Source: Candidatus Venteria ishoeyi
GTDB lineage: Bacteria; Pseudomonadota; Gammaproteobacteria; Beggiatoales; Beggiatoaceae
Length of the DNA: 50,182 bases
Assembly (NCBI RefSeq): GCF_030378065.1
Contig: NZ_JAUCGJ010000036.1
Span: 1-50,182, forward strand
Direction: 5' to 3'
Program-made: the position numbers and the translations under genes
In this document: positions 1-50,182 of the stretch, one piece after another
Layout of the letters: every line of letters begins with the position of its first letter
Position numbering within the stretch: position 1 is the stretch's first letter
The notes under the pieces: generated by a model
Database searches by the model: none
Told to the model about the DNA's origin: nothing
The model's input: only the letters and a program-made list of their open reading frames with translations

Positions 1-1
1 G

Positions 2-1093
2 TCACCTATTAAACTCAATGTTGATCTTGGTAAACGCAGTTACCCTATTTTTATTGGTCGTGACCTATTAGGCAAGGCCGAGTATTTAGCGCCGTATATC
101 CGCAGCAGCCGGGTAATGGTGGTCAGTAACGAAACTGTGGCCCCCTTATATCTGGAAAAAACCCTGGCAGGTTTAACAGATTTTCAGGTGGAAACGGTGA
201 TTCTGCCTGATGGCGAGCAATATAAAAACCTGGAAGTTTTAAATCAGGTTTTTGATGGTTTGTTACGCACGCACTGTGATCGGCGTACCACTTTAATTGC
301 ACTTGGTGGTGGCGTGGTAGGCGATATGACCGGTTTTGCTGCCGCCTGTTATCAACGCGGCGTACCATTTATTCAGATTCCCACCACTTTGCTGGCACAG
401 GTGGACTCTTCTGTGGGTGGCAAAACCGGTGTGAATCACGCACTGGGCAAAAACATGATTGGTGCGTTTCATCAGCCGCAAGTCGTGTTATGCGATACTG
501 ATACTTTAAATACCCTGGAAGATCGCCAGCTCAGCGCAGGGCTTGCCGAAGTCGTAAAATATGGGCTGATTCGGGATTTGGCCTTTTTTGACTGGCTGGA
601 GCAAAATGTCGATGCATTACTGAGTCGCGATCCCGATGCATTGGCTTACGCCATTGAACGTTCCTGCCAGAATAAGGCGGACGTGGTGGCGGAAGATGAA
701 TTAGAAGGCGGCGTGCGTGCATTGCTGAATCTGGGGCATACATTTGGGCACAGCATTGAAACCGGTTTGGGTTATGGGCAGTGTCTGCATGGTGAGGCGG
801 TGGCAATTGGTATGTATCTTGCCGCTGATTTATCACAGCGATTGGGCTGGATTTCAGCATCAGTAGTCCATCGCATTGAAACTTTATTGGAAAAATTGCA
901 TTTGCCCGTGCGTATTCCCGAGGGTCTGGATAGCCAGACTATGCTGGATTTGATGAAAGTGGATAAAAAAGTACTTGATGGTCAAGTGCGTCTGGTACTA
1001 CAAAAATCCATTGCTCAAGCGGTGCTAACCACCGATTATGATGCTGACTTATTACACAAAACACTGGCAACAGAGCGGCGTCCTTTGTTTTGA
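2..1093 (+). CDS. aroB: 3-dehydroquinate synthase, 5' end cut off by the window edge
   Basis: Cytoplasmic shikimate-pathway enzyme that converts DAHP to 3-dehydroquinate using NAD+ and a divalent metal. The frame is open from base 2 and reads [20 protein letters not shown], the usual AroB N-terminus, so the ATG at 116 is internal and the true start lies just left of the window. About 363 residues are visible, close to the full family length. Seen motifs are the nucleotide-binding [11 protein letters not shown], the [20 protein letters not shown] segment, GLAEVVKYG, and metal-binding histidines in [11 protein letters not shown] and [10 protein letters not shown]. In enterobacteria aroB sits between aroK and damX; here dgt lies between aroB and the DamX-like gene. 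The 157 bases after the stop hold an inverted-repeat element. Confidence 0.97.
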
Positions 1094-1103
1094 TAGAACA
1101 ATA

Positions 1104-1240
1104 TTAACCTGGGTTCGGCGTAGGCTTATTTCATTGCTAAAGACACTGAAAATTACCTCCACTTCAGGCCAAGTTATTGATAGTACATACTGGATTTTAG
1201 TATTTTTTCTTAAAAAATTTTAACATCGAATTCAGGTTAA
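1104..1240. repeat. Intergenic repeat with inverted ends (family R1)
   Basis: The left end TTAACCTGGGTTCGGCG (from 1104) and the right end ACATCGAATTCAGGTTAA (1223-1240) are imperfect inverted copies. The interior shares the stretch around GAAAATTACCTCCACTTCAG and AAGTTATTGATA with the copy at 18435-18521. The right arm ends 10 bases before the dgt start codon. R1 copies or half copies recur at 5301, 18435, 19331, 33972, 35730, 42127, 43952 and 49207, with a fused inverted pair at 49806. Confidence 0.75.
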
Positions 1241-1250
1241 CATTAAGCTT

Positions 1251-2408
1251 ATGAATTATACGCTTGCGCCTTATGCGGCAACCTCAGAGATTTCACAGGG
1301 TCGGCAATATACCGAAGCACCGCCTTGTTATCGCACAGAATATCAGCGCGACAGGGATCGTATTATTCATTCCAAAGCCTTCCGTCGTCTGGAATATAAA
1401 ACCCAGGTTTTTGTGAATCATGAAGGTGATTTGTTCCGCACCCGGTTAACCCATTCGTTGGAAGTTGCACAATTAGGCCGCACCATTGCGCGCAGCCTGA
1501 ACTTGAATGAAGATTTGGTGGAAGCCATTGCCTTGGCTCATGACCTGGGTCATACACCGTTTGGTCATGCCGGACAGGCTGCCTTAAACGAGTGTATGCA
1601 GCGTTATGGCGGTTTTGAGCATAATCTGCAATCGCTGCGGGTGGTGGATAAGCTGGAGCAGAAATATCCGGCTTTTGATGGTTTGAATTTAAGCTTTGAA
1701 ACCCGCGAAGGCATCTTAAAACATTGCTCGCCTAACCGGGCCAAACAATTAGGGCCGGTTGCCGCGCGTTTTCTGCATGATGAACAACCCACGCTGGAAG
1801 CGCAGATTACTAATCTGGCTGATGAAATTGCCTACAATAATCATGATATTGATGATGGTCTGCGCTCCGGTTTAATCACTGTTACGAAACTGCGGGAATT
1901 ACCCTTGTTTGAGCAACATTATGCTCAGGTATTGGAAGACTGGCCGCAAGCCGATCCCAAGCGCTGGATTTATGAAACCATTCGCACCATGATTAACACA
2001 CTGGTGGTCAATCTGCTTGAAACCAGTCGTTTGTCGCTGGATGCGATGGAACTGCCGGATCTGGCTGCGGTGCGTAATATGGATGAACCTATGATTAGTT
2101 TCAGCGCCCCTGTGTATGAACAACATCTGGAATTAAAACGATTTTTGCAAAAAAATTTATATCAACATCATCGGGTTCACCGCATGTCGGTCAAAGCCAA
2201 ACAGATCATTGGTCGTTTATTTGACACCTTTACCACAGATATTGAATTATTACCGCGTGAGATGCGTCATTCTTTAACGGCGCAACAGGATAAATTAGGC
2301 CAGGATCCTGCGCGTGCGCGTCTGGTCGCCGATTATATTGCGGGTATGACGGATCGGTTTGCGATTGCAGAATACGAGCGTTTGTTCAATCCCAGTGTTT
2401 TACCTTAA
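1251..2408 (+). CDS. dgt: Deoxyguanosinetriphosphate triphosphohydrolase-like protein (HD domain)
   Basis: Predicted cytoplasmic dNTP triphosphohydrolase, releasing triphosphate from dGTP or related dNTPs. The 385-residue protein carries the family N-terminal segment YQRDRDRIIHSKAFRRLEYK (31-50) and the HD-domain metal ligands: His68 in RTRLTHSLEV, His97-Asp98 in AHDLGHTPFGHAG, and Asp191 in LADEIAYNNHDIDDG. Length and motifs fit the shorter dGTPase-like subfamily rather than the roughly 505-residue E. coli Dgt. The ATG at 1251 follows the R1 repeat; only a weak AGG at 1234-1236 could act as ribosome binding site. It is probably cotranscribed with the DamX-like gene 17 bases downstream. Substrate specificity cannot be read from sequence. 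Confidence 0.93.
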   Translation: MNYTLAPYAATSEISQGRQYTEAPPCYRTEYQRDRDRIIHSKAFRRLEYKTQVFVNHEGDLFRTRLTHSLEVAQLGRTIARSLNLNEDLVEAIALAHDLGHTPFGHAGQAALNECMQRYGGFEHNLQSLRVVDKLEQKYPAFDGLNLSFETREGILKHCSPNRAKQLGPVAARFLHDEQPTLEAQITNLADEIAYNNHDIDDGLRSGLITVTKLRELPLFEQHYAQVLEDWPQADPKRWIYETIRTMINTLVVNLLETSRLSLDAMELPDLAAVRNMDEPMISFSAPVYEQHLELKRFLQKNLYQHHRVHRMSVKAKQIIGRLFDTFTTDIELLPREMRHSLTAQQDKLGQDPARARLVADYIAGMTDRFAIAEYERLFNPSVLP

Positions 2409-2425
2409 GAAAAACCATACTTAAC

Positions 2426-4036
2426 ATGAATGCTTCTATTGCTTTCAACAGTTTTCGCCCTGGTTCTGAACGTTATCGGGATTTATTTTCACCCGATCCC
2501 AAAGTCGGTGCATTTTATACCACGCCGGAACTTAAACAACGTCTGCATTTAATCGCACATCTAATTGATCACAGCGATCAGTTATTGTTGATTCTGGCAG
2601 AGTTAGGTTGTGGCAAAACCCGTATGCTGCAACAACTGCAAACCGAAGGCCATTGGAAAGTATTTGCACCGGAAAGCAGTCCGGAGTTGAGCGAAGAGCA
2701 GTTATTAAAAAACCTGTTGACAGGTTTTAATGTGCGTAGTGATGGTAAAACCCTGAGTACCTTGCGCGAAACCCTGCGCTCACATATTGCAGCAACCCGC
2801 TATAACAATGAGCTGCCCGTCTTATTAATGGACGATGCACATATGCTGCCGCTGGAAACCCTGCACAGCTTGCTGGAGTTGGTGATGAGCGGCGAAGTAC
2901 AAACGCGGATGCGCATAGTGCTGTTTTGTGAGCCGCAGATTACCAGCCTGTTTGCCACACCTGAATTTGCCATGGTGCAAAACACCCTGATTCACACCCT
3001 GGATATTCCGGTATTTAACGAAAAACAGGTGTATGCCTATTTACAGTTCCAGTTGAAGGACGCCCGTTACAACGGTGATTCGCCCTTTTCCGGGATGGCA
3101 GTAAAAACCCTGTTCAGAAAATCACACGGTTTACCGGGTTTGTTAAACCATCTGGCGCGCATTTCTTTTAATCAGCACCAGGAACTGGCTGCAAAAAATC
3201 AAACTATTTCATTCAAGCATCATGAACATGAGCGCGCCTTGCAAGAAGATTTAGAAAAAGAGCTTGATAGCACGACTCATCATTCAAAATGGTTCTGGTT
3301 AGCGATACTTTTTGTGGTGTTGCTAGGGGTATTATTATCCGCCAATCACTTTAAGGCTTATTTCCTGCCACAGGGAGATGGCATAAGTCTGGAGCAATCC
3401 TTACCCCTGCCTCCCCCCACACCGGTTGCAAGCCTGGTAGCACAGGAAGATAACCGCACCATGCCGCCATTGGCAACGGGTTTGTTAAGTCCTGCCCAGC
3501 CCACACCTGAAAACAGGTCACAAAATCTGGAAACATCAGAATCACCAGTAGCAAACCTGCCTGCATCCACAAATGACTTGGGTTCAGAGTCTGCTATGAT
3601 AGAATCAAACCCTGATGCAACAACTGCTGTGGCAACGCCTATCGCCAGCGCGATGATGGCAGAAGCTGAGTCAGATAACGCAGAACGCCAGACTGCCACA
3701 ACAGCAGTGGCGACAAATGCCAGCGAAATTGCTGGTGTGTATTCTGCGCAGTGGTTACAGCGTCAGGCTGAACAGCAGTATGTGATTCAGATATTAGGCA
3801 GTCATTCGCTGGAAGGTATACGCCAATTTGTGTTACAGATGGTAGACCCGGCAATGGATAATAGTTTCGCCTTAGTTAAAACCCAATATCGAGGCAAGCA
3901 ATGGTATGTGCTAACCTATGGTTTATTTGCAAATGCACAGATGGCAAAAAAAGCTTTAAATAACTTACCTGAGCCATTGCGGAAAAAAAATCAACCCTGG
4001 GTGCGCTCTATTCGCAGCCTGAAAAAAAACATGTGA
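2426..4036 (+). CDS. damX: DamX-like AAA+ ATPase with a C-terminal SPOR domain
   Basis: Inner-membrane cell-division-associated protein of 536 residues. Residues about 20-270 form an ExeA/GspA-type AAA+ domain: Walker A ELGCGKT, with Ala58 in the first position of [AG]x4GK[ST], and Walker B PVLLMDDAHM (Asp136-Asp137). A single membrane segment, WFWLAILFVVLLGVLLSAN, spans about 289-307. A Pro/Ala/Thr-rich periplasmic linker follows to about 440, and residues about 450-535 look like a peptidoglycan-binding SPOR domain (QQYVIQILGS to WVRSIRSL). SPOR domains bind glycan strands stripped of peptide stems at the septum; this is family knowledge. The position after aroB supports the DamX assignment. 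The ATPase half distinguishes it from the shorter E. coli DamX. Confidence 0.88.
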   Translation: MNASIAFNSFRPGSERYRDLFSPDPKVGAFYTTPELKQRLHLIAHLIDHSDQLLLILAELGCGKTRMLQQLQTEGHWKVFAPESSPELSEEQLLKNLLTGFNVRSDGKTLSTLRETLRSHIAATRYNNELPVLLMDDAHMLPLETLHSLLELVMSGEVQTRMRIVLFCEPQITSLFATPEFAMVQNTLIHTLDIPVFNEKQVYAYLQFQLKDARYNGDSPFSGMAVKTLFRKSHGLPGLLNHLARISFNQHQELAAKNQTISFKHHEHERALQEDLEKELDSTTHHSKWFWLAILFVVLLGVLLSANHFKAYFLPQGDGISLEQSLPLPPPTPVASLVAQEDNRTMPPLATGLLSPAQPTPENRSQNLETSESPVANLPASTNDLGSESAMIESNPDATTAVATPIASAMMAEAESDNAERQTATTAVATNASEIAGVYSAQWLQRQAEQQYVIQILGSHSLEGIRQFVLQMVDPAMDNSFALVKTQYRGKQWYVLTYGLFANAQMAKKALNNLPEPLRKKNQPWVRSIRSLKKNM

Positions 4037-4045
4037 CCCACCACC

Positions 4046-5251
4046 ATGACTTCTGCAGAACGTATTCAATATCTGGCAAATGTCTTATATTTTTTTCCAA
4101 AAGAAAATCCTGAGCTGGTGCAATCGGCCTTATTTACCCAGATATGTAATACGCTTGAAGCCGAAGAAACGGAAGTCTTAAAAGCCCAGCAATATCATCA
4201 GGAAAAGGGGTTTAAAGTCACACCTGTTGGCATTTTTTCCAGGCAAGTCAGTAATCTGGAAGATATGTTATTGTTTGCTTTTCAACATGAACAATTGGAT
4301 GCCGTAGATAAAAAAGTCTTGTTGAGTTTTTCAAAAACCCTGGGATTCAGTCAGCAGCAAATACAAATGCTGGCTAGCCAAAGCCGGGAACGCCTGCTGC
4401 AACAAACACAGTGGGAAGCCTGTTGGCAATGTGGCACCCAAAAATTACGCAGTTTCCGTTTTTGCCCGGAATGTGGCGCACACCAGAAACACACGATAGC
4501 CTTACTGGAAAGCCAGAAAAAACAATCACCCTGCTTTGATCCCAAAAAAAATAAAGGTCTGTGTCTGGCATTTGACCAGGATATTCACAGTGATGTGTTA
4601 TTACACCTTGCCCGTAGCGCACCCAAATATCAGGAAATTGCCAAATCGGAACAAGCAGGCGAACATCTTTGGAGTTTTGCCACCTGGCCGCAGCAAAAAA
4701 TACTGGATGCCTTACCGCTGGCAACGCAGCTTAGCAAACAAAGTGAAACCCAGCGCGGTGTTTATATTGAAGGCGTGCCGCAACCCTGGGAGCGCTGTTT
4801 TGCTTTTCTCGATTGCCTGCAACAACGCCAGTGTACCTATCATCCAGCAGAGCATTGTTTTGGTCTGAATACTGATAGCCCGAATATCTGGGGTTGCCAG
4901 CGCGCGCAATTGAATTGGGATAAAGATGCAAGCTGGTTATGTGACGGTCAATTTGAAAGCGAGCAGGTGTTTTGTTTGGATAAGGCTAAAATTAACCACC
5001 GTCTGCAAACCAATCTGCAAAACTACCATTTATGTCCATTTTTGCAACTTAAAAAAATTGAGCATATGCTCAGTCAATTACCTGAAAAAATATTAATTGA
5101 TCAGAAAAACTGGGGTTATCAGAAAATCACTAAAGAACGCCCTGGCGCGATTACGCTGGATAAACCCCAACAATTTGCTATCGGGGTTGCGCCTTTGCAA
5201 TTCGATGAGGCGCAGTTATGGATAAAAAAAATCTTCGAGCCTATGTGGTAA
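4046..5251 (+). CDS. Hypothetical protein with a central zinc ribbon
   Basis: Protein of 401 residues, start ATG nine bases after the DamX-like stop, so probably the last gene of that operon. Function not recognised. Residues about 65-112 (LEDMLLFAFQHEQLDAVDKK and following helices) resemble the helical TerB/DjlA-type fold by eye only. Cys126, Cys129, Cys140 and Cys143 form a clear CxxC-x10-CxxC zinc ribbon (CWQCG and CPECG). The C-terminal 250 residues are soluble, rich in Gln, Trp and Cys, with no membrane segment or signal peptide, and match no family I know. An R1 repeat begins 50 bases after the stop. The operon position suggests a cell-envelope or division-related job, but that is guesswork. 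Confidence 0.8.
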   Translation: MTSAERIQYLANVLYFFPKENPELVQSALFTQICNTLEAEETEVLKAQQYHQEKGFKVTPVGIFSRQVSNLEDMLLFAFQHEQLDAVDKKVLLSFSKTLGFSQQQIQMLASQSRERLLQQTQWEACWQCGTQKLRSFRFCPECGAHQKHTIALLESQKKQSPCFDPKKNKGLCLAFDQDIHSDVLLHLARSAPKYQEIAKSEQAGEHLWSFATWPQQKILDALPLATQLSKQSETQRGVYIEGVPQPWERCFAFLDCLQQRQCTYHPAEHCFGLNTDSPNIWGCQRAQLNWDKDASWLCDGQFESEQVFCLDKAKINHRLQTNLQNYHLCPFLQLKKIEHMLSQLPEKILIDQKNWGYQKITKERPGAITLDKPQQFAIGVAPLQFDEAQLWIKKIFEPMW

Positions 5252-5300
5252 GATTTTTTAGTATCAAAAAATGATATGGTTAAGACTATTATTCGTATCA

Positions 5301-5386
5301 TAACCTGAGTTCGATATAAGATTCATTCATCGCTAAGGCGATGAGTATAAAATTTTTTCCAAAGTGCTTACGTCGAACTGAGACTA
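5301..5386. repeat. Intergenic R1 repeat, both ends present
   Basis: Left end TAACCTGAGTTCGATATAAG (5301-5320) and right end CTTACGTCGAACTGAGA (5368-5384) are inverted copies of each other. A short palindrome, ATCGCTAAGGCGAT, lies inside. The element ends 23 bases before the Fic gene. Confidence 0.75.
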
Positions 5387-5409
5387 TCATAAGTGGTTTT
5401 TTGTAGAAT

Positions 5410-6501
5410 ATGTGGATTTGGCAACAAACAAACTGGCCAGACTTTTCTTATCAGGCAGCGTTGATTTTACCGGCATTGGAGAATGTCGTTAAAAGTGTTG
5501 CGCCACTGACGCTGCTGGCAACCGAACTGGATGAAAAGCAACGCTTAACCCTTGAGTCACAGGTTTTGCTGGAAGAAGCGCTGGCAACAGCAAAAATTGA
5601 GGGGGAAATGCTGGACCGGGAATCCGTGCGCTCCAGTATTGCCAGGCAATTGGGTATCGGGATTACGCAACAAGCCAGTTCAAAATCAGCCCAGGCATTT
5701 GTTACCGTACTATTGGAAGCCGTGCGTACGGCAACACAGACATTGACTGAAAAACAACTGTTTCAGTGGCATCAGCGTATGTTTATAGATAAACCAATAT
5801 TATATGATATGACAATTGGTGATTATCGTGACGAAACAATGCAAGTGCTTTCAGGACGGCATGGTCGACAAATCGTACATTTTCAGGCAGCTTGCGTTTC
5901 TCATGCTTGCGTGAGTGCGGAAATGCACGCTTTTTTATCCTGGCTGAATACAAAACATCAAATGTCAGTTTATATTAAAGCGGCAATTGCAAAATTCTGG
6001 TTTGTGAGCATTCACCCTTTTGAAGATGGTAACGGGCGTTTATCGCGTATGATTGCTGAGCGGACGCTGGTATGCTCTGAGTCTGGTGGTTTGCGTTTAT
6101 ATTCAATTTCTCAGCAAATAGATCAGCATAAAAGTGATTATTATGCCTTATTGGAACAATGTCAAAAAGGCAGTATGGATATCACACCGTGGATTATCTG
6201 GTTCTTAGAACAGATAGCACTGGCAGCGCAGTCAAGTATGACAAAATTATACAAAATCCGCATTGCGGTCTTATTTTGGGACAGGTACCGTGATGTTGTT
6301 TTTAACCCGCGTCAAATTAAATTAATTAAGCGCTTATTGGAAACTGAGGATTTTGCTGATGGTATTGCGCGGAAAAAGTATAAAAACCTGGTAAAAACAA
6401 CTGATATTACGGCTTCGCGTGATTTAAAGAATTTGTGCGATAAAGCTGTTTTAATACCAGTTGGTGCAGGACGCTCATTAAAATATCGGCTAAAAATCTA
6501 A
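5410..6501 (+). CDS. Fic family protein, class II (N-terminal inhibitory motif)
   Basis: Predicted AMP-transferase (adenylylating or de-adenylylating) of 363 residues. The catalytic Fic motif HPFEDGNGR is intact at residues 202-210, with the target-docking flap region around 145-160. The N-terminus (MWIWQQTNWP onward) matches the DUF4172-type domain seen in many stand-alone Fic proteins. TAKIEG at 60-65 fits the inhibitory (S/T)xxxE(G/N) helix placed N-terminal to the Fic core, which defines class II. The C-terminal 90 residues look like a winged helix (FNPRQIKLIKRLLE and onward). No separate antitoxin gene is adjacent, consistent with built-in inhibition. The start lacks an obvious ribosome binding site and follows the R1 repeat. 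The target protein is unknown. Confidence 0.92.
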   Translation: MWIWQQTNWPDFSYQAALILPALENVVKSVAPLTLLATELDEKQRLTLESQVLLEEALATAKIEGEMLDRESVRSSIARQLGIGITQQASSKSAQAFVTVLLEAVRTATQTLTEKQLFQWHQRMFIDKPILYDMTIGDYRDETMQVLSGRHGRQIVHFQAACVSHACVSAEMHAFLSWLNTKHQMSVYIKAAIAKFWFVSIHPFEDGNGRLSRMIAERTLVCSESGGLRLYSISQQIDQHKSDYYALLEQCQKGSMDITPWIIWFLEQIALAAQSSMTKLYKIRIAVLFWDRYRDVVFNPRQIKLIKRLLETEDFADGIARKKYKNLVKTTDITASRDLKNLCDKAVLIPVGAGRSLKYRLKI

Positions 6502-6514
6502 ATTTTACAATTTT

Positions 6515-7828
6515 ATGATAAATCAAAAAGAATTTACACAGCGCCGTAAGGCTTTGATGGAACTCATTGGTCCCGGCGGCATCGCCTTAATTCCCACAGC
6601 ACCGGTAAAAAGCCGTAACCGGGATGTGGATTACCCCTATCGTCCTGACAGTTATTTTTATTATTTAACCGGTTTTGCCGAGCAGGAGGCTTTAGCTGTA
6701 TTGATTCCAGGACGTGAACAGGGCCAATATCTGCTGTTTTGCCGGGAAAAAGACCCGGAGCAGGAAACCTGGCACGGGCGGCGCGTGGGGCTGGAAAATG
6801 CTTGCGATATTTACGGTGCAGATGATGCCTTCCCGATTGATGATGTCGATGATATTGTGCCGGGTTTGCTGGAAAACTGTTCACGCCTGTATTATGCAAT
6901 GGGTTATGACGCCGCATTTGATGAGCAGGTGCATGGCTGGCTCAATGGCCTGCGGGCAAGGGTTCGGGAAGGGGTTTGCGCACCGACGGAAACCATTCAT
7001 CTGGATCATTTAATCAATGAATTGCGATTATTCAAAAGTCCGGCAGAAATTGCAACCCTGCGGATCTCCGCCAATATTGCCATTGCCGCACACCGTCGGG
7101 CGATGGAATGCTGCCGTCCAGGCATGAATGAATACCAGATTGCCGCACAGATTTCGCATACTTTCATGGAACGCAATGCCCAGATGGCTTACCCTTCCAT
7201 TGTTGGCGGTGGTGAAAACAGTTGTATTCTGCATTACATGGAAAACAATACACCACTCGCCGATGGCGATGTCCTGTTGATTGATGCAGGCGCGGAATAT
7301 CAGTTTTATGCCTCCGATATTACCCGTACCATCCCGGTTAACGGGCGTTTCACGCCTGCGCAAAAAGCAGTTTACGAGGTGGTATTAAACGCGCAGGAAG
7401 CCGCCATTGCGGAAGTTTATCCTGGTAACCCCTGGATCATGCCACATCTTGCTGCAATTGAAAGTATTACGGAAGGTTTATTAAACCTGGGTTTGTTGCA
7501 GGGAGAGCTGGATAGTCTGATTGAAAATGAAGCTTATAAACGTTTTTTCATGCATCGCAGTGGTCATTGGTTAGGTATGGATGTGCATGATGTGGGTGAA
7601 TACAAAGTCAATCAGGAATGGCGGGGATTTGAATCGGGCATGGTGCTCACTGTTGAGCCGGGCATTTATATTCCTGCTGGTGATGAAGATATTGCACCTA
7701 AATGGTGGAATATCGGTATCCGTATTGAAGATGATGTCCTGGTCACTGACACAGGACACGAAGTGCTGACTGCTGCTTTAGAAAAAACGGTTGCCGAAAT
7801 TGAAAACCGCATGTCCCAGCACTTATAA
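6515..7828 (+). CDS. pepP: Xaa-Pro aminopeptidase (M24B)
   Basis: Cytoplasmic di-manganese aminopeptidase that removes N-terminal residues preceding proline. It has 437 residues, the usual PepP length. An AMP_N domain covers about 1-135 and the pita-bread M24 domain about 175-430. All five metal ligands are visible: Asp257 (LLIDAGAEY), Asp268 (SDITRTIPV), His351 (GHWLGMDVHD), Glu381 (TVEPGIY) and Glu405 (IRIEDDVLV), close to the E. coli numbering. It starts 13 bases after the Fic stop with a weak ribosome binding site. In many gammaproteobacteria pepP is followed by ubiH; here a sulfotransferase gene follows after 25 bases. Confidence 0.96.
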   Translation: MINQKEFTQRRKALMELIGPGGIALIPTAPVKSRNRDVDYPYRPDSYFYYLTGFAEQEALAVLIPGREQGQYLLFCREKDPEQETWHGRRVGLENACDIYGADDAFPIDDVDDIVPGLLENCSRLYYAMGYDAAFDEQVHGWLNGLRARVREGVCAPTETIHLDHLINELRLFKSPAEIATLRISANIAIAAHRRAMECCRPGMNEYQIAAQISHTFMERNAQMAYPSIVGGGENSCILHYMENNTPLADGDVLLIDAGAEYQFYASDITRTIPVNGRFTPAQKAVYEVVLNAQEAAIAEVYPGNPWIMPHLAAIESITEGLLNLGLLQGELDSLIENEAYKRFFMHRSGHWLGMDVHDVGEYKVNQEWRGFESGMVLTVEPGIYIPAGDEDIAPKWWNIGIRIEDDVLVTDTGHEVLTAALEKTVAEIENRMSQHL

Positions 7829-7853
7829 CCTTATTAAATAAAACAAACCTATT

Positions 7854-8726
7854 ATGTCAAAACTTCTCAGCATTCCTGCCAGCCATTCACAAAATCACGG
7901 CACCTGGGCGCAAGCTCAATTCCTGCTCTTTTGGTACAGTTGGTTGAGGTGGCAAAGAACGGATGTCAGTGCTTTGCCGCCACCTATCATCATTGGTGCT
8001 TTAGGGGGATCGGGAACACGTATGTTAGTCCAGTTTCTGCAAAGTGCCGGGGTGTGGATGGGGACATGGATAAATCCAAGAACGGAAGATGCTATGGCAA
8101 CCCGCCATTTTTTTCAGAAATATTTTGTAGATACTTTCTGTTTATTAGAACAGCAACAAAAAATTCCAGCACATTTATTGGCATGTTTTCAACAAACCAT
8201 ACGCGCACACCGTTGGCATATACCACAGCCTGAGCAAGCCTGGGGATTTAAAAATCCCCGTAGCATGTGGCTGATTCCTTTTATCCAACAACTTTATCCT
8301 GACATGAAGTTTATTCATGTGGTGCGTGATGGGCGGGATATGGCTTTAAGCAATAATCAAAACTTACTGGCTAAACATGCCGGGCTGCTATTAGGTGAAG
8401 CTGGCATGAAACAGGATATGCTGCACCAGCAACTGCTGTTATGGGACAAAGGTAACCGGATTGCCCGTACCACAGGAGAAAAACTCAATAAGGGTCATTA
8501 TTTGATATTAAAATACGAAGACTTATGTTTTCAGCCCAGAGAGACTTTAACCACTTTATTGCAATTTATCGGGCACCCGGTTGATACGACATTAATTGAA
8601 CAGGGGTGTCAAAAATTGAAACCTTCTCCCGGTATCGGACGCTGGCAACAACAAAGCACGGTGATTGAAGCGGCACTGACAGCCAGCATAAAAGAGACTT
8701 TATTGGATTTTGCTTATGATGAATAA
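7854..8726 (+). CDS. Sulfotransferase family protein
   Basis: Predicted PAPS-dependent sulfotransferase of 290 residues. The 5'-phosphosulfate loop is PIIIGALGGSGTRML (44-58), and the 3'-phosphate-binding segment is FIHVVRDGRDMALSNNQNL (153-171), with Arg158 and Ser166 in the expected places. GFKNPRSMWLIPF (131-143) fits the helix between them. No signal peptide or membrane segment, so cytoplasmic. The acceptor (lipid, sugar, protein or small molecule) cannot be predicted. The 3' end overlaps the ABC ATPase gene by 11 bases, indicating cotranscription with it. No PAPS synthesis genes occur in the window. Confidence 0.85.
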   Translation: MSKLLSIPASHSQNHGTWAQAQFLLFWYSWLRWQRTDVSALPPPIIIGALGGSGTRMLVQFLQSAGVWMGTWINPRTEDAMATRHFFQKYFVDTFCLLEQQQKIPAHLLACFQQTIRAHRWHIPQPEQAWGFKNPRSMWLIPFIQQLYPDMKFIHVVRDGRDMALSNNQNLLAKHAGLLLGEAGMKQDMLHQQLLLWDKGNRIARTTGEKLNKGHYLILKYEDLCFQPRETLTTLLQFIGHPVDTTLIEQGCQKLKPSPGIGRWQQQSTVIEAALTASIKETLLDFAYDE

Positions 8727-10338
8727 GTCCACAACAGCTACGCCCTTATTGGAAATTCGAAAACTCAGTGTTGCCTTTGGTCGCCATGAGCCGCGCAGCA
8801 AAGTGGTGCAGCAACTGGATTTACAGATTGCAGCGGGGGAAAAACTCGCGCTGGTTGGCGAATCGGGTTCTGGAAAATCTGTCTCTGCCTTATCAGTCTT
8901 AGGTTTGCACGAAGCAGGGCAGGTGCATTATCCCAGTGGTGAAATCTTATTTCAGGGGCAGGATTTATTACATATTCCCGCAGCAGCCTTGCGCCGGGTG
9001 CGTGGTAAAGATATTGCCATGATTTTCCAGGAACCCATGACTTCGCTCAACCCGGTTTATCCCATTGGCACACAACTGATAGAACCCTTGCTGCTACATG
9101 AAAACTATTCCCGCGCAGCCGCCAAAAAACACATGATAGAGTTGCTGGATCACACCGGCATCCCGGAACCACATAAACGTTTTGATGCCTATCCACATAT
9201 GCTTTCCGGTGGACAGCGGCAACGTGTCATGATTGCCATGGCGCTGGCTTGTAACCCTAAGTTATTGATTGCAGACGAACCGACAACAGCGCTGGATGTC
9301 ACTATTCAGATGCAGATTCTGGAATTATTGGAAAAAATCCAAAAAGAATCCAATATGGCGATTTTATTGATCACCCATGATCTTAATATCGTGCGCCGTT
9401 TTACGGATCGTATTTGCGTGATGCAACAAGGCCGCCTGGTTGAAGAAAATACTACGACACAATTGTTTGAAAATCCAAAACATCCTTATACCCTGCGTTT
9501 ATTAGACAGCCAACTGAGCCAGCGTATGATTGTTGATGAGCCGGATAATCAACAAGCGCCCTTATTAAAAGCACAGCAACTGCGTTGTCATTTTCCGATT
9601 AAAACCGGTTTTTTTCGCAGAACACAAGGCGTGGTGAAAGCCGTTGATAATGCTGATGTGCATTTACAGCCCGGAGAAACCCTGGGCATCGTCGGGGAGT
9701 CAGGTTCCGGTAAAACCACCCTGGGCATGTGTTTATTACGTTTACAGGACTGCGAAGGTGAGATTTATTTTTCAGGGCAAGCCCTGCACAATTTGAAACC
9801 CCGCCAATTACGCCCTTTGCGCAAAGATTTTCAGGTAGTTTTTCAAGACCCTTATTCATCGTTGTCGCCCCGGATGACGGTGGAACAAATTATCGGCGAA
9901 GGCTTACAGATTCATTTCCCGCAACTCAGTCGTGAGCAGCGCCGCACGCGTATTATCGCCATGCTCGAAGAAGTCGGCTTGGAAGCGGATATGTTATGGC
10001 GTTACCCTCATGAATTTTCAGGTGGTCAACGCCAGCGTATCGCGATTGCCAGGGTGGTGATTTTAGAACCCAAGCTGATTTTATTAGACGAGCCAACCAG
10101 TGCATTGGATGTCTCTGTGCAAAAACAGGTTTTATCATTACTGCATCATTTACAACAAAAGCATCATATCAGTTACTTATTTATCAGCCATGATTTGAAA
10201 GTTATCCGCGCCATGTCACACCGTATTATTGTCATGCGCGAGGGGACTTTTGTTGAACAGGGGCAGACGGAAAAGCTGTTTGCCGCGCCACAGCAGCATT
10301 ATACCCAACAATTATTACAAGCAGCTTTGTTTGCATAA
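8716..10338 (+). CDS. yejF: ABC transporter ATPase with two nucleotide-binding domains (YejF/oligopeptide type)
   Basis: Fused twin ATPase of 540 residues from the oligopeptide/nickel/microcin C uptake class (DppD-DppF-like fusion). Domain 1 has Walker A GESGSGKS (about 48-55), signature LSGGQRQRV and Walker [13 protein letters not shown]. Domain 2 has [19 protein letters not shown] and [12 protein letters not shown]. Both have an H-loop (ITHD, ISHD) and the C-terminal HPYT-type segments typical of the class. The frame is open from a TTG at 8710, but the ATG codons at 8716 and 8719 are better starts. No permease or binding-protein genes are adjacent, so partners must be elsewhere. Overlap with the sulfotransferase gene suggests coupled expression. 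The gene symbol rests on architecture only. Confidence 0.87.
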
Positions 10339-10423
10339 ATAACCTGAATTATGCGCTTTGTCCAACATCGGTTATCATATACGGTTAATTTTTAGGTTTT
10401 TGTGAGTTTATGAAGTCCAGAAA

Positions 10424-10732
10424 CTGTTGGTAAACCGTTATAAACGATGGCAGAACAAGACGCAATTAACACGAAAAACCGGAATCTATATAAAATTTAT
10501 TGCTACACAACCCCGGATTTTTTGTGTTAAGGAACGAGGATAAAGTAAGAACCGAAACTGGGCGCAGGATTTTTGTTCATTTTCAAGGCATGAAAACAGG
10601 CGCATAGCAAGCTATGTAACTGTTTTCATAACGCAGAAAATGGAGAAAAAGGCCAGCTTGGTTTCGGGAATTATAAAATCCTCGTTCCTAACTGCAATGC
10701 CGCTATGTCAAGCATAATAGGTTTACCAACAG
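10424..10732. mobile_element. MITE-like long-hairpin element (family R2) inside an outer inverted repeat
   Basis: This occupies most of the 438-base gap before aceE. A perfect 13-base inverted pair, CTGTTGGTAAACC (10424-10436) and GGTTTACCAACAG (10720-10732), bounds the region. Inside, 10526-10692 folds on itself almost throughout: GTTAAGGAACGAGGAT (10526-10541) pairs with ATCCTCGTTCCTAAC (10678-10692). The arms continue to a central ATGAAAACAGGCGCATAG / TATGTAACTGTTTTCAT stem. There is no open frame of useful size. Related copies are at 14884-14946, 28896-29028 and 46109-46187. Shared sequence plus long terminal inversion fits a non-autonomous mobile element; no flanking duplication was identified. 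Confidence 0.8.
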
Positions 10733-10776
10733 CTTCTCATTTTATAAAACTCCGTTGACGTATTATGGAGAACCAT

Positions 10777-13437
10777 ATGACAAGCACGCTTGATCCGGGT
10801 ATTGATCCCGATTCCCAGGAAACCGAAGAATGGCTGGAAGCCCTGGAATCGGTTATTGAAAACGAAGGCATTGAACGCGCACATTTTTTAATAGAACGCC
10901 TGATTAAACGGGCGCGGCGACGCGGGGGACACTTACCCTATTCCGCCAATACCGCTTATGTTAATACCATCCCCGTTAGCCAAGAAGACAAAAAACCTGG
11001 GGATTCCACGCTGGAATGGCGTTTGCGTTCTTATATTCGCTGGAATGCGATGGCAATGGTGGTGCGCGCCAACAAGGAAAGCAGCGAACTGGGCGGTCAT
11101 ATTGCCAGTTTTGCCTCTGCCGCCACGCTTTATGATGTCGGTTTTAACCATTTTTTCCACGCTGCCAATGGTAGTCATGGTGGTGATTTAATCTATTTTC
11201 AGGGCCATTCCGCGCCGGGAATTTATGCCCGCGCCTTTATGGAAGGGCGTTTATCTGAAGAACAATTAGGCCGTTTTCGTCAGGAAGTAGATGGCGATGG
11301 TCTGCCTTCTTACCCCCATCCCTGGCTGATGCCCGATTTCTGGCAGTTCCCCACCGTATCTATGGGTTTAGGCCCGATTCAGGCAATTTACCAAGCCCGT
11401 TTCATGAAATATCTCAGCAACCGCAATATCGTCAATAATGAACAGCGTAAAATCTGGGCATTTATGGGCGATGGCGAGATGGATGAGCCAGAATCGCTGG
11501 GCGCAATCGGCATGGCGGGTCGGGAAAAACTCGACAACCTGGTGTTTGTCATTAACTGTAACTTACAGCGCTTAGATGGCCCGGTGCGCGGTAATGGCAA
11601 GATCATTCAGGAAATGGAAGCCAACTTCCGTGGCGCTGGCTGGAATGTCATTAAAGTTATCTGGGGGTCTTATTGGGATCCCTTATTTGCAATGGACACC
11701 CAGGGACTGATGCGCAAACGCATGGAAGAATGCGTAGACGGTGAATATCAGAATTACAAAGCCAAAGGCGGCGCTTATACCCGCGAACATTTCTTTGGCA
11801 AATACCCCGAACTCAAACGCATGGTCGCCAATATGAGCGACAATGACATCTGGCGCTTAAATCGTGGTGGTCATGATCCGCATAAAGTCTATGCTGCCTA
11901 TGCATCAGCCGTGAAACACACCGGGCAACCCACCGTGATTCTGGCGAAAACCGTTAAAGGTTACGGCATGGGTATCGCCGGTGAAGGGCAGAATATTACC
12001 CATCAACAGAAAAAAATGGGCATGGAAGCGTTAACCGCGTTCCGTGATCGGTTTAATATTCCGGTTTCCGATGAAGAACTGCCCAATGCACCGTTTTATA
12101 AACCAGCGGAAGACAGCCCGGAAATGCAATACCTGCATGAGCGGCGCAAAGCGCTGGGCGGTTATATGCCTGCGCGGGTCAATAAAGCTGCACCACTTGA
12201 GATCCCGCCGCTGGAAACCTTTAAGGCACAACTGCAAAGCAGTGGTGAGCGGGAGTATTCCACTACCATGGCCTTTGTGCGTATGCTTTCAGTTCTGGGC
12301 AAAGATAAAAAAATTGGCAAATATGTGGTGCCGATTGTCCCGGATGAAGCCCGTACCTTTGGCATGGAAGGTCTGTTCCGGCAAATGGCAATTTATTCCT
12401 CCGTGGGCCAGCTTTATGAGCCACAGGATGCTGATCAGGTAATGTATTACCGTGAAGACAAAAACGGTCAGATTCTCGAAGAAGGCATTAATGAAGCCGG
12501 TGCCATGTCTTCCTGGATTGCCGCAGCAACGGCGTACAGCAATTACGGCGTGAACATGATGCCGTTTTATATTTATTATTCCATGTTCGGTTTCCAGCGT
12601 ATTGGCGATCTGGCCTGGGCGGCAGGCGATATGCAGGCGCGTGGCTTTTTGCTGGGTGGCACAGCAGGGCGCACCACGCTGGCAGGTGAAGGCTTGCAGC
12701 ATCAGGATGGTCATGGACACTTGCAGGCGGCAACGATCCCCAACTGTATTTCCTATGACCCCACTTTTGCCTATGAACTTGCGATCATTTTACATGATGG
12801 CATGAAGCGCATGTTCCACGATCAGGAAAATGTGTTTTATTACATTTCAGTGATGAATGAAAACTATGCCCACCCGGCGCTGCCTGAGGGTGCAGAAGAA
12901 GGCATACTCCAGGGGATGTACTTATTTAGCGAAGCTAAAAAAGCGAAAGTACAATTACTGGGCAGTGGCACGATTTTACGTGAAGTGATTGCCGCTGCCG
13001 AGTTGCTGGAACAGGATTTTGGCATCAGCTCAGATATCTGGAGCGTCACCAGCTTTAATGAACTGCGCCGCGAAGGGCTGGAAGTGGAACGCTGGAACCG
13101 AATGCACCCGGAAGACACTCAGCGCAGCACCTGTGTCACGCAAAATCTGCAAAATCGCCAGGGTCCGGTAATTTGTGCCACCGATTATATTAAAACGTAT
13201 GGCGATCAAATCCGTAATTGGGTACCAGCACCCTACACGGTATTAGGTACCGATGGTTTTGGGCGTAGTGATATACGCAAAAAATTGCGCGAATTCTTTG
13301 AAGTCAATCGTTTTTATGTGGTTGTGGCCGCACTTAAAGCCTTGGCTGATCAAGGTGATATTCCAGCCAGCACCGTCAGCGATGCGATCCAGCGCTACGA
13401 TCTCGACATCAACAAACCTAACCCGACAACGGTTTAA
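10777..13437 (+). CDS. aceE: Pyruvate dehydrogenase E1 component (homodimeric type)
   Basis: Thiamine-diphosphate-dependent decarboxylase that feeds acetyl groups to the E2 lipoyl arm, linking glycolysis to the TCA cycle. GGAG at 10767-10770 is spaced six bases from the ATG at 10777, giving 886 residues, almost the E. coli length; the ATG at 10765 lies on top of that site and is less likely. The ThDP/Mg motif is GDGEMDEPESLG followed by NLVFVINCNLQRLDG. HSAPGIYARAF, GYGMGIAGEGQNITHQ and AGEGLQHQDGHGHL are other hallmark AceE segments. It is followed after 11 bases by aceF. No pdhR-like regulator is adjacent; the upstream region is filled by the R2 element. Confidence 0.98.
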   Translation: MTSTLDPGIDPDSQETEEWLEALESVIENEGIERAHFLIERLIKRARRRGGHLPYSANTAYVNTIPVSQEDKKPGDSTLEWRLRSYIRWNAMAMVVRANKESSELGGHIASFASAATLYDVGFNHFFHAANGSHGGDLIYFQGHSAPGIYARAFMEGRLSEEQLGRFRQEVDGDGLPSYPHPWLMPDFWQFPTVSMGLGPIQAIYQARFMKYLSNRNIVNNEQRKIWAFMGDGEMDEPESLGAIGMAGREKLDNLVFVINCNLQRLDGPVRGNGKIIQEMEANFRGAGWNVIKVIWGSYWDPLFAMDTQGLMRKRMEECVDGEYQNYKAKGGAYTREHFFGKYPELKRMVANMSDNDIWRLNRGGHDPHKVYAAYASAVKHTGQPTVILAKTVKGYGMGIAGEGQNITHQQKKMGMEALTAFRDRFNIPVSDEELPNAPFYKPAEDSPEMQYLHERRKALGGYMPARVNKAAPLEIPPLETFKAQLQSSGEREYSTTMAFVRMLSVLGKDKKIGKYVVPIVPDEARTFGMEGLFRQMAIYSSVGQLYEPQDADQVMYYREDKNGQILEEGINEAGAMSSWIAAATAYSNYGVNMMPFYIYYSMFGFQRIGDLAWAAGDMQARGFLLGGTAGRTTLAGEGLQHQDGHGHLQAATIPNCISYDPTFAYELAIILHDGMKRMFHDQENVFYYISVMNENYAHPALPEGAEEGILQGMYLFSEAKKAKVQLLGSGTILREVIAAAELLEQDFGISSDIWSVTSFNELRREGLEVERWNRMHPEDTQRSTCVTQNLQNRQGPVICATDYIKTYGDQIRNWVPAPYTVLGTDGFGRSDIRKKLREFFEVNRFYVVVAALKALADQGDIPASTVSDAIQRYDLDINKPNPTTV

Positions 13438-13448
13438 GGGAGTCACAG

Positions 13449-14807
13449 ATGCCAACGATTAAAAACATTCCCGTACCGGATATTGGTGATTTTAAGGGTG
13501 TAGAAGTCATTGAAATTATGGTTTCTCCAGGTGACAGCGTAGCCGCAGAAGATTCGCTGATCACCCTGGAAAGCGATAAATCAGCCATGGAAATTCCCAG
13601 CCCGGATGCCGGGGTGGTAAAAGAAGTGAAACTCAACATTGGTGATACGGTTGCTGAAGGCGATTTAATCCTGACCCTGGAATTGGCAGAAGCAAGCAAG
13701 GAGCAAGCATCCGCAGCAACGACTACGGCAGCAGTTGAGCAAGCAAGTCCAACACCGATAGTTGCACCGCCCGAAGCTGCACCGCCGCCTTCCCAAACCC
13801 GCAAACCTTCATTGGCAGAGCCGGTACCAAAAGAAATCAAACAACCGCCACCTGAACCGGTGCGTATTGATGATTCTTTACGTAAAAAAGCCCATGCCAG
13901 TCCTTCCGTGCGACGTTTTGCGCGTGAGTTAGGTGCGGCCTTGGAACAGGTTAAAGGCAGTGGGCGTAAAGGCCGCATTATTAAGCAAGACGTGCAAAGC
14001 TTTGTTAAAAGTCAGTTACAAAAAGTCAGTAGCGGCGAAGTCGGGCAAGGTGGTGGTTTTGCCGTACCAGCAATGCCGGAAATCGACTTTGCACAATTTG
14101 GTGAGATTGAAAACAAAACCCTGTCACGGATTCAAAAAATCTCCGGGCCGGTACTACATCGCAGTTGGGTCACGATTCCCCATGTCACCCAACATGATGA
14201 AACCGATATTACCGAGATGGAAGCCTTCCGTAAAAGCATGAAAAGCGAAGCGGAAAGACGAGGCCTGAAACTCACGCCACTGGTTTTTCTGATGAAAGCG
14301 GCGGTTGCTGCGCTCAAGGAATTTCCAGAATTTAACGCTTCACTGTCGTCGGATCAAACCAGCCTGATTATGAAAAAATATTTTCATATCGGCTTTGCGG
14401 TTGATACTCCCGGTGGCTTGGTGGTGCCGGTGATTCGTGATGTTGATCAAAAAGGTCTGTTTGAACTTTCTGAGGAATTGATCGCGCTCAGCAGCAAAGC
14501 CCGTGAAAGTAAACTCAGCCCTGGCGAGATGCAAGGTGGCTGCTTCACTATTTCCAGCCTCGGCGGTATCGGCGGCACCTATTTCACGCCGATTATCAAT
14601 GCACCGGAAGTGGCTATTCTTGGCGTATCACGCAGTAAAATGCAGCCGGTATATCAAGAGAATGGGCAAGATGGTGAATTTGTACCGCGCCTGATGCTAC
14701 CCTTGTCCTTGTCTTATGACCATAGAGTCATTGACGGGGCTAAGGCCGCACGGTTCTGTAGTTATCTGGGCTTTATTTTGGCAGATGTAAGGCGATTGTT
14801 GATTTAA
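13449..14807 (+). CDS. aceF: Dihydrolipoamide acetyltransferase (PDH E2), single lipoyl domain
   Basis: E2 core of the pyruvate dehydrogenase complex, 452 residues, with GGGAG as ribosome binding site. Domains in order: one biotinyl/lipoyl domain (about 1-78) with lipoylated Lys44 in LESDKSAME; an Ala/Pro/Thr linker (about 80-145); a peripheral subunit-binding domain (about 150-187, SPSVRRFARELG); and the acyltransferase domain to the C-terminus with catalytic His425 and Asp429 in SYDHRVIDG. E. coli has three lipoyl domains, but single-domain E2 proteins are known in other proteobacteria. The E3 gene lpd does not follow, so E3 must be encoded elsewhere. An imperfect hairpin and a short R2 copy follow. 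Confidence 0.97.
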   Translation: MPTIKNIPVPDIGDFKGVEVIEIMVSPGDSVAAEDSLITLESDKSAMEIPSPDAGVVKEVKLNIGDTVAEGDLILTLELAEASKEQASAATTTAAVEQASPTPIVAPPEAAPPPSQTRKPSLAEPVPKEIKQPPPEPVRIDDSLRKKAHASPSVRRFARELGAALEQVKGSGRKGRIIKQDVQSFVKSQLQKVSSGEVGQGGGFAVPAMPEIDFAQFGEIENKTLSRIQKISGPVLHRSWVTIPHVTQHDETDITEMEAFRKSMKSEAERRGLKLTPLVFLMKAAVAALKEFPEFNASLSSDQTSLIMKKYFHIGFAVDTPGGLVVPVIRDVDQKGLFELSEELIALSSKARESKLSPGEMQGGCFTISSLGGIGGTYFTPIINAPEVAILGVSRSKMQPVYQENGQDGEFVPRLMLPLSLSYDHRVIDGAKAARFCSYLGFILADVRRLLI

Positions 14808-14839
14808 GTCAGTGGAGGCGTTACTATTTTTTCAGTATT

Positions 14840-14853
14840 TGGGCGTATGCCCA
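14840..14853. terminator. Small hairpin downstream of aceF
   Basis: TGGGC-GTAT-GCCCA forms a perfect five-pair stem 33 bases after the aceF stop. It is nested in a weaker outer pairing of GGAGGCG (14814-14820) with CGTCTCC (about 14867-14873). There is no T-run, so intrinsic termination is uncertain. Confidence 0.35.
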
Positions 14854-14883
14854 GCGAAAAGGAAAGCGTCTCCGTTATTCTAT

Positions 14884-14946
14884 TTAGGAATGGGAATAAA
14901 AGCTGAAACTGATGCAGGGTTTTTGGCATTATAAAATTCCCGCTTT
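14884..14946. repeat. Short deletion derivative of the R2 element
   Basis: Reads TTAGGAATGGGAATAAAAGC, then TGAAACTGATGCAGGGTTTTT, then ATTATAAAATTCCCGC. These match the left outer arm, the GAAACTGGGCGCAGGATTTTT segment and the right outer arm of the copy at 10526-10692, with the central stem missing. It lies just upstream of the DUF4398-like lipoprotein gene. Confidence 0.65.
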
Positions 14947-14973
14947 GTCACAAAATTGAAGAAGGACATTATA

Positions 14974-15345
14974 ATGATGAAAAAATCTATAACATCGCTT
15001 GGTCTTTTATTATCTGCTTTGTTACTGGTTGCTTGCAGCAGCATTCCTAAGCCAGTGGCAGAACTGGCCAGTGCACAGACGCTGATTGAATCTGCCGAAA
15101 CCAGTGAAGCGGGTAGCTATGCTCCGGTAGAACTGGATCGTGCTAAAGGCAAGTTACAACGCGCTAAGGCAGCAGTGGATCGCAGAGATTACAAAACCGC
15201 AACCCAACTGGCTAATGAAGCTCAGGCTGATGCTAAACTGGCAGCAACCAAAGCCACTGCCGCGCGTGTTCAACAATCGGCAAAAGAAATGGATGCCACC
15301 GTTAAAGGCATGGCGAATGAACTTGAACGCGCTCAGCAGCAATAA
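14974..15345 (+). CDS. DUF4398-like lipoprotein
   Basis: Small lipoprotein of 123 residues. The frame is open from a TTG at 14956, but AAGGA at 14962-14966 is correctly spaced for the ATG at 14974, giving MMKKSITSLGLLLSALLLVAC with a lipobox and Cys21 as lipidation site. The mature part is an Ala/Lys/Glu-rich helical hairpin (ASAQTLIESAETS, ELDRAKGKLQRAKAAVDRRDYKTAT, ANEAQADAKLAATKATAARV) as in DUF4398 proteins. Residues after Cys21 are SSIPK with no Asp at +2, so outer-membrane sorting is likely. It is followed 17 bases later by a longer protein sharing this helical module plus an OmpA domain; the pair probably acts together at the envelope. Precise role unknown. Confidence 0.85.
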   Translation: MMKKSITSLGLLLSALLLVACSSIPKPVAELASAQTLIESAETSEAGSYAPVELDRAKGKLQRAKAAVDRRDYKTATQLANEAQADAKLAATKATAARVQQSAKEMDATVKGMANELERAQQQ

Positions 15346-15362
15346 GACAAGAGGATGAGAAC

Positions 15363-16172
15363 ATGAACAAAATCTATACACAGCTATTTTTTGTTACATT
15401 ACTGACAGTGCTTCTCAGTGCTTGTGGCGCACTTGAAAAAAGTACCAATTTAAAAGGTGCGGAAGCCGCCTATAATAAAGCGAAAGGCGATCCTGAAGTA
15501 ATTAAATATGCGGCCAGCCAGCTTGACAGCGCAGAAAAAACCTTAAAGCAGGCAGCCAATGCAGAAACGGCTGAAGAAATGAGATCACTGGCTTATATTG
15601 CTGATAACCAAGTTAAAACTGCAATGGAATTAACGGCAACCAAACAAGCGGAAGCTAAAATTGCCCACCTGAGTACAGTTTCCAGTGACCTGGCATTACA
15701 AGCACGGGAACAGGAAGCGCAACGTGCGCGTATGGCGGCTGAAAAAGCACGGCTGGCAGAAGAAAAAGCCCGTGCTGAAAAAAACCGTCTGCAACAGGAA
15801 CTGGCGGCATTACAGGCTAAAAAAACTGATCGGGGCATGGTTATGACCCTGGGTGATGTCTTGTTTGCCACCGGCAAAGCCGATCTGATGCCTGGTGCTG
15901 TCAGTACACTGCAACGATTGGCTGATTTTCTGCAACAGCATCCTGAAAAGAATCTGAAAATTGAAGGTCACACCGACTCCACAGGCAGCTCCAGTATGAA
16001 TTTACAATTATCAGAAAACCGCGCAAATGCCGTACGTAGCGCCTTAACCGCTAAAGGCGTAGACAGTGGACGTATACAAACAATTGGTTTGGGTATGAGC
16101 CAACCTATTGCGCCCAATAAGACGAAAGAAGGCCGCCAGCGTAACCGCCGGGTAGACATTATTATTCAGTAA
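15363..16172 (+). CDS. OmpA-family lipoprotein with DUF4398-like coiled coil
   Basis: Lipoprotein of 269 residues with signal sequence and lipobox LLSAC (Cys21). Residues about 30-145 form a helical, Ala/Glu/Lys-rich coiled coil similar to the preceding lipoprotein. Residues about 155-269 are a C-terminal OmpA/MotB peptidoglycan-binding domain: TLGDVLFATGKADLMPGA, LKIEGHTDSTGSSSMNLQLS, RANAVRSALTAKGV, and RNRRVDIIIQ at the end. The Asp of HTDSTGS and the Arg of NRRVDI that contact diaminopimelate are present. It probably tethers the outer membrane to peptidoglycan. The ribosome binding site is AGAGGA. It is the second gene of a two-gene operon ended by the palindrome at 16232. Confidence 0.93.
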   Translation: MNKIYTQLFFVTLLTVLLSACGALEKSTNLKGAEAAYNKAKGDPEVIKYAASQLDSAEKTLKQAANAETAEEMRSLAYIADNQVKTAMELTATKQAEAKIAHLSTVSSDLALQAREQEAQRARMAAEKARLAEEKARAEKNRLQQELAALQAKKTDRGMVMTLGDVLFATGKADLMPGAVSTLQRLADFLQQHPEKNLKIEGHTDSTGSSSMNLQLSENRANAVRSALTAKGVDSGRIQTIGLGMSQPIAPNKTKEGRQRNRRVDIIIQ

Positions 16173-16231
16173 TCAACAGGACTTTGAAGCCGGTACATCG
16201 CCAAGATTCTAATGACGGCTGGCTTATTAAA

Positions 16232-16264
16232 AGACCTTCCAGGTTTTCAAAACCTGGAAGGTCT
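16232..16264. terminator. Perfect 33-base palindromic hairpin between convergent genes
   Basis: AGACCTTCCAGGTTTT, one C, then AAAACCTGGAAGGTCT: a perfect 16-pair stem with a one-base centre. It lies between the OmpA lipoprotein (+) and the RRM-like gene (-), so it can serve both as a terminator. Its perfect symmetry also suits a mobile palindromic repeat. Confidence 0.75.
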
Positions 16265-16298
16265 GGGAGGCCAACGGTGTAGAAAGTAAGCGGGGTAA

Positions 16299-16544
16299 TT
16301 ATTGAAAAAATAATGGAATATAAGCAAATAAATGCTGCCCTTTCCACATTTTATGCTGTAACCGATCAGCAATCACCTGAAGACAAGCGGGGCTTTCATG
16401 TGTGTCGACAAAACCAATGACAGTGTCTGTTTGCTTATCATCTCCAATCAATTTAATGGAAGTGACGGCACAATAACTTGTCAAAAAACTTTGTAATTCC
16501 TGGGCATTGGTATTGCCAGGTAAGTTATAGAGCATAAGGTGCAT
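16299..16544 (-). CDS. Small RRM-like protein
   Basis: Predicted protein of 81 residues with a good ribosome binding site (AGAGG) ahead of the ATG at 16544. MHLMLYNLPGNTNAQELQSF resembles the RNP2 strand and first helix of an RNA-recognition motif, and DTVIGFVDT sits about where RNP1 would be, but the aromatic RNP1 signature is weak. The length matches one RRM domain. It lies alone on the minus strand, 212 bases from yggS and convergent with the lipoprotein operon. RNA binding is a tentative suggestion. Confidence 0.6.
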   Translation of the reverse strand: MHLMLYNLPGNTNAQELQSFLTSYCAVTSIKLIGDDKQTDTVIGFVDTHESPACLQVIADRLQHKMWKGQHLFAYIPLFFQ

Positions 16545-16756
16545 GGTGGTGCCTCTTGTTCAGGTAGCGTAAAATGTCCCGGAACCTGATGCGTTGTATT
16601 GTGGTTTATATCTGCATATTGCAGTATTGTTTAACTGGCTTTAGGTCTTTTTTATGCCTTTATATAGCCAGTAATGATATTTTTTTTATCTTTATATCAT
16701 ATATTATAACAGGTATTACGCAAAAGCCTCTTTTTCGCAGGTTTTGAAAGTTTGAA

Positions 16757-17452
16757 TTATTTTTTTATGCGGGGGCCAAAAATGGCGGTGCCAATGCGCA
16801 CTTGCGTCGCGCCTTCAGCGATAGCGGCTTCCAGATCAGCGCTCATACCCATGGATAAGGTATCTAAAGCAAAGCCCTGGCTTTTCAATTCAGTAAATAA
16901 GTGAAATAACCGGGCAAAGGGCAAACGCTGTTGTTCCAGCGTATCGGCAGATGCGGGTAAGGCCATCAGGCCACGCAAACGCAGGCGTGGCAGTTGCGAT
17001 ACGGCGCTTGCCAGCGTTTCCAGTTCTGCCGGATTAATACCAGATTTTTGTGGCTCGCGGCTGATATTCACCTGTAAACAGACATTCAGCGGTGCCAGGT
17101 GTGGTGGGCGTTGTTGATGCAGACGCTGCGCATGTTTTAAGCTGGACAGGGTTTCCACCCAATCAAAATGCGCTGCAATAGGACGGGTTTTATTAGATTG
17201 CATGGCCCCGATAAAATGCCATTCCAAATCATACCCTGCATTTTTCAGGCTTTCGATTTTTGGCAGGGCATCTTGCAGGTAGTTCTCGCCAAAACAACGC
17301 TGCCCCTGCGTAGCAGCACTTTTAATGGCTGTTGCGGGATGCGTTTTACTGACTGCCAGCAATTGAATATCTGCCGGGTTACGCTGCCATTTTGTTGCAG
17401 TTTGCGTAATGCGCTCGCGTACCTGTTGCAGACGTTGCGCGATGTTGTTCAT
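16757..17452 (-). CDS. yggS: YggS-family pyridoxal phosphate homeostasis protein
   Basis: PLP-binding protein of 231 residues (YggS/PROSC family) that affects cellular PLP and amino-acid balance and has no known enzyme activity. The PLP lysine is in LLAVSKTHP. Other family segments are CFGENYLQDALPKI, WHFIGAMQSNK, VNISREPQKSG, LRLRGLMALP, LSMGMSADLEAAI and VRIGTAIFGPR. The frame also offers an ATG at 17488, but the ATG at 17452 gives the usual family length and starts 10 bases after the thrB stop. It is in an operon with thrB. No proC or YggT gene is adjacent, unlike the common arrangement. Confidence 0.94.
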   Translation of the reverse strand: MNNIAQRLQQVRERITQTATKWQRNPADIQLLAVSKTHPATAIKSAATQGQRCFGENYLQDALPKIESLKNAGYDLEWHFIGAMQSNKTRPIAAHFDWVETLSSLKHAQRLHQQRPPHLAPLNVCLQVNISREPQKSGINPAELETLASAVSQLPRLRLRGLMALPASADTLEQQRLPFARLFHLFTELKSQGFALDTLSMGMSADLEAAIAEGATQVRIGTAIFGPRIKK

Positions 17453-17462
17453 GATGTGGGAC

Positions 17463-18416
17463 TCATGCCTCAGGTAACTGGCAATCATCGGGGAGTTGAC
17501 GCCGTGCCAGTAAAATCTGTTTGAAATGTTCCGGATCTTTGGTGTGCGTCAGTTCGCCAGGGCGTGGAAAGTGGTAATCCTTCAAACGCGACAACCAAAA
17601 ACGCAAGGCTGCTGCGCGCAGCATCACCGACCAGTTTTCCCGTTCCTGAAACGTAAATGGGCGCTGCTGCTGATAGGCATCTAAAAAGATATGCAGACGC
17701 GCTACATCCAGTTGCCCTGTTTCCAGGTCAATACACCAATCATTAACCGTAACCGCCACATCGTATAACAACACATCATCACAGGCATAATAAAAATCAA
17801 TAATACCGCACAGTTCATCATCATTAAATAAGGCATTATCACGAAATAAATCGGCATGAATCACGCCGCGCGGCAAATTATCATGCTGATGTTTTCCCTG
17901 AAAGCGAATTTCTTCCTGCAACAGATGATTATCGGTTTCTGGCAGTTTTTCCTGAAGGCGTTTTGCTATCTGCCGCCACCAGTGTGGCCCACGACCATTG
18001 GCGCGATATAAGGGAAACCCTGGCGTTGCCGTATGCATATGTCCCAGTGAATGGCCTAAAGCCTGACACTGGGCCAGCTTAGGCTGCAAAATTTCACTGC
18101 CAGTTAAGCGCCGCACCAAGGCTGCGGGTTTGTCATAAAAATGCTGCAAATAATGCCCGTCATTATCCGCCAAAGGATGGGCACTGGGGACTTTGTGTTC
18201 AGCCAGATAGGCCATGAGCTCCAGAAAATAAGGGAGTTCTTTTTCTCCCATTTCCTCAAACAGGGTTAAAACAAATTCCCCACTGGTAGTGGTCACAAAA
18301 TAATTAGTATTTTCAATACCAGAACTAATACCCTGGTATTCCAGCAGTTGCCCTAGTGGGTATTGCTGTAAAAAAGTTTCCAGCGCTTCGCGCTCAACAA
18401 TCGTATAAACAGACAT
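17463..18416 (-). CDS. thrB: Homoserine kinase, aminoglycoside-phosphotransferase-like type
   Basis: Threonine-pathway enzyme phosphorylating homoserine. Its 317 residues match the Pseudomonas-type ThrB of the APH/choline-kinase fold, not the GHMP kinase of E. coli. Seen signatures are MSVYTIVEREALETFL at the N-terminus, YQGISSGIENTNYFVTT (nucleotide-binding region), GHSLGHMH, the catalytic loop GVIHADLFRDNALF with Asp and Asn, and GIIDFYYACDD (metal-binding Asp). Start ATG at 18416; the nearest AGG is in an R1 repeat about 20 bases upstream and too far to be a strong ribosome binding site. yggS follows on the same strand. Confidence 0.93.
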   Translation of the reverse strand: MSVYTIVEREALETFLQQYPLGQLLEYQGISSGIENTNYFVTTTSGEFVLTLFEEMGEKELPYFLELMAYLAEHKVPSAHPLADNDGHYLQHFYDKPAALVRRLTGSEILQPKLAQCQALGHSLGHMHTATPGFPLYRANGRGPHWWRQIAKRLQEKLPETDNHLLQEEIRFQGKHQHDNLPRGVIHADLFRDNALFNDDELCGIIDFYYACDDVLLYDVAVTVNDWCIDLETGQLDVARLHIFLDAYQQQRPFTFQERENWSVMLRAAALRFWLSRLKDYHFPRPGELTHTKDPEHFKQILLARRQLPDDCQLPEA

Positions 18417-18434
18417 GAATAGTGCTTTAAGTGT

Positions 18435-18521
18435 TTAACCTGAATTCGATGTCAGCTCGAACGGCACAAAAGATGCCGAAAATCACTTCCATCTCAAACT
18501 AAGTTATTGATAAGTAAATGC
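18435..18521. repeat. R1 repeat, left-end type
   Basis: TTAACCTGAATTCGATGT starts at 18435. The interior GAAAATCACTTCCATCTCA and AAGTTATTGATAAGTAAATGC aligns with 1145-1195 of the first R1 copy. The right end is missing; the IS-derived palindrome at 18524 occupies the place where it should continue. Confidence 0.65.
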
Positions 18522-18523
18522 TA

Positions 18524-18575
18524 GGAGGCTGTCCGAGAACACAAGACCTACTGCCTCTGTTATCGGACAGCCTCC
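18524..18575. mobile_element. 52-base inverted-repeat remnant of the IS seen at the window end
   Basis: GGAGGCTGTCCGAGAAC (18524-18540) and GTTATCGGACAGCCTCC (18559-18575) are inverted repeats with one mismatch. The left end plus ACACAAGACCTACTGC is nearly identical to the sequence at 50059-50095. This looks like the two ends of one IS joined after internal loss, or a minimal MITE. It also lies 20 bases beyond the LOG-protein stop and may act as its terminator. Confidence 0.75.
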
Positions 18576-18594
18576 CAGGTTTAAGCGTTATTCC

Positions 18595-19320
18595 TTAGAG
18601 ATAAGACAGCATATCGCGTTCTTCAGCGGAAGGCTCAAAGCTGCGACGTTCATAATAACTGAAGATCAGATCCACCACTGACTGGGCATCATCCACCATC
18701 TGAAACAGATCCATATCTTCCGGACTGATGGTTTTTTGAGCATCCCGCATACTGGCTTGTACCCAGTCGATAAATCCCTGCCAGAAATCTGAACCCACCA
18801 AAATAATTGGAATTTTTCGGGTTTTTCCGGTTTGTACCAAGGTCAGGATTTCCGCGAGTTCATCTAATGTGCCAAAACCGCCGGGTAAAACCACATAGGC
18901 AGAAGCATGTTTAACAAACATGACCTTACGCGCAAAAAAATGGCGAAAGGATAAGGAAATATCCTGATAGGGATTACCGCTTTGTTCATGGGGCAGTTGG
19001 ATATTCAAACCAACGCTGGGCGAGGGGCCGGCAAAACAGCCTTTATTAGCGGCTTCCATAATACCGGGGCCACCACCACTGACCACGGAGAAACCGGATT
19101 CCGATAAACTACGTCCGATTTCTTCAGTCAGTTGATAATAAGGGTGTTCCGGTGGGAATCGCGCAGAACCAAAAATAGTCACTGTGGGTGAAATATTGGA
19201 TAAGCGTTCAAAGCCTTCCACAAATTCCGTCATGATCTGAAACACGCGCCAGGATTCACGCGATAAAGCCATGGGATCGGAACTGTCTTGATGTAGACGA
19301 TTGTGTATATTATGTTTCAT
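18595..19320 (-). CDS. LOG family protein (TIGR00730 type)
   Basis: Rossmann-fold protein of 241 residues related to cytokinin-riboside 5'-monophosphate phosphoribohydrolases. Seen motifs: VTIFGSARFPPEHPYY, VVSGGGPGIMEAANKG and the nucleotide-binding PGGFGTLDELAEILTLVQTGK region, with conserved Arg-Lys in FRHFFARKVMFVK. Members often hydrolyse nucleotide monophosphates to base and ribose phosphate; the bacterial role is uncertain. A longer frame begins at ATG 19362, but that codon lies in the hairpin at 19357-19387, so the ATG at 19320 is preferred. Neither start has a clear ribosome binding site. Confidence 0.88.
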   Translation of the reverse strand: MKHNIHNRLHQDSSDPMALSRESWRVFQIMTEFVEGFERLSNISPTVTIFGSARFPPEHPYYQLTEEIGRSLSESGFSVVSGGGPGIMEAANKGCFAGPSPSVGLNIQLPHEQSGNPYQDISLSFRHFFARKVMFVKHASAYVVLPGGFGTLDELAEILTLVQTGKTRKIPIILVGSDFWQGFIDWVQASMRDAQKTISPEDMDLFQMVDDAQSVVDLIFSYYERRSFEPSAEERDMLSYL

Positions 19321-19330
19321 AGGTGGAATT

Positions 19331-19387
19331 TTAACATAAGCTGAATACGGTGTAAGCTTCATTCAGTGCTAAAGACACTGAATGAAG
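19331..19387. terminator. R1-related repeat with a perfect hairpin after the CHAT gene
   Basis: CTTCATTCAGTG (19357-19368) pairs perfectly with CACTGAATGAAG (19376-19387) around CTAAAGA. It starts five bases beyond the CHAT gene stop on the minus strand, so it probably ends that transcript. The adjoining TTAACATAAGCTGAATACGGTGTAAGCTT is a diverged R1 end, and GCTAAAGACACTGAA also occurs in the copy at 1104. Confidence 0.6.
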
Positions 19388-19391
19388 TTTC

Positions 19392-21641
19392 TTAAAGCCA
19401 ATTACCAATTAATAAAAATGCCCCCCAAAAAGCCGGGTGGCGAAACATACGCTGCTTAAGCAGTGCAAGCTGGGCCTTGCGCAAGGCTTGTGCTTTAGAA
19501 GTGTTGGGCTGTTGCAGTTGGCGATAGAATTCAATAATCAGTTTGGAGGTGGCTTCATCGTTGACAAACCATAAGCTGGCCAAGGCACTTCTGGCACCGG
19601 CACGAATCGCAACGCCAGCCAGACCCAGCGCGGCGCGTTCATCACCGACAGCAGTCTGGCAGGCACTTAAGGTTAGCAGTTCCACCGGTTGTTTGCGGAT
19701 GCTGCCCAATCCCAGCAGTGTTTCCAGTTTATTCATGGTGAGTTTGTCGTGATAAGTCAACAGGAAGGTATTTCTGGGATCGGTATCAAATTGTCCATGC
19801 GAGGCGATATGTACAATGGAATAAGGTTGATTTTCCAGTGCCTGGTTGATGCTTGTTAAAGAAAACTTTTCATCCAGTAAAGTCTGGCGTTGTTGAAACA
19901 AGGACTCAATACCCCGAATTTCCCTGGGCACATTAGGCAATGCCGTGAAATTTTGTACGCCTTTAGACAAGCCGTTGAGTAAAACGCTAATATTTTCATG
20001 CGGCAGCGGACGGGGATCGGTCAGATCAAGACTGGGCGTGACTGCCAGCGCATAATCCTGAATCAGAAAATGCCGCGTTTCACGATCATACAAGGTGCCC
20101 AGGGGTATCATGCGCAAAGCACCATCCGGCACGATAACCAGGGTATCAATCTGATATTTGGACAATAATGGCAGCAAAGGTTGAATCAGCCATTCATGCA
20201 ATTGTATGGCTTCGCGAATAAAACGGTTATTGCGGCTGTCTTGCAGATTGTATTGAAAAGCGCGTATGGTCTGGGTCATTTCCCGTTCACTGACTGGCAC
20301 GCGCAAATGGTGAATACCATCGGCTAAACTGACCAGCAGTTCCATACGATCCGGTAATAAAATCGGGTAAAGCATAGCAGTATGGCGCGTCAGTGCATCA
20401 AGATTCACCACGGGTACTTTTTCCAGATTGGAAATTGCCACGCATTCATCCTGAAAATACTCTTCCAGTTCCGCGACTTTAAGTTTTTCCACCGTAGCAC
20501 GGGCTTGTTTCAGCAGTTGCTCTTTAGCTTCAGCACTGGCCTGCCATGCCTGCTGCAATAATAAATCCGCCAGACCAAAATACACCGGGCGCAGTGATTG
20601 TAAAAAAAATTCCTGCACATCGCGCCGCCCTGAGGTTAAACGCATACGAATTGGATGCAGAATATCCAAAGCCTGTTGATAAGCCTGAATAGCCGCCGGA
20701 ATATCCCCTTCAGCACGGTGCAAACGCCCCAGTTGCCAGTGCCATTGATAGCTTAAGTCGGGCTGTTTTTGTGATAAAAACAACGCCATGCGTGAAAATT
20801 TTTGGGCATGAGCTATTTCACCTTTACGCTCGTAGACCTGCCCCAGATAACCGCGTACCTGTGCTTGTAAACGTGGTGTTTCTTTTGCCGTTGCCGGGTT
20901 TTGCGCAGCCAGTTGCAAACGATTTTCCGCAAAAGCCAAAGCCTGTGGATGCTGGCTTTCACGGTGGATGCGCAAAGCCAGTTGCGCTAAAGCCAGTTGC
21001 TGAGCCAAGGCAAAATTGATTTTTGGCAATAAGGCTTGCGCTTGTTGTAAGTGTTGTAAACTTTGCGTTATGTTTTGTTGTTGCAACGCTAAACGTGCCT
21101 GATTACTGCGTATATTAATTTGTAAATCAGCATCCTGAGCTTGTTCCGCCTGTTGATAAGCCTGTTCATAGGTTTCTTCAGCTTGCTTGGTTTTGTCTTG
21201 CACACTGAAAAAAGTACCCTGATGATTCAGAATATGTGCCAGCATTTGTGGCTGCTGGGTTTGTCGCGCTAACTTGACGCCTTGTTCAAATTGTTCAGCG
21301 GCAGCCAATGTTTGCTGCATACCTAACAAGGTATCGGCAAGTTGGCTGTGGATTAAAATTTGTTGTTGTTGAGTGGCTGATTTTTGATGCTGCAACAGAT
21401 ACTGATATGCCGTGCGATAATCGCCTAAGGCCTGATAAGCACTGCCAATCCGAATGTGTAAGTCCACCTGCGCGTTGCTCTCAAGCTGTGGTAACGCCTG
21501 TTGCCAATTGTTAATGGCTTTGGCATACGCGCCCTGGCTAAAAGCCTCTTCACCTTGTCTGACCGTTTGTAATGGGGTTTGGGCATGACTATAGCCAGCA
21601 ACAAAAAGCAAACAAAATAAACAAAGTTGCATAGTTTTCAT
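19392..21641 (-). CDS. Exported TPR-CHAT protein (caspase-like peptidase fold)
   Basis: Protein of 749 residues. An N-terminal signal peptide (MKTMQLCLFCLLFVAGYSHA) predicts export. About ten TPR-like helical repeats fill residues 25-360 (e.g. GEEAFSQGAYAKAINNWQQA, LGDYRTAYQYLLQHQ, AEGDIPAAIQAYQQALDI). The C-terminal CHAT domain spans about 440-749. The expected catalytic dyad is visible: His615 in IVHIASHGQF and Cys661 in LLTLSACQTAVGDERAALGL. The ending FRHPAFWGAFLLIGNW is typical of TPR-CHAT proteins from cyanobacteria and filamentous sulfur bacteria. The fold is that of clan CD peptidases; the substrate is unknown. A membrane-anchored protein gene starts divergently 195 bases away. Confidence 0.92.
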   Translation of the reverse strand: MKTMQLCLFCLLFVAGYSHAQTPLQTVRQGEEAFSQGAYAKAINNWQQALPQLESNAQVDLHIRIGSAYQALGDYRTAYQYLLQHQKSATQQQQILIHSQLADTLLGMQQTLAAAEQFEQGVKLARQTQQPQMLAHILNHQGTFFSVQDKTKQAEETYEQAYQQAEQAQDADLQINIRSNQARLALQQQNITQSLQHLQQAQALLPKINFALAQQLALAQLALRIHRESQHPQALAFAENRLQLAAQNPATAKETPRLQAQVRGYLGQVYERKGEIAHAQKFSRMALFLSQKQPDLSYQWHWQLGRLHRAEGDIPAAIQAYQQALDILHPIRMRLTSGRRDVQEFFLQSLRPVYFGLADLLLQQAWQASAEAKEQLLKQARATVEKLKVAELEEYFQDECVAISNLEKVPVVNLDALTRHTAMLYPILLPDRMELLVSLADGIHHLRVPVSEREMTQTIRAFQYNLQDSRNNRFIREAIQLHEWLIQPLLPLLSKYQIDTLVIVPDGALRMIPLGTLYDRETRHFLIQDYALAVTPSLDLTDPRPLPHENISVLLNGLSKGVQNFTALPNVPREIRGIESLFQQRQTLLDEKFSLTSINQALENQPYSIVHIASHGQFDTDPRNTFLLTYHDKLTMNKLETLLGLGSIRKQPVELLTLSACQTAVGDERAALGLAGVAIRAGARSALASLWFVNDEATSKLIIEFYRQLQQPNTSKAQALRKAQLALLKQRMFRHPAFWGAFLLIGNWL

Positions 21642-21822
21642 TATGACCCACCTCTGTATAATAAAATCAATTCAGCTTCCGCAGGGATAACAGCCCTTCA
21701 AGGGATTATCTCTTTAATCGGCTAAGAAAAGTGAATAATTGCTTTTCATAACGTGACTGTATCATGGGCTACTTGGGTTTTACAAACCTGGAGCCATATC
21801 ATAAGCTGAGCTATCGTTTTTT

Positions 21823-21839
21823 AGGGGGGACTTAACATT
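21823..21839 (+). promoter_or_regulatory. Strong Shine-Dalgarno site ahead of an ATT codon
   Basis: AGGGGGGA is followed six bases later by ATT, in frame with the gene ending at 23171. A short frame, MGYLGFTNLEPYHKLSYRFLGGT, starting at 21764 in another phase, ends at 21835 just before the ATT and could couple translation. A sequencing error or mutation at an ATG is the main alternative. Confidence 0.6.
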
Positions 21840-23171
21840 TCAACCACCAAATCCTCTGACACAACATCCCGGCAGGCACTTGTTGAATCATCATCATCCC
21901 CGGTAAGTCCGCAACAAGTTGAATACCTGCCAGCAGCATCTGCCCAGACCCCACGTCCCCCCAGGCAGCGTAGTCTCTGGTATCCATTTTTCTGGGTACT
22001 GGCATTAATGCTGTTTTTATTTTTATTCAGTTTTTTTGGACGTCAATGGCTGGACAGCATGTTAGCCAGACTGGATCAACAAAAAACCGTGCATCTGGAT
22101 CAAAGCCATGCTGACAGCGGCGTAAAGCAACAGGTACGCCCCAGTATCCGTTTAATGTTACGCAATGAAAATGGCGAGCTTACAGAACATTTGCTGGATG
22201 CTGAAAAATATCAACAGTTTGTACGCGATACCATTCCAAACTTAACGCAAGCCCGTAAACAGGTGCAGGCAGCCTCCCGGCAGCGTTTGCATGACGATTT
22301 ATTCCGTTTATTTACCCCGATTTCCCAACGCACGGAACGTTTTGCCAATTGGTATTTTGCCTATGACACGACTTACCGTTTGCTCTGGGAAGGGCTGCGC
22401 TCAGCCAGCCAACATGCGCTAAGCACTGAAGCGCAAAGCCTGCAAGATGCCGTGGCTTATGATGTCGAGGCCTATTTACAACAACATTATGAAGAGATTG
22501 TATTACGCCCGGAAATCACCCATGTGTACTTAAAGCAAGTCTATCAGGATAACCTGCAACAAGCGCATCATGATTATTTACTGGCCTTATCCAAATTACA
22601 CGACAATTTCCAGCAGTTTGTCGCCCACCAAACCACGCACGCACAAGCACTGGATGTCAGTAAGGTGGCCTTCACCCTGGATTGGGACAGCCAGTTTAAT
22701 AAAATCAGCATGGCAGATTATGAACGTGGCACGCCGGATGCCATACGCGGTATTGGTCTGGCAGCCGCTGGTGGCGCAACCGGTAAGGCCGTGGGCGGCG
22801 TGGCGGGTAAAGCCATGGCATCAGTGGTGGGCAAGGGCTTGTTTGCCAAAGCAGCAGCACCGATTGCAAGCAAAGCCGCGTTATTGGCTGTGCAAGGCAC
22901 CGCAGGGGCGGCGGCAGGCTCCATTGTACCCGGCGCAGGCACGGCACTGGGTGGCACTATTGGCCTGGGTACGGGGATTGCGGTAGATTATGCGATCAGC
23001 AAAGGCATAGAGCAAGTGCAGCGTGAAGAATTTATTAGCGATATTCAGGAAGCCTTAAAAGTCACCCGCTGGGAATGGGAAAATACCATGCAGGCCTCTT
23101 TGAGGCAGGGTATCAATATCTGGTTTGAGGATACCTTGCAATTGTTACCTTTGTATACCTTGGATGATTAA
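21837..23171 (+). CDS. Membrane-anchored protein with a Gly/Ala-rich glycine-zipper-like segment, apparent AUU start
   Basis: No family recognised. The first ATG (22008) lies in the middle of a membrane helix, which is implausible. The frame is open back to 21825 and reads like protein (SRQALVESSSSPVSPQQVEY, LPAASAQTPRPPRQRSLWYP). AGGGGGGA at 21823-21830 is ideally placed for ATT at 21837, giving 444 residues. The layout would be: polar N-tail; membrane segment about 47-68, preceded by Arg40, Arg43 and Arg45 so N-in; a helical Gln-rich domain about 100-290; then a Gly/Ala-rich hydrophobic stretch about 302-390 with GGATGKAVGGVAGKAMASVV and AAGSIVPGAGTALGGTIGLG. That stretch resembles glycine-zipper or colicin-like membrane-inserting regions. 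Most of the protein would face the periplasm. A hairpin follows the stop. Confidence 0.75.
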   Translation: MSTTKSSDTTSRQALVESSSSPVSPQQVEYLPAASAQTPRPPRQRSLWYPFFWVLALMLFLFLFSFFGRQWLDSMLARLDQQKTVHLDQSHADSGVKQQVRPSIRLMLRNENGELTEHLLDAEKYQQFVRDTIPNLTQARKQVQAASRQRLHDDLFRLFTPISQRTERFANWYFAYDTTYRLLWEGLRSASQHALSTEAQSLQDAVAYDVEAYLQQHYEEIVLRPEITHVYLKQVYQDNLQQAHHDYLLALSKLHDNFQQFVAHQTTHAQALDVSKVAFTLDWDSQFNKISMADYERGTPDAIRGIGLAAAGGATGKAVGGVAGKAMASVVGKGLFAKAAAPIASKAALLAVQGTAGAAAGSIVPGAGTALGGTIGLGTGIAVDYAISKGIEQVQREEFISDIQEALKVTRWEWENTMQASLRQGINIWFEDTLQLLPLYTLDD

Positions 23172-23180
23172 GGTCTACGT

Positions 23181-23213
23181 AGGACTGGCAGTCCTTTAAG
23201 GATTGCCAGTCCT
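23181..23213. terminator. Hairpin between convergent genes
   Basis: AGGACTGGCAGTCCT (23181-23195) pairs with GGATTGCCAGTCCT (23200-23213), a stem of about 14 pairs with one G-T. It lies ten bases after the glycine-zipper gene and before the bioD stop on the other strand, so it can terminate both. Confidence 0.7.
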
Positions 23214-23237
23214 GAAGTTATTATTTGTTTTTACCAG

Positions 23238-23978
23238 TTACTGTATTAGTGGGGTAGTCAGTGATTCTGCCAACTGAGCGACATCTAAAGTTTGACACCA
23301 AGGCAGAGTCCCTAGCAAGGGTGCGGGAATGCGTGCTTTTAGACTCTCCAGTACCTGCTGTTGGGCAAAATCTTCCGTCACTGGCGGGGCTAAGCTATTG
23401 GCAACCCAGCCAACCAGTGTGCAGCCATCATTAATAATTGCCTGTGCGCTAAGCAATGCGTGATTAATGCAGCCCAGTTTTAAACCGACCACCAAAATAA
23501 CACCGACATCCAACGCCTGAACCAGATCATTTAAACCTGCTTGTTCATTCAGCGGCACGTACCAACCGCCAACCCCTTCTATTAATAAGTGTTCCTGATT
23601 TTGCATACAGTGTTTTTGCATACCCTGGCAGGCTTGCACCAGCTTATCCAACTGCAAGGGTGCACCCATCTCGGTTGCGGCAATATGCGGCGCTATAGGT
23701 GGCTCAAATGCAAAAGGATTGACTTGTTGATAGGGCAGGGAGGAACTGCTGTGGGCTTGAATCAGCAAGGCATCCTGGTTGCGTAAAATACCTTGTTCAT
23801 CACGTTCACAACCACTGGCAACAGGCTTCATGCCCGTGGCTGCGATGCCCTGCCGTTGAAAATGATGCAACAAGGCCAGTGTTGTCCAGGTTTTACCGAT
23901 ACCTGTATCGGTACCGGTAATAAAAAACGTGTTTGCTGACAAGTTTTTTAACGTGAGTTCGGGTTTTTGATTGCACAT
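23238..23978 (-). CDS. bioD: Dethiobiotin synthetase
   Basis: Biotin-pathway enzyme that forms the ureido ring of dethiobiotin from DAPA, CO2 and ATP. The 246-residue protein has the P-loop FITGTDTGIGKTWTTLALL (17-35), KPVASGCERD (substrate/Mg region), the NPFAFEPPIAPHIAA segment and LLIEGVGGWYVPLNE. The N-terminal extension of about 15 residues (MCNQKPELTLKNLSA) is slightly longer than usual, and no internal start is clearly better. It lies 24 bases downstream of dsbA on the same strand and is likely cotranscribed. The rest of the bio genes are not in the window. Confidence 0.95.
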   Translation of the reverse strand: MCNQKPELTLKNLSANTFFITGTDTGIGKTWTTLALLHHFQRQGIAATGMKPVASGCERDEQGILRNQDALLIQAHSSSSLPYQQVNPFAFEPPIAPHIAATEMGAPLQLDKLVQACQGMQKHCMQNQEHLLIEGVGGWYVPLNEQAGLNDLVQALDVGVILVVGLKLGCINHALLSAQAIINDGCTLVGWVANSLAPPVTEDFAQQQVLESLKARIPAPLLGTLPWCQTLDVAQLAESLTTPLIQ

Positions 23979-24002
23979 ACTAATTAGATATTTTAAGTCA
24001 GC

Positions 24003-24644
24003 TTATTTAGCACTGACTTGTTTTTGACGTGCCGCGTCAAGCAGCTTATCCGCTTCTTGTAACAGCTGATCATAACCACCGGTCATGCTGCTTGTCATGC
24101 GATATTCACCATTAACCACCAGACTGGGTACGGCATTGATGCCATATTTTTGGGTCAAGCGTTTGGCATTACGCACTTTGGCATCAACGGAAAACGAATT
24201 CAGTGCCTTGGTAAAGTCTTCTTTGGAAATACCGGCATGTTCTTTGAACAACTTGGCAAAGTCTTCCATGGTGCGCAAAGGACGCTTTTCTTTATGTATG
24301 GAGGCAAAGATTTTTTCGTGCATGGTGTCCAGTACATTCAGCTCTTCTGCCACATAATATACTTGTGCCAGGGCTGCCCAATGATTATTACTGAAAATGG
24401 CAGGCAGTTTCACCAATACCACGTCATCAGGTAAGTTTTTGGCCCAGGCTTCCAACGCAGGATCAAGCGTATAACAATGTGGGCAGGTATACCAGAACAC
24501 TTCAACCACTTCCAGTTTACCTTTTTCAGCAACCGGCTGTGGTGGCGTTATTTTTTCATAAGGCAGTTTATCTGCTGCAAAGGCAGCACTGTTAAACAAA
24601 CAAAGAAAACCCAAAACCCAAAAACTACGAAGGTATCGCTTCAT
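24003..24644 (-). CDS. dsbA: Thiol:disulfide interchange protein DsbA
   Basis: Periplasmic oxidase that introduces disulfides into exported proteins. It has 213 residues with signal peptide MKRYLRSFWVLGFLCLFNSAAFA, cleavage expected about residue 23. The thioredoxin-fold active site CPHC is at 54-57 in VFWYTCPHCYTLDP, and the cis-Pro loop is NAVPSLVVNGEYR. The inserted helical domain lies between them. CPHC is the classic strongly oxidising DsbA dipeptide. It is the first gene before bioD. The 307 bases upstream are AT-rich and hold only weak promoter candidates. Confidence 0.96.
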   Translation of the reverse strand: MKRYLRSFWVLGFLCLFNSAAFAADKLPYEKITPPQPVAEKGKLEVVEVFWYTCPHCYTLDPALEAWAKNLPDDVVLVKLPAIFSNNHWAALAQVYYVAEELNVLDTMHEKIFASIHKEKRPLRTMEDFAKLFKEHAGISKEDFTKALNSFSVDAKVRNAKRLTQKYGINAVPSLVVNGEYRMTSSMTGGYDQLLQEADKLLDAARQKQVSAK

Positions 24645-24951
24645 AAAAACCTCTTAAGAAAAAACAAAAAATAATGGAACACCGATAGATGTGTTCTATG
24701 TTGTTTTTGACAATCGCCTTATAATGACCGGATAAAGCTTGATGCGCATGGATTGTTACAAGATGTTCATCCCAACGGTTTCCGATTTTACAAAGATTAA
24801 TTCATAACAGCAAACATATTTATTATGGAATGCTTGCTCAAAGTTTTTTTCAGCACAGCGCCTGCTGCGATCAAATCTGAGATTCAGGCTGCCTGATTTT
24901 ATACTGGTTCAGGTTTTCCCGTTATAAGTCATATTACTGGCCTGAAAATGA
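24645..24951. other. Gene-free stretch upstream of dsbA
   Basis: AT-rich and without a credible coding frame or a repeat shared with the rest of the window. It probably carries the dsbA promoter on the minus strand; no confident -10/-35 pair was picked. Confidence 0.5.
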
Positions 24952-25538
24952 ATGGGAGACGAAAGTCTTCCCCACCCTATATTTAAAGTTTGCTGCAACA
25001 TAAGTTTACTGCTTAAGTTAATGATAGTGGGGCGTCACGGGGGGCAGGAGGTAGTGCCCCCTGAATGTGATTTTTTCAGCAATTCTCAATTACCGCCAGA
25101 GTTTGTACAACCCCAGGACAGAGAAGAAAAACAGGATTGTGAGTTAGCCGCAGCCAAGCGCTGGTTAAGGGCTTGGGGAAATCATTATTCTCCTTGGGGT
25201 ATGACTATACTGGGCGATGATCTTTACTGTCATCAACCCTTTTGTGAGGCAGCTATTGAGCAAGGTTTCGATGTTTTGCTGGTCTGTAAACCTGATTCAC
25301 ATTCAACATTATACGACTGGATTGCTGATTTTGAGCGTATCTGATTATACTGACTTATTTGCTCCATACTGTACTTGACTGGATGGATACTGCTTACCAC
25401 ACTGTACGTAGTCTGCTACCATCACCACGTACATTCTTTGAACATCTACGCGCACTTATTCAGTATTTTCTCTTTGACTCTTGGGAGCATTTAATAAACT
25501 TTATGCTTGATGGGCTAAAAAATGAAAATCCTGATTAA
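24952..25538 (+). pseudogene. Decayed transposase, two separated fragments
   Basis: The first fragment (to 25344) reads PPEFVQPQDREEKQDCELAA, AAKRWLRAWG, SPWGMTILGDDLYCHQPFCE and GFDVLLVCKPDSHSTLYDWI. The GDDLYxxQPFCE and LLVCKPxSHxTLYxW blocks belong to a DDE transposase family I recall from ISs in sulfur bacteria and cyanobacteria. It stops after ADFERI. The C-terminal part resumes in another frame at 25347 as ILTYLLHTVLDWMDTAYHTV, then RTFFEHLRALIQYFLFDSWE and HLINFMLDGLKNENPD, ending at 25538. The middle of the catalytic domain and the N-terminus are missing. No inverted ends were identified, so element borders are unknown. Confidence 0.8.
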
Positions 25539-25902
25539 AACTGTAGGTTTTAAATTGAGAATTGCTGGGGAATCTCTTAAATTTTTTATTTTTAAATTTT
25601 TTCCATATAATCGCTTGATTTATCTAACTGCTTTATGAGGTTCCGAATTACTGAGCGTTACCTAACGACTCCCGTAAAAGCTTAATTTATGCTATGGTAT
25701 ATAGATTAGTTACGATTAGTTACGCAAATATAATATTGTAATTGTTATTTGATCTCACATAATTTTTTTGCCTTCCAGAGATCAAAAAATAAAATGTCCC
25801 ACAGTGGCAATTTTTTTGACAAATATATCAATTTGCTTCAAAAAAAGAAGTATCTGCGTAACATTAATTATATTGATATGGCTATTATGGAGAATGGAAC
25901 CC
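25539..25902. other. AT-rich leader region before glgC
   Basis: Contains the tail of the IS remnant and the presumed glgC promoter. GATTAGTTAC occurs twice in tandem at about 25705-25725, next to TATGGTATATAG. The longer glgC frame in this stretch (from 25768) is probably untranslated. Confidence 0.4.
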
Positions 25903-27195
25903 ATGGAACAGCCCTCCAAGCAAGAAGAAAATGCACGTTTTATTAGTCGCCTCACCAAAAAAACATTAGCATTAATCCTCGCGGGTGGACGTGGTTCACG
26001 TTTAAAGAACCTTACTGATTGGCGCGCTAAGCCCGCCGTCCCCTTTGCAGGTAAATTTCGTATTATTGATTTTCCATTATCAAATTGTATTAATTCCAAT
26101 ATTCGTCAGGTTTCTGTTTTAACCCAATATAAAGCGCATTCATTAATTCTGCATATTCAGAAGGGCTGGAGTTTTTTGCGTGGCGAGTCGGGTGAATTTG
26201 TGGAATTAATTCCTGCGCAACAACGTTTATCAGGCAAATGGTATCAAGGTACGGCTGATGCCGTACATGAAAATCTTGATATTATTCGTCACCACGCCCC
26301 GGAATATGTTTTGGTTCTGGCAGGGGATCATATTTATAAAATGGATTATGGCCCTATGCTGGCTGCACACGCCTCTTCTGAAGCAGATTTGACGGTGGGT
26401 TGTATTGATGTCAGCCTGGAGGAAGCGCGTGGTTTTGGGGTAATGAGTACTGATGAAAATCAGCGCATTACCGCATTTAATGAAAAACCGGAAAATCCAC
26501 AGCCTTTGGTTGACGACCCCAATAAAGCCCTGGCTTCCATGGGTATTTATATTTTTAATACCAAATTCTTATTAGAGCAACTCAGAAAAGATGCCAGTAA
26601 TAAAAGCTCTTCACATGATTTTGGTCACGACATCATTCCTTCTATCATTGATGATTATCGTGTATTTGCCTATCCGTTTAACAAACAACGCGAAGGCGAC
26701 ATATTAAAAGACCGTTATTGGCGTGATGTAGGCACCATTGATGCTTTCTGGGAAGCCAATCATGAACTGGTCGGGGTAACGCCCCCTTTAAACCTGTATG
26801 ATAAGGTTTGGCCTATCTGGACTTATCAGGAGCAGTTGCCACCCGCCAAATTTATTTTTGACGATGATGATCGCCGGGGCATGGCGGTTGACTCTATGGT
26901 TTCTGGCGGTTGTATTATCTCTGGTGCTAAAATTACACGCTCATTGTTATTTTCCAATGTTCATTTGCACAGTGGTAGCATATTAAAAGATACGGTGGTA
27001 TTGCCGGATGTGGATATTGCTGAAAACTGTCGTATCAGCAAGGCCGTGATTGATAAGGGCTGTGCGATTCCTGAAGGCATGAGTATCGGGCAGGATCCTG
27101 AAGAGGATAAAAAAAATGGTTTTTATATCTCAGAACGTGGTGTGGTACTGGTAACCCCGGAAATGCTGAAGCAAAATATTCATCATAGTCGCTGA
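25903..27195 (+). CDS. glgC: Glucose-1-phosphate adenylyltransferase
   Basis: Makes ADP-glucose, the committed precursor of bacterial glycogen. The frame runs back to 25768, but residues before [13 protein letters not shown] are hydrophobic and unlike GlgC. The ATG at 25903 gives 430 residues, the E. coli length is 431. Signatures: [20 protein letters not shown] (nucleotide loop), [44 protein letters not shown], and FNEKPENP with the glucose-1-phosphate Lys. The C-terminal third is the left-handed beta-helix domain ([20 protein letters not shown] and onward). A terminator-like hairpin follows, then malQ on the same strand 209 bases on. Confidence 0.96.
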
Positions 27196-27231
27196 TATTA
27201 AAAATTTGTCAAAGCCGTTGGTTAAACTTAG

Positions 27232-27265
27232 AAAGTCAGGAGATAAAAATTTATCTTCTGACTTT
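27232..27265 (+). terminator. Rho-independent-like terminator after glgC
   Basis: AAAGTCAGGAGATAAA (27232-27247) pairs with TTTATCTTCTGACTTT (27250-27265), about 16 pairs with one G-T, followed by TTAAATTT. This separates glgC from malQ. Confidence 0.7.
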
Positions 27266-27404
27266 TTAAATTTATACTAAAACAAAGGTTCAACAGCATC
27301 TGTTATAAACAATAAATTTGGTAAACAATACTTGTTTCACTCCTTGTTATACCTCACATATAAATTTTTATTTACTCTTTCTGCTACAACCCGGAAAATA
27401 ACGC

Positions 27405-28886
27405 ATGAATTATCTGGATGTCCGTCGCGCCGGTATCTTATTACACCCCACTTCCTTACCAGGCCCAGCAGATGGCGGTGATCTCGGCCCCAATGCTTAC
27501 TGGTTTATTGATTTTCTCGTTAAAAGCGGTATTTCTGTCTGGCAAACGCTGCCATTAGGCCAACCGCATGGTGATCTCTCACCCTATCAATGTCAATCCG
27601 TACATGCAGGTAATACCCGCCTAATCAGTTTGGAATTATTAATCAAGGCAGGTTGGTTAAACCCGCAGGAAGAAAGTGCTTCTGAACAAGAAACAGATTG
27701 GGCTAACTATCGCAGCGCAGCACTGAAGGAAGCCTTTCAACTTTTTAGAGCCAATGCTGATGATGAAACCTTATTAAGCTATACCGAATTTCTCAAAGAG
27801 AATACAGTTTGGTTAAAAGATTATAGTTTATTTCGAGTACTAAAAACCTTACATGAAGAAGCCCCCTGGTGGGAGTGGGCGGTGGATTACCGAAACCGTT
27901 CCAGTAAAGCACTGGACACCCTGCAACAGCGTTTTTCTCAGGAATTGGAACAACATAATTTTGAGCAGTTTTTGTTTTATCATCAATGGCAAAGCTTAAA
28001 GCAATATGCCAATGATAAAGATATTTTGTTATTTGGCGACTTACCCATTTTTGTTGCGGCAGACAGTAGCGATGTCTGGGCTGGACGGGAAAACTTCCTG
28101 GTGGATGAGCAGGGTAAGCCCAGCGTGGTTGCTGGCGTACCCCCGGATTATTTTTCAGCAACCGGGCAGTTGTGGGGCAATCCGCATTACAACTGGGAAT
28201 ATATGCAAAGCAATGGCTTTCTCTGGTGGCTGGAACGCCTGCGCGCGCAACAGGCTATGTTTGACATGGTGCGCATTGATCATTTTCGTGGTTTTGAAGC
28301 TTACTGGGAAATACCCGCAGGTGAAGAAACTGCAATGAATGGCCGCTGGGTGGAAGCACCGGGCGAAGCTTTATTTAAGACATTGCAATTACACCAGACG
28401 ATTCCTTTGGTGGCAGAAGATTTAGGTATTATCACCGATGAAGTCAATGCATTACGGGAGCAGTTCCAGATTCCCGGCATGAAGGTATTACAATTTGCCT
28501 TTGAAGGCGGTGGTGCAGAAAATCCTTATTTGCCGCATAACCATGTTGAAAACTGCGTGATTTATACCGGTACCCATGACAATAATACAACACTGGGCTG
28601 GTTTCAGGAATCAGCCCCGGAAACCCAGCAATATGTGTGTGATTATCTGGGGGCCAACCCTGATGCCATGCCCTGGCCCATGATACGTAGCGTATTTTCT
28701 TCCGTTGCCAGACTGAGCATCGTACCCATGCAGGATATTTTAGGTTTAGGGACAGCACACCGCATGAATACACCGGGCGTTGCTGAAGGTAACTGGCGCT
28801 GGCGCTTTTCCTGGGATGATATTCCCAATAATCTGGATCAGCGTTTGAAAAGTATTATTGAGTGTTACGGACGTTTGCCTAAATAA
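27405..28886 (+). CDS. malQ: 4-alpha-glucanotransferase (GH77 amylomaltase)
   Basis: Disproportionates alpha-1,4-glucans, here probably serving glycogen turnover with glgC. The 493-residue protein matches the compact bacterial/plant type (about 500 residues). The N-terminus RAGILLHPTSLPGPADGGDL is characteristic. The catalytic triad is visible: nucleophile Asp292 in RIDHFRGFEAYWEIP, acid/base Glu338 in VAEDLGIIT, and Asp392 in TGTHDNNTTLGWF. The 250s loop segment PPDYFSATGQLWGNPHYNW is intact. Start ATG at 27405 has only a weak GGAAAA ribosome binding site. An R2 element copy follows the stop. Confidence 0.97.
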   Translation: MNYLDVRRAGILLHPTSLPGPADGGDLGPNAYWFIDFLVKSGISVWQTLPLGQPHGDLSPYQCQSVHAGNTRLISLELLIKAGWLNPQEESASEQETDWANYRSAALKEAFQLFRANADDETLLSYTEFLKENTVWLKDYSLFRVLKTLHEEAPWWEWAVDYRNRSSKALDTLQQRFSQELEQHNFEQFLFYHQWQSLKQYANDKDILLFGDLPIFVAADSSDVWAGRENFLVDEQGKPSVVAGVPPDYFSATGQLWGNPHYNWEYMQSNGFLWWLERLRAQQAMFDMVRIDHFRGFEAYWEIPAGEETAMNGRWVEAPGEALFKTLQLHQTIPLVAEDLGIITDEVNALREQFQIPGMKVLQFAFEGGGAENPYLPHNHVENCVIYTGTHDNNTTLGWFQESAPETQQYVCDYLGANPDAMPWPMIRSVFSSVARLSIVPMQDILGLGTAHRMNTPGVAEGNWRWRFSWDDIPNNLDQRLKSIIECYGRLPK

Positions 28887-28895
28887 CTAACGCAT

Positions 28896-29028
28896 TTGAC
28901 TTGTCTTTTTGTCCGTATTCCGTGTTATGAAAACAGTTACATAGCTTACTATATGCCTGTTTTCGTACCTTGAATACGAACAAAAATCCTGTGTCAACGC
29001 TACAAGTTATTTAATCCGCGTTCCTAAG
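28896..29028. mobile_element. R2 MITE-like hairpin element, second copy
   Basis: CGTGTTATGAAAACAGTTAC (28921-28940) faces ATATGCCTGTTTTCGTACCT (28951-28970), forming the same central stem as at 10570-10630. GAATACGAACAAAAATCCTG and ATCCGCGTTCCTAA match the outer arm of that copy. It fills the gap between the convergent malQ and MoxR genes, so it may also terminate transcription. Confidence 0.78.
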
Positions 29029-29049
29029 GCGCGAGAGGTATATTTTCCA

Positions 29050-30012
29050 TCACATCGCCTCAATATCACTTTGATCTTTCAATAAAGCCCCCAGAAAAGG
29101 CAAATCAGCCAAGCGCTCCGGCAAGGGCAGCGGGTAAGTGCCATGTGCGATATTTAGCAAATCAAACCAGACCAGACATTCAGTTAATGAAGGCGGTTTC
29201 ATTAAATCCTGTTTACGCAGCCTTAATACTTTGCTCAATGCATTATCAATCAGTTCATCATCAAGTTGCGTATAAGCCTGGCGGCGTGCTTGCAAGGCTT
29301 GGCGAAAATTTTCTTCGCTTAATTGCAGTGGATGGTAAATGCAGCGTCGCAAAAAAGGATCCGGCAAGCGCCGCTCGCTGTTGGTGGTGATAAATACCAG
29401 TGGACGTTGTTGTGGCGTCGCGTTGAAGTGTTTCCCTAATTCTGGAATATGAAATTCCATACGATCCAATTCATACAGTAAATCATTGGCAAAATCACGC
29501 GGGGCCTTGTCAATTTCATCAATTAAAACAATACGTACCTGCTTTGCCCCCATCGCCTGCCACAAGGGACGCGGCTCCAGATAGACGGCTTTATTCGGGG
29601 GGGCTTTACCTTGCGCACTGGCAAACTGGCTATCCTGAAAATAACGCAGTTGATCAAAATTATAAAATAAATCACGGGCGGCACTGTCTGATTTAACTTG
29701 AAAATGTAAAACATTACCCAGTTGTAATTGCTGCGCGACATAATAGGCAACCTGGGTTTTGCCACTACCTGGCTCTCCGCTGAGCAATAGCGGCAGGCCC
29801 GTTGCAATAGCCGCATTAATGGCTTGCGTTAGACCCGGTGGTGGTATGAAATAGTTTGCATTCTGAGCAAAGCTTTCCAGCGTTTGGGTCAAGGGACGCC
29901 TGGCTAAATTTTCATTTGTTGTGGGTGTTTGTGGCGCTTCGTTGCCACTTTCTCCAGTTTCCACCCTTTGTTTTATTGCCGTTGGGAGCATTAAAAATTG
30001 ATAATCCGACAT
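29050..30012 (-). CDS. MoxR-type AAA+ ATPase
   Basis: Cytoplasmic AAA+ ATPase of 320 residues, AAA_5/MoxR class. Walker A is GEPGSGKT (79-86), Walker B is RIVLIDEIDKAPRDF (160-174), sensor 1 is PLVFITTNSERR, and RLPDPFLRRCIYHPLQL supplies the arginine-finger region. The N-terminal 50 residues are low-complexity. MoxR ATPases usually act as chaperones with a von Willebrand A-domain protein encoded alongside. No such gene lies here: the upstream gene is the hybrid kinase and downstream is a repeat. It starts 17 bases after the kinase stop, so the two are probably cotranscribed. Confidence 0.88.
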   Translation of the reverse strand: MSDYQFLMLPTAIKQRVETGESGNEAPQTPTTNENLARRPLTQTLESFAQNANYFIPPPGLTQAINAAIATGLPLLLSGEPGSGKTQVAYYVAQQLQLGNVLHFQVKSDSAARDLFYNFDQLRYFQDSQFASAQGKAPPNKAVYLEPRPLWQAMGAKQVRIVLIDEIDKAPRDFANDLLYELDRMEFHIPELGKHFNATPQQRPLVFITTNSERRLPDPFLRRCIYHPLQLSEENFRQALQARRQAYTQLDDELIDNALSKVLRLRKQDLMKPPSLTECLVWFDLLNIAHGTYPLPLPERLADLPFLGALLKDQSDIEAM

Positions 30013-30029
30013 TCCTTTATCCCATTATC

Positions 30030-32471
30030 TTATTGTTCAGTAAGGTGTAATTTAAGCATGTCTCGAATACGCTGAATTTCACAGCGATCAGCTAATTGTA
30101 ACAAGGCCTGACTAAATTCAGACAACTGTGGATTTGCTTTTTGTAATTCTTTAAGCTGCCTGGTAATCGATTCAATATCACCAATAATGGCAAATTGATA
30201 TAAACGTGTAAGCAAATCAATAGAAGGTATGATGTTGTTTTGTGCACTCTTGGACTTGCTCTCCAATACCTCAAATTCATCCATGATTTCATCGTGATAA
30301 TACCACTTTAACTGAAGATGTTGAGCAATCATGTTTAATAATTTGTTAGTTTTCACTGGCGCGCTGAGGTAATCATCACAACCTGCATCAAGGCTGCGCT
30401 GGCGTGTTCCAGGAAAAGCGTCAGCCGAGATCATGATAATCCGGGTCTGGTGTAGTTCGGGTATTTCCCGTATTTTCTGCGTAGCGAGCAAACCATTCAT
30501 ACCTGGCATATTCAGGTTCATCAGAATCATATCGGGTTGATATTTTATGGCTTGTTTTAAACTTGCGTTACCATTGTTGGCGAGTTGAACCATAAACCCC
30601 AAGGGATATAACAATTTTTTCAGCAGGGTACGATTAACCGTTTCGTCATCAACGATTAGAATTGTACGTACCTGGCCTTCATAACCTCTAATATGCAAAG
30701 GGTTAGGTGTATTTGACAGAACTGAGTCAGTGTGTTCTGCAATAATGGGGGCTGCAATCTTAAAACAAAACTGGCTGCCCTTGCCTTCAATACTTTGCAC
30801 TTCCAGTTGACTGTTCATTAATTCCAGAAAACGTTGACTGATTGCCAAACCCAGCCCTAAACCTTCAGATTTATGTCGCAGTGAGCAAACCTGGGTAAAA
30901 GGCAAAAAAATGGCCTCCAAATTATCGGATGAAATACCTGGGCCTTCATCACTGACCTGAAAACAAATATAACCATCCTGATAACAGACAGACAGTTTTA
31001 CCATGCCTTTTTCGGTGAATTTAATGGCATTACCCAGCAGGTTAATCAAAACCTGGCGCAAACGTGTGGCATCCAGCATGACCACCTCTGGTAAAGGAGA
31101 GTCTATCTGGCAATGAAAATTCAAATTTTTATTCTGGGCATTAATTTTGGTAATTTCCACAATATTATGTATAAATTCAGAAAATACCACTTCTTTAGGT
31201 ATTAATTCTAATTGCTGAGCTTCAATTTTAGACAGGTCAAGAATATCGTTAATCAAGGTTAATAAATGTTTGCCTGATTGTAAAATAGTGCTCACCGCAT
31301 CATGTTGGCGCGCACCTAATGTATGATCTCGCTTTAATATCTGGGCAAAACCTAAAATACCATTAAGTGGAGTACGTACTTCATGACTCATATTGGCAAT
31401 AAATTCACTTTTTGCCAGATTTGCGGCTTCTGCACGATCTTTTGTGTGAGAAAGTTGGTGTAGTGTTCTCTGTAATTTATGCTCGACCAGGGTACGTTTT
31501 TTTTCTTCTTTATTCAGTGACCAAAGTATGCTGAACAAAACCAGGCTAAAAAAAATAAAAATAACAACAGCCCGGGTACGAAAGATTTTTTGTTCAGTTG
31601 TCAACTGATAGGGCAGCGCGGAAATCAATAGTTTCCAACGTGTATTATCAACTTGTTGTATTGCTAAAGCCTGTTGCACGACCTGTTTTGGTAAACGAAA
31701 ATCAGATTTTTGGGTAAGCTTATTTTCTAAGATTTTTTGATAAAGAACACTGTCGCGCATCAATGGACTTTCTGCCAGTGCTTTTGCATTGTCAAATGGC
31801 GCTACTTCAATCTGTTCAGGTGTGTTCATATCCACTAAAAAAATATTTTGCTGTGACGTTTGCGCATGTTTGAGCAATGCTTTTAATCGCTCTAAACGGA
31901 AACTGGTAAAAAATATACCTTGTTTTTTAGTCGAAGCCAGGGTTTCTGCTGTTTGAGGCACAGTGATGTACCAGGGAACCATCATGTCAAAATGGGTATA
32001 GTCAGAAAAAGGCCCATCATGGATATAAACCTGATGTTGTTCTAATTGCTCGGAAAAGTAGGAAATGTCTGTTTCACAGGCAGGTCCTAAATAACGTTGT
32101 TCCACTGGCGGCAGTAAAGAGACGCGCTCTTCATCAATAATAGAAAATTCCAGGTAATCTGGAAAATATTGTCGTACAAGCTGTTTTAAATGCTGAAACT
32201 GCGCTTCATCATCTGGTAGTTCCAGCCAGCTTTGAAATTCTTGTTGATGATGCAAGGTAAACAGACTGAGATTATTGCGCAATAATTGCATAAATACTTC
32301 AATATCATCAGCAATGGCTTGAGCCGATTGTTTTGCCAGCGACTTTTGAGTACTTTGATATTGTTGGGTCAATGTTTGATCATGCCAAAATAAAATACTG
32401 GCAATCAGGGTCAATAATAAGAGACAAAATAAGATTGGTTTAAGCTTACATAATTTTATTTTCATAAACAC
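30030..32471 (-). CDS. Hybrid sensor histidine kinase with a degenerate receiver
   Basis: Inner-membrane kinase of 813 residues. TM1 is about 11-29 and TM2 about 301-319, enclosing a periplasmic sensor of about 270 residues that resembles double-PAS/Cache-type sensors. The HisKA domain has phosphoacceptor His363 in [19 protein letters not shown]. The HATPase domain has the N box ([11 protein letters not shown]), DEGPGI and GLGLGLAI. A receiver domain spans about 602-720 ([15 protein letters not shown]). Its phospho-acceptor Asp is replaced by Asn652 ([13 protein letters not shown]), and the conserved Lys of the KP motif by Ala704 (DDYLSAPVK). The C-terminal 80 residues are helical without an evident Hpt His. 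A second start exists two codons in (32465). Confidence 0.92.
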
Positions 32472-32642
32472 AAGGTATAGTGATAGTTATGTATTCCGCT
32501 AAGCTAGTTTTGGCGGAGTACTGAGCCAATTATCTTACAATAAGGACCTTACAAAATAATCAACAAACATTCCGTGTTTATGATTGGTTTTATTTTTTGT
32601 GCTTAAAGGTACAAAAAAATATTTTTTGCTTCATCAAGTTAA

Positions 32643-33281
32643 TTATCTTTTAATGACCTTATCAGAATACTCACATAAGTCTTGAATCAGGCAAAACTCA
32701 CATTTAGGGCTGCGCGCAACACAAGTATAACGTCCTAATAAAATCAACCAGTGATGCGCGTCAATAGCATATTTTTTGGGTACAACTTTGAGCAATTTCT
32801 GTTCCACGGCATCAACATTTTTACCTGGCGCAATACGGGTGCGGTTTGATACGCGAAAAATATGTGTGTCAACCGCAATGGTGGGATGCCCAAAAGCAGT
32901 ATTCAAAATCACATTCGCCGTTTTACGTCCAACCCCTGGCAGCGCTTCCAGATCTTTGCGATTATCCGGTACCTGGCTTTGGTGCTGTTCACATAACAAA
33001 GCACAGGTTTTTATGATATTGCTGGCTTTGCTATTATATAAACCAATGCTTTGAATAGTGCTTTTTAATTTCTCTTCCCCCAAAGCCAATATTTTTCCAG
33101 GCGTATTGGCTGCTGCAAATAAGCCCGCAGTGGCTTTATTGACACTTTTATCCGTTGCCTGTGCTGATAAGATGACAGCGATTAATAACTCAAATACTGA
33201 CTGGTAGTTCAGCTCGGTAGTCGGCTCAGGATTATCTGCCTGCAAACGGGCAAAAATTTCTGCACGTTTTGTTGCATTCAT
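32643..33281 (-). CDS. nth: Endonuclease III
   Basis: Base-excision-repair DNA glycosylase/AP lyase that removes oxidised pyrimidines. It has 212 residues. The helix-hairpin-helix [20 protein letters not shown] contains catalytic Lys120; Asp138 is in [14 protein letters not shown]. The 4Fe-4S cluster ligands Cys187, Cys194, Cys197 and Cys203 follow the C-x6-C-x2-C-x5-C spacing. The start overlaps the rsxE stop by four bases (ATGA), the classic rsxE-nth coupling of gammaproteobacteria. A region of 171 bases separates it from the downstream kinase gene. Confidence 0.98.
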
Positions 33282-33964
33282 GGATTGGTTTTTTCCATAG
33301 ACACAAAAGCAACTGGCACCGCCTTAGTTTGAGTCTGCATTATTTTTCTATCAATCCAGTTTTTTAAGACAATTAATAAACCCAAACCAATAAATGCACC
33401 TGGTGGCAGCATTGCTAATAAAAACCCCTGATAGTGTTCAAAAACGGTAATCGTCCAGTCAACACCGCCAAACATCAGTTCTGCACCGGTAAACAAAGTA
33501 CCCTGCCCCAATAGTTCGCGCATTGCACCCAATAACACCAATACTACAGTAAAACCCAGCCCCATGCTTAAAGCGTCCACCAGGGATTTGTTGAGTGGAT
33601 TTTTAACTGCAAAGGCTTCCGCACGACCAATCACCGCGCAGTTGGTTACAATCAAAGGGATAAAAATACCCAGCACCAGATATAAATCATAATAAAAAGC
33701 CTGCATTAAGGCTTCAACAGCGGTCACGGAAGAAGCGATAACCAGTACAAAAACCGGCAAGCGAATTTCCCCGGGTATCCAGTTGCGAATCAAAGAAATA
33801 ATACCATTGCTGCTGAGCAGAATCAGGGTGGTGGCAATACCTAAACCCAGGCCGTTCATTGCCGTGCCAGTCACTGCCAGCAGAGGGCATAAACCCAGCA
33901 GTTGCACCAGACCGACATTGTTGCCCCAGAAGCCTTCCAAAATAATCTTGCGATATGTGTCCAT
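33278..33964 (-). CDS. rsxE: Electron transport complex subunit RsxE/RnfE
   Basis: Integral-membrane subunit of the Rnf/Rsx ferredoxin:NAD+ oxidoreductase or SoxR-reducing complex. It has 228 residues with about six hydrophobic helices and the family segments [49 protein letters not shown] and [18 protein letters not shown] and [11 protein letters not shown] hold the conserved cysteines that may bind a cluster at the subunit interface. Coupled to nth by a four-base overlap. The rsxABCDG genes that normally precede it are absent; the next gene upstream encodes an outer-membrane protein. Confidence 0.96.
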
Positions 33965-33971
33965 TACCTAT

Positions 33972-33987
33972 TTAACCTGAACTCGAT
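33972..33987. repeat. R1 half copy upstream of rsxE
   Basis: TTAACCTGAACTCGAT lies seven bases before the rsxE start codon, which is at 33964 on the minus strand. Read on the minus strand it is ATCGAGTTCAGGTTAA, whose AGG is within reach of the start. Confidence 0.6.
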
Positions 33988-34023
33988 AAACCACACCCAC
34001 ATTGAAAACGACATAAAAGTCTC

Positions 34024-34084
34024 ACCATGAAGGGCATGAAGGACAGGAAAAAAATACCTTCAAGTTCTTCATGTGCTTCATGGT
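34024..34084. terminator. Imperfect hairpin between the OMP gene and rsxE
   Basis: ACCATGAAGGGCATGAAGGAC (34024-34044) pairs with GTTCTTCATGTGCTTCATGGT (34064-34084), about 17 of 21 positions, around an A/T-rich loop. It is about 100 bases beyond the OMP gene stop on the minus strand and could end that transcript. The design resembles mobile palindromic repeats. Confidence 0.55.
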
Positions 34085-34184
34085 AAAAATGCTGTTCTCA
34101 AAATGGAGCAGGTTTAGTAGCATGGCTGCTATGCCGTCAGAATGACGGCATTCCCGGCGGATAATTACCAGCTTTCGCTCTTCC

Positions 34185-35477
34185 CTAAAACGTGTAGGAC
34201 CAAGAAAGTCCAAAGCCCCCGTCAGTGGTGTATTTTAAGCCCGCCCCCCAGGCTGTTTGCTGATCTTTATTGACTTTGCCGACCAAAATTCCGAATTCAT
34301 TGTATTGATCGACAGCCACTTCGTCACCAAAAACCCGTGTATCTGAAACATACGTACTTAATATGACATCCCCAAACAAGGAAAGCTGCCCTAATGGGTG
34401 GGTATACATAAGCGAGTTTCTGAGAACGCTGTTTTTAATATCATAGTCCGCTTCAACATCATTCAGTTTAAGCGGTATTGTCTGATAGTAAGCGACCATA
34501 TTGCCCATTGAGAGTTTTCCTTTCTCGGTAAGGGAAAAAACATAATTACTCCCCAATGAAACGGAAACAACCTGGCCTACAGCCCCCAGATCAACGGAAC
34601 CTCCAATACCATAGGAAATACCGGGGGTGACAGTCCACTTATCGGTAACTTTCTTCGAGTAACTGATGCCTACACCGGCAGAATAAGCGTCGGCCTCACC
34701 TTCGGTTCGTGAAAAGTGGAGTGGTAAGCGGAAGTTGATAGAGTCCCCACTATTCATTTGGTGGCTATAACCCAGGAAAGGGATGCTGAATGATTTGACA
34801 TCAATACAGTCCGAGGGTTCATCCGAGCCGAACATGAAATTAAAAGTGGCGGGAGCGACCAGGGATCTCAAACCCAGATAATCAAAGGCAATGGCGGCAT
34901 CATTATCAATCTGGCGGTTTGCCAGACTATTAGGGTTGCCTGCAATAGGATCATATTTTGAGGCTGCGGCAAGTTCGTGGAGCAGGGCGTCCGCATTTTT
35001 TTTCAGATAATCTTCAAGTTCATCAACAGCTTGTTCACGATTTTTTCCCACATGACCAAATTGTTCATCAACGATTGTTTTCTGGCCGTCAGCGCTATGC
35101 ACTTTCAGGTTAAGAATAGATGAATTCGCGGCAAAATCCGCCCACATGTTCAGGCCGCGAAAATCTACTCGTAAGGAAGCGGGAGAATGCGCTTTGTCAA
35201 AATTGTCGAAATCCGTTTTTTCTCTAAAATTCTGTTCTATCTGCCCACTTTTAAATGCATCAATTGCATTGTCAAGTTTGTTGAAGCCGACAGTGTAACT
35301 GTAATTTTGCGCTTGCAGGTCAGTGCTGTAAACACCGATGTTGAAGATGTGTTCAGCCGCCAGGGTCGGCAGGGTCTGATCTCCTGTAGCTACAGTACAA
35401 GCGGCATTGACCGGGATGGGGCAAAATACCCATAAAGCAACTAACAGGAACGGTTTACTGCAGTATTTAACTTTCAT
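34185..35477 (-). CDS. Outer-membrane beta-barrel protein, unknown function
   Basis: Protein of 430 residues. The frame extends to 35507, but the ATG at 35477 has GGAGA/GGAA upstream and gives a clean signal peptide, MKVKYCSKPFLLVALWVFCP, ending near PVNA-AC. After a mixed region to about 230, the C-terminal half shows alternating amphipathic strands with glycines (TPGISYGIGGSVDLGAVGQV, SVSLGSNYVFSLTEKG, LSMGNMVAYYQTIPL, SLMYTHPLGQLSLFGDVILS). It ends in GGFGLSWSYTF, a C-terminal Phe pattern recognised by the BAM complex. No known family recognised. It is transcribed alone, with 276 bases upstream. Confidence 0.8.
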   Translation of the reverse strand: MKVKYCSKPFLLVALWVFCPIPVNAACTVATGDQTLPTLAAEHIFNIGVYSTDLQAQNYSYTVGFNKLDNAIDAFKSGQIEQNFREKTDFDNFDKAHSPASLRVDFRGLNMWADFAANSSILNLKVHSADGQKTIVDEQFGHVGKNREQAVDELEDYLKKNADALLHELAAASKYDPIAGNPNSLANRQIDNDAAIAFDYLGLRSLVAPATFNFMFGSDEPSDCIDVKSFSIPFLGYSHQMNSGDSINFRLPLHFSRTEGEADAYSAGVGISYSKKVTDKWTVTPGISYGIGGSVDLGAVGQVVSVSLGSNYVFSLTEKGKLSMGNMVAYYQTIPLKLNDVEADYDIKNSVLRNSLMYTHPLGQLSLFGDVILSTYVSDTRVFGDEVAVDQYNEFGILVGKVNKDQQTAWGAGLKYTTDGGFGLSWSYTF

Positions 35478-35704
35478 TTTTCCATTCTCCATTTTATTTT
35501 CCAACATTAGGAAGAGTTTAATAAGGTTTTTTCTCTAAAAATGGGTGTGATTCAAATGAGGGTTACACTAAGTTTGCGACTAAGCCCGTAAAATAACGGA
35601 TTCTCAAAAATAAGTGTTACCCTGATTTCCAATTAATTGAACCATACCTAAAAATGCTTAAATCTGCTACACACTATCAAAAACTTAGCATGAGACGGAA
35701 GCGG

Positions 35705-35749
35705 TTTTTTGCGTCATAAGCGCAAAAAGAAGCTTACATCGAACTCAGG
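35705..35749. terminator. Hairpin plus R1 end downstream of the glycosyltransferase gene
   Basis: TTTTTGCG (from about 35705) pairs with CGCAAAAA (to about 35728). It is followed by AAGCTTACATCGAACTCAGG (35730-35749), an R1 right end. It lies just past the glycosyltransferase stop on the minus strand. A related AAGCGGTTTTTT...GAAAAAGAAGCTT arrangement occurs at 42208-42255. Confidence 0.55.
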
Positions 35750-35753
35750 CTAT

Positions 35754-36629
35754 TTATCTCATAAAGACATTACGCACACTGAGCAGCGCAAAACGCACCC
35801 AGATAGCGGCAATCACCGCCCATAATAAAGGACGTGGGTAAGCTTGTTGAAAAAATTTCTGATAATAACGCACCATGCCCCGATGTTTGTACCAAGAAAT
35901 GCGCAATGGCGTTTTTTGGCTGCAAATACCCTGACTGTGTTCCACGCTGATATCAGGGATAAATAAAATCTTCCACCCGGCCTGCTGAAATCGAATAAAC
36001 CAGTCTAAATCTTCACAATGTAAAAAATAACGCTCATCCATCGCCCCGACTTGTTCCAGTGCTGTGCTGCGCACAAGCATAAAAGCCCCGGAAATGCCTT
36101 CCAGAAAAACCGGTTTTTCTGGTAAAGGCCGCTCGGTATGTTCAAAATTAGACCAGCGGGCATGGTTGGGAAACAGACGATGCAAATGGAAAACCCGTAC
36201 CAGCGCTTTACCGGGCGTGGGAATATCACGGCGGCAACTGCGTTGCTCGCTGCCATCGGTATTTTTAACCAGCACCCCCGCCATACCTGCTTGTGGCTGT
36301 TTTTCCATCTCACTCAGACAGCGTACCAGGGTATCGTTTTGAATCATACAATCGGGATTAAGAAATAATACATAATCACTATCGATTTCATTTAACACGC
36401 TATTACTGGCTGCGGCAAACCCCAAGTTCTCTGTTTGTACTCGAATATGCAGCTGGGCATGATTGGGATACGCTTTTTTTAAAATAGCAATACTGTCATC
36501 TTCAGAAGCATTATCCACCACAAATACCTGAGCCTGTCCTTGTGCTTGCAGTACATGCTGTACGCAGTTTAACAGGGTTGAACCAGCATTGTAATTGACA
36601 ATAATGACGCTCACATCAGCTTTTTGCAT
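35754..36629 (-). CDS. Glycosyltransferase family 2 (rhamnosyltransferase-like)
   Basis: Predicted 291-residue GT2 enzyme adding a sugar to a cell-surface polysaccharide. The frame reaches ATG 36662, inside the PIN-like gene, but ATG 36629 gives MQKADVSVIIVNYNAG, the normal GT2 beginning, 11 bases after the PIN-like stop. Motifs: VFVVDNASEDDS, DYVLFLNPDCMI (metal/nucleotide region), ISGAFMLVRSTALEQVG and ERYFLHCEDLDWFIRFQQAG with the ED catalytic-base motif. It ends with a hydrophobic helix (LLWAVIAAIWVRFALLSV), suggesting membrane association. It is the last gene of the close-packed run starting with lpxH. Confidence 0.9.
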   Translation of the reverse strand: MQKADVSVIIVNYNAGSTLLNCVQHVLQAQGQAQVFVVDNASEDDSIAILKKAYPNHAQLHIRVQTENLGFAAASNSVLNEIDSDYVLFLNPDCMIQNDTLVRCLSEMEKQPQAGMAGVLVKNTDGSEQRSCRRDIPTPGKALVRVFHLHRLFPNHARWSNFEHTERPLPEKPVFLEGISGAFMLVRSTALEQVGAMDERYFLHCEDLDWFIRFQQAGWKILFIPDISVEHSQGICSQKTPLRISWYKHRGMVRYYQKFFQQAYPRPLLWAVIAAIWVRFALLSVRNVFMR

Positions 36630-36640
36630 AATATCAGTGC

Positions 36641-37144
36641 CTAATTGTTTTGCCAGCCACAAAATGGATTCTTCTCTTTATCCGGTTCATAGTTTTTTAA
36701 TGCCTTATCGACTGTCCAGATATGTACTTTATTATTTTTATTTTTTAACCGGTTTGCTTCAAAAATCATTGTCGCATCAACTAAACCAATTTTTTGTGGC
36801 GCATAAGTATTTGAAAATTCCTGTAGAAATTTGAATAAACGCTCTTGCTCACATTCACAAGACGGTGTGACTGTAAGCCATGATGTAGCCTCAAAACTCC
36901 TGGTAATTTTTTGCTGAAGTTTATCTGCTAATACTTTTCTTTGATTTCCATCATTGACATGCGCAATAATGTTGGCAGTTTCATAGACTGAGGGTAAAGG
37001 CCAATATAAGCTGGCTTTTTCGTCTCTAGCCTTTGAGAAACGTGCTTTCACTGCTTTATAGGCTTCCAAATCAGACTTGTCGGGAACCTGAAATAACTCC
37101 AGCCAGTATCCGGTATCCACGACAATTAAAAGTCTTCCAACCAT
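36641..37144 (-). CDS. PIN-like domain protein, putative nuclease
   Basis: Protein of 167 residues. The four acidic residues of a PIN active site are in order and context: Asp10 in LLIVVDTGYW, Glu55 in LPSVYETANII, Asp123 in IGLVDATMIFEA and Asp146 in HIWTVDKAL. PIN domains are metal-dependent RNases found in toxins and in defence and RNA-maturation systems (family knowledge). Its start codon lies inside the 3' end of the ATPase gene (19-base overlap), implying translational coupling and a joint function. No small antitoxin gene of the VapB or Phd kind is adjacent. Substrate and regulation by the ATPase are inference. Confidence 0.8.
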   Translation of the reverse strand: MVGRLLIVVDTGYWLELFQVPDKSDLEAYKAVKARFSKARDEKASLYWPLPSVYETANIIAHVNDGNQRKVLADKLQQKITRSFEATSWLTVTPSCECEQERLFKFLQEFSNTYAPQKIGLVDATMIFEANRLKNKNNKVHIWTVDKALKNYEPDKEKNPFCGWQNN

Positions 37145-38436
37145 TTCATTGCCTTTTGTTGACGTTTTTTCTCAAAATTTGGCGCAAGATATTGATCGAC
37201 AATCTGGTGAGTCACCAAATCACCTAATGCGCCACGTTCAAGCATTTCCTGCTGATAAGGAAATTGTGATAATGCAATTAATTGTGTGCCATTATCTTCC
37301 AGATTCTGGTAGCACAAAACAACACCATTTAGTTGATCGGTACTTAATGCATTCAGTGTCGCAGGGTTATGTGTTGTCACAATCAGCTTGAGATTGCGTC
37401 GTTGACAGCAATCATCAATTGCTGAAACCAGCATATTAATTCGACTGGGATGTAGACCATTATCAAATTCATCCATGATAATACGCGATCCAGGATGTGC
37501 TGTTTCCAATTTAGTTAATAATGCGAGGCAACGTAAAGTACCATCCGATAAGGTTCTGGCTGTTGTCTTATTACCATTTTGTTCAATCAGGGCAAACATA
37601 CTGTCGTTATAATCTGTTACAGTAAAATGAAAATCTTGATAAGGTGTACCAGGTAACTGATTTATCCAGCTTAATAAGTGCTCCAGGCTTTGACGCTGTG
37701 TTTTATTCCCTTTTGATAAGGTAAACAAGATAGCTGAAATATTAGCTGCATTTTTGGTGAGTGGAGAAGCATCCAGGTGCGCATATTGCCGCATCAATTT
37801 GGGTTCGGGATCAAAAACAAAACTGGAAAAATAATCCGTAATATTATCAATTAACTTTTCACAAGTCTGTTTTTTTTCAGGCTTCATATGTGTGGCGAAA
37901 GTTTTATATTGAAATAATAAGGACTGCTGTAATGATGCTTGTACAGAAGGATCTTGACCCGGTTTGAAATTTTTATAAGATACTGTTCGTGTATGTAAGT
38001 CACTTTCATCATTGATAAAAATCCAATCATCTCCGGCCATGAGACATTCTCTTATAATTTCAGGTGTTTTTTCTGTATTGATGGCGAGTTCATAAAATAC
38101 CCTTTGTAACTTACCTTCAAACTTGATTTCTGCCTTGAATCCCAATCTGAATTCAGTTTTCCCATAAGTGGTGCAAGCCTGCAACCCACCCCGGATTTCC
38201 ATCCGGCTATTTCTACCCAAATCACTTGTTTCATGCAAAGCGCCACCATGTGCTAAAAAATCAAGTAGTTCCAGTGCTTCAATCAGGTTACTTTTACCTG
38301 ATCCATTTGGCCCGATTAATGTGGTTAATGGTTGGGATAAATTAAAGCTTATCCATTCAGAAGCCCTTGCGCTAAACCCTTTGAAATCTTCAAGGTAAAG
38401 ATATGCTTTTTCGATAGTAGTGGTTTCAGATAGCAT
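37126..38436 (-). CDS. SMC/OLD-like AAA ATPase (AAA_15/AAA_21 type)
   Basis: Cytoplasmic ABC-type ATPase of 436 residues. Walker A GPNGSGKS is at 42-49 in TTLIGPNGSGKSNLIEALEL, the signature is LSDGT (296-300), Walker B is RIIMDEFDNGLHPSRI (318-333) and the switch His356 is in LIVTTHNPATLNAL. There is no C-terminal TOPRIM domain, so it is not an OLD nuclease itself. ATPases of this class often work with a nuclease encoded next door, as in Septu, PARIS and related anti-phage systems. Here the neighbour is the overlapping PIN-like gene. The start is 12 bases after the metalloprotease stop. Confidence 0.9.
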   Translation of the reverse strand: MLSETTTIEKAYLYLEDFKGFSARASEWISFNLSQPLTTLIGPNGSGKSNLIEALELLDFLAHGGALHETSDLGRNSRMEIRGGLQACTTYGKTEFRLGFKAEIKFEGKLQRVFYELAINTEKTPEIIRECLMAGDDWIFINDESDLHTRTVSYKNFKPGQDPSVQASLQQSLLFQYKTFATHMKPEKKQTCEKLIDNITDYFSSFVFDPEPKLMRQYAHLDASPLTKNAANISAILFTLSKGNKTQRQSLEHLLSWINQLPGTPYQDFHFTVTDYNDSMFALIEQNGNKTTARTLSDGTLRCLALLTKLETAHPGSRIIMDEFDNGLHPSRINMLVSAIDDCCQRRNLKLIVTTHNPATLNALSTDQLNGVVLCYQNLEDNGTQLIALSQFPYQQEMLERGALGDLVTHQIVDQYLAPNFEKKRQQKAMKWLEDF

Positions 38437-38448
38437 AATTTTCCTTAT

Positions 38449-39231
38449 TTAACGCTTGTATTCCAAATACAAGATTAAAGCGCCCCAGAGAAAAGCCAGC
38501 AGCATTAATATCACGCCCATGCTATCAACAAAACGCGCGATACCATGATCGTAAGCCAGCCAGCCCAGACGTTCCAGTAAATTATGCCAGTCGTGATAAT
38601 CCGGCGCATCCATGCCGGTGACACCACCCAATAACATAAGCTGTCCGGCACGGGCATCATTAATATAAGGGGCTAAATCCATCAGGCTTTGCCCCAGCCA
38701 CCACAGGGCGATGGAGGCACCAAAAGTATCGTGATTCTTAATAAGCAGGGCAAATAAAATGATAAGCGGCATAATAAGCTGTCCCAGCGAACCGCCCAAC
38801 ACATGCATGAAATCACCCAGTAACATAAAAATTACATGTCCGGCTTCATGAAACACCAAGTTAATGTTGTGCATGAAGGAATTGCCAACCTGATTACTGG
38901 TCATGGGCATATTTAAAAACTGCCAACCCCAGATTAAAAAGAGCACATAAAGCAGTAACTGGCCAGACCAGATTAATCGGTCTGGTTGTGGCTTAACATA
39001 AAACAAGGTTTCCAATAGTGAAACAAGGCGCGAGGGTGACTTACTGATAACCGCGTTAGGCAGTTTTCTGAAACGAATTTTCCGTTCCTGCCTGCGCTGT
39101 TCTTCCTGTAACCGGGATTTAAGCCATTGCTTAAACACGATACCACAAGCAGGACACCGATCTTTAGGTGAGTCATCGTCAGAGTCACGAACCGCCCCGC
39201 AAGCAGGACATTTTGAGTAGTGTACACCCAT
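38449..39231 (-). CDS. Membrane protein with zinc ribbon and HEAGH metalloprotease motif
   Basis: Protein of 260 residues. The N-terminal zinc ribbon has Cys8, Cys11, Cys26 and Cys29 (KCPACG, RCPACGIVF). A charged cytoplasmic segment (about 34-60) is followed by about five membrane helices. HEAGH at 128-132 in NLVFHEAGHVIFMLLGDFMH is the zinc-binding HExxH of M50-like intramembrane proteases. A third ligand could be Asp185 in LMDLAPYIND, but this is not certain. It may be a regulated-proteolysis enzyme or a structural relative that has lost activity. It starts 15 bases after the Sel1-protein stop and ends 12 bases before the ATPase gene. Confidence 0.82.
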   Translation of the reverse strand: MGVHYSKCPACGAVRDSDDDSPKDRCPACGIVFKQWLKSRLQEEQRRQERKIRFRKLPNAVISKSPSRLVSLLETLFYVKPQPDRLIWSGQLLLYVLFLIWGWQFLNMPMTSNQVGNSFMHNINLVFHEAGHVIFMLLGDFMHVLGGSLGQLIMPLIILFALLIKNHDTFGASIALWWLGQSLMDLAPYINDARAGQLMLLGGVTGMDAPDYHDWHNLLERLGWLAYDHGIARFVDSMGVILMLLAFLWGALILYLEYKR

Positions 39232-39246
39232 CAGCTTAATACCACT

Positions 39247-41367
39247 TTATGCGTGCTGTTGTCTTTCAAACCATGTTCTGGCGGCTTGCTGGGCCTGCGC
39301 GATTTGTTCCGGCAGCATTTGTTTGGCAAGGGCATCCCGCTGTCGTATGGCTTCTTCATCACCTTGCATGGCAACCAGTGCCAGCCATTGATAGGCCAGG
39401 GCAAAGTCTTGCGGCACACCTATACCCTGTTGATAATAAAATGCAATTTGCAGTTGCGCTTCAACAATACCCTGATTGGCTGCTTGCTGATACCAATGCG
39501 CGGCAGGCATGGGGTTGCGCTGAATGCCACGCCCGGTTTCATAACAAATTGCCAGATTATATTGGGCATCAGCATGTCCTTGTTTTGCCGCTTCCTGATA
39601 CCAATATAAGGATTTTTCCAGGTTGGCTTTACTGCCCAGTCCTTCTTCATAAAAAATACCCAGATTAAACTGGGCATCAATATTGCCTTGTTCTGCGGCC
39701 CGCAAATACCAGTGTAGTGCTTTTTCAAAATTCTGGTTGACGATATCACCTTCTTCATACAATACCGCCAGACTCATTTGCGCATCGGCATTACCATGCT
39801 CTGCCGCGCGTTTATACCAGTGAATGGCCTGGGACACGTTTTGCAAGGAGCCTTTTACAGTTTCATACAACACTGCAAGATTAAACTGTGCGCCGGTATC
39901 GCCATATTGCGCAGCCTGTTTATACCAATAAACCGCTTGTTTGAGATCCTTGGGCGTTTCTGCGGTGCCTTGTTCATAAATAACCCCCAGATTAAAACAA
40001 GCATCCAGGTTGCCCTGTTGTCCGGCTTTTTCGTACCAGATGCGCGCCTGTTCAGAATTGGCAGCTAGCCCCTGACCTTGTTCGTACATCACGCCAAGAT
40101 TGTATTGTGCTTGTTCATGATCCTGCTTTGCCGCTTTTGTATACCATTGTAATGCCTGCACAAAATCCTGAGGCATTTCATTACCCTGCTGGCAAAACAA
40201 ACCCAGTTGAAACTGGGCTTGCGGATCCTGCTGTTCCACCGCTTGGCGGTGTAATTGCATCAAGCGCCCAAATTTATCATTATTCTCCTGTTGCAGGGCA
40301 GATGCTGTTTCCGTACCTTGAGTGACACCAGATTCCGGGAATAAGGTGGCTGTTTTTTTCCCGCCATCCTGTTGACTGACCAGATTTTCTAATGCAACAT
40401 TGTGACCTGCCGCAGGTGAATAGCCCAATTGCTGTAATAATTCCAGGATATTGCCGGGGATTTCCTGCTGATTGGTTTGTGGTAAATGCAAGGCCAGCCC
40501 TTGCGTTACGCCTTGTAATTGGCTGAGTGTCAGACTTTGGCTTAAACTGGACAGGCTTAATGGTTCTAATTGCGCTGTCGTCGCTTGTGCAGCTTTTTGA
40601 TACCATTGCTCGGCTTGCTGTTCATCCTGACTGACACCCTGCCCCTGTTCATGCATCAAGCCCAGGTAATAATACAGCACGCGCATATTTAAGGTGTTTT
40701 GCGCACCGGCCAGGTTTTCCTCAGCCGTTTTACGATACCATTGTAAAGCCTGAATGACTTCCGGGTTTTCCTGTTGCTGGCGCACGCGAATCTGTTGCAA
40801 GGGTTTATTGGCAATTTCCAGCCCTTGGTCTGCCGCCTTATGATACCACTGCTCTGCTTCAATGAGATTTTGCGCAACCCCTTTACCCTGAGAATATAAA
40901 ATCCCCAGATTATATTGTGCGCGTGGATGATTTTGCGCCGCTGCCTGACGATACCAATGCAGGGCTTGAGTGTAATCCTGTTTCACTCCACGACCGTGGG
41001 CATACAAGCCTGCCAGATGATAACTGGCTTCGGTATGTTGCTGCACGGCGGCACGATGATACCAGTGAAATGCCTGCGAAAAATCCTGTGCCACACCTTT
41101 GCCTTGCTGATACAAAGTGCCCAGATAATACTGTGCTTTGGTTTCCCCCTGCTCAGCGGCAGCGCGATACCAATGCGCGGCGCGTTCCAGATTTTGTGCC
41201 ATACCTTTGCCATGATGATACATCACTGCCAGCAGATATTGTGCGTGAGCGTGTCCCTGAGCTGCTGCCTGACGAAATAATAAGGCGGCCTGAGAATAAT
41301 CTTTTTGGTTAAAAGCGGCGATACCTTTTTTATAGGTTGCGGTGCGGGTAACACTTGCTGCGCTCAT
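39247..41367 (-). CDS. Large Sel1-like repeat protein
   Basis: Protein of 706 residues made of about fifteen Sel1-like (TPR-related) repeats of 36 residues with consensus AxxWYxxAAxQGxxxAQYxL followed by GxxYxxGxGV. Examples are AAHWYRAAAEQGETKAQYYL and KALHWYLRAAEQGNIDAQFN. A non-repeat insert at about 265-370 separates two blocks. The frame extends to 41415, but TTGGAG precedes the ATG at 41367 (MSAASVTRTATYKKG). There is no signal peptide, so it is probably a cytoplasmic scaffold. Sel1 repeats mediate protein-protein contacts; partners may be the neighbouring operon proteins. The repetitive DNA may recombine. Confidence 0.9.
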   Translation of the reverse strand: MSAASVTRTATYKKGIAAFNQKDYSQAALLFRQAAAQGHAHAQYLLAVMYHHGKGMAQNLERAAHWYRAAAEQGETKAQYYLGTLYQQGKGVAQDFSQAFHWYHRAAVQQHTEASYHLAGLYAHGRGVKQDYTQALHWYRQAAAQNHPRAQYNLGILYSQGKGVAQNLIEAEQWYHKAADQGLEIANKPLQQIRVRQQQENPEVIQALQWYRKTAEENLAGAQNTLNMRVLYYYLGLMHEQGQGVSQDEQQAEQWYQKAAQATTAQLEPLSLSSLSQSLTLSQLQGVTQGLALHLPQTNQQEIPGNILELLQQLGYSPAAGHNVALENLVSQQDGGKKTATLFPESGVTQGTETASALQQENNDKFGRLMQLHRQAVEQQDPQAQFQLGLFCQQGNEMPQDFVQALQWYTKAAKQDHEQAQYNLGVMYEQGQGLAANSEQARIWYEKAGQQGNLDACFNLGVIYEQGTAETPKDLKQAVYWYKQAAQYGDTGAQFNLAVLYETVKGSLQNVSQAIHWYKRAAEHGNADAQMSLAVLYEEGDIVNQNFEKALHWYLRAAEQGNIDAQFNLGIFYEEGLGSKANLEKSLYWYQEAAKQGHADAQYNLAICYETGRGIQRNPMPAAHWYQQAANQGIVEAQLQIAFYYQQGIGVPQDFALAYQWLALVAMQGDEEAIRQRDALAKQMLPEQIAQAQQAARTWFERQQHA

Positions 41368-41384
41368 TATTGCTCCAACTAGGC

Positions 41385-42125
41385 TTAGGCAGGATGGTAG
41401 GCCTGTAACTGACAAGCCTCCGGTTGACAGAATAAAATACTACCCTGTTGATACCAGTCACCTAAAACAATACGTTGCATAATCAGACCGTCTATGACTA
41501 AATCATGCGTTGCCGGGCGGTGTGTGTGACCATGAATCAGGCACTTAACGCCTTGCTGTTGATGCTGCAAAAATAACTGTTTTACGGCATCGGCATTCAC
41601 ATCCATAATGTCTGTGGATTTTTGGGTATTCGCCTCACCACTTTGGCTGCGCATCTGCAAGGCCAGAGCACGACGTTCTTCACGGGATTTTGCCAGCACC
41701 TGCTGTTGCCAGAGCGGGTTACGCAATTGCTGACGTAATTGCTGATAGGGCACATCATCAGTACATAAGCTGTCACCATGCATTAATACGGTCGGTGTGC
41801 CATAGAGATCAATTACGCAGCCTTCATCCAGCAGGGTACAGCCAGTTGCCTGACAAAAACCTTCGCCTAACAGAAAATCCCGATTGCCATGCATTAAAAA
41901 TACAGGCACGCCGGATTGCGTTAATGCTTTTAAAGCGGCCTTAATGACTTGCACGGCTTCATGATCTTCATCATCGCCAATCCAGAACTCGAACAAGTCA
42001 CCCAGGATATATAAGGCCTCAGCCTGCTTTGCTTCACAGTTTAATAACTGTAAAAACAATTGAATAATCTCAGGGCGTGAGGCATCCAGATGTAAATCAG
42101 AAATAAATAAGGTTGTTTTTGACAT
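41385..42125 (-). CDS. lpxH: UDP-2,3-diacylglucosamine pyrophosphatase
   Basis: Lipid A pathway enzyme that hydrolyses UDP-2,3-diacylglucosamine to lipid X and UMP, peripheral on the inner membrane. A longer frame starts at 42209, but MSKTTLFISDLHLDASRPEI at 42125 is the true LpxH N-terminus and gives 246 residues. The di-manganese ligands are visible: Asp10 and His12 (SDLHLD), the Asp of YILGDLFEFWIG, the Asn of MHGNRDFLLG, and His residues of VLMHGDSLC and LIHGHTHRP. The AGG eight bases upstream is part of an R1 repeat, which therefore seems to supply the ribosome binding site. It is the first gene of the run to the glycosyltransferase. Confidence 0.96.
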   Translation of the reverse strand: MSKTTLFISDLHLDASRPEIIQLFLQLLNCEAKQAEALYILGDLFEFWIGDDEDHEAVQVIKAALKALTQSGVPVFLMHGNRDFLLGEGFCQATGCTLLDEGCVIDLYGTPTVLMHGDSLCTDDVPYQQLRQQLRNPLWQQQVLAKSREERRALALQMRSQSGEANTQKSTDIMDVNADAVKQLFLQHQQQGVKCLIHGHTHRPATHDLVIDGLIMQRIVLGDWYQQGSILFCQPEACQLQAYHPA

Positions 42126-42126
42126 G

Positions 42127-42270
42127 TTTAACCTGAATTCGATGTAAGCTTCATTTTTTTGCACCAAATTAGGTTTGCTAAGGTACAAATAAAAACCAGC
42201 GTGAAGCAAAAGCGGTTTTTTCGTATTTCAAAACTTCAAAACCTGCGAAAAAGAAGCTTTTGCGTAACAC
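42127..42270. repeat. R1 repeat upstream of lpxH, extended form
   Basis: TTTAACCTGAATTCGATGTA starts at 42127. At 42208-42255, AAGCGGTTTTTTCG faces CGAAAAAGAAGCTT as an inverted pair around TTTCAAAACTTCAAAACC. It separates lpxH from the cyclophilin gene on the same strand and probably carries the lpxH promoter. Confidence 0.6.
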
Positions 42271-42278
42271 CAATTACC

Positions 42279-43223
42279 TTATTCTACAGCAGGTAAATCA
42301 GGTTGTTCAGGCAGCCATGCTGCATCGGGATCGGAGGCAGTTTCACTTGAATCACTTGGCGCTGCTTCCATGACTTCTGCTTCATCAACATCTTCTGTAT
42401 CAACTACATCTTCTGTATCAACCGCATCTTCTGTATCAACTGCATCTTCTGTATCAACTACATCTTCTTCGATGACTTCATCCTCTTCGACTTCCCCTTC
42501 GGAATCAGCAACCGCTTCTTCAGTCTCATCTTCTAAAGTTGCTTCAGCATCTGCGGCTTCCATAGCCACTTCCTCTTCAATCACTTCCTCAGCCACTGCT
42601 ATTTCTGCGTCTTCAGTAGTGACTTCATCTTGTGCCATGGGTGTATCCAGCGTAATTTTATCGATCATGATGAGGGGGTCGGGCAGGTTGCGAAAATTAC
42701 CCTCTTTAATGACAGCAGCCTGATTCATTTTTTGAATAACGTCCATGCCGCTAACCACTTTGGCAAATACGGTATAACCCCATTTACGGTTGGTTTTTCC
42801 GCTATGGTTTAAGTTGGCATTATCACCCAGATTGATAAAAAACTGGGAAGTTGCAGAATGCGGATTGCCGCGACGCGCCATGGCAACCGTGCCAAACTGA
42901 TTTGAGGCGCTATGATCCGCCTCATTTTGAATCGCAGGAAATAAGGGAGATAATTTTTCCAAGTCCTGATTATAACCCCCGGTTTGCGCCATATAATCGG
43001 CAATAACCCGGTGAAAAATAACACCGTCATAAAAGCCTTCCTCGATATAAGCTAGAAAATTCTTAACTGCGCCAGGGGCTTTCTCCGGCATCAATTCCAG
43101 CGAAATTTTACCCAATGATGTATGGATATGGGCGCGTGGTGCTTGTTCTCCGGCCATTACCGGAACCCCAAACAAGAACCAAAATAAATAGGCGAGCAAG
43201 AACAGAAATGACAGTTTTTTCAT
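42279..43223 (-). CDS. Exported cyclophilin-type peptidyl-prolyl isomerase with a long acidic tail
   Basis: Protein of 314 residues. Signal peptide MKKLSFLFLLAYLFWFLFGV to about 25. A cyclophilin domain covers about 30-195 with the catalytic Arg in GVIFHRVIADYMAQTGG, SATSQFFINLGDNANLNH, and WGYTVFAKVVSGMDVI. The last about 115 residues are an extremely acidic tail rich in Glu, Asp, Ala and Val, including four copies of (A/V)VDTED encoded by an 18-base tandem repeat. Such a tail is unusual for a bacterial cyclophilin and could bind cations or basic partners. The paralogue at 43291 lies immediately upstream; a hairpin separates them. Confidence 0.92.
   Translation of the reverse strand: MKKLSFLFLLAYLFWFLFGVPVMAGEQAPRAHIHTSLGKISLELMPEKAPGAVKNFLAYIEEGFYDGVIFHRVIADYMAQTGGYNQDLEKLSPLFPAIQNEADHSASNQFGTVAMARRGNPHSATSQFFINLGDNANLNHSGKTNRKWGYTVFAKVVSGMDVIQKMNQAAVIKEGNFRNLPDPLIMIDKITLDTPMAQDEVTTEDAEIAVAEEVIEEEVAMEAADAEATLEDETEEAVADSEGEVEEDEVIEEDVVDTEDAVDTEDAVDTEDVVDTEDVDEAEVMEAAPSDSSETASDPDAAWLPEQPDLPAVE
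42391..42462. repeat. Four 18-base in-frame tandem repeats in the acidic tail
   Basis: Unit TCTTCTGTATCAACTACA, four copies, differing only at two positions (ACTACA, ACCGCA, ACTGCA, ACTACA). On the coding strand it gives the VDTED hexad repeat. Being in frame, copy-number changes would only lengthen or shorten the tail. Confidence 0.95.
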
Positions 43224-43244
43224 GACAACTCCTGGTAATGTGGT

Positions 43245-43273
43245 GTAAAGACGTAGCGATGCTACGTCTTTAC
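43245..43273. terminator. Perfect hairpin between the two cyclophilin genes
   Basis: GTAAAGACGTAGC (43245-43257), GAT, GCTACGTCTTTAC (43261-43273). The stem is 13 perfect pairs, 18 bases beyond the upstream cyclophilin stop and 21 bases before the downstream cyclophilin start. It could attenuate transcription between the two or protect the first mRNA. Confidence 0.7.
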
Positions 43274-43290
43274 AGGCAATAATAATGTAA

Positions 43291-43875
43291 TTATTTTAAG
43301 GTTACTTTTTCAATAATAACCATGTCTTGTGGCACGTCTGTTGGAAACGGGCCACCAGAACCTGTGGCAACGGATTTAATTTTATCCATGACATCCAGAC
43401 CTTCAACCACTTTACCAAATACGGCATAACCCCAACCATCCTGGCCTGGATAGTTGAGAAAATCATTGTCTTTAACATTGATGAAAAATTGTGCAGTACC
43501 GGAATGGGGATCGCCTGTGCGTGCCATGGCAATGGTGCCACGGTCATTTTTTAAACCATTTTTTGCTTCATTTTGAATTGGTGCGCGGGTTTCTTTTTGC
43601 TGATATTTTTCATCAAAGCCCCCACCCTGAATCATAAAATTACCAATAACCCGATGGAAAATCGTGCCATCAAAAAAACCATCTTCAACATATTGTTTGA
43701 AATTTTTGACGGTTTCCGGGGCTTTGTCTGCATCCAGTTCCAGCACCATCGTGCCCATATTGGTTTGCATGTTAATCAATGTTGACTCCTTTTTCGTTTT
43801 GTCTGCGCTGAAAACCTGGCTTGAAACCATTAACAAGCAGCTTGCCAGCAGGGATATAAAAGTGTGTTTTAACAT
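43291..43875 (-). CDS. Exported cyclophilin-type peptidyl-prolyl cis-trans isomerase
   Basis: Periplasmic PPIase of 194 residues, PpiA-like. Signal peptide [24 protein letters not shown]. The cyclophilin core runs from about 32: [36 protein letters not shown], catalytic Arg in [36 protein letters not shown] and [19 protein letters not shown]. All the classic active-site blocks are present. It is the first of a tandem pair of exported cyclophilins. The region upstream is shared with the divergent gltX. Confidence 0.95.
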
Positions 43876-43951
43876 AAGTTCGTTTTCCTGTTCAGTTTTT
43901 TTATTACGAATCTTGGTATGATAAGCGAAAAACCACTGCTTTACTAAAAAA

Positions 43952-43974
43952 ACTTACGTCGAGTTTCAGATTAA
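43952..43974. repeat. R1 right-end copy before gltX
   Basis: ACTTACGTCGAGTTTCAGATTAA, a diverged R1 right end, lies 17 bases before the gltX GTG start in the divergent region between gltX and the cyclophilin gene. Confidence 0.6.
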
Positions 43975-43991
43975 TATAAAAGGAAATCTCT

Positions 43992-45425
43992 GTGATCAAA
44001 ACCCGTTTTGCCCCTAGCCCGACCGGACTGGTTCACTTGGGTAACATCCGTACCGCTTTGTTTAATGCATTGCTTGCTTACCATAATCAAGGTATTTTTC
44101 TGTTGCGTATAGAAGACACGGATCAGGAACGCAGCGAACAGCGTTATGTCGAACAACTCATGGCTGACCTGCGCTGGCTGGGCCTGGATTGGCAGGAAGG
44201 CAATATTGAAACGGGCAGCGGGCAAGGGCAGTACGCGCCTTATGCGCAATCACAACGGGGTGATATTTATAATCACTATTATCAGCAACTAGAGCAAAGC
44301 GGTTTGGTTTACCCCTGTTTTTGCTCGCCTGAAGAATTGAGTATTTCCCGTAAACTGCAACGCAGCGCAGGTCAGGCACCGCGTTACACCGGCACCTGTT
44401 CACATTTACAAGCTGATGAAGTGGCAAATAAGCTGGCGCAGGGACTTAAACCCACCTTGCGCTTTCGCGTACCACGCGGTGAAGTTATTCAATTTGATGA
44501 TGTGGTGCGTGGCCTGCAAAAATTTCAAAGTGATGATATTGGTGATTTTATTATCCGTCGTGCTGATAATACCCCCGCATTCTTTTTCTGTAATGCGGTG
44601 GATGATGCTTTAATGCAGGTAACGCATGTCTTGCGCGGTGAGGATCACCTGACCAATACCCCGCGTCAGTTATTAATTCTCAACGCATTGGGATTGACTG
44701 CACCGCAATATGGACATATCTCCTTAATAGTGGGTACGGATAATACACCCTTATCCAAACGCCATGGCAGTCGCAGCATTCAGGCGCTGGCAGCGGAAGG
44801 CTGGCTGCCGATTGCGATTAATAATTACCTGGCGCGCCTGGGACATTCCGGTGGTCGTAATGAATTACTGCCTTTAACGGAACTTGCTGCTGATTTTGAT
44901 ATAAAACGCCTGGGTAAAACTCCGGCAAAATACGATGAAGACCAGCTATTATATTGGCAACAGCAAGCGGTACTGCATAGCGATGAGCAAACTCTGGCAG
45001 ACTGGCTGAATGATACCAGAACGCTAGTGCCGGAAGCACAATATGCTGAGTTTGTCAGTGCAATACGTGGCAATATTACGTTTCCCAAAGATGCCATATT
45101 ATGGGCGCAGATTTTATTTGCACAACATTTTGCAGAAACAGAAAACTGGGATTACAGTGACCCAGCCAGAGAACAGATACAACAAGCGGGGTCGGCTTTT
45201 TTTCAACAGGCAGTAAACGCATTGGAAACAGCCAATGGAGCATGGTCTGAATTAACAAAAGTTTTGAAAAAAACCACTGATAAAAAAGGCAAAGCCTTGT
45301 TTATGCCCCTGCGCGCCGCACTCACCGGGCAGACTCACGGCCCGGAAATGGGTCGGCTTCTGCCCCTGCTGGGACAGCAGGAAGCGAGTTTACGTTTACA
45401 GCGTGCCGCTGATATGTCAGGATAG
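43992..45425 (+). CDS. gltX: Glutamyl-tRNA synthetase
   Basis: Class I aminoacyl-tRNA synthetase charging tRNA-Glu. It has 477 residues starting with GTG, preceded by AAGGAAA at a good distance. The HIGH-type motif is PSPTGLVHLGNIRTALFN, and the KMSKS-type motif is PLSKRHGS. GDFIIRRADNTPAFFFCNAV, DALMQVTHVLRGEDHLTNTP and ALGLTAPQYGHISLI are family segments. The C-terminal anticodon-binding domain ends in GPEMGRLLPLLGQQEASLRL. It is transcribed divergently from the cyclophilin gene. Discriminating versus non-discriminating charging cannot be told from sequence alone here. Confidence 0.97.
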   Translation: MIKTRFAPSPTGLVHLGNIRTALFNALLAYHNQGIFLLRIEDTDQERSEQRYVEQLMADLRWLGLDWQEGNIETGSGQGQYAPYAQSQRGDIYNHYYQQLEQSGLVYPCFCSPEELSISRKLQRSAGQAPRYTGTCSHLQADEVANKLAQGLKPTLRFRVPRGEVIQFDDVVRGLQKFQSDDIGDFIIRRADNTPAFFFCNAVDDALMQVTHVLRGEDHLTNTPRQLLILNALGLTAPQYGHISLIVGTDNTPLSKRHGSRSIQALAAEGWLPIAINNYLARLGHSGGRNELLPLTELAADFDIKRLGKTPAKYDEDQLLYWQQQAVLHSDEQTLADWLNDTRTLVPEAQYAEFVSAIRGNITFPKDAILWAQILFAQHFAETENWDYSDPAREQIQQAGSAFFQQAVNALETANGAWSELTKVLKKTTDKKGKALFMPLRAALTGQTHGPEMGRLLPLLGQQEASLRLQRAADMSG

Positions 45426-45561
45426 GCTTCTAAAAATTAGAGATTAATAAACATTGTGCAGTAGCGATTTTTTTAACACCAGTAATCAATATCATTCAAA
45501 AAAAAGCGGCTGCATAACATCAAAAAACAACAACAATGGGCATTAGGAATTCGAATAAACA

Positions 45562-46110
45562 ATGACAAGTTCTGAACAACCGCCATCACAAACGCCATCA
45601 CAAGACAGACCCCCTGCAACTGAGAATATGGGGAGTATGAATACCGGTCAGGTTGATCGTTTTCTGCAAACTTTTGAGCGTAGCGCGCGGCGCTGGGAAT
45701 TAGTGGTGTATCCCGCGCTGTTTGCTTTTGTGGTATTGGCAGGTTATGGCTTTTTCCTCATTTATAGCCTCACTAACAGCGTGGCAATGATGGCACATAG
45801 CATGGATCCACATATGGGTGAAAACATGTTGAGCATGAGCAGCAATATTGAGCGCATGACACAGGATATGCATACCATGTCAGCCACCATGCTCGATATT
45901 GCAGTGAAAATGGACAGCCTTCCCCCCATGCCTGAACAACTCATTGTTATGAATAAAACCATGCATGCCATGAATACCTCAATTACACAAATGAGCACGT
46001 CCATCCATACCATGACTTTGGATATGAACCAGATGCGTGGTGAACTTGGTAATATGGAGCGTAATATTTCACGCCCCATGTCTTTTTTTAATAATTTTGC
46101 ACCTTGGTAA
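45562..46110 (+). CDS. Methionine-rich single-pass membrane protein, unknown
   Basis: Protein of 182 residues, no family recognised. N-terminal 45 residues are polar and Pro/Gln-rich; one membrane segment, YPALFAFVVLAGYGFFLIYS, spans about 50-69. The remaining about 110 residues form a helix with methionine or hydrophobic residues every three to four positions (MMAHSMDPHMGENMLSMSSN, IERMTQDMHTMSATMLDIAV, MNKTMHAMNTSITQMSTSIH), a coiled coil with over 25 methionines. Met-rich periplasmic segments can bind copper(I), but a methyl-accepting-like coiled coil is also possible. It ends in a proline/phenylalanine-rich tail. The stop codon coincides with the start of an R2 half copy. Confidence 0.75.
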   Translation: MTSSEQPPSQTPSQDRPPATENMGSMNTGQVDRFLQTFERSARRWELVVYPALFAFVVLAGYGFFLIYSLTNSVAMMAHSMDPHMGENMLSMSSNIERMTQDMHTMSATMLDIAVKMDSLPPMPEQLIVMNKTMHAMNTSITQMSTSIHTMTLDMNQMRGELGNMERNISRPMSFFNNFAPW

Positions 46111-46187
46111 GGAGTGAGGATGAAATAAATACAGAAACTGGGCGCAGGATTTTTATTCATTTTCAAGGCATGAAAACAGGCGCATAA
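46109..46187. repeat. R2 element half copy
   Basis: TAAGGAGTGAGGATGAAATA, then CAGAAACTGGGCGCAGGATT, then ATTCATTTTCAAGGCATGAA and AACAGGCGCATAAAG. This is nearly identical to the left arm of the copy at 10526-10590. The right arm is absent, so this is a truncated element. Confidence 0.8.
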
Positions 46188-46408
46188 AGGTTATGGGCAG
46201 GTCGTACAAAGCTTATCTCAGGTACTTGGCTTCTAACAAATAACTCATTATTCACACATTTTTTCTATTGTTACTCCCCTTACCTGTGGCATCTGGTCAT
46301 TGATTTCTGCCAAATACTGTTTTTTCCATCGGGCAACAGTAACGCCAATCAAAGGTAGACTGCAAACTCGCAGTGATCAACAAAATTCGTTATCAACAGG
46401 ATTTTTTA
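46188..46408. other. Gap before the antiporter gene with a possible decayed coding fragment
   Basis: On the minus strand, about 46240-46370 reads VTVARWKKQYLAEINDQMPQ and VRGVTIEKMCE before a stop. This looks like the tail of a lost gene, perhaps a DNA-binding or transposase-associated protein. No start or upstream part exists. Confidence 0.3.
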
Positions 46409-47602
46409 ATGAGCCCAGAACCTGGATTGACCTCCCCATTTTTTATGATTGCCGTGGTATTTTCTGGTGCGGCATTTATTGCAACCCTGGCCTTATATGC
46501 AAGGCAGGCGCTGCTGCTGGCTTATATTGCGGCAGGTATCTTACTGGGGCCCTGGGGCGTGAATTTTATTACGGTGGAGGATGCCCCCCGGCTGAAAGAA
46601 TCGGCCCATATCGGCATTGTGTTTTTACTGTTTTTACTGGGCATGAACTTACAACCCCGCAATTTACTGGATATGCTGTCTAAAACCAGTTTGCTGACCC
46701 TGCTGACTTCTTTTATTTTTTCTTCGATTGGGCTGGTTTTAGGTTTATTATTTGGCTATAACATGGTTGATGCTTTAATGATAGGTGTTGCCATGATGTT
46801 TTCCAGCACTATTCTGGGCTTGAAACTACTTCCCACCACCGTGTTACACCACAAACACACGGGTGAAATCATTGTCAGTGTTTTATTATTACAAGATATT
46901 ATTGCAATTTTAGTTTTGTTGGTACTGAAAGGCCTGAACCACGATCAGGATAATACCCCTTTTATTGATATCGCTATTTCCATCGCGTCTTTACCTTTTT
47001 TAATTGCACTGGCCTGGGGATTCGGACGTTATGTTTTATTATTTCTGATGCGTCGTTTTAATAAAATTCAGGAATATATGTTTTTGATGGCAATTGGCTG
47101 GTGCATGAGTATGGCTGAACTGGCGGCGCATCTGAATCTCTCCCACGAAATCGGGGCTTTTATCGCAGGCGTGGTATTAGCGACCAGCCCCGTTGCCTTA
47201 TTTCTCACGGAAAGCCTGAAACCTCTACGGGATTTTTTCCTGGTAATGTTTTTCTTCTCGCTGGGTGCCAGCCTGCAACTGGAAATGCTGCAAAATATCT
47301 TCTGGCCCGCGTTGTTACTGGCAGGTTTAATACTTTTAATCAAACCTTTTGTTTTTAAATATATATTGATCTTCTTTAAAGAAACGCCGCAATTATCCAT
47401 GGAAACCGGGGTAAGGCTGGGCCAAGTCAGTGAATTTTCGTTACTGATTGCGGTGATGGCACAAGATTTTCAGGTTATTAGTTTGAATGCTTCTTATCTG
47501 ATACAAGTGGCAACAATTCTGACTTTTGTTGTGTCCTCCTGGTTTATTGTGATGCATTATCCAAATCCAATTGCAGTATCCGATAGGTTACGACGGGATT
47601 AA
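46409..47602 (+). CDS. Cation:proton antiporter, CPA2/Kef family (membrane domain only)
   Basis: Inner-membrane monovalent cation/proton antiporter of 397 residues with about 12 hydrophobic helices. AGGA precedes the ATG at 46409, which begins MSPEPGLTSPFFMIAVVF; the frame also extends to 46373. Family segments: AYIAAGILLGPWGVNFI, GIVFLLFLLGMNLQPRNLLD, MMFSSTILGLKLLP, VLLLQDIIAILVLL with the QD motif, and HEIGAFIAGVVLATSP. There is no C-terminal TrkA-N/RCK domain, unlike KefB/KefC, so ligand control must be external or absent. The substrate (K+ or Na+) is undetermined. Confidence 0.9.
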   Translation: MSPEPGLTSPFFMIAVVFSGAAFIATLALYARQALLLAYIAAGILLGPWGVNFITVEDAPRLKESAHIGIVFLLFLLGMNLQPRNLLDMLSKTSLLTLLTSFIFSSIGLVLGLLFGYNMVDALMIGVAMMFSSTILGLKLLPTTVLHHKHTGEIIVSVLLLQDIIAILVLLVLKGLNHDQDNTPFIDIAISIASLPFLIALAWGFGRYVLLFLMRRFNKIQEYMFLMAIGWCMSMAELAAHLNLSHEIGAFIAGVVLATSPVALFLTESLKPLRDFFLVMFFFSLGASLQLEMLQNIFWPALLLAGLILLIKPFVFKYILIFFKETPQLSMETGVRLGQVSEFSLLIAVMAQDFQVISLNASYLIQVATILTFVVSSWFIVMHYPNPIAVSDRLRRD

Positions 47603-47680
47603 TTCGCTGTGCTGCATTCCCGGAGCAAAAACTGGGAAATTTATTGTGCGAAGATAAACGTAGCATAATGCAGTGAATTT

Positions 47681-49195
47681 TTATTCTATAATTTTACGGT
47701 GTTTTTCCTTCATCAATAATAATTGCTTGCCGCTGGTTGCAGCAAAAATTGTTAATATTGCAATATGGCTTAAATGATCAACAAAGCCTTTACCTGTCCA
47801 ACCTTGAATGAGAATCGTAATCAATCCCAATGCCATTGCCAGATGCGTCGCTCGCGCTAACTGTGACAGCTCTGGTGCGATTGCACACTGTATTGCAGCC
47901 CACCCGGTAACAAAAATGATGGACATAAAAATCAACAAACCTGGAATACCTAACTCTGAAGCAATTAATAAATACAGGTTATGCACGGGAAGATGAAAAC
48001 GGGAAATATTCACTTCAGTATTATCATATCGATCCTGGACTAATACATAATTTCCCCACCCCACGCCCATCATCGAATGCTCTGCAATCACCCGATAAGC
48101 TACTTGGCGCATGGGTGCGCGGGTATCACCTGAGCCATGATCATTTTCCATGCGACTGGCAAGTTTATCACCCGCAGCCGCCATCACCACACCAATTGCG
48201 ACAACAATCATTAATACAAAAACTGAAAATAATGGCAGCATGGTACGCAGGCGCACAATTTTGAGTACTGCCAAGCCCATGGGAAACAAAGCAGAAGTCA
48301 TGAGCCAGGAACCCAAACCCGCGCGGGAAACAGTCATTGCCAGTGCCGCTACTGCGGTTAACCATGCAAACAGCCCCAGTACGCGCCAGTAGCCTTTGGC
48401 AAAAAAGGCATAAGCCAGCGGTACGGTAGCAAATAAAGCGGTAAATTTGGAAAAATTACTGGAATGTCCCATGGTGCCGCCCGGGCGATAACCAACACCT
48501 TCAATATCTTCCAGTACGGTTTCATCCGCGCTGTCCTGCCCAGGTAAAAAAATCAGTTGATCATGGGTTACTTGCTGCGCTATGATTAACAGGCTCTGAA
48601 ACTCCAGCGTTAATATCAGCCCCAGTATAATCCAGCGCAAATCTTCCGGTTTTTTCATGAAATGAAAAATCACAAAAAAAATCATCAGAGCACGTCCCAT
48701 ACGGTTATAAATCCCGACCCATACCGCAGCAACATTTTCTGCGGGAAACGCGGAAACCAAAGTAATAAGCAAAAATAACAGCAGGGGAATAACCGTATAA
48801 GTGTCCCAGATGGAAAGGTGGCTTAAGCTTCTTTTATAAATCAGCCAGATATAAAGCCCCAGCAGTATAAACATCAGAATATCTGCCAGTTGCAGCAGTA
48901 CAAAATGATATAGTGGTGGCACGGTGTCGGTCTGATAGTCGACAATGGACTGCCCCGTACCCAAAGATATGGCAAATAAAAACATCAACATCAATAACAG
49001 TTCTTTACGCGGTATCACGACAAATAATGGCGCAACACAGAGTATCATGGCAATTTTGGCATATTTTGAAGGGCCGCCCAGTAAAGCTGCCACAATATAA
49101 GCGGCAACAATGGCAACCAATACCGTAAAGCCAGACAATGCCAAAGAACGGAAAGAAAAATTGTCCCGGATTTCCGCTTTCAACCAGCGTAGCAT
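47681..49195 (-). CDS. O-antigen ligase/polymerase-like membrane protein
   Basis: Inner-membrane protein of 504 residues with about 12 hydrophobic helices, of the Wzy_C/WaaL class that joins or polymerises lipid-linked glycans in the periplasm. A large periplasmic loop follows RPGGTMGHSSNFSKFTALFA, and the hallmark HNLYLLIASELGIPGLLIF lies after it, with the conserved His in PVHNLY. MTVSRAGLGSWLMT and MMGVGWGNYVLVQDRY are also typical. The ATG at 49195 has AGGAAA upstream, contributed by an R1-like end. No other O-antigen genes are adjacent, although a GT2 and lpxH occur elsewhere in the window. Ligase versus polymerase cannot be separated by eye. Confidence 0.88.
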   Translation of the reverse strand: MLRWLKAEIRDNFSFRSLALSGFTVLVAIVAAYIVAALLGGPSKYAKIAMILCVAPLFVVIPRKELLLMLMFLFAISLGTGQSIVDYQTDTVPPLYHFVLLQLADILMFILLGLYIWLIYKRSLSHLSIWDTYTVIPLLLFLLITLVSAFPAENVAAVWVGIYNRMGRALMIFFVIFHFMKKPEDLRWIILGLILTLEFQSLLIIAQQVTHDQLIFLPGQDSADETVLEDIEGVGYRPGGTMGHSSNFSKFTALFATVPLAYAFFAKGYWRVLGLFAWLTAVAALAMTVSRAGLGSWLMTSALFPMGLAVLKIVRLRTMLPLFSVFVLMIVVAIGVVMAAAGDKLASRMENDHGSGDTRAPMRQVAYRVIAEHSMMGVGWGNYVLVQDRYDNTEVNISRFHLPVHNLYLLIASELGIPGLLIFMSIIFVTGWAAIQCAIAPELSQLARATHLAMALGLITILIQGWTGKGFVDHLSHIAILTIFAATSGKQLLLMKEKHRKIIE

Positions 49196-49206
49196 AAAGA
49201 AAGTTT

Positions 49207-49222
49207 CCTGAAGTCGATATAA
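49207..49222. repeat. R1-like end upstream of the O-antigen-ligase gene
   Basis: CCTGAAGTCGATATAA read on the minus strand is TTATATCGACTTCAGG. With the following AAAC, it supplies the AGGAAA ribosome binding site of the gene starting at 49195. Confidence 0.55.
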
Positions 49223-49326
49223 AAAATAGTATCAGCCCGTATAAATCTTTACCGTGCATATACTATCGCGGTATGATGTTATGCTTATAGAGTATACTTT
49301 GATTTTAATCACACAAGGAGGAAAGT

Positions 49327-49794
49327 ATGCAAGTCAAAGATATTATGGTGCGTAATGTCAAAACTGTTCAGGAAGACACCGGGATTCTGGAAGTCAGTTC
49401 CATGATGTGTTTATATCGTATCAACGGCTTACCTGTAGTGGGTGATGACGAGACGCTACTGGGTTTTATTGCTGAAAAAGATATCCTGCATTACCTGTTC
49501 CCCACCATGGAAGAAGTCATGGAAGGTGGTGGCAATATTGCGGGTATGGATCTGGATGCAATGATGGGAAAATATCAGGATGTTGTCAACCTGAAAGTCT
49601 CTGATCTGATGACCCGCTCAGTGATCACTGTTGCTCCCGACATGCATATCTTAAAAGCCACTTCCATTATGGTACGTCATACCTTTCGGCGTATTCCGGT
49701 TGCTGAAAATGGTAAGTTACTGGGTGTTATCAGCATGGGTGATGTACACAAAGCCATATTCCAGAGCAATATCGTTAATATTACCGCAAAATAA
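49327..49794 (+). CDS. CBS-domain pair protein
   Basis: Cytoplasmic protein of 155 residues made almost only of two CBS domains (about 1-62 and 92-150), a Bateman module that usually binds adenosyl ligands. VKDIMVRNVKTVQEDTGILE, YRINGLPVVGDDETLLGFIA and EKDILHYLF form CBS1. VSDLMTRSVITVAPDMHILK, FRRIPVAENGKLLGVISMGD and VHKAIF form CBS2. The ribosome binding site AAGGAGGAAA is very strong. TATACT at 49293-49298 could be a -10 box without a good -35. It stands alone between the O-antigen-ligase gene (divergent) and a hairpin. Confidence 0.93.
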   Translation: MQVKDIMVRNVKTVQEDTGILEVSSMMCLYRINGLPVVGDDETLLGFIAEKDILHYLFPTMEEVMEGGGNIAGMDLDAMMGKYQDVVNLKVSDLMTRSVITVAPDMHILKATSIMVRHTFRRIPVAENGKLLGVISMGDVHKAIFQSNIVNITAK

Positions 49795-49805
49795 ATAATA
49801 AAAAT

Positions 49806-49838
49806 ACACATTGAACTCAGAAGCTGAATTCAATGTGT
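49806..49838 (+). terminator. Hairpin of two inverted R1 ends after the CBS gene
   Basis: ACACATTGAACTCAG (49806-49820), AAG, CTGAATTCAATGTGT (49824-49838), followed by CATTATTTG. The stem has 15 positions with one mismatch. Both arms resemble the R1 core (CATCGAACTCAGG), so a repeat pair seems to work as a terminator. Confidence 0.7.
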
Positions 49839-50058
49839 CATTATTTGTATTATAAAATTGCGCACCAAGCTGACAAAAACCTCTGATTTGCCATAAAAAA
49901 ATTTCCCTGATGCAATAAAATCGCTTGCGTTTAAATTTTCTACTGGGGTGATGCTTTTTATGCGCGCTTCAAATCAATAAATCTCCTTAATTGCAATAGT
50001 AATATTACGACTATTGCCTGCTACGATATATACAGTAAGCGGTGCTTGTTCTTGTGCT
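49839..50058. other. Gene-free AT-rich stretch before the IS end
   Basis: No coding frame recognised. It holds a short hairpin, GCAATAG (49993-49999) with CTATTGC (50011-50017), whose loop is TAATATTACGA. Confidence 0.5.
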
Positions 50059-50182
50059 AGGAGGCTGTCCGAAAACACAAGACCTACTGCGGAAAAGCTG
50101 GATTTGGTCAGATTTCTCCCTTATTTTCGTTAAATATACCCAATATTCGCCTCAAATAATGAAAAAATCTGCCTCAAACCAG
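50059..50182. mobile_element. Terminal part of an insertion sequence running out of the window
   Basis: TAGGAGGCTGTCCGAAAACA begins an IS-like end, followed by CAAGACCTACTGC. This end is shared almost exactly with the small palindromic element at 18524. The remaining bases (to AAACCAG) hold no complete frame. The transposase and the other end lie beyond the window, so the family cannot be assigned; GGCTGTCCGA-type ends occur in several IS families. Confidence 0.65.

Follow-up and report, generated by a model that had tools for sequence, protein, structure and literature searches.

ABC heads of the SMC, OLD and PtuA types close their ATP sites by pairing, and PtuB, the partner of PtuA in Septu, is an HNH nuclease. 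In PARIS, an OLD/SMC-type ATPase (AriA) is combined with the Toprim tRNase AriB, and, according to PMC12409363, AriB stays sequestered by AriA up to the detection of a phage protein. The pairing of an OLD-type ATPase with a PIN RNase has already been published as a prediction: on the basis of comparative genomics, PMC12839542 describes OLD-ABC ATPases that have a PIN endoRNase as partner and take the place of PARIS beside BREX, and it credits Krishnan et al. 2020 together with a second report. PADLOC lists the candidate system PDC-M07 in an entry without description or mechanism, and PDCs are termed unvalidated in PMC12988326. Our literature search found no paper naming "PDC-M07" and no experiment on any PDC-M07 member.

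The locus analysed here belongs to a 50,182-nt stretch of DNA from Candidatus Venteria ishoeyi (contig NZ_JAUCGJ010000036.1), referred to as a whole as the window. ORF coordinates bear out the first-pass annotation of three minus-strand genes with a 12-nt gap between protease and ATPase, and a 19-nt overlap between ATPase and PIN (Table 1). The ATPase and PIN genes are both intact, and their products match the PADLOC profiles PDC-M07A (E 4.4e-95, residues 14–435 on 6–426 of 432) and PDC-M07B (E 2.5e-44, residues 7–162 on 6–164 of 165). At first pass, no described system was known to combine this ATPase type with PIN and an intramembrane-type protease; for the ATPase–PIN pairing this is not supported, since PADLOC lists PDC-M07 and PMC12839542 reports OLD-ABC with PIN.

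Table 1. Features of the protease, ATPase and PIN genes, in window positions.
Feature	Position	Strand	Basis
PIN-fold nuclease-like subunit, PDC-M07B type	36641..37144	minus	ORF, 167 aa
ATPase subunit, PDC-M07A type, AAA_21/OLD-like ABC head	37126..38436	minus	ORF, 436 aa
Zinc-ribbon protease	38449-39231	minus	ORF, 260 aa
19-nt overlap, ATPase 3' end / PIN 5' end	37126..37144	minus	ORF coordinates
Walker A, residues 41-50 IGPNGSGKSN	38287..38316	minus	G47, K48 in 71/71 aligned
ABC signature, residues 297-302 SDGTLR	37531..37548	minus	S297, D298, G299 in 71/71 aligned
Walker B and DNGxHPSR stretch, residues 318-332	37441..37485	minus	sequence and alignment
Switch histidine H356	37369..37371	minus	71/71 aligned
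PIN catalytic-type Asp10	37115..37117	minus	72/73 aligned, one gap
PIN catalytic-type Glu55, E-x-x-N-H/I-I-A motif	36980..36982	minus	73/73 aligned
PIN catalytic-type Asp123	36776..36778	minus	73/73 aligned
Asp146, fourth acid of PIN, not as strictly conserved	36707..36709	minus	67/73 aligned; others H 4, E 1, Y 1

Translation of ATPase and PIN is likely coupled through the overlap. An overlap of the same length recurs in 6 of 78 relatives, and the spacing falls within −61 to +15 nt in 75 of them, the others being −778 nt (L088, with an early start call), +167 nt (L091) and +442 nt (L047). In the window, a Sel1-repeat gene ends 15 nt ahead of the protease start, and the PIN stop is followed after 11 nt by the ATG of a glycosyltransferase gene; this copy of the pair is part of a gene run with housekeeping genes. 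A scan for promoters and terminators gave signal no better than shuffles, and a search of 23 loci in relatives for a pair-free (empty) insertion site found none. The glycosyltransferase adjoins a rho-like gene in most of these 23 loci, and the window gene order is therefore itself different.

The zinc ribbon (Cys4) and HEAGH motif assigned to the protease at first pass are both found in its sequence, and the family is real, with HEAGH and the Cys of the ribbon invariant in 6 aligned homologues. Together with the 12-nt gap to the ATPase gene, this speaks for a three-gene cassette, in which a zinc-ribbon membrane protease acts jointly with ATPase and PIN. However, no protease homologue is present in the DNA covered for the 80 PIN loci described below, and protease matches occur in 9 of 143 genomes, counting the own one; in two cases the ribbon alone is matched. 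The pair and the protease lie on different contigs in genome G020, as do a PIN fragment and the protease in G009, and around the protease homologues of six relatives a search for ATPase or PIN homologues found none, the neighbours there being others. The cassette as first proposed is hardly credible on these counts, and the protease was rejected as a third component; it lies outside the unit proposed here.

The 80 PIN loci span 11 phyla; 78 of them have an ATPase gene directly upstream of PIN, and the other two are cut by contig edges. Such adjacency, in loci collected by PIN alone, is not due to chance. No natural ATPase–PIN fusion was noticed among the matching ORFs. ATPase and PIN distances correlate over 70 pairs (r 0.84; 0 of 1000 permutations as high), and such a correlation is also expected from shared descent. 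The first-pass suggestion that ATPase and PIN form one unit, to be checked by conserved neighbourhood across genomes, agrees with both results. The alignments comprise 69 PINs (of 80) and 67 ATPases (of 78), each with the window and three relatives; open-ended, odd-start and near-duplicate rows were removed by eye beforehand. Several outgroup rows of the tree are long-branched, and one Toprim-paired row is of half length. Values of dN/dS are 0.03–0.23 in the 14 of 21 gene comparisons with computable dS; dS is saturated (>1) in 6 of these 14.

The pair is patchily distributed, occurring in 15 of 143 genomes when the own one is counted. Within the class, an ATPase match at E ≤ 1e-60 occurs in 3 of 274 genomes (own included), and exactly these three also have PIN. 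One of the five class-genome ATPase matches at this threshold, C9 in the own genome, has a Toprim-like partner instead of PIN, so an ATPase of M07A type does not always mean PIN. Among the relatives' PIN loci (own included), the fetched stretch contains the ATPase in 16 of 18, at L026 with 369 nt between ATPase and PIN; PIN is at the contig edge in L025, and the PIN of L023 is a fragment of 111 aa with no ATPase beside it. In L013 and L036, a stop splits the ATPase. A scan of viral contigs with the ATPase, covering up to 600 stretches, gave at least 12 loci: among the matches listed, six ATPases of >380 bits are each followed by PIN, and six lower-scoring loci are without it. The viral loci L124–L126 have similar scores and are perhaps closely related.

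Walker A, the signature (SDGT, 297–300), Walker B and the switch His356, as read at first pass, are all found in the ATPase and conserved over 71 aligned sequences. The Walker B acids are Asp322 and Glu323; position 323 is Glu in 70 of the 71, and position 322 is Asp in the window only and Glu in the other 70. Pfam AAA_21 matches residues 37–362 of 436 (E 1.4e-29). The AriA profile matches the same stretch (E 3.1e-30), with 104 bits vs 317 for M07A, and is unspecific, like AAA_21 in general. The predicted model (pLDDT 93.8) is without a long coiled coil, and aligns with PtuA (9o4a; VIA Z 19.4, rmsd 3.8, 300 aligned, spanning 2–412) and Rad50 (9bi4; VIA Z 19.7, rmsd 4.5, 300 aligned). With tied Z, the fold resembles PtuA of Septu and retrons as closely as it does the DNA-repair protein Rad50. 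Judged from the model, the ATPase is an SMC/PtuA-type head. The closeness to Rad50 would also suit an accessory of DNA repair or replication, where an SMC/Rad50-like ATPase is combined with a DNA-acting nuclease in analogy to Mre11–Rad50, and the PIN-like superfamily includes FEN-type DNases. Such a role is distinctly unlikely given the patchy presence in genomes and class, the mobility of the pair, and a PIN model that resembles VapC and for which Foldseek ranks human Exo1 and T5 FEN lower.

The PIN protein gave no match above cut-off in Pfam and NCBIfam, and its profile gave chance-level matches only against the sequences of solved structures. The predicted model (pLDDT 94.8) aligns with VapC26 (5x3t; VIA Z 13.9, rmsd 2.5, 132 aligned) and with VapC20, in a structure titled as that of a sarcin–ricin-loop cleaver (VIA Z 13.2). 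Since the profile matches are at chance level and the best Foldseek E is 1.4e-3, the fold assignment rests on the model and VIA-align. Asp10, Glu55, Asp123 and Asp146, singled out at first pass, are present and conserved over 73 aligned PINs, and they are in place in the predicted VapC-like fold, in keeping with the acidic pocket that had been anticipated; the fourth acid is neither Asp nor Glu in 5 of the 73. The invariance of Glu55, Asn58 and Ala61 in this alignment is partly built in, because 69 of the 73 were found by a peptide pattern containing these residues. In 16 PINs gathered by the PADLOC profile, the same three are invariant and Asp10, Asp123 and Asp146 are each kept in at least 90%. 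RNase activity is suggested by the modelled fold, and the protein is probably RNA-cutting.

With a fold closest to VapC, the PIN could also be the toxin of a plain toxin–antitoxin or stress module, for which the ATPase would be an unusual antitoxin, and which would serve element maintenance or stress response without dedicated phage sensing. The short overlapping two-gene operon, the occurrence of the pair on plasmids and a second genome copy with a broken PIN are all consistent with such a module. We nevertheless consider it rather unlikely: with 436 aa and conserved ATP-site residues, the ATPase partner is no small DNA-binding antitoxin, and placement in type I restriction operons suits immunity better.

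Ten plasmids carry a PIN matched by a Lachnospiraceae PIN query, and profile searches confirmed the pair in all 6 plasmids that were fetched. A Vibrio PIN query gave 9 plasmid matches, and the plasmid search with the window PIN and with one viral PIN gave none. A small-plasmid copy of the pair is found on an 11-kb Lactococcus lactis plasmid. Among the 6 pair-bearing viral loci, neighbours were scanned in 4: integrase genes lie 0.6 kb (L124) and 2.1 kb (L126) away, a terminase gene is directly upstream of the pair in L128, and the neighbours in L129 match only families of unknown function. Queries with the window PIN, a Vibrio PIN and an ATPase from a viral contig matched none of 50,697 phage records at E 1e-5, and blastn of E. 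coli genomes with the Vibrio pair, which distant copies would escape, gave no match either.

On Vibrio and Photobacterium plasmids (pIFL1_3, pAQU1), the gene order is hsdM-hsdS-[ATPase-PIN]-hsdR, a context that represents one plasmid group (three plasmids, PINs 98.8–100% identical). In single-sequence searches, hsd-like genes are present in only 2 of the 80 genome loci; at L094, 37 nt separate the end of an HsdS-like ORF from the ATPase that follows it. The restriction-operon copies offer a concrete trigger hypothesis, since a pair located between hsdS and hsdR points to a jammed type I enzyme. As a guardian of restriction, the ATPase might detect phage anti-restriction or such a jammed enzyme, upon which PIN would fire at the sarcin–ricin loop or tRNA, and one ATPase chassis might take either PIN or a Toprim-like nuclease within the same genome, with sensor and weapon swappable. 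We put this forward as a speculative and rather unlikely extension.

For defence genes, a near set (142 of 152 genes, two nearest per side in 38 of 78 two-gene loci, >800 aa dropped) was compared with a far set from the same loci (148 of 151 genes, >6 kb away). Among the families listed (best 25 of 78 for the near set, best 25 of 87 for the far set), the highest counts are those of mad3, with 4 of 142 near vs 3 of 148 far genes; HEC-01A, HEC-01B and AriA, among others, match 2 of the 142 near genes, and restriction and methylase models occur once in each set; on this listing, defence genes are not clearly commoner beside the pair than >6 kb off. The link of this candidate pair with defence rests on context, namely PDC-M07, plasmids, integrases and the hsdS/hsdR placement.

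The own genome contains further cassettes of this kind. In addition to the related ATPase C9 and its partner, there is another ATPase copy whose PIN is broken, and cassettes of ATPase and partner are found inside housekeeping operons, one of them between rpoB and rpoC; these observations are new. The C9 partner has no Pfam or PADLOC match and its PDB matches are at chance level, while in a five-row alignment it shares an invariant Glu and an Asp motif with a DUF4276 protein, from which we designate it Toprim-like.

We consider it probable that the pair is a two-gene mobile PARIS-like immune unit (PDC-M07), where the ATPase senses infection and unleashes a predicted RNase. The sequestration of AriB by AriA is the model for the proposed mechanism. 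The M07A ATPase would be sensor and scaffold and keep PIN (M07B) inactive in a complex, the formation of which coupled translation would favour. Sensing of infection, presumably through a phage trigger, would lead to an ATP-dependent rearrangement that activates or frees PIN. Cleavage of host translation RNA, either tRNA or the sarcin–ricin loop of 23S rRNA, would then cause growth arrest and stop phage production, a putatively abortive outcome. If true, PIN RNases join Toprim and HNH as weapons of OLD/SMC-type ATPase sensors. PDC-M07 is a widespread candidate system, a tested example of which was not found in the literature searched; the pair is compact enough for one plasmid and natural small-plasmid copies exist, which makes it directly testable.

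Compared with known systems, the window pair is the same as PDC-M07, with both profiles matched near full length, adjacent genes and the ATPase first, and no anatomical difference is seen. The pairing is also of the same kind as the OLD-ABC/PIN pairs of PMC12839542; no BREX gene was noticed next to the window copy. The two-gene layout of ATPase and nuclease is shared with PARIS, but the nuclease AriB is a Toprim protein, whereas in the window its place is taken by PDC-M07B, modelled as a VapC-like PIN. As for Septu and retron PtuA–PtuB, both the two-gene layout and an ATPase fold close to PtuA are shared, and PIN takes the place of the HNH protein PtuB. Unlike the OLD class 1–3 nucleases, in which Toprim is fused to the ATPase, the window ATPase has no Toprim match in Pfam. 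PrrC, which PMC12707154 locates in type I restriction loci, is likewise an RNase gene inside an hsd operon, comparable to M07 on pIFL1_3 and pAQU1. It is a single protein of another nuclease type (HEPN, according to PMC12409363), however, and the window copy is without hsd genes. With VapBC, the window PIN shares the predicted fold and the conserved Asp10, Glu55 and Asp123, but where VapB is a small DNA-binding antitoxin, the conserved neighbour of the window PIN is a 436-aa ATPase.

Three minus-strand genes lie together in the window, the first separated from the second by 12 nt and the second overlapping the third by 19 nt, and they carry every motif named in the first-pass annotation, which had read them, more speculatively for the protease, as a single protease–ATPase–PIN cassette. 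Upstream of the protease gene are a Sel1-repeat gene and a metallophosphatase gene (assigned by Pfam; lpxH in the first-pass annotation), and downstream of the PIN gene is a glycosyltransferase with its ATG 11 nt past the PIN stop. In PADLOC, the ATPase matches PDC-M07A (E 4.4e-95) and the PIN protein PDC-M07B (E 2.5e-44). Together these make up a single candidate system, so the pair already has a catalogue entry as a candidate. Pfam assigns the ATPase to AAA_21, and returns nothing over cut-off for the PIN protein. The protease, with a Cys4 ribbon and hydrophobic segments, has no PADLOC match and no Pfam match over cut-off. Elsewhere in the window, a peptidyl-prolyl isomerase-like protein bears a long, acidic tail containing repeats of the VDTEDAVDTED type.

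Coordinates of genes and loci in the window, the same genome and mobile elements
Feature	Location	Strand	Length	Basis
Zinc-ribbon membrane protein with HEAGH (protease)	window, 38449-39231	-	260 aa	ORF
ATPase	window, 37126-38436	-	436 aa	ORF; PDC-M07A
PIN protein	window, 36641-37144	-	167 aa	ORF; PDC-M07B
Peptidyl-prolyl isomerase-like protein	window, 42279-43223			by eye
Further PDC-M07 copy	L152 (contig C94), 1-1129			
Amino-terminal M07A-type ATPase piece	L159 (contig C61), 109-669		186 aa	
M07A-type ATPase locus	L151 (contig C9), 7278-9319			
rpoB/rpoC locus	L158 (contig C57), 1732-12497			
AAA_21 ATPase	L158, 6187-7395		402 aa	Pfam
EGPTD protein, ATPase partner	L158, 7398-8150		250 aa	
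fab gene locus	L156 (contig C56), 4678-12465			fab genes by eye
ATPase and DUF4276 pair	L156, 6816-8722			DUF4276 by Pfam
ATPase partner	L157 (contig C67), 5013-5786			DUF4276, below Pfam cut-off
ATPase partner, possibly HNH	L160 (contig C46), 5342-5974		210 aa	no Pfam match
AbiE-type, restriction and M07 run	L187 (Vibrio plasmid pIFL1_3), 2543-11740			
Pair after terminase gene	L128 (viral contig), 2300-6396			

The ATPase and PIN genes form a joint unit, as first proposed from their overlap. A collection of species genomes was scanned with the PIN alignment alone, relying on one peptide pattern around Glu55 so that only PINs bearing this motif could turn up, and 80 of 127 confirmed loci were kept. 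In 78 of the 80, the PIN gene is directly preceded by an M07A-type ATPase gene of the same strand, and both exceptions are at contig edges, with the PIN start 166 and 152 nt away. In 75 of the 78 loci the two genes are spaced by -61 to +15 nt; the outliers are +167, +442 and -778 nt, the last reflecting an early start call. The hosts in the tree represent 11 phyla, many of them as metagenome bins. Fifteen of 143 genomes, including that of the window, contain the PIN gene, and the ATPase is within the examined stretch at 16 of their 18 PIN loci, the other two being one at a contig edge and a lone 111-aa fragment. ATPase and PIN distances are correlated (r 0.84 for 70 pairs; highest of 1000 permutations 0.10), and dN/dS is 0.03–0.23 in 14 of 21 gene comparisons, dS not being computable in the other seven. 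The converse, that the ATPase implies PIN, largely holds. Both genes occur in the same three of 274 class genomes (own genome included) at the thresholds used, and one of the five ATPase matches there, on C9 of the own genome, lacks a PIN and has a different partner. Among the 12 loci listed from viral contigs scanned with the ATPase, six have an ATPase above 380 bits followed by PIN, and the remaining six are without PIN.

Membership of the protease in the cassette finds no such support. Searching the DNA stretches around the 80 PIN loci yielded no homologue, and the pair is absent from all six protease neighbourhoods, which hold unrelated genes, e.g., minD/minE-like, radA/alr-like and ubiG/gph-like (named by reading ORFs). 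The protease is thus a bystander of the ATPase–PIN pair. Judged by its sequence conservation it is a real family, HEAGH and four cysteines being invariant in six homologues, and matches occur in nine of the 143 genomes, own included, in two cases to the ribbon alone. The family is uncharacterised, conserved and patchy.

The model of the PIN protein, based on 73 sequences, has a pLDDT of 94.8 and a predicted VapC-like fold. The best structural alignment is with VapC26 (Z 13.9, rmsd 2.5, 132 residues), and VapC20, whose entry is titled as a sarcin-ricin-loop cleaver, gives Z 13.2 and rmsd 2.5 for 131 residues; Foldseek alone is weak (best E 1.4e-3). All four acids pointed out initially are conserved: Asp10 in 72 of 73 sequences (one gap), Asp123 in 73 and Asp146 in 67, and Glu55, like Asn58 and Ala61, in all 73, though the search pattern demanded these three in 69. 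They are also invariant among 16 PIN sequences collected with a profile. The model of the ATPase (pLDDT 93.8) is an SMC-type head, equally close to Rad50 (Z 19.7) and to the Septu and retron protein PtuA (Z 19.4), and the ATP-site residues are conserved across aligned relatives. Residue 322 is Asp in the window ATPase, and Glu in 70 of 71 aligned ATPases.

Related pairs occur elsewhere in the genome. In the C94 copy, the contig start truncates the ATPase, and the PIN gene that comes next is broken by stops and adjoins a ptsP-like gene; the ATPase piece close to one end of C61 is perhaps the other part of this ATPase gene. The C9 ATPase (234 bits to M07A), downstream of metG, is followed, with a 4-nt overlap, by a 201-aa Toprim-like protein. 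A homologous pair is present in one relative (G020), and a broken homologue of the Toprim-like partner in another (G037). In a tree with rows mostly collected via PIN and some long outgroup branches, every PIN-paired ATPase belongs to a single clade (99/89), suggesting that PIN pairing may have arisen once, long ago. The two Toprim-paired ATPases fall outside, so relatives of the ATPase chassis are combined with a different type of nuclease. Several more ATPase/partner pairs in the genome lie within housekeeping operons, such as the two-gene cassette between rpoB and rpoC (both by Pfam), whose EGPTD partner is without a match at E 1e-20 when the other 94 of 95 genomes are searched, and the DUF4276 pair within a plsX-fabH-...-fabD-fabG-fabF run; L157 and L160 hold further pairs.

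The M07 pair is also mobile. PIN is found on 10 plasmids; on the six retrieved, profile search places the ATPase before it, and on the remaining four an ATPase is annotated at the match. Vibrio campbellii pIFL1_3 and Photobacterium pAQU1 share the order hsdM, hsdS, ATPase, PIN, hsdR, SprT, and the genes around the pair overlap or are spaced by 13 nt at most. An AbiEii-type gene is located upstream on pIFL1_3, where the M07 pair, a type I restriction operon and an AbiE-type pair make up a single run. Because the PINs of three plasmids are 98.8–100% identical, the hsd-embedded copies represent one lineage. Single-sequence searches placed hsd-like genes at two of the 80 genome loci, at one of which (L094) the ATPase begins 37 nt after the end of an HsdS-like ORF. 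It could not be demonstrated that known defence genes are enriched beside the pair. The placement inside an hsd locus resembles that of PrrC, an anticodon nuclease embedded in a type IC locus and activated upon restriction inhibition (PMC12707154). On two viral contigs (L124 and L126), integrase genes lie at distances of 0.6 and 2.1 kb from the pair, and on a third (L129) its neighbours match only families of unknown function. On a 39-kb viral contig (L128), it immediately follows the terminase large-subunit gene, and is therefore possibly phage-borne.

The guilt-by-embedding study behind the PDCs is reportedly a 2024 preprint by Payne. PMC12988326 derives the PDCs from such a study, with validation pending for most in its core set. 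The name PDC-M07 is absent from the open-licence literature searched (preprints excluded), where no experimental test of such an ATPase–PIN pair was found either. The view that no ATPase–PIN pairing had been described cannot be upheld, given the PADLOC entry and PMC12839542, which reports OLD-ABC ATPases with an HNH, REase or PIN nuclease replacing Toprim across 594 taxa, citing previous reports; the window pair thus belongs to a kind predicted before. Two PIN systems of other layouts were validated by DefensePredictor (PMC13092281).

PARIS offers the best model for the M07 pair, whose pairing, predicted fold, conserved residues and mobility are observed. In PARIS, AriA keeps hold of AriB until a phage protein is detected, whereupon AriB cuts tRNA, which is also cleaved by VapC toxins (both in PMC12409363). 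By analogy, M07A would form a complex with PIN, hold it, and fire it upon a trigger, and the pair would protect against phage. The target would be RNA: since VapC toxins cut tRNA or, by the VapC20 entry title, the sarcin-ricin loop, PIN action would likely end in translation arrest.
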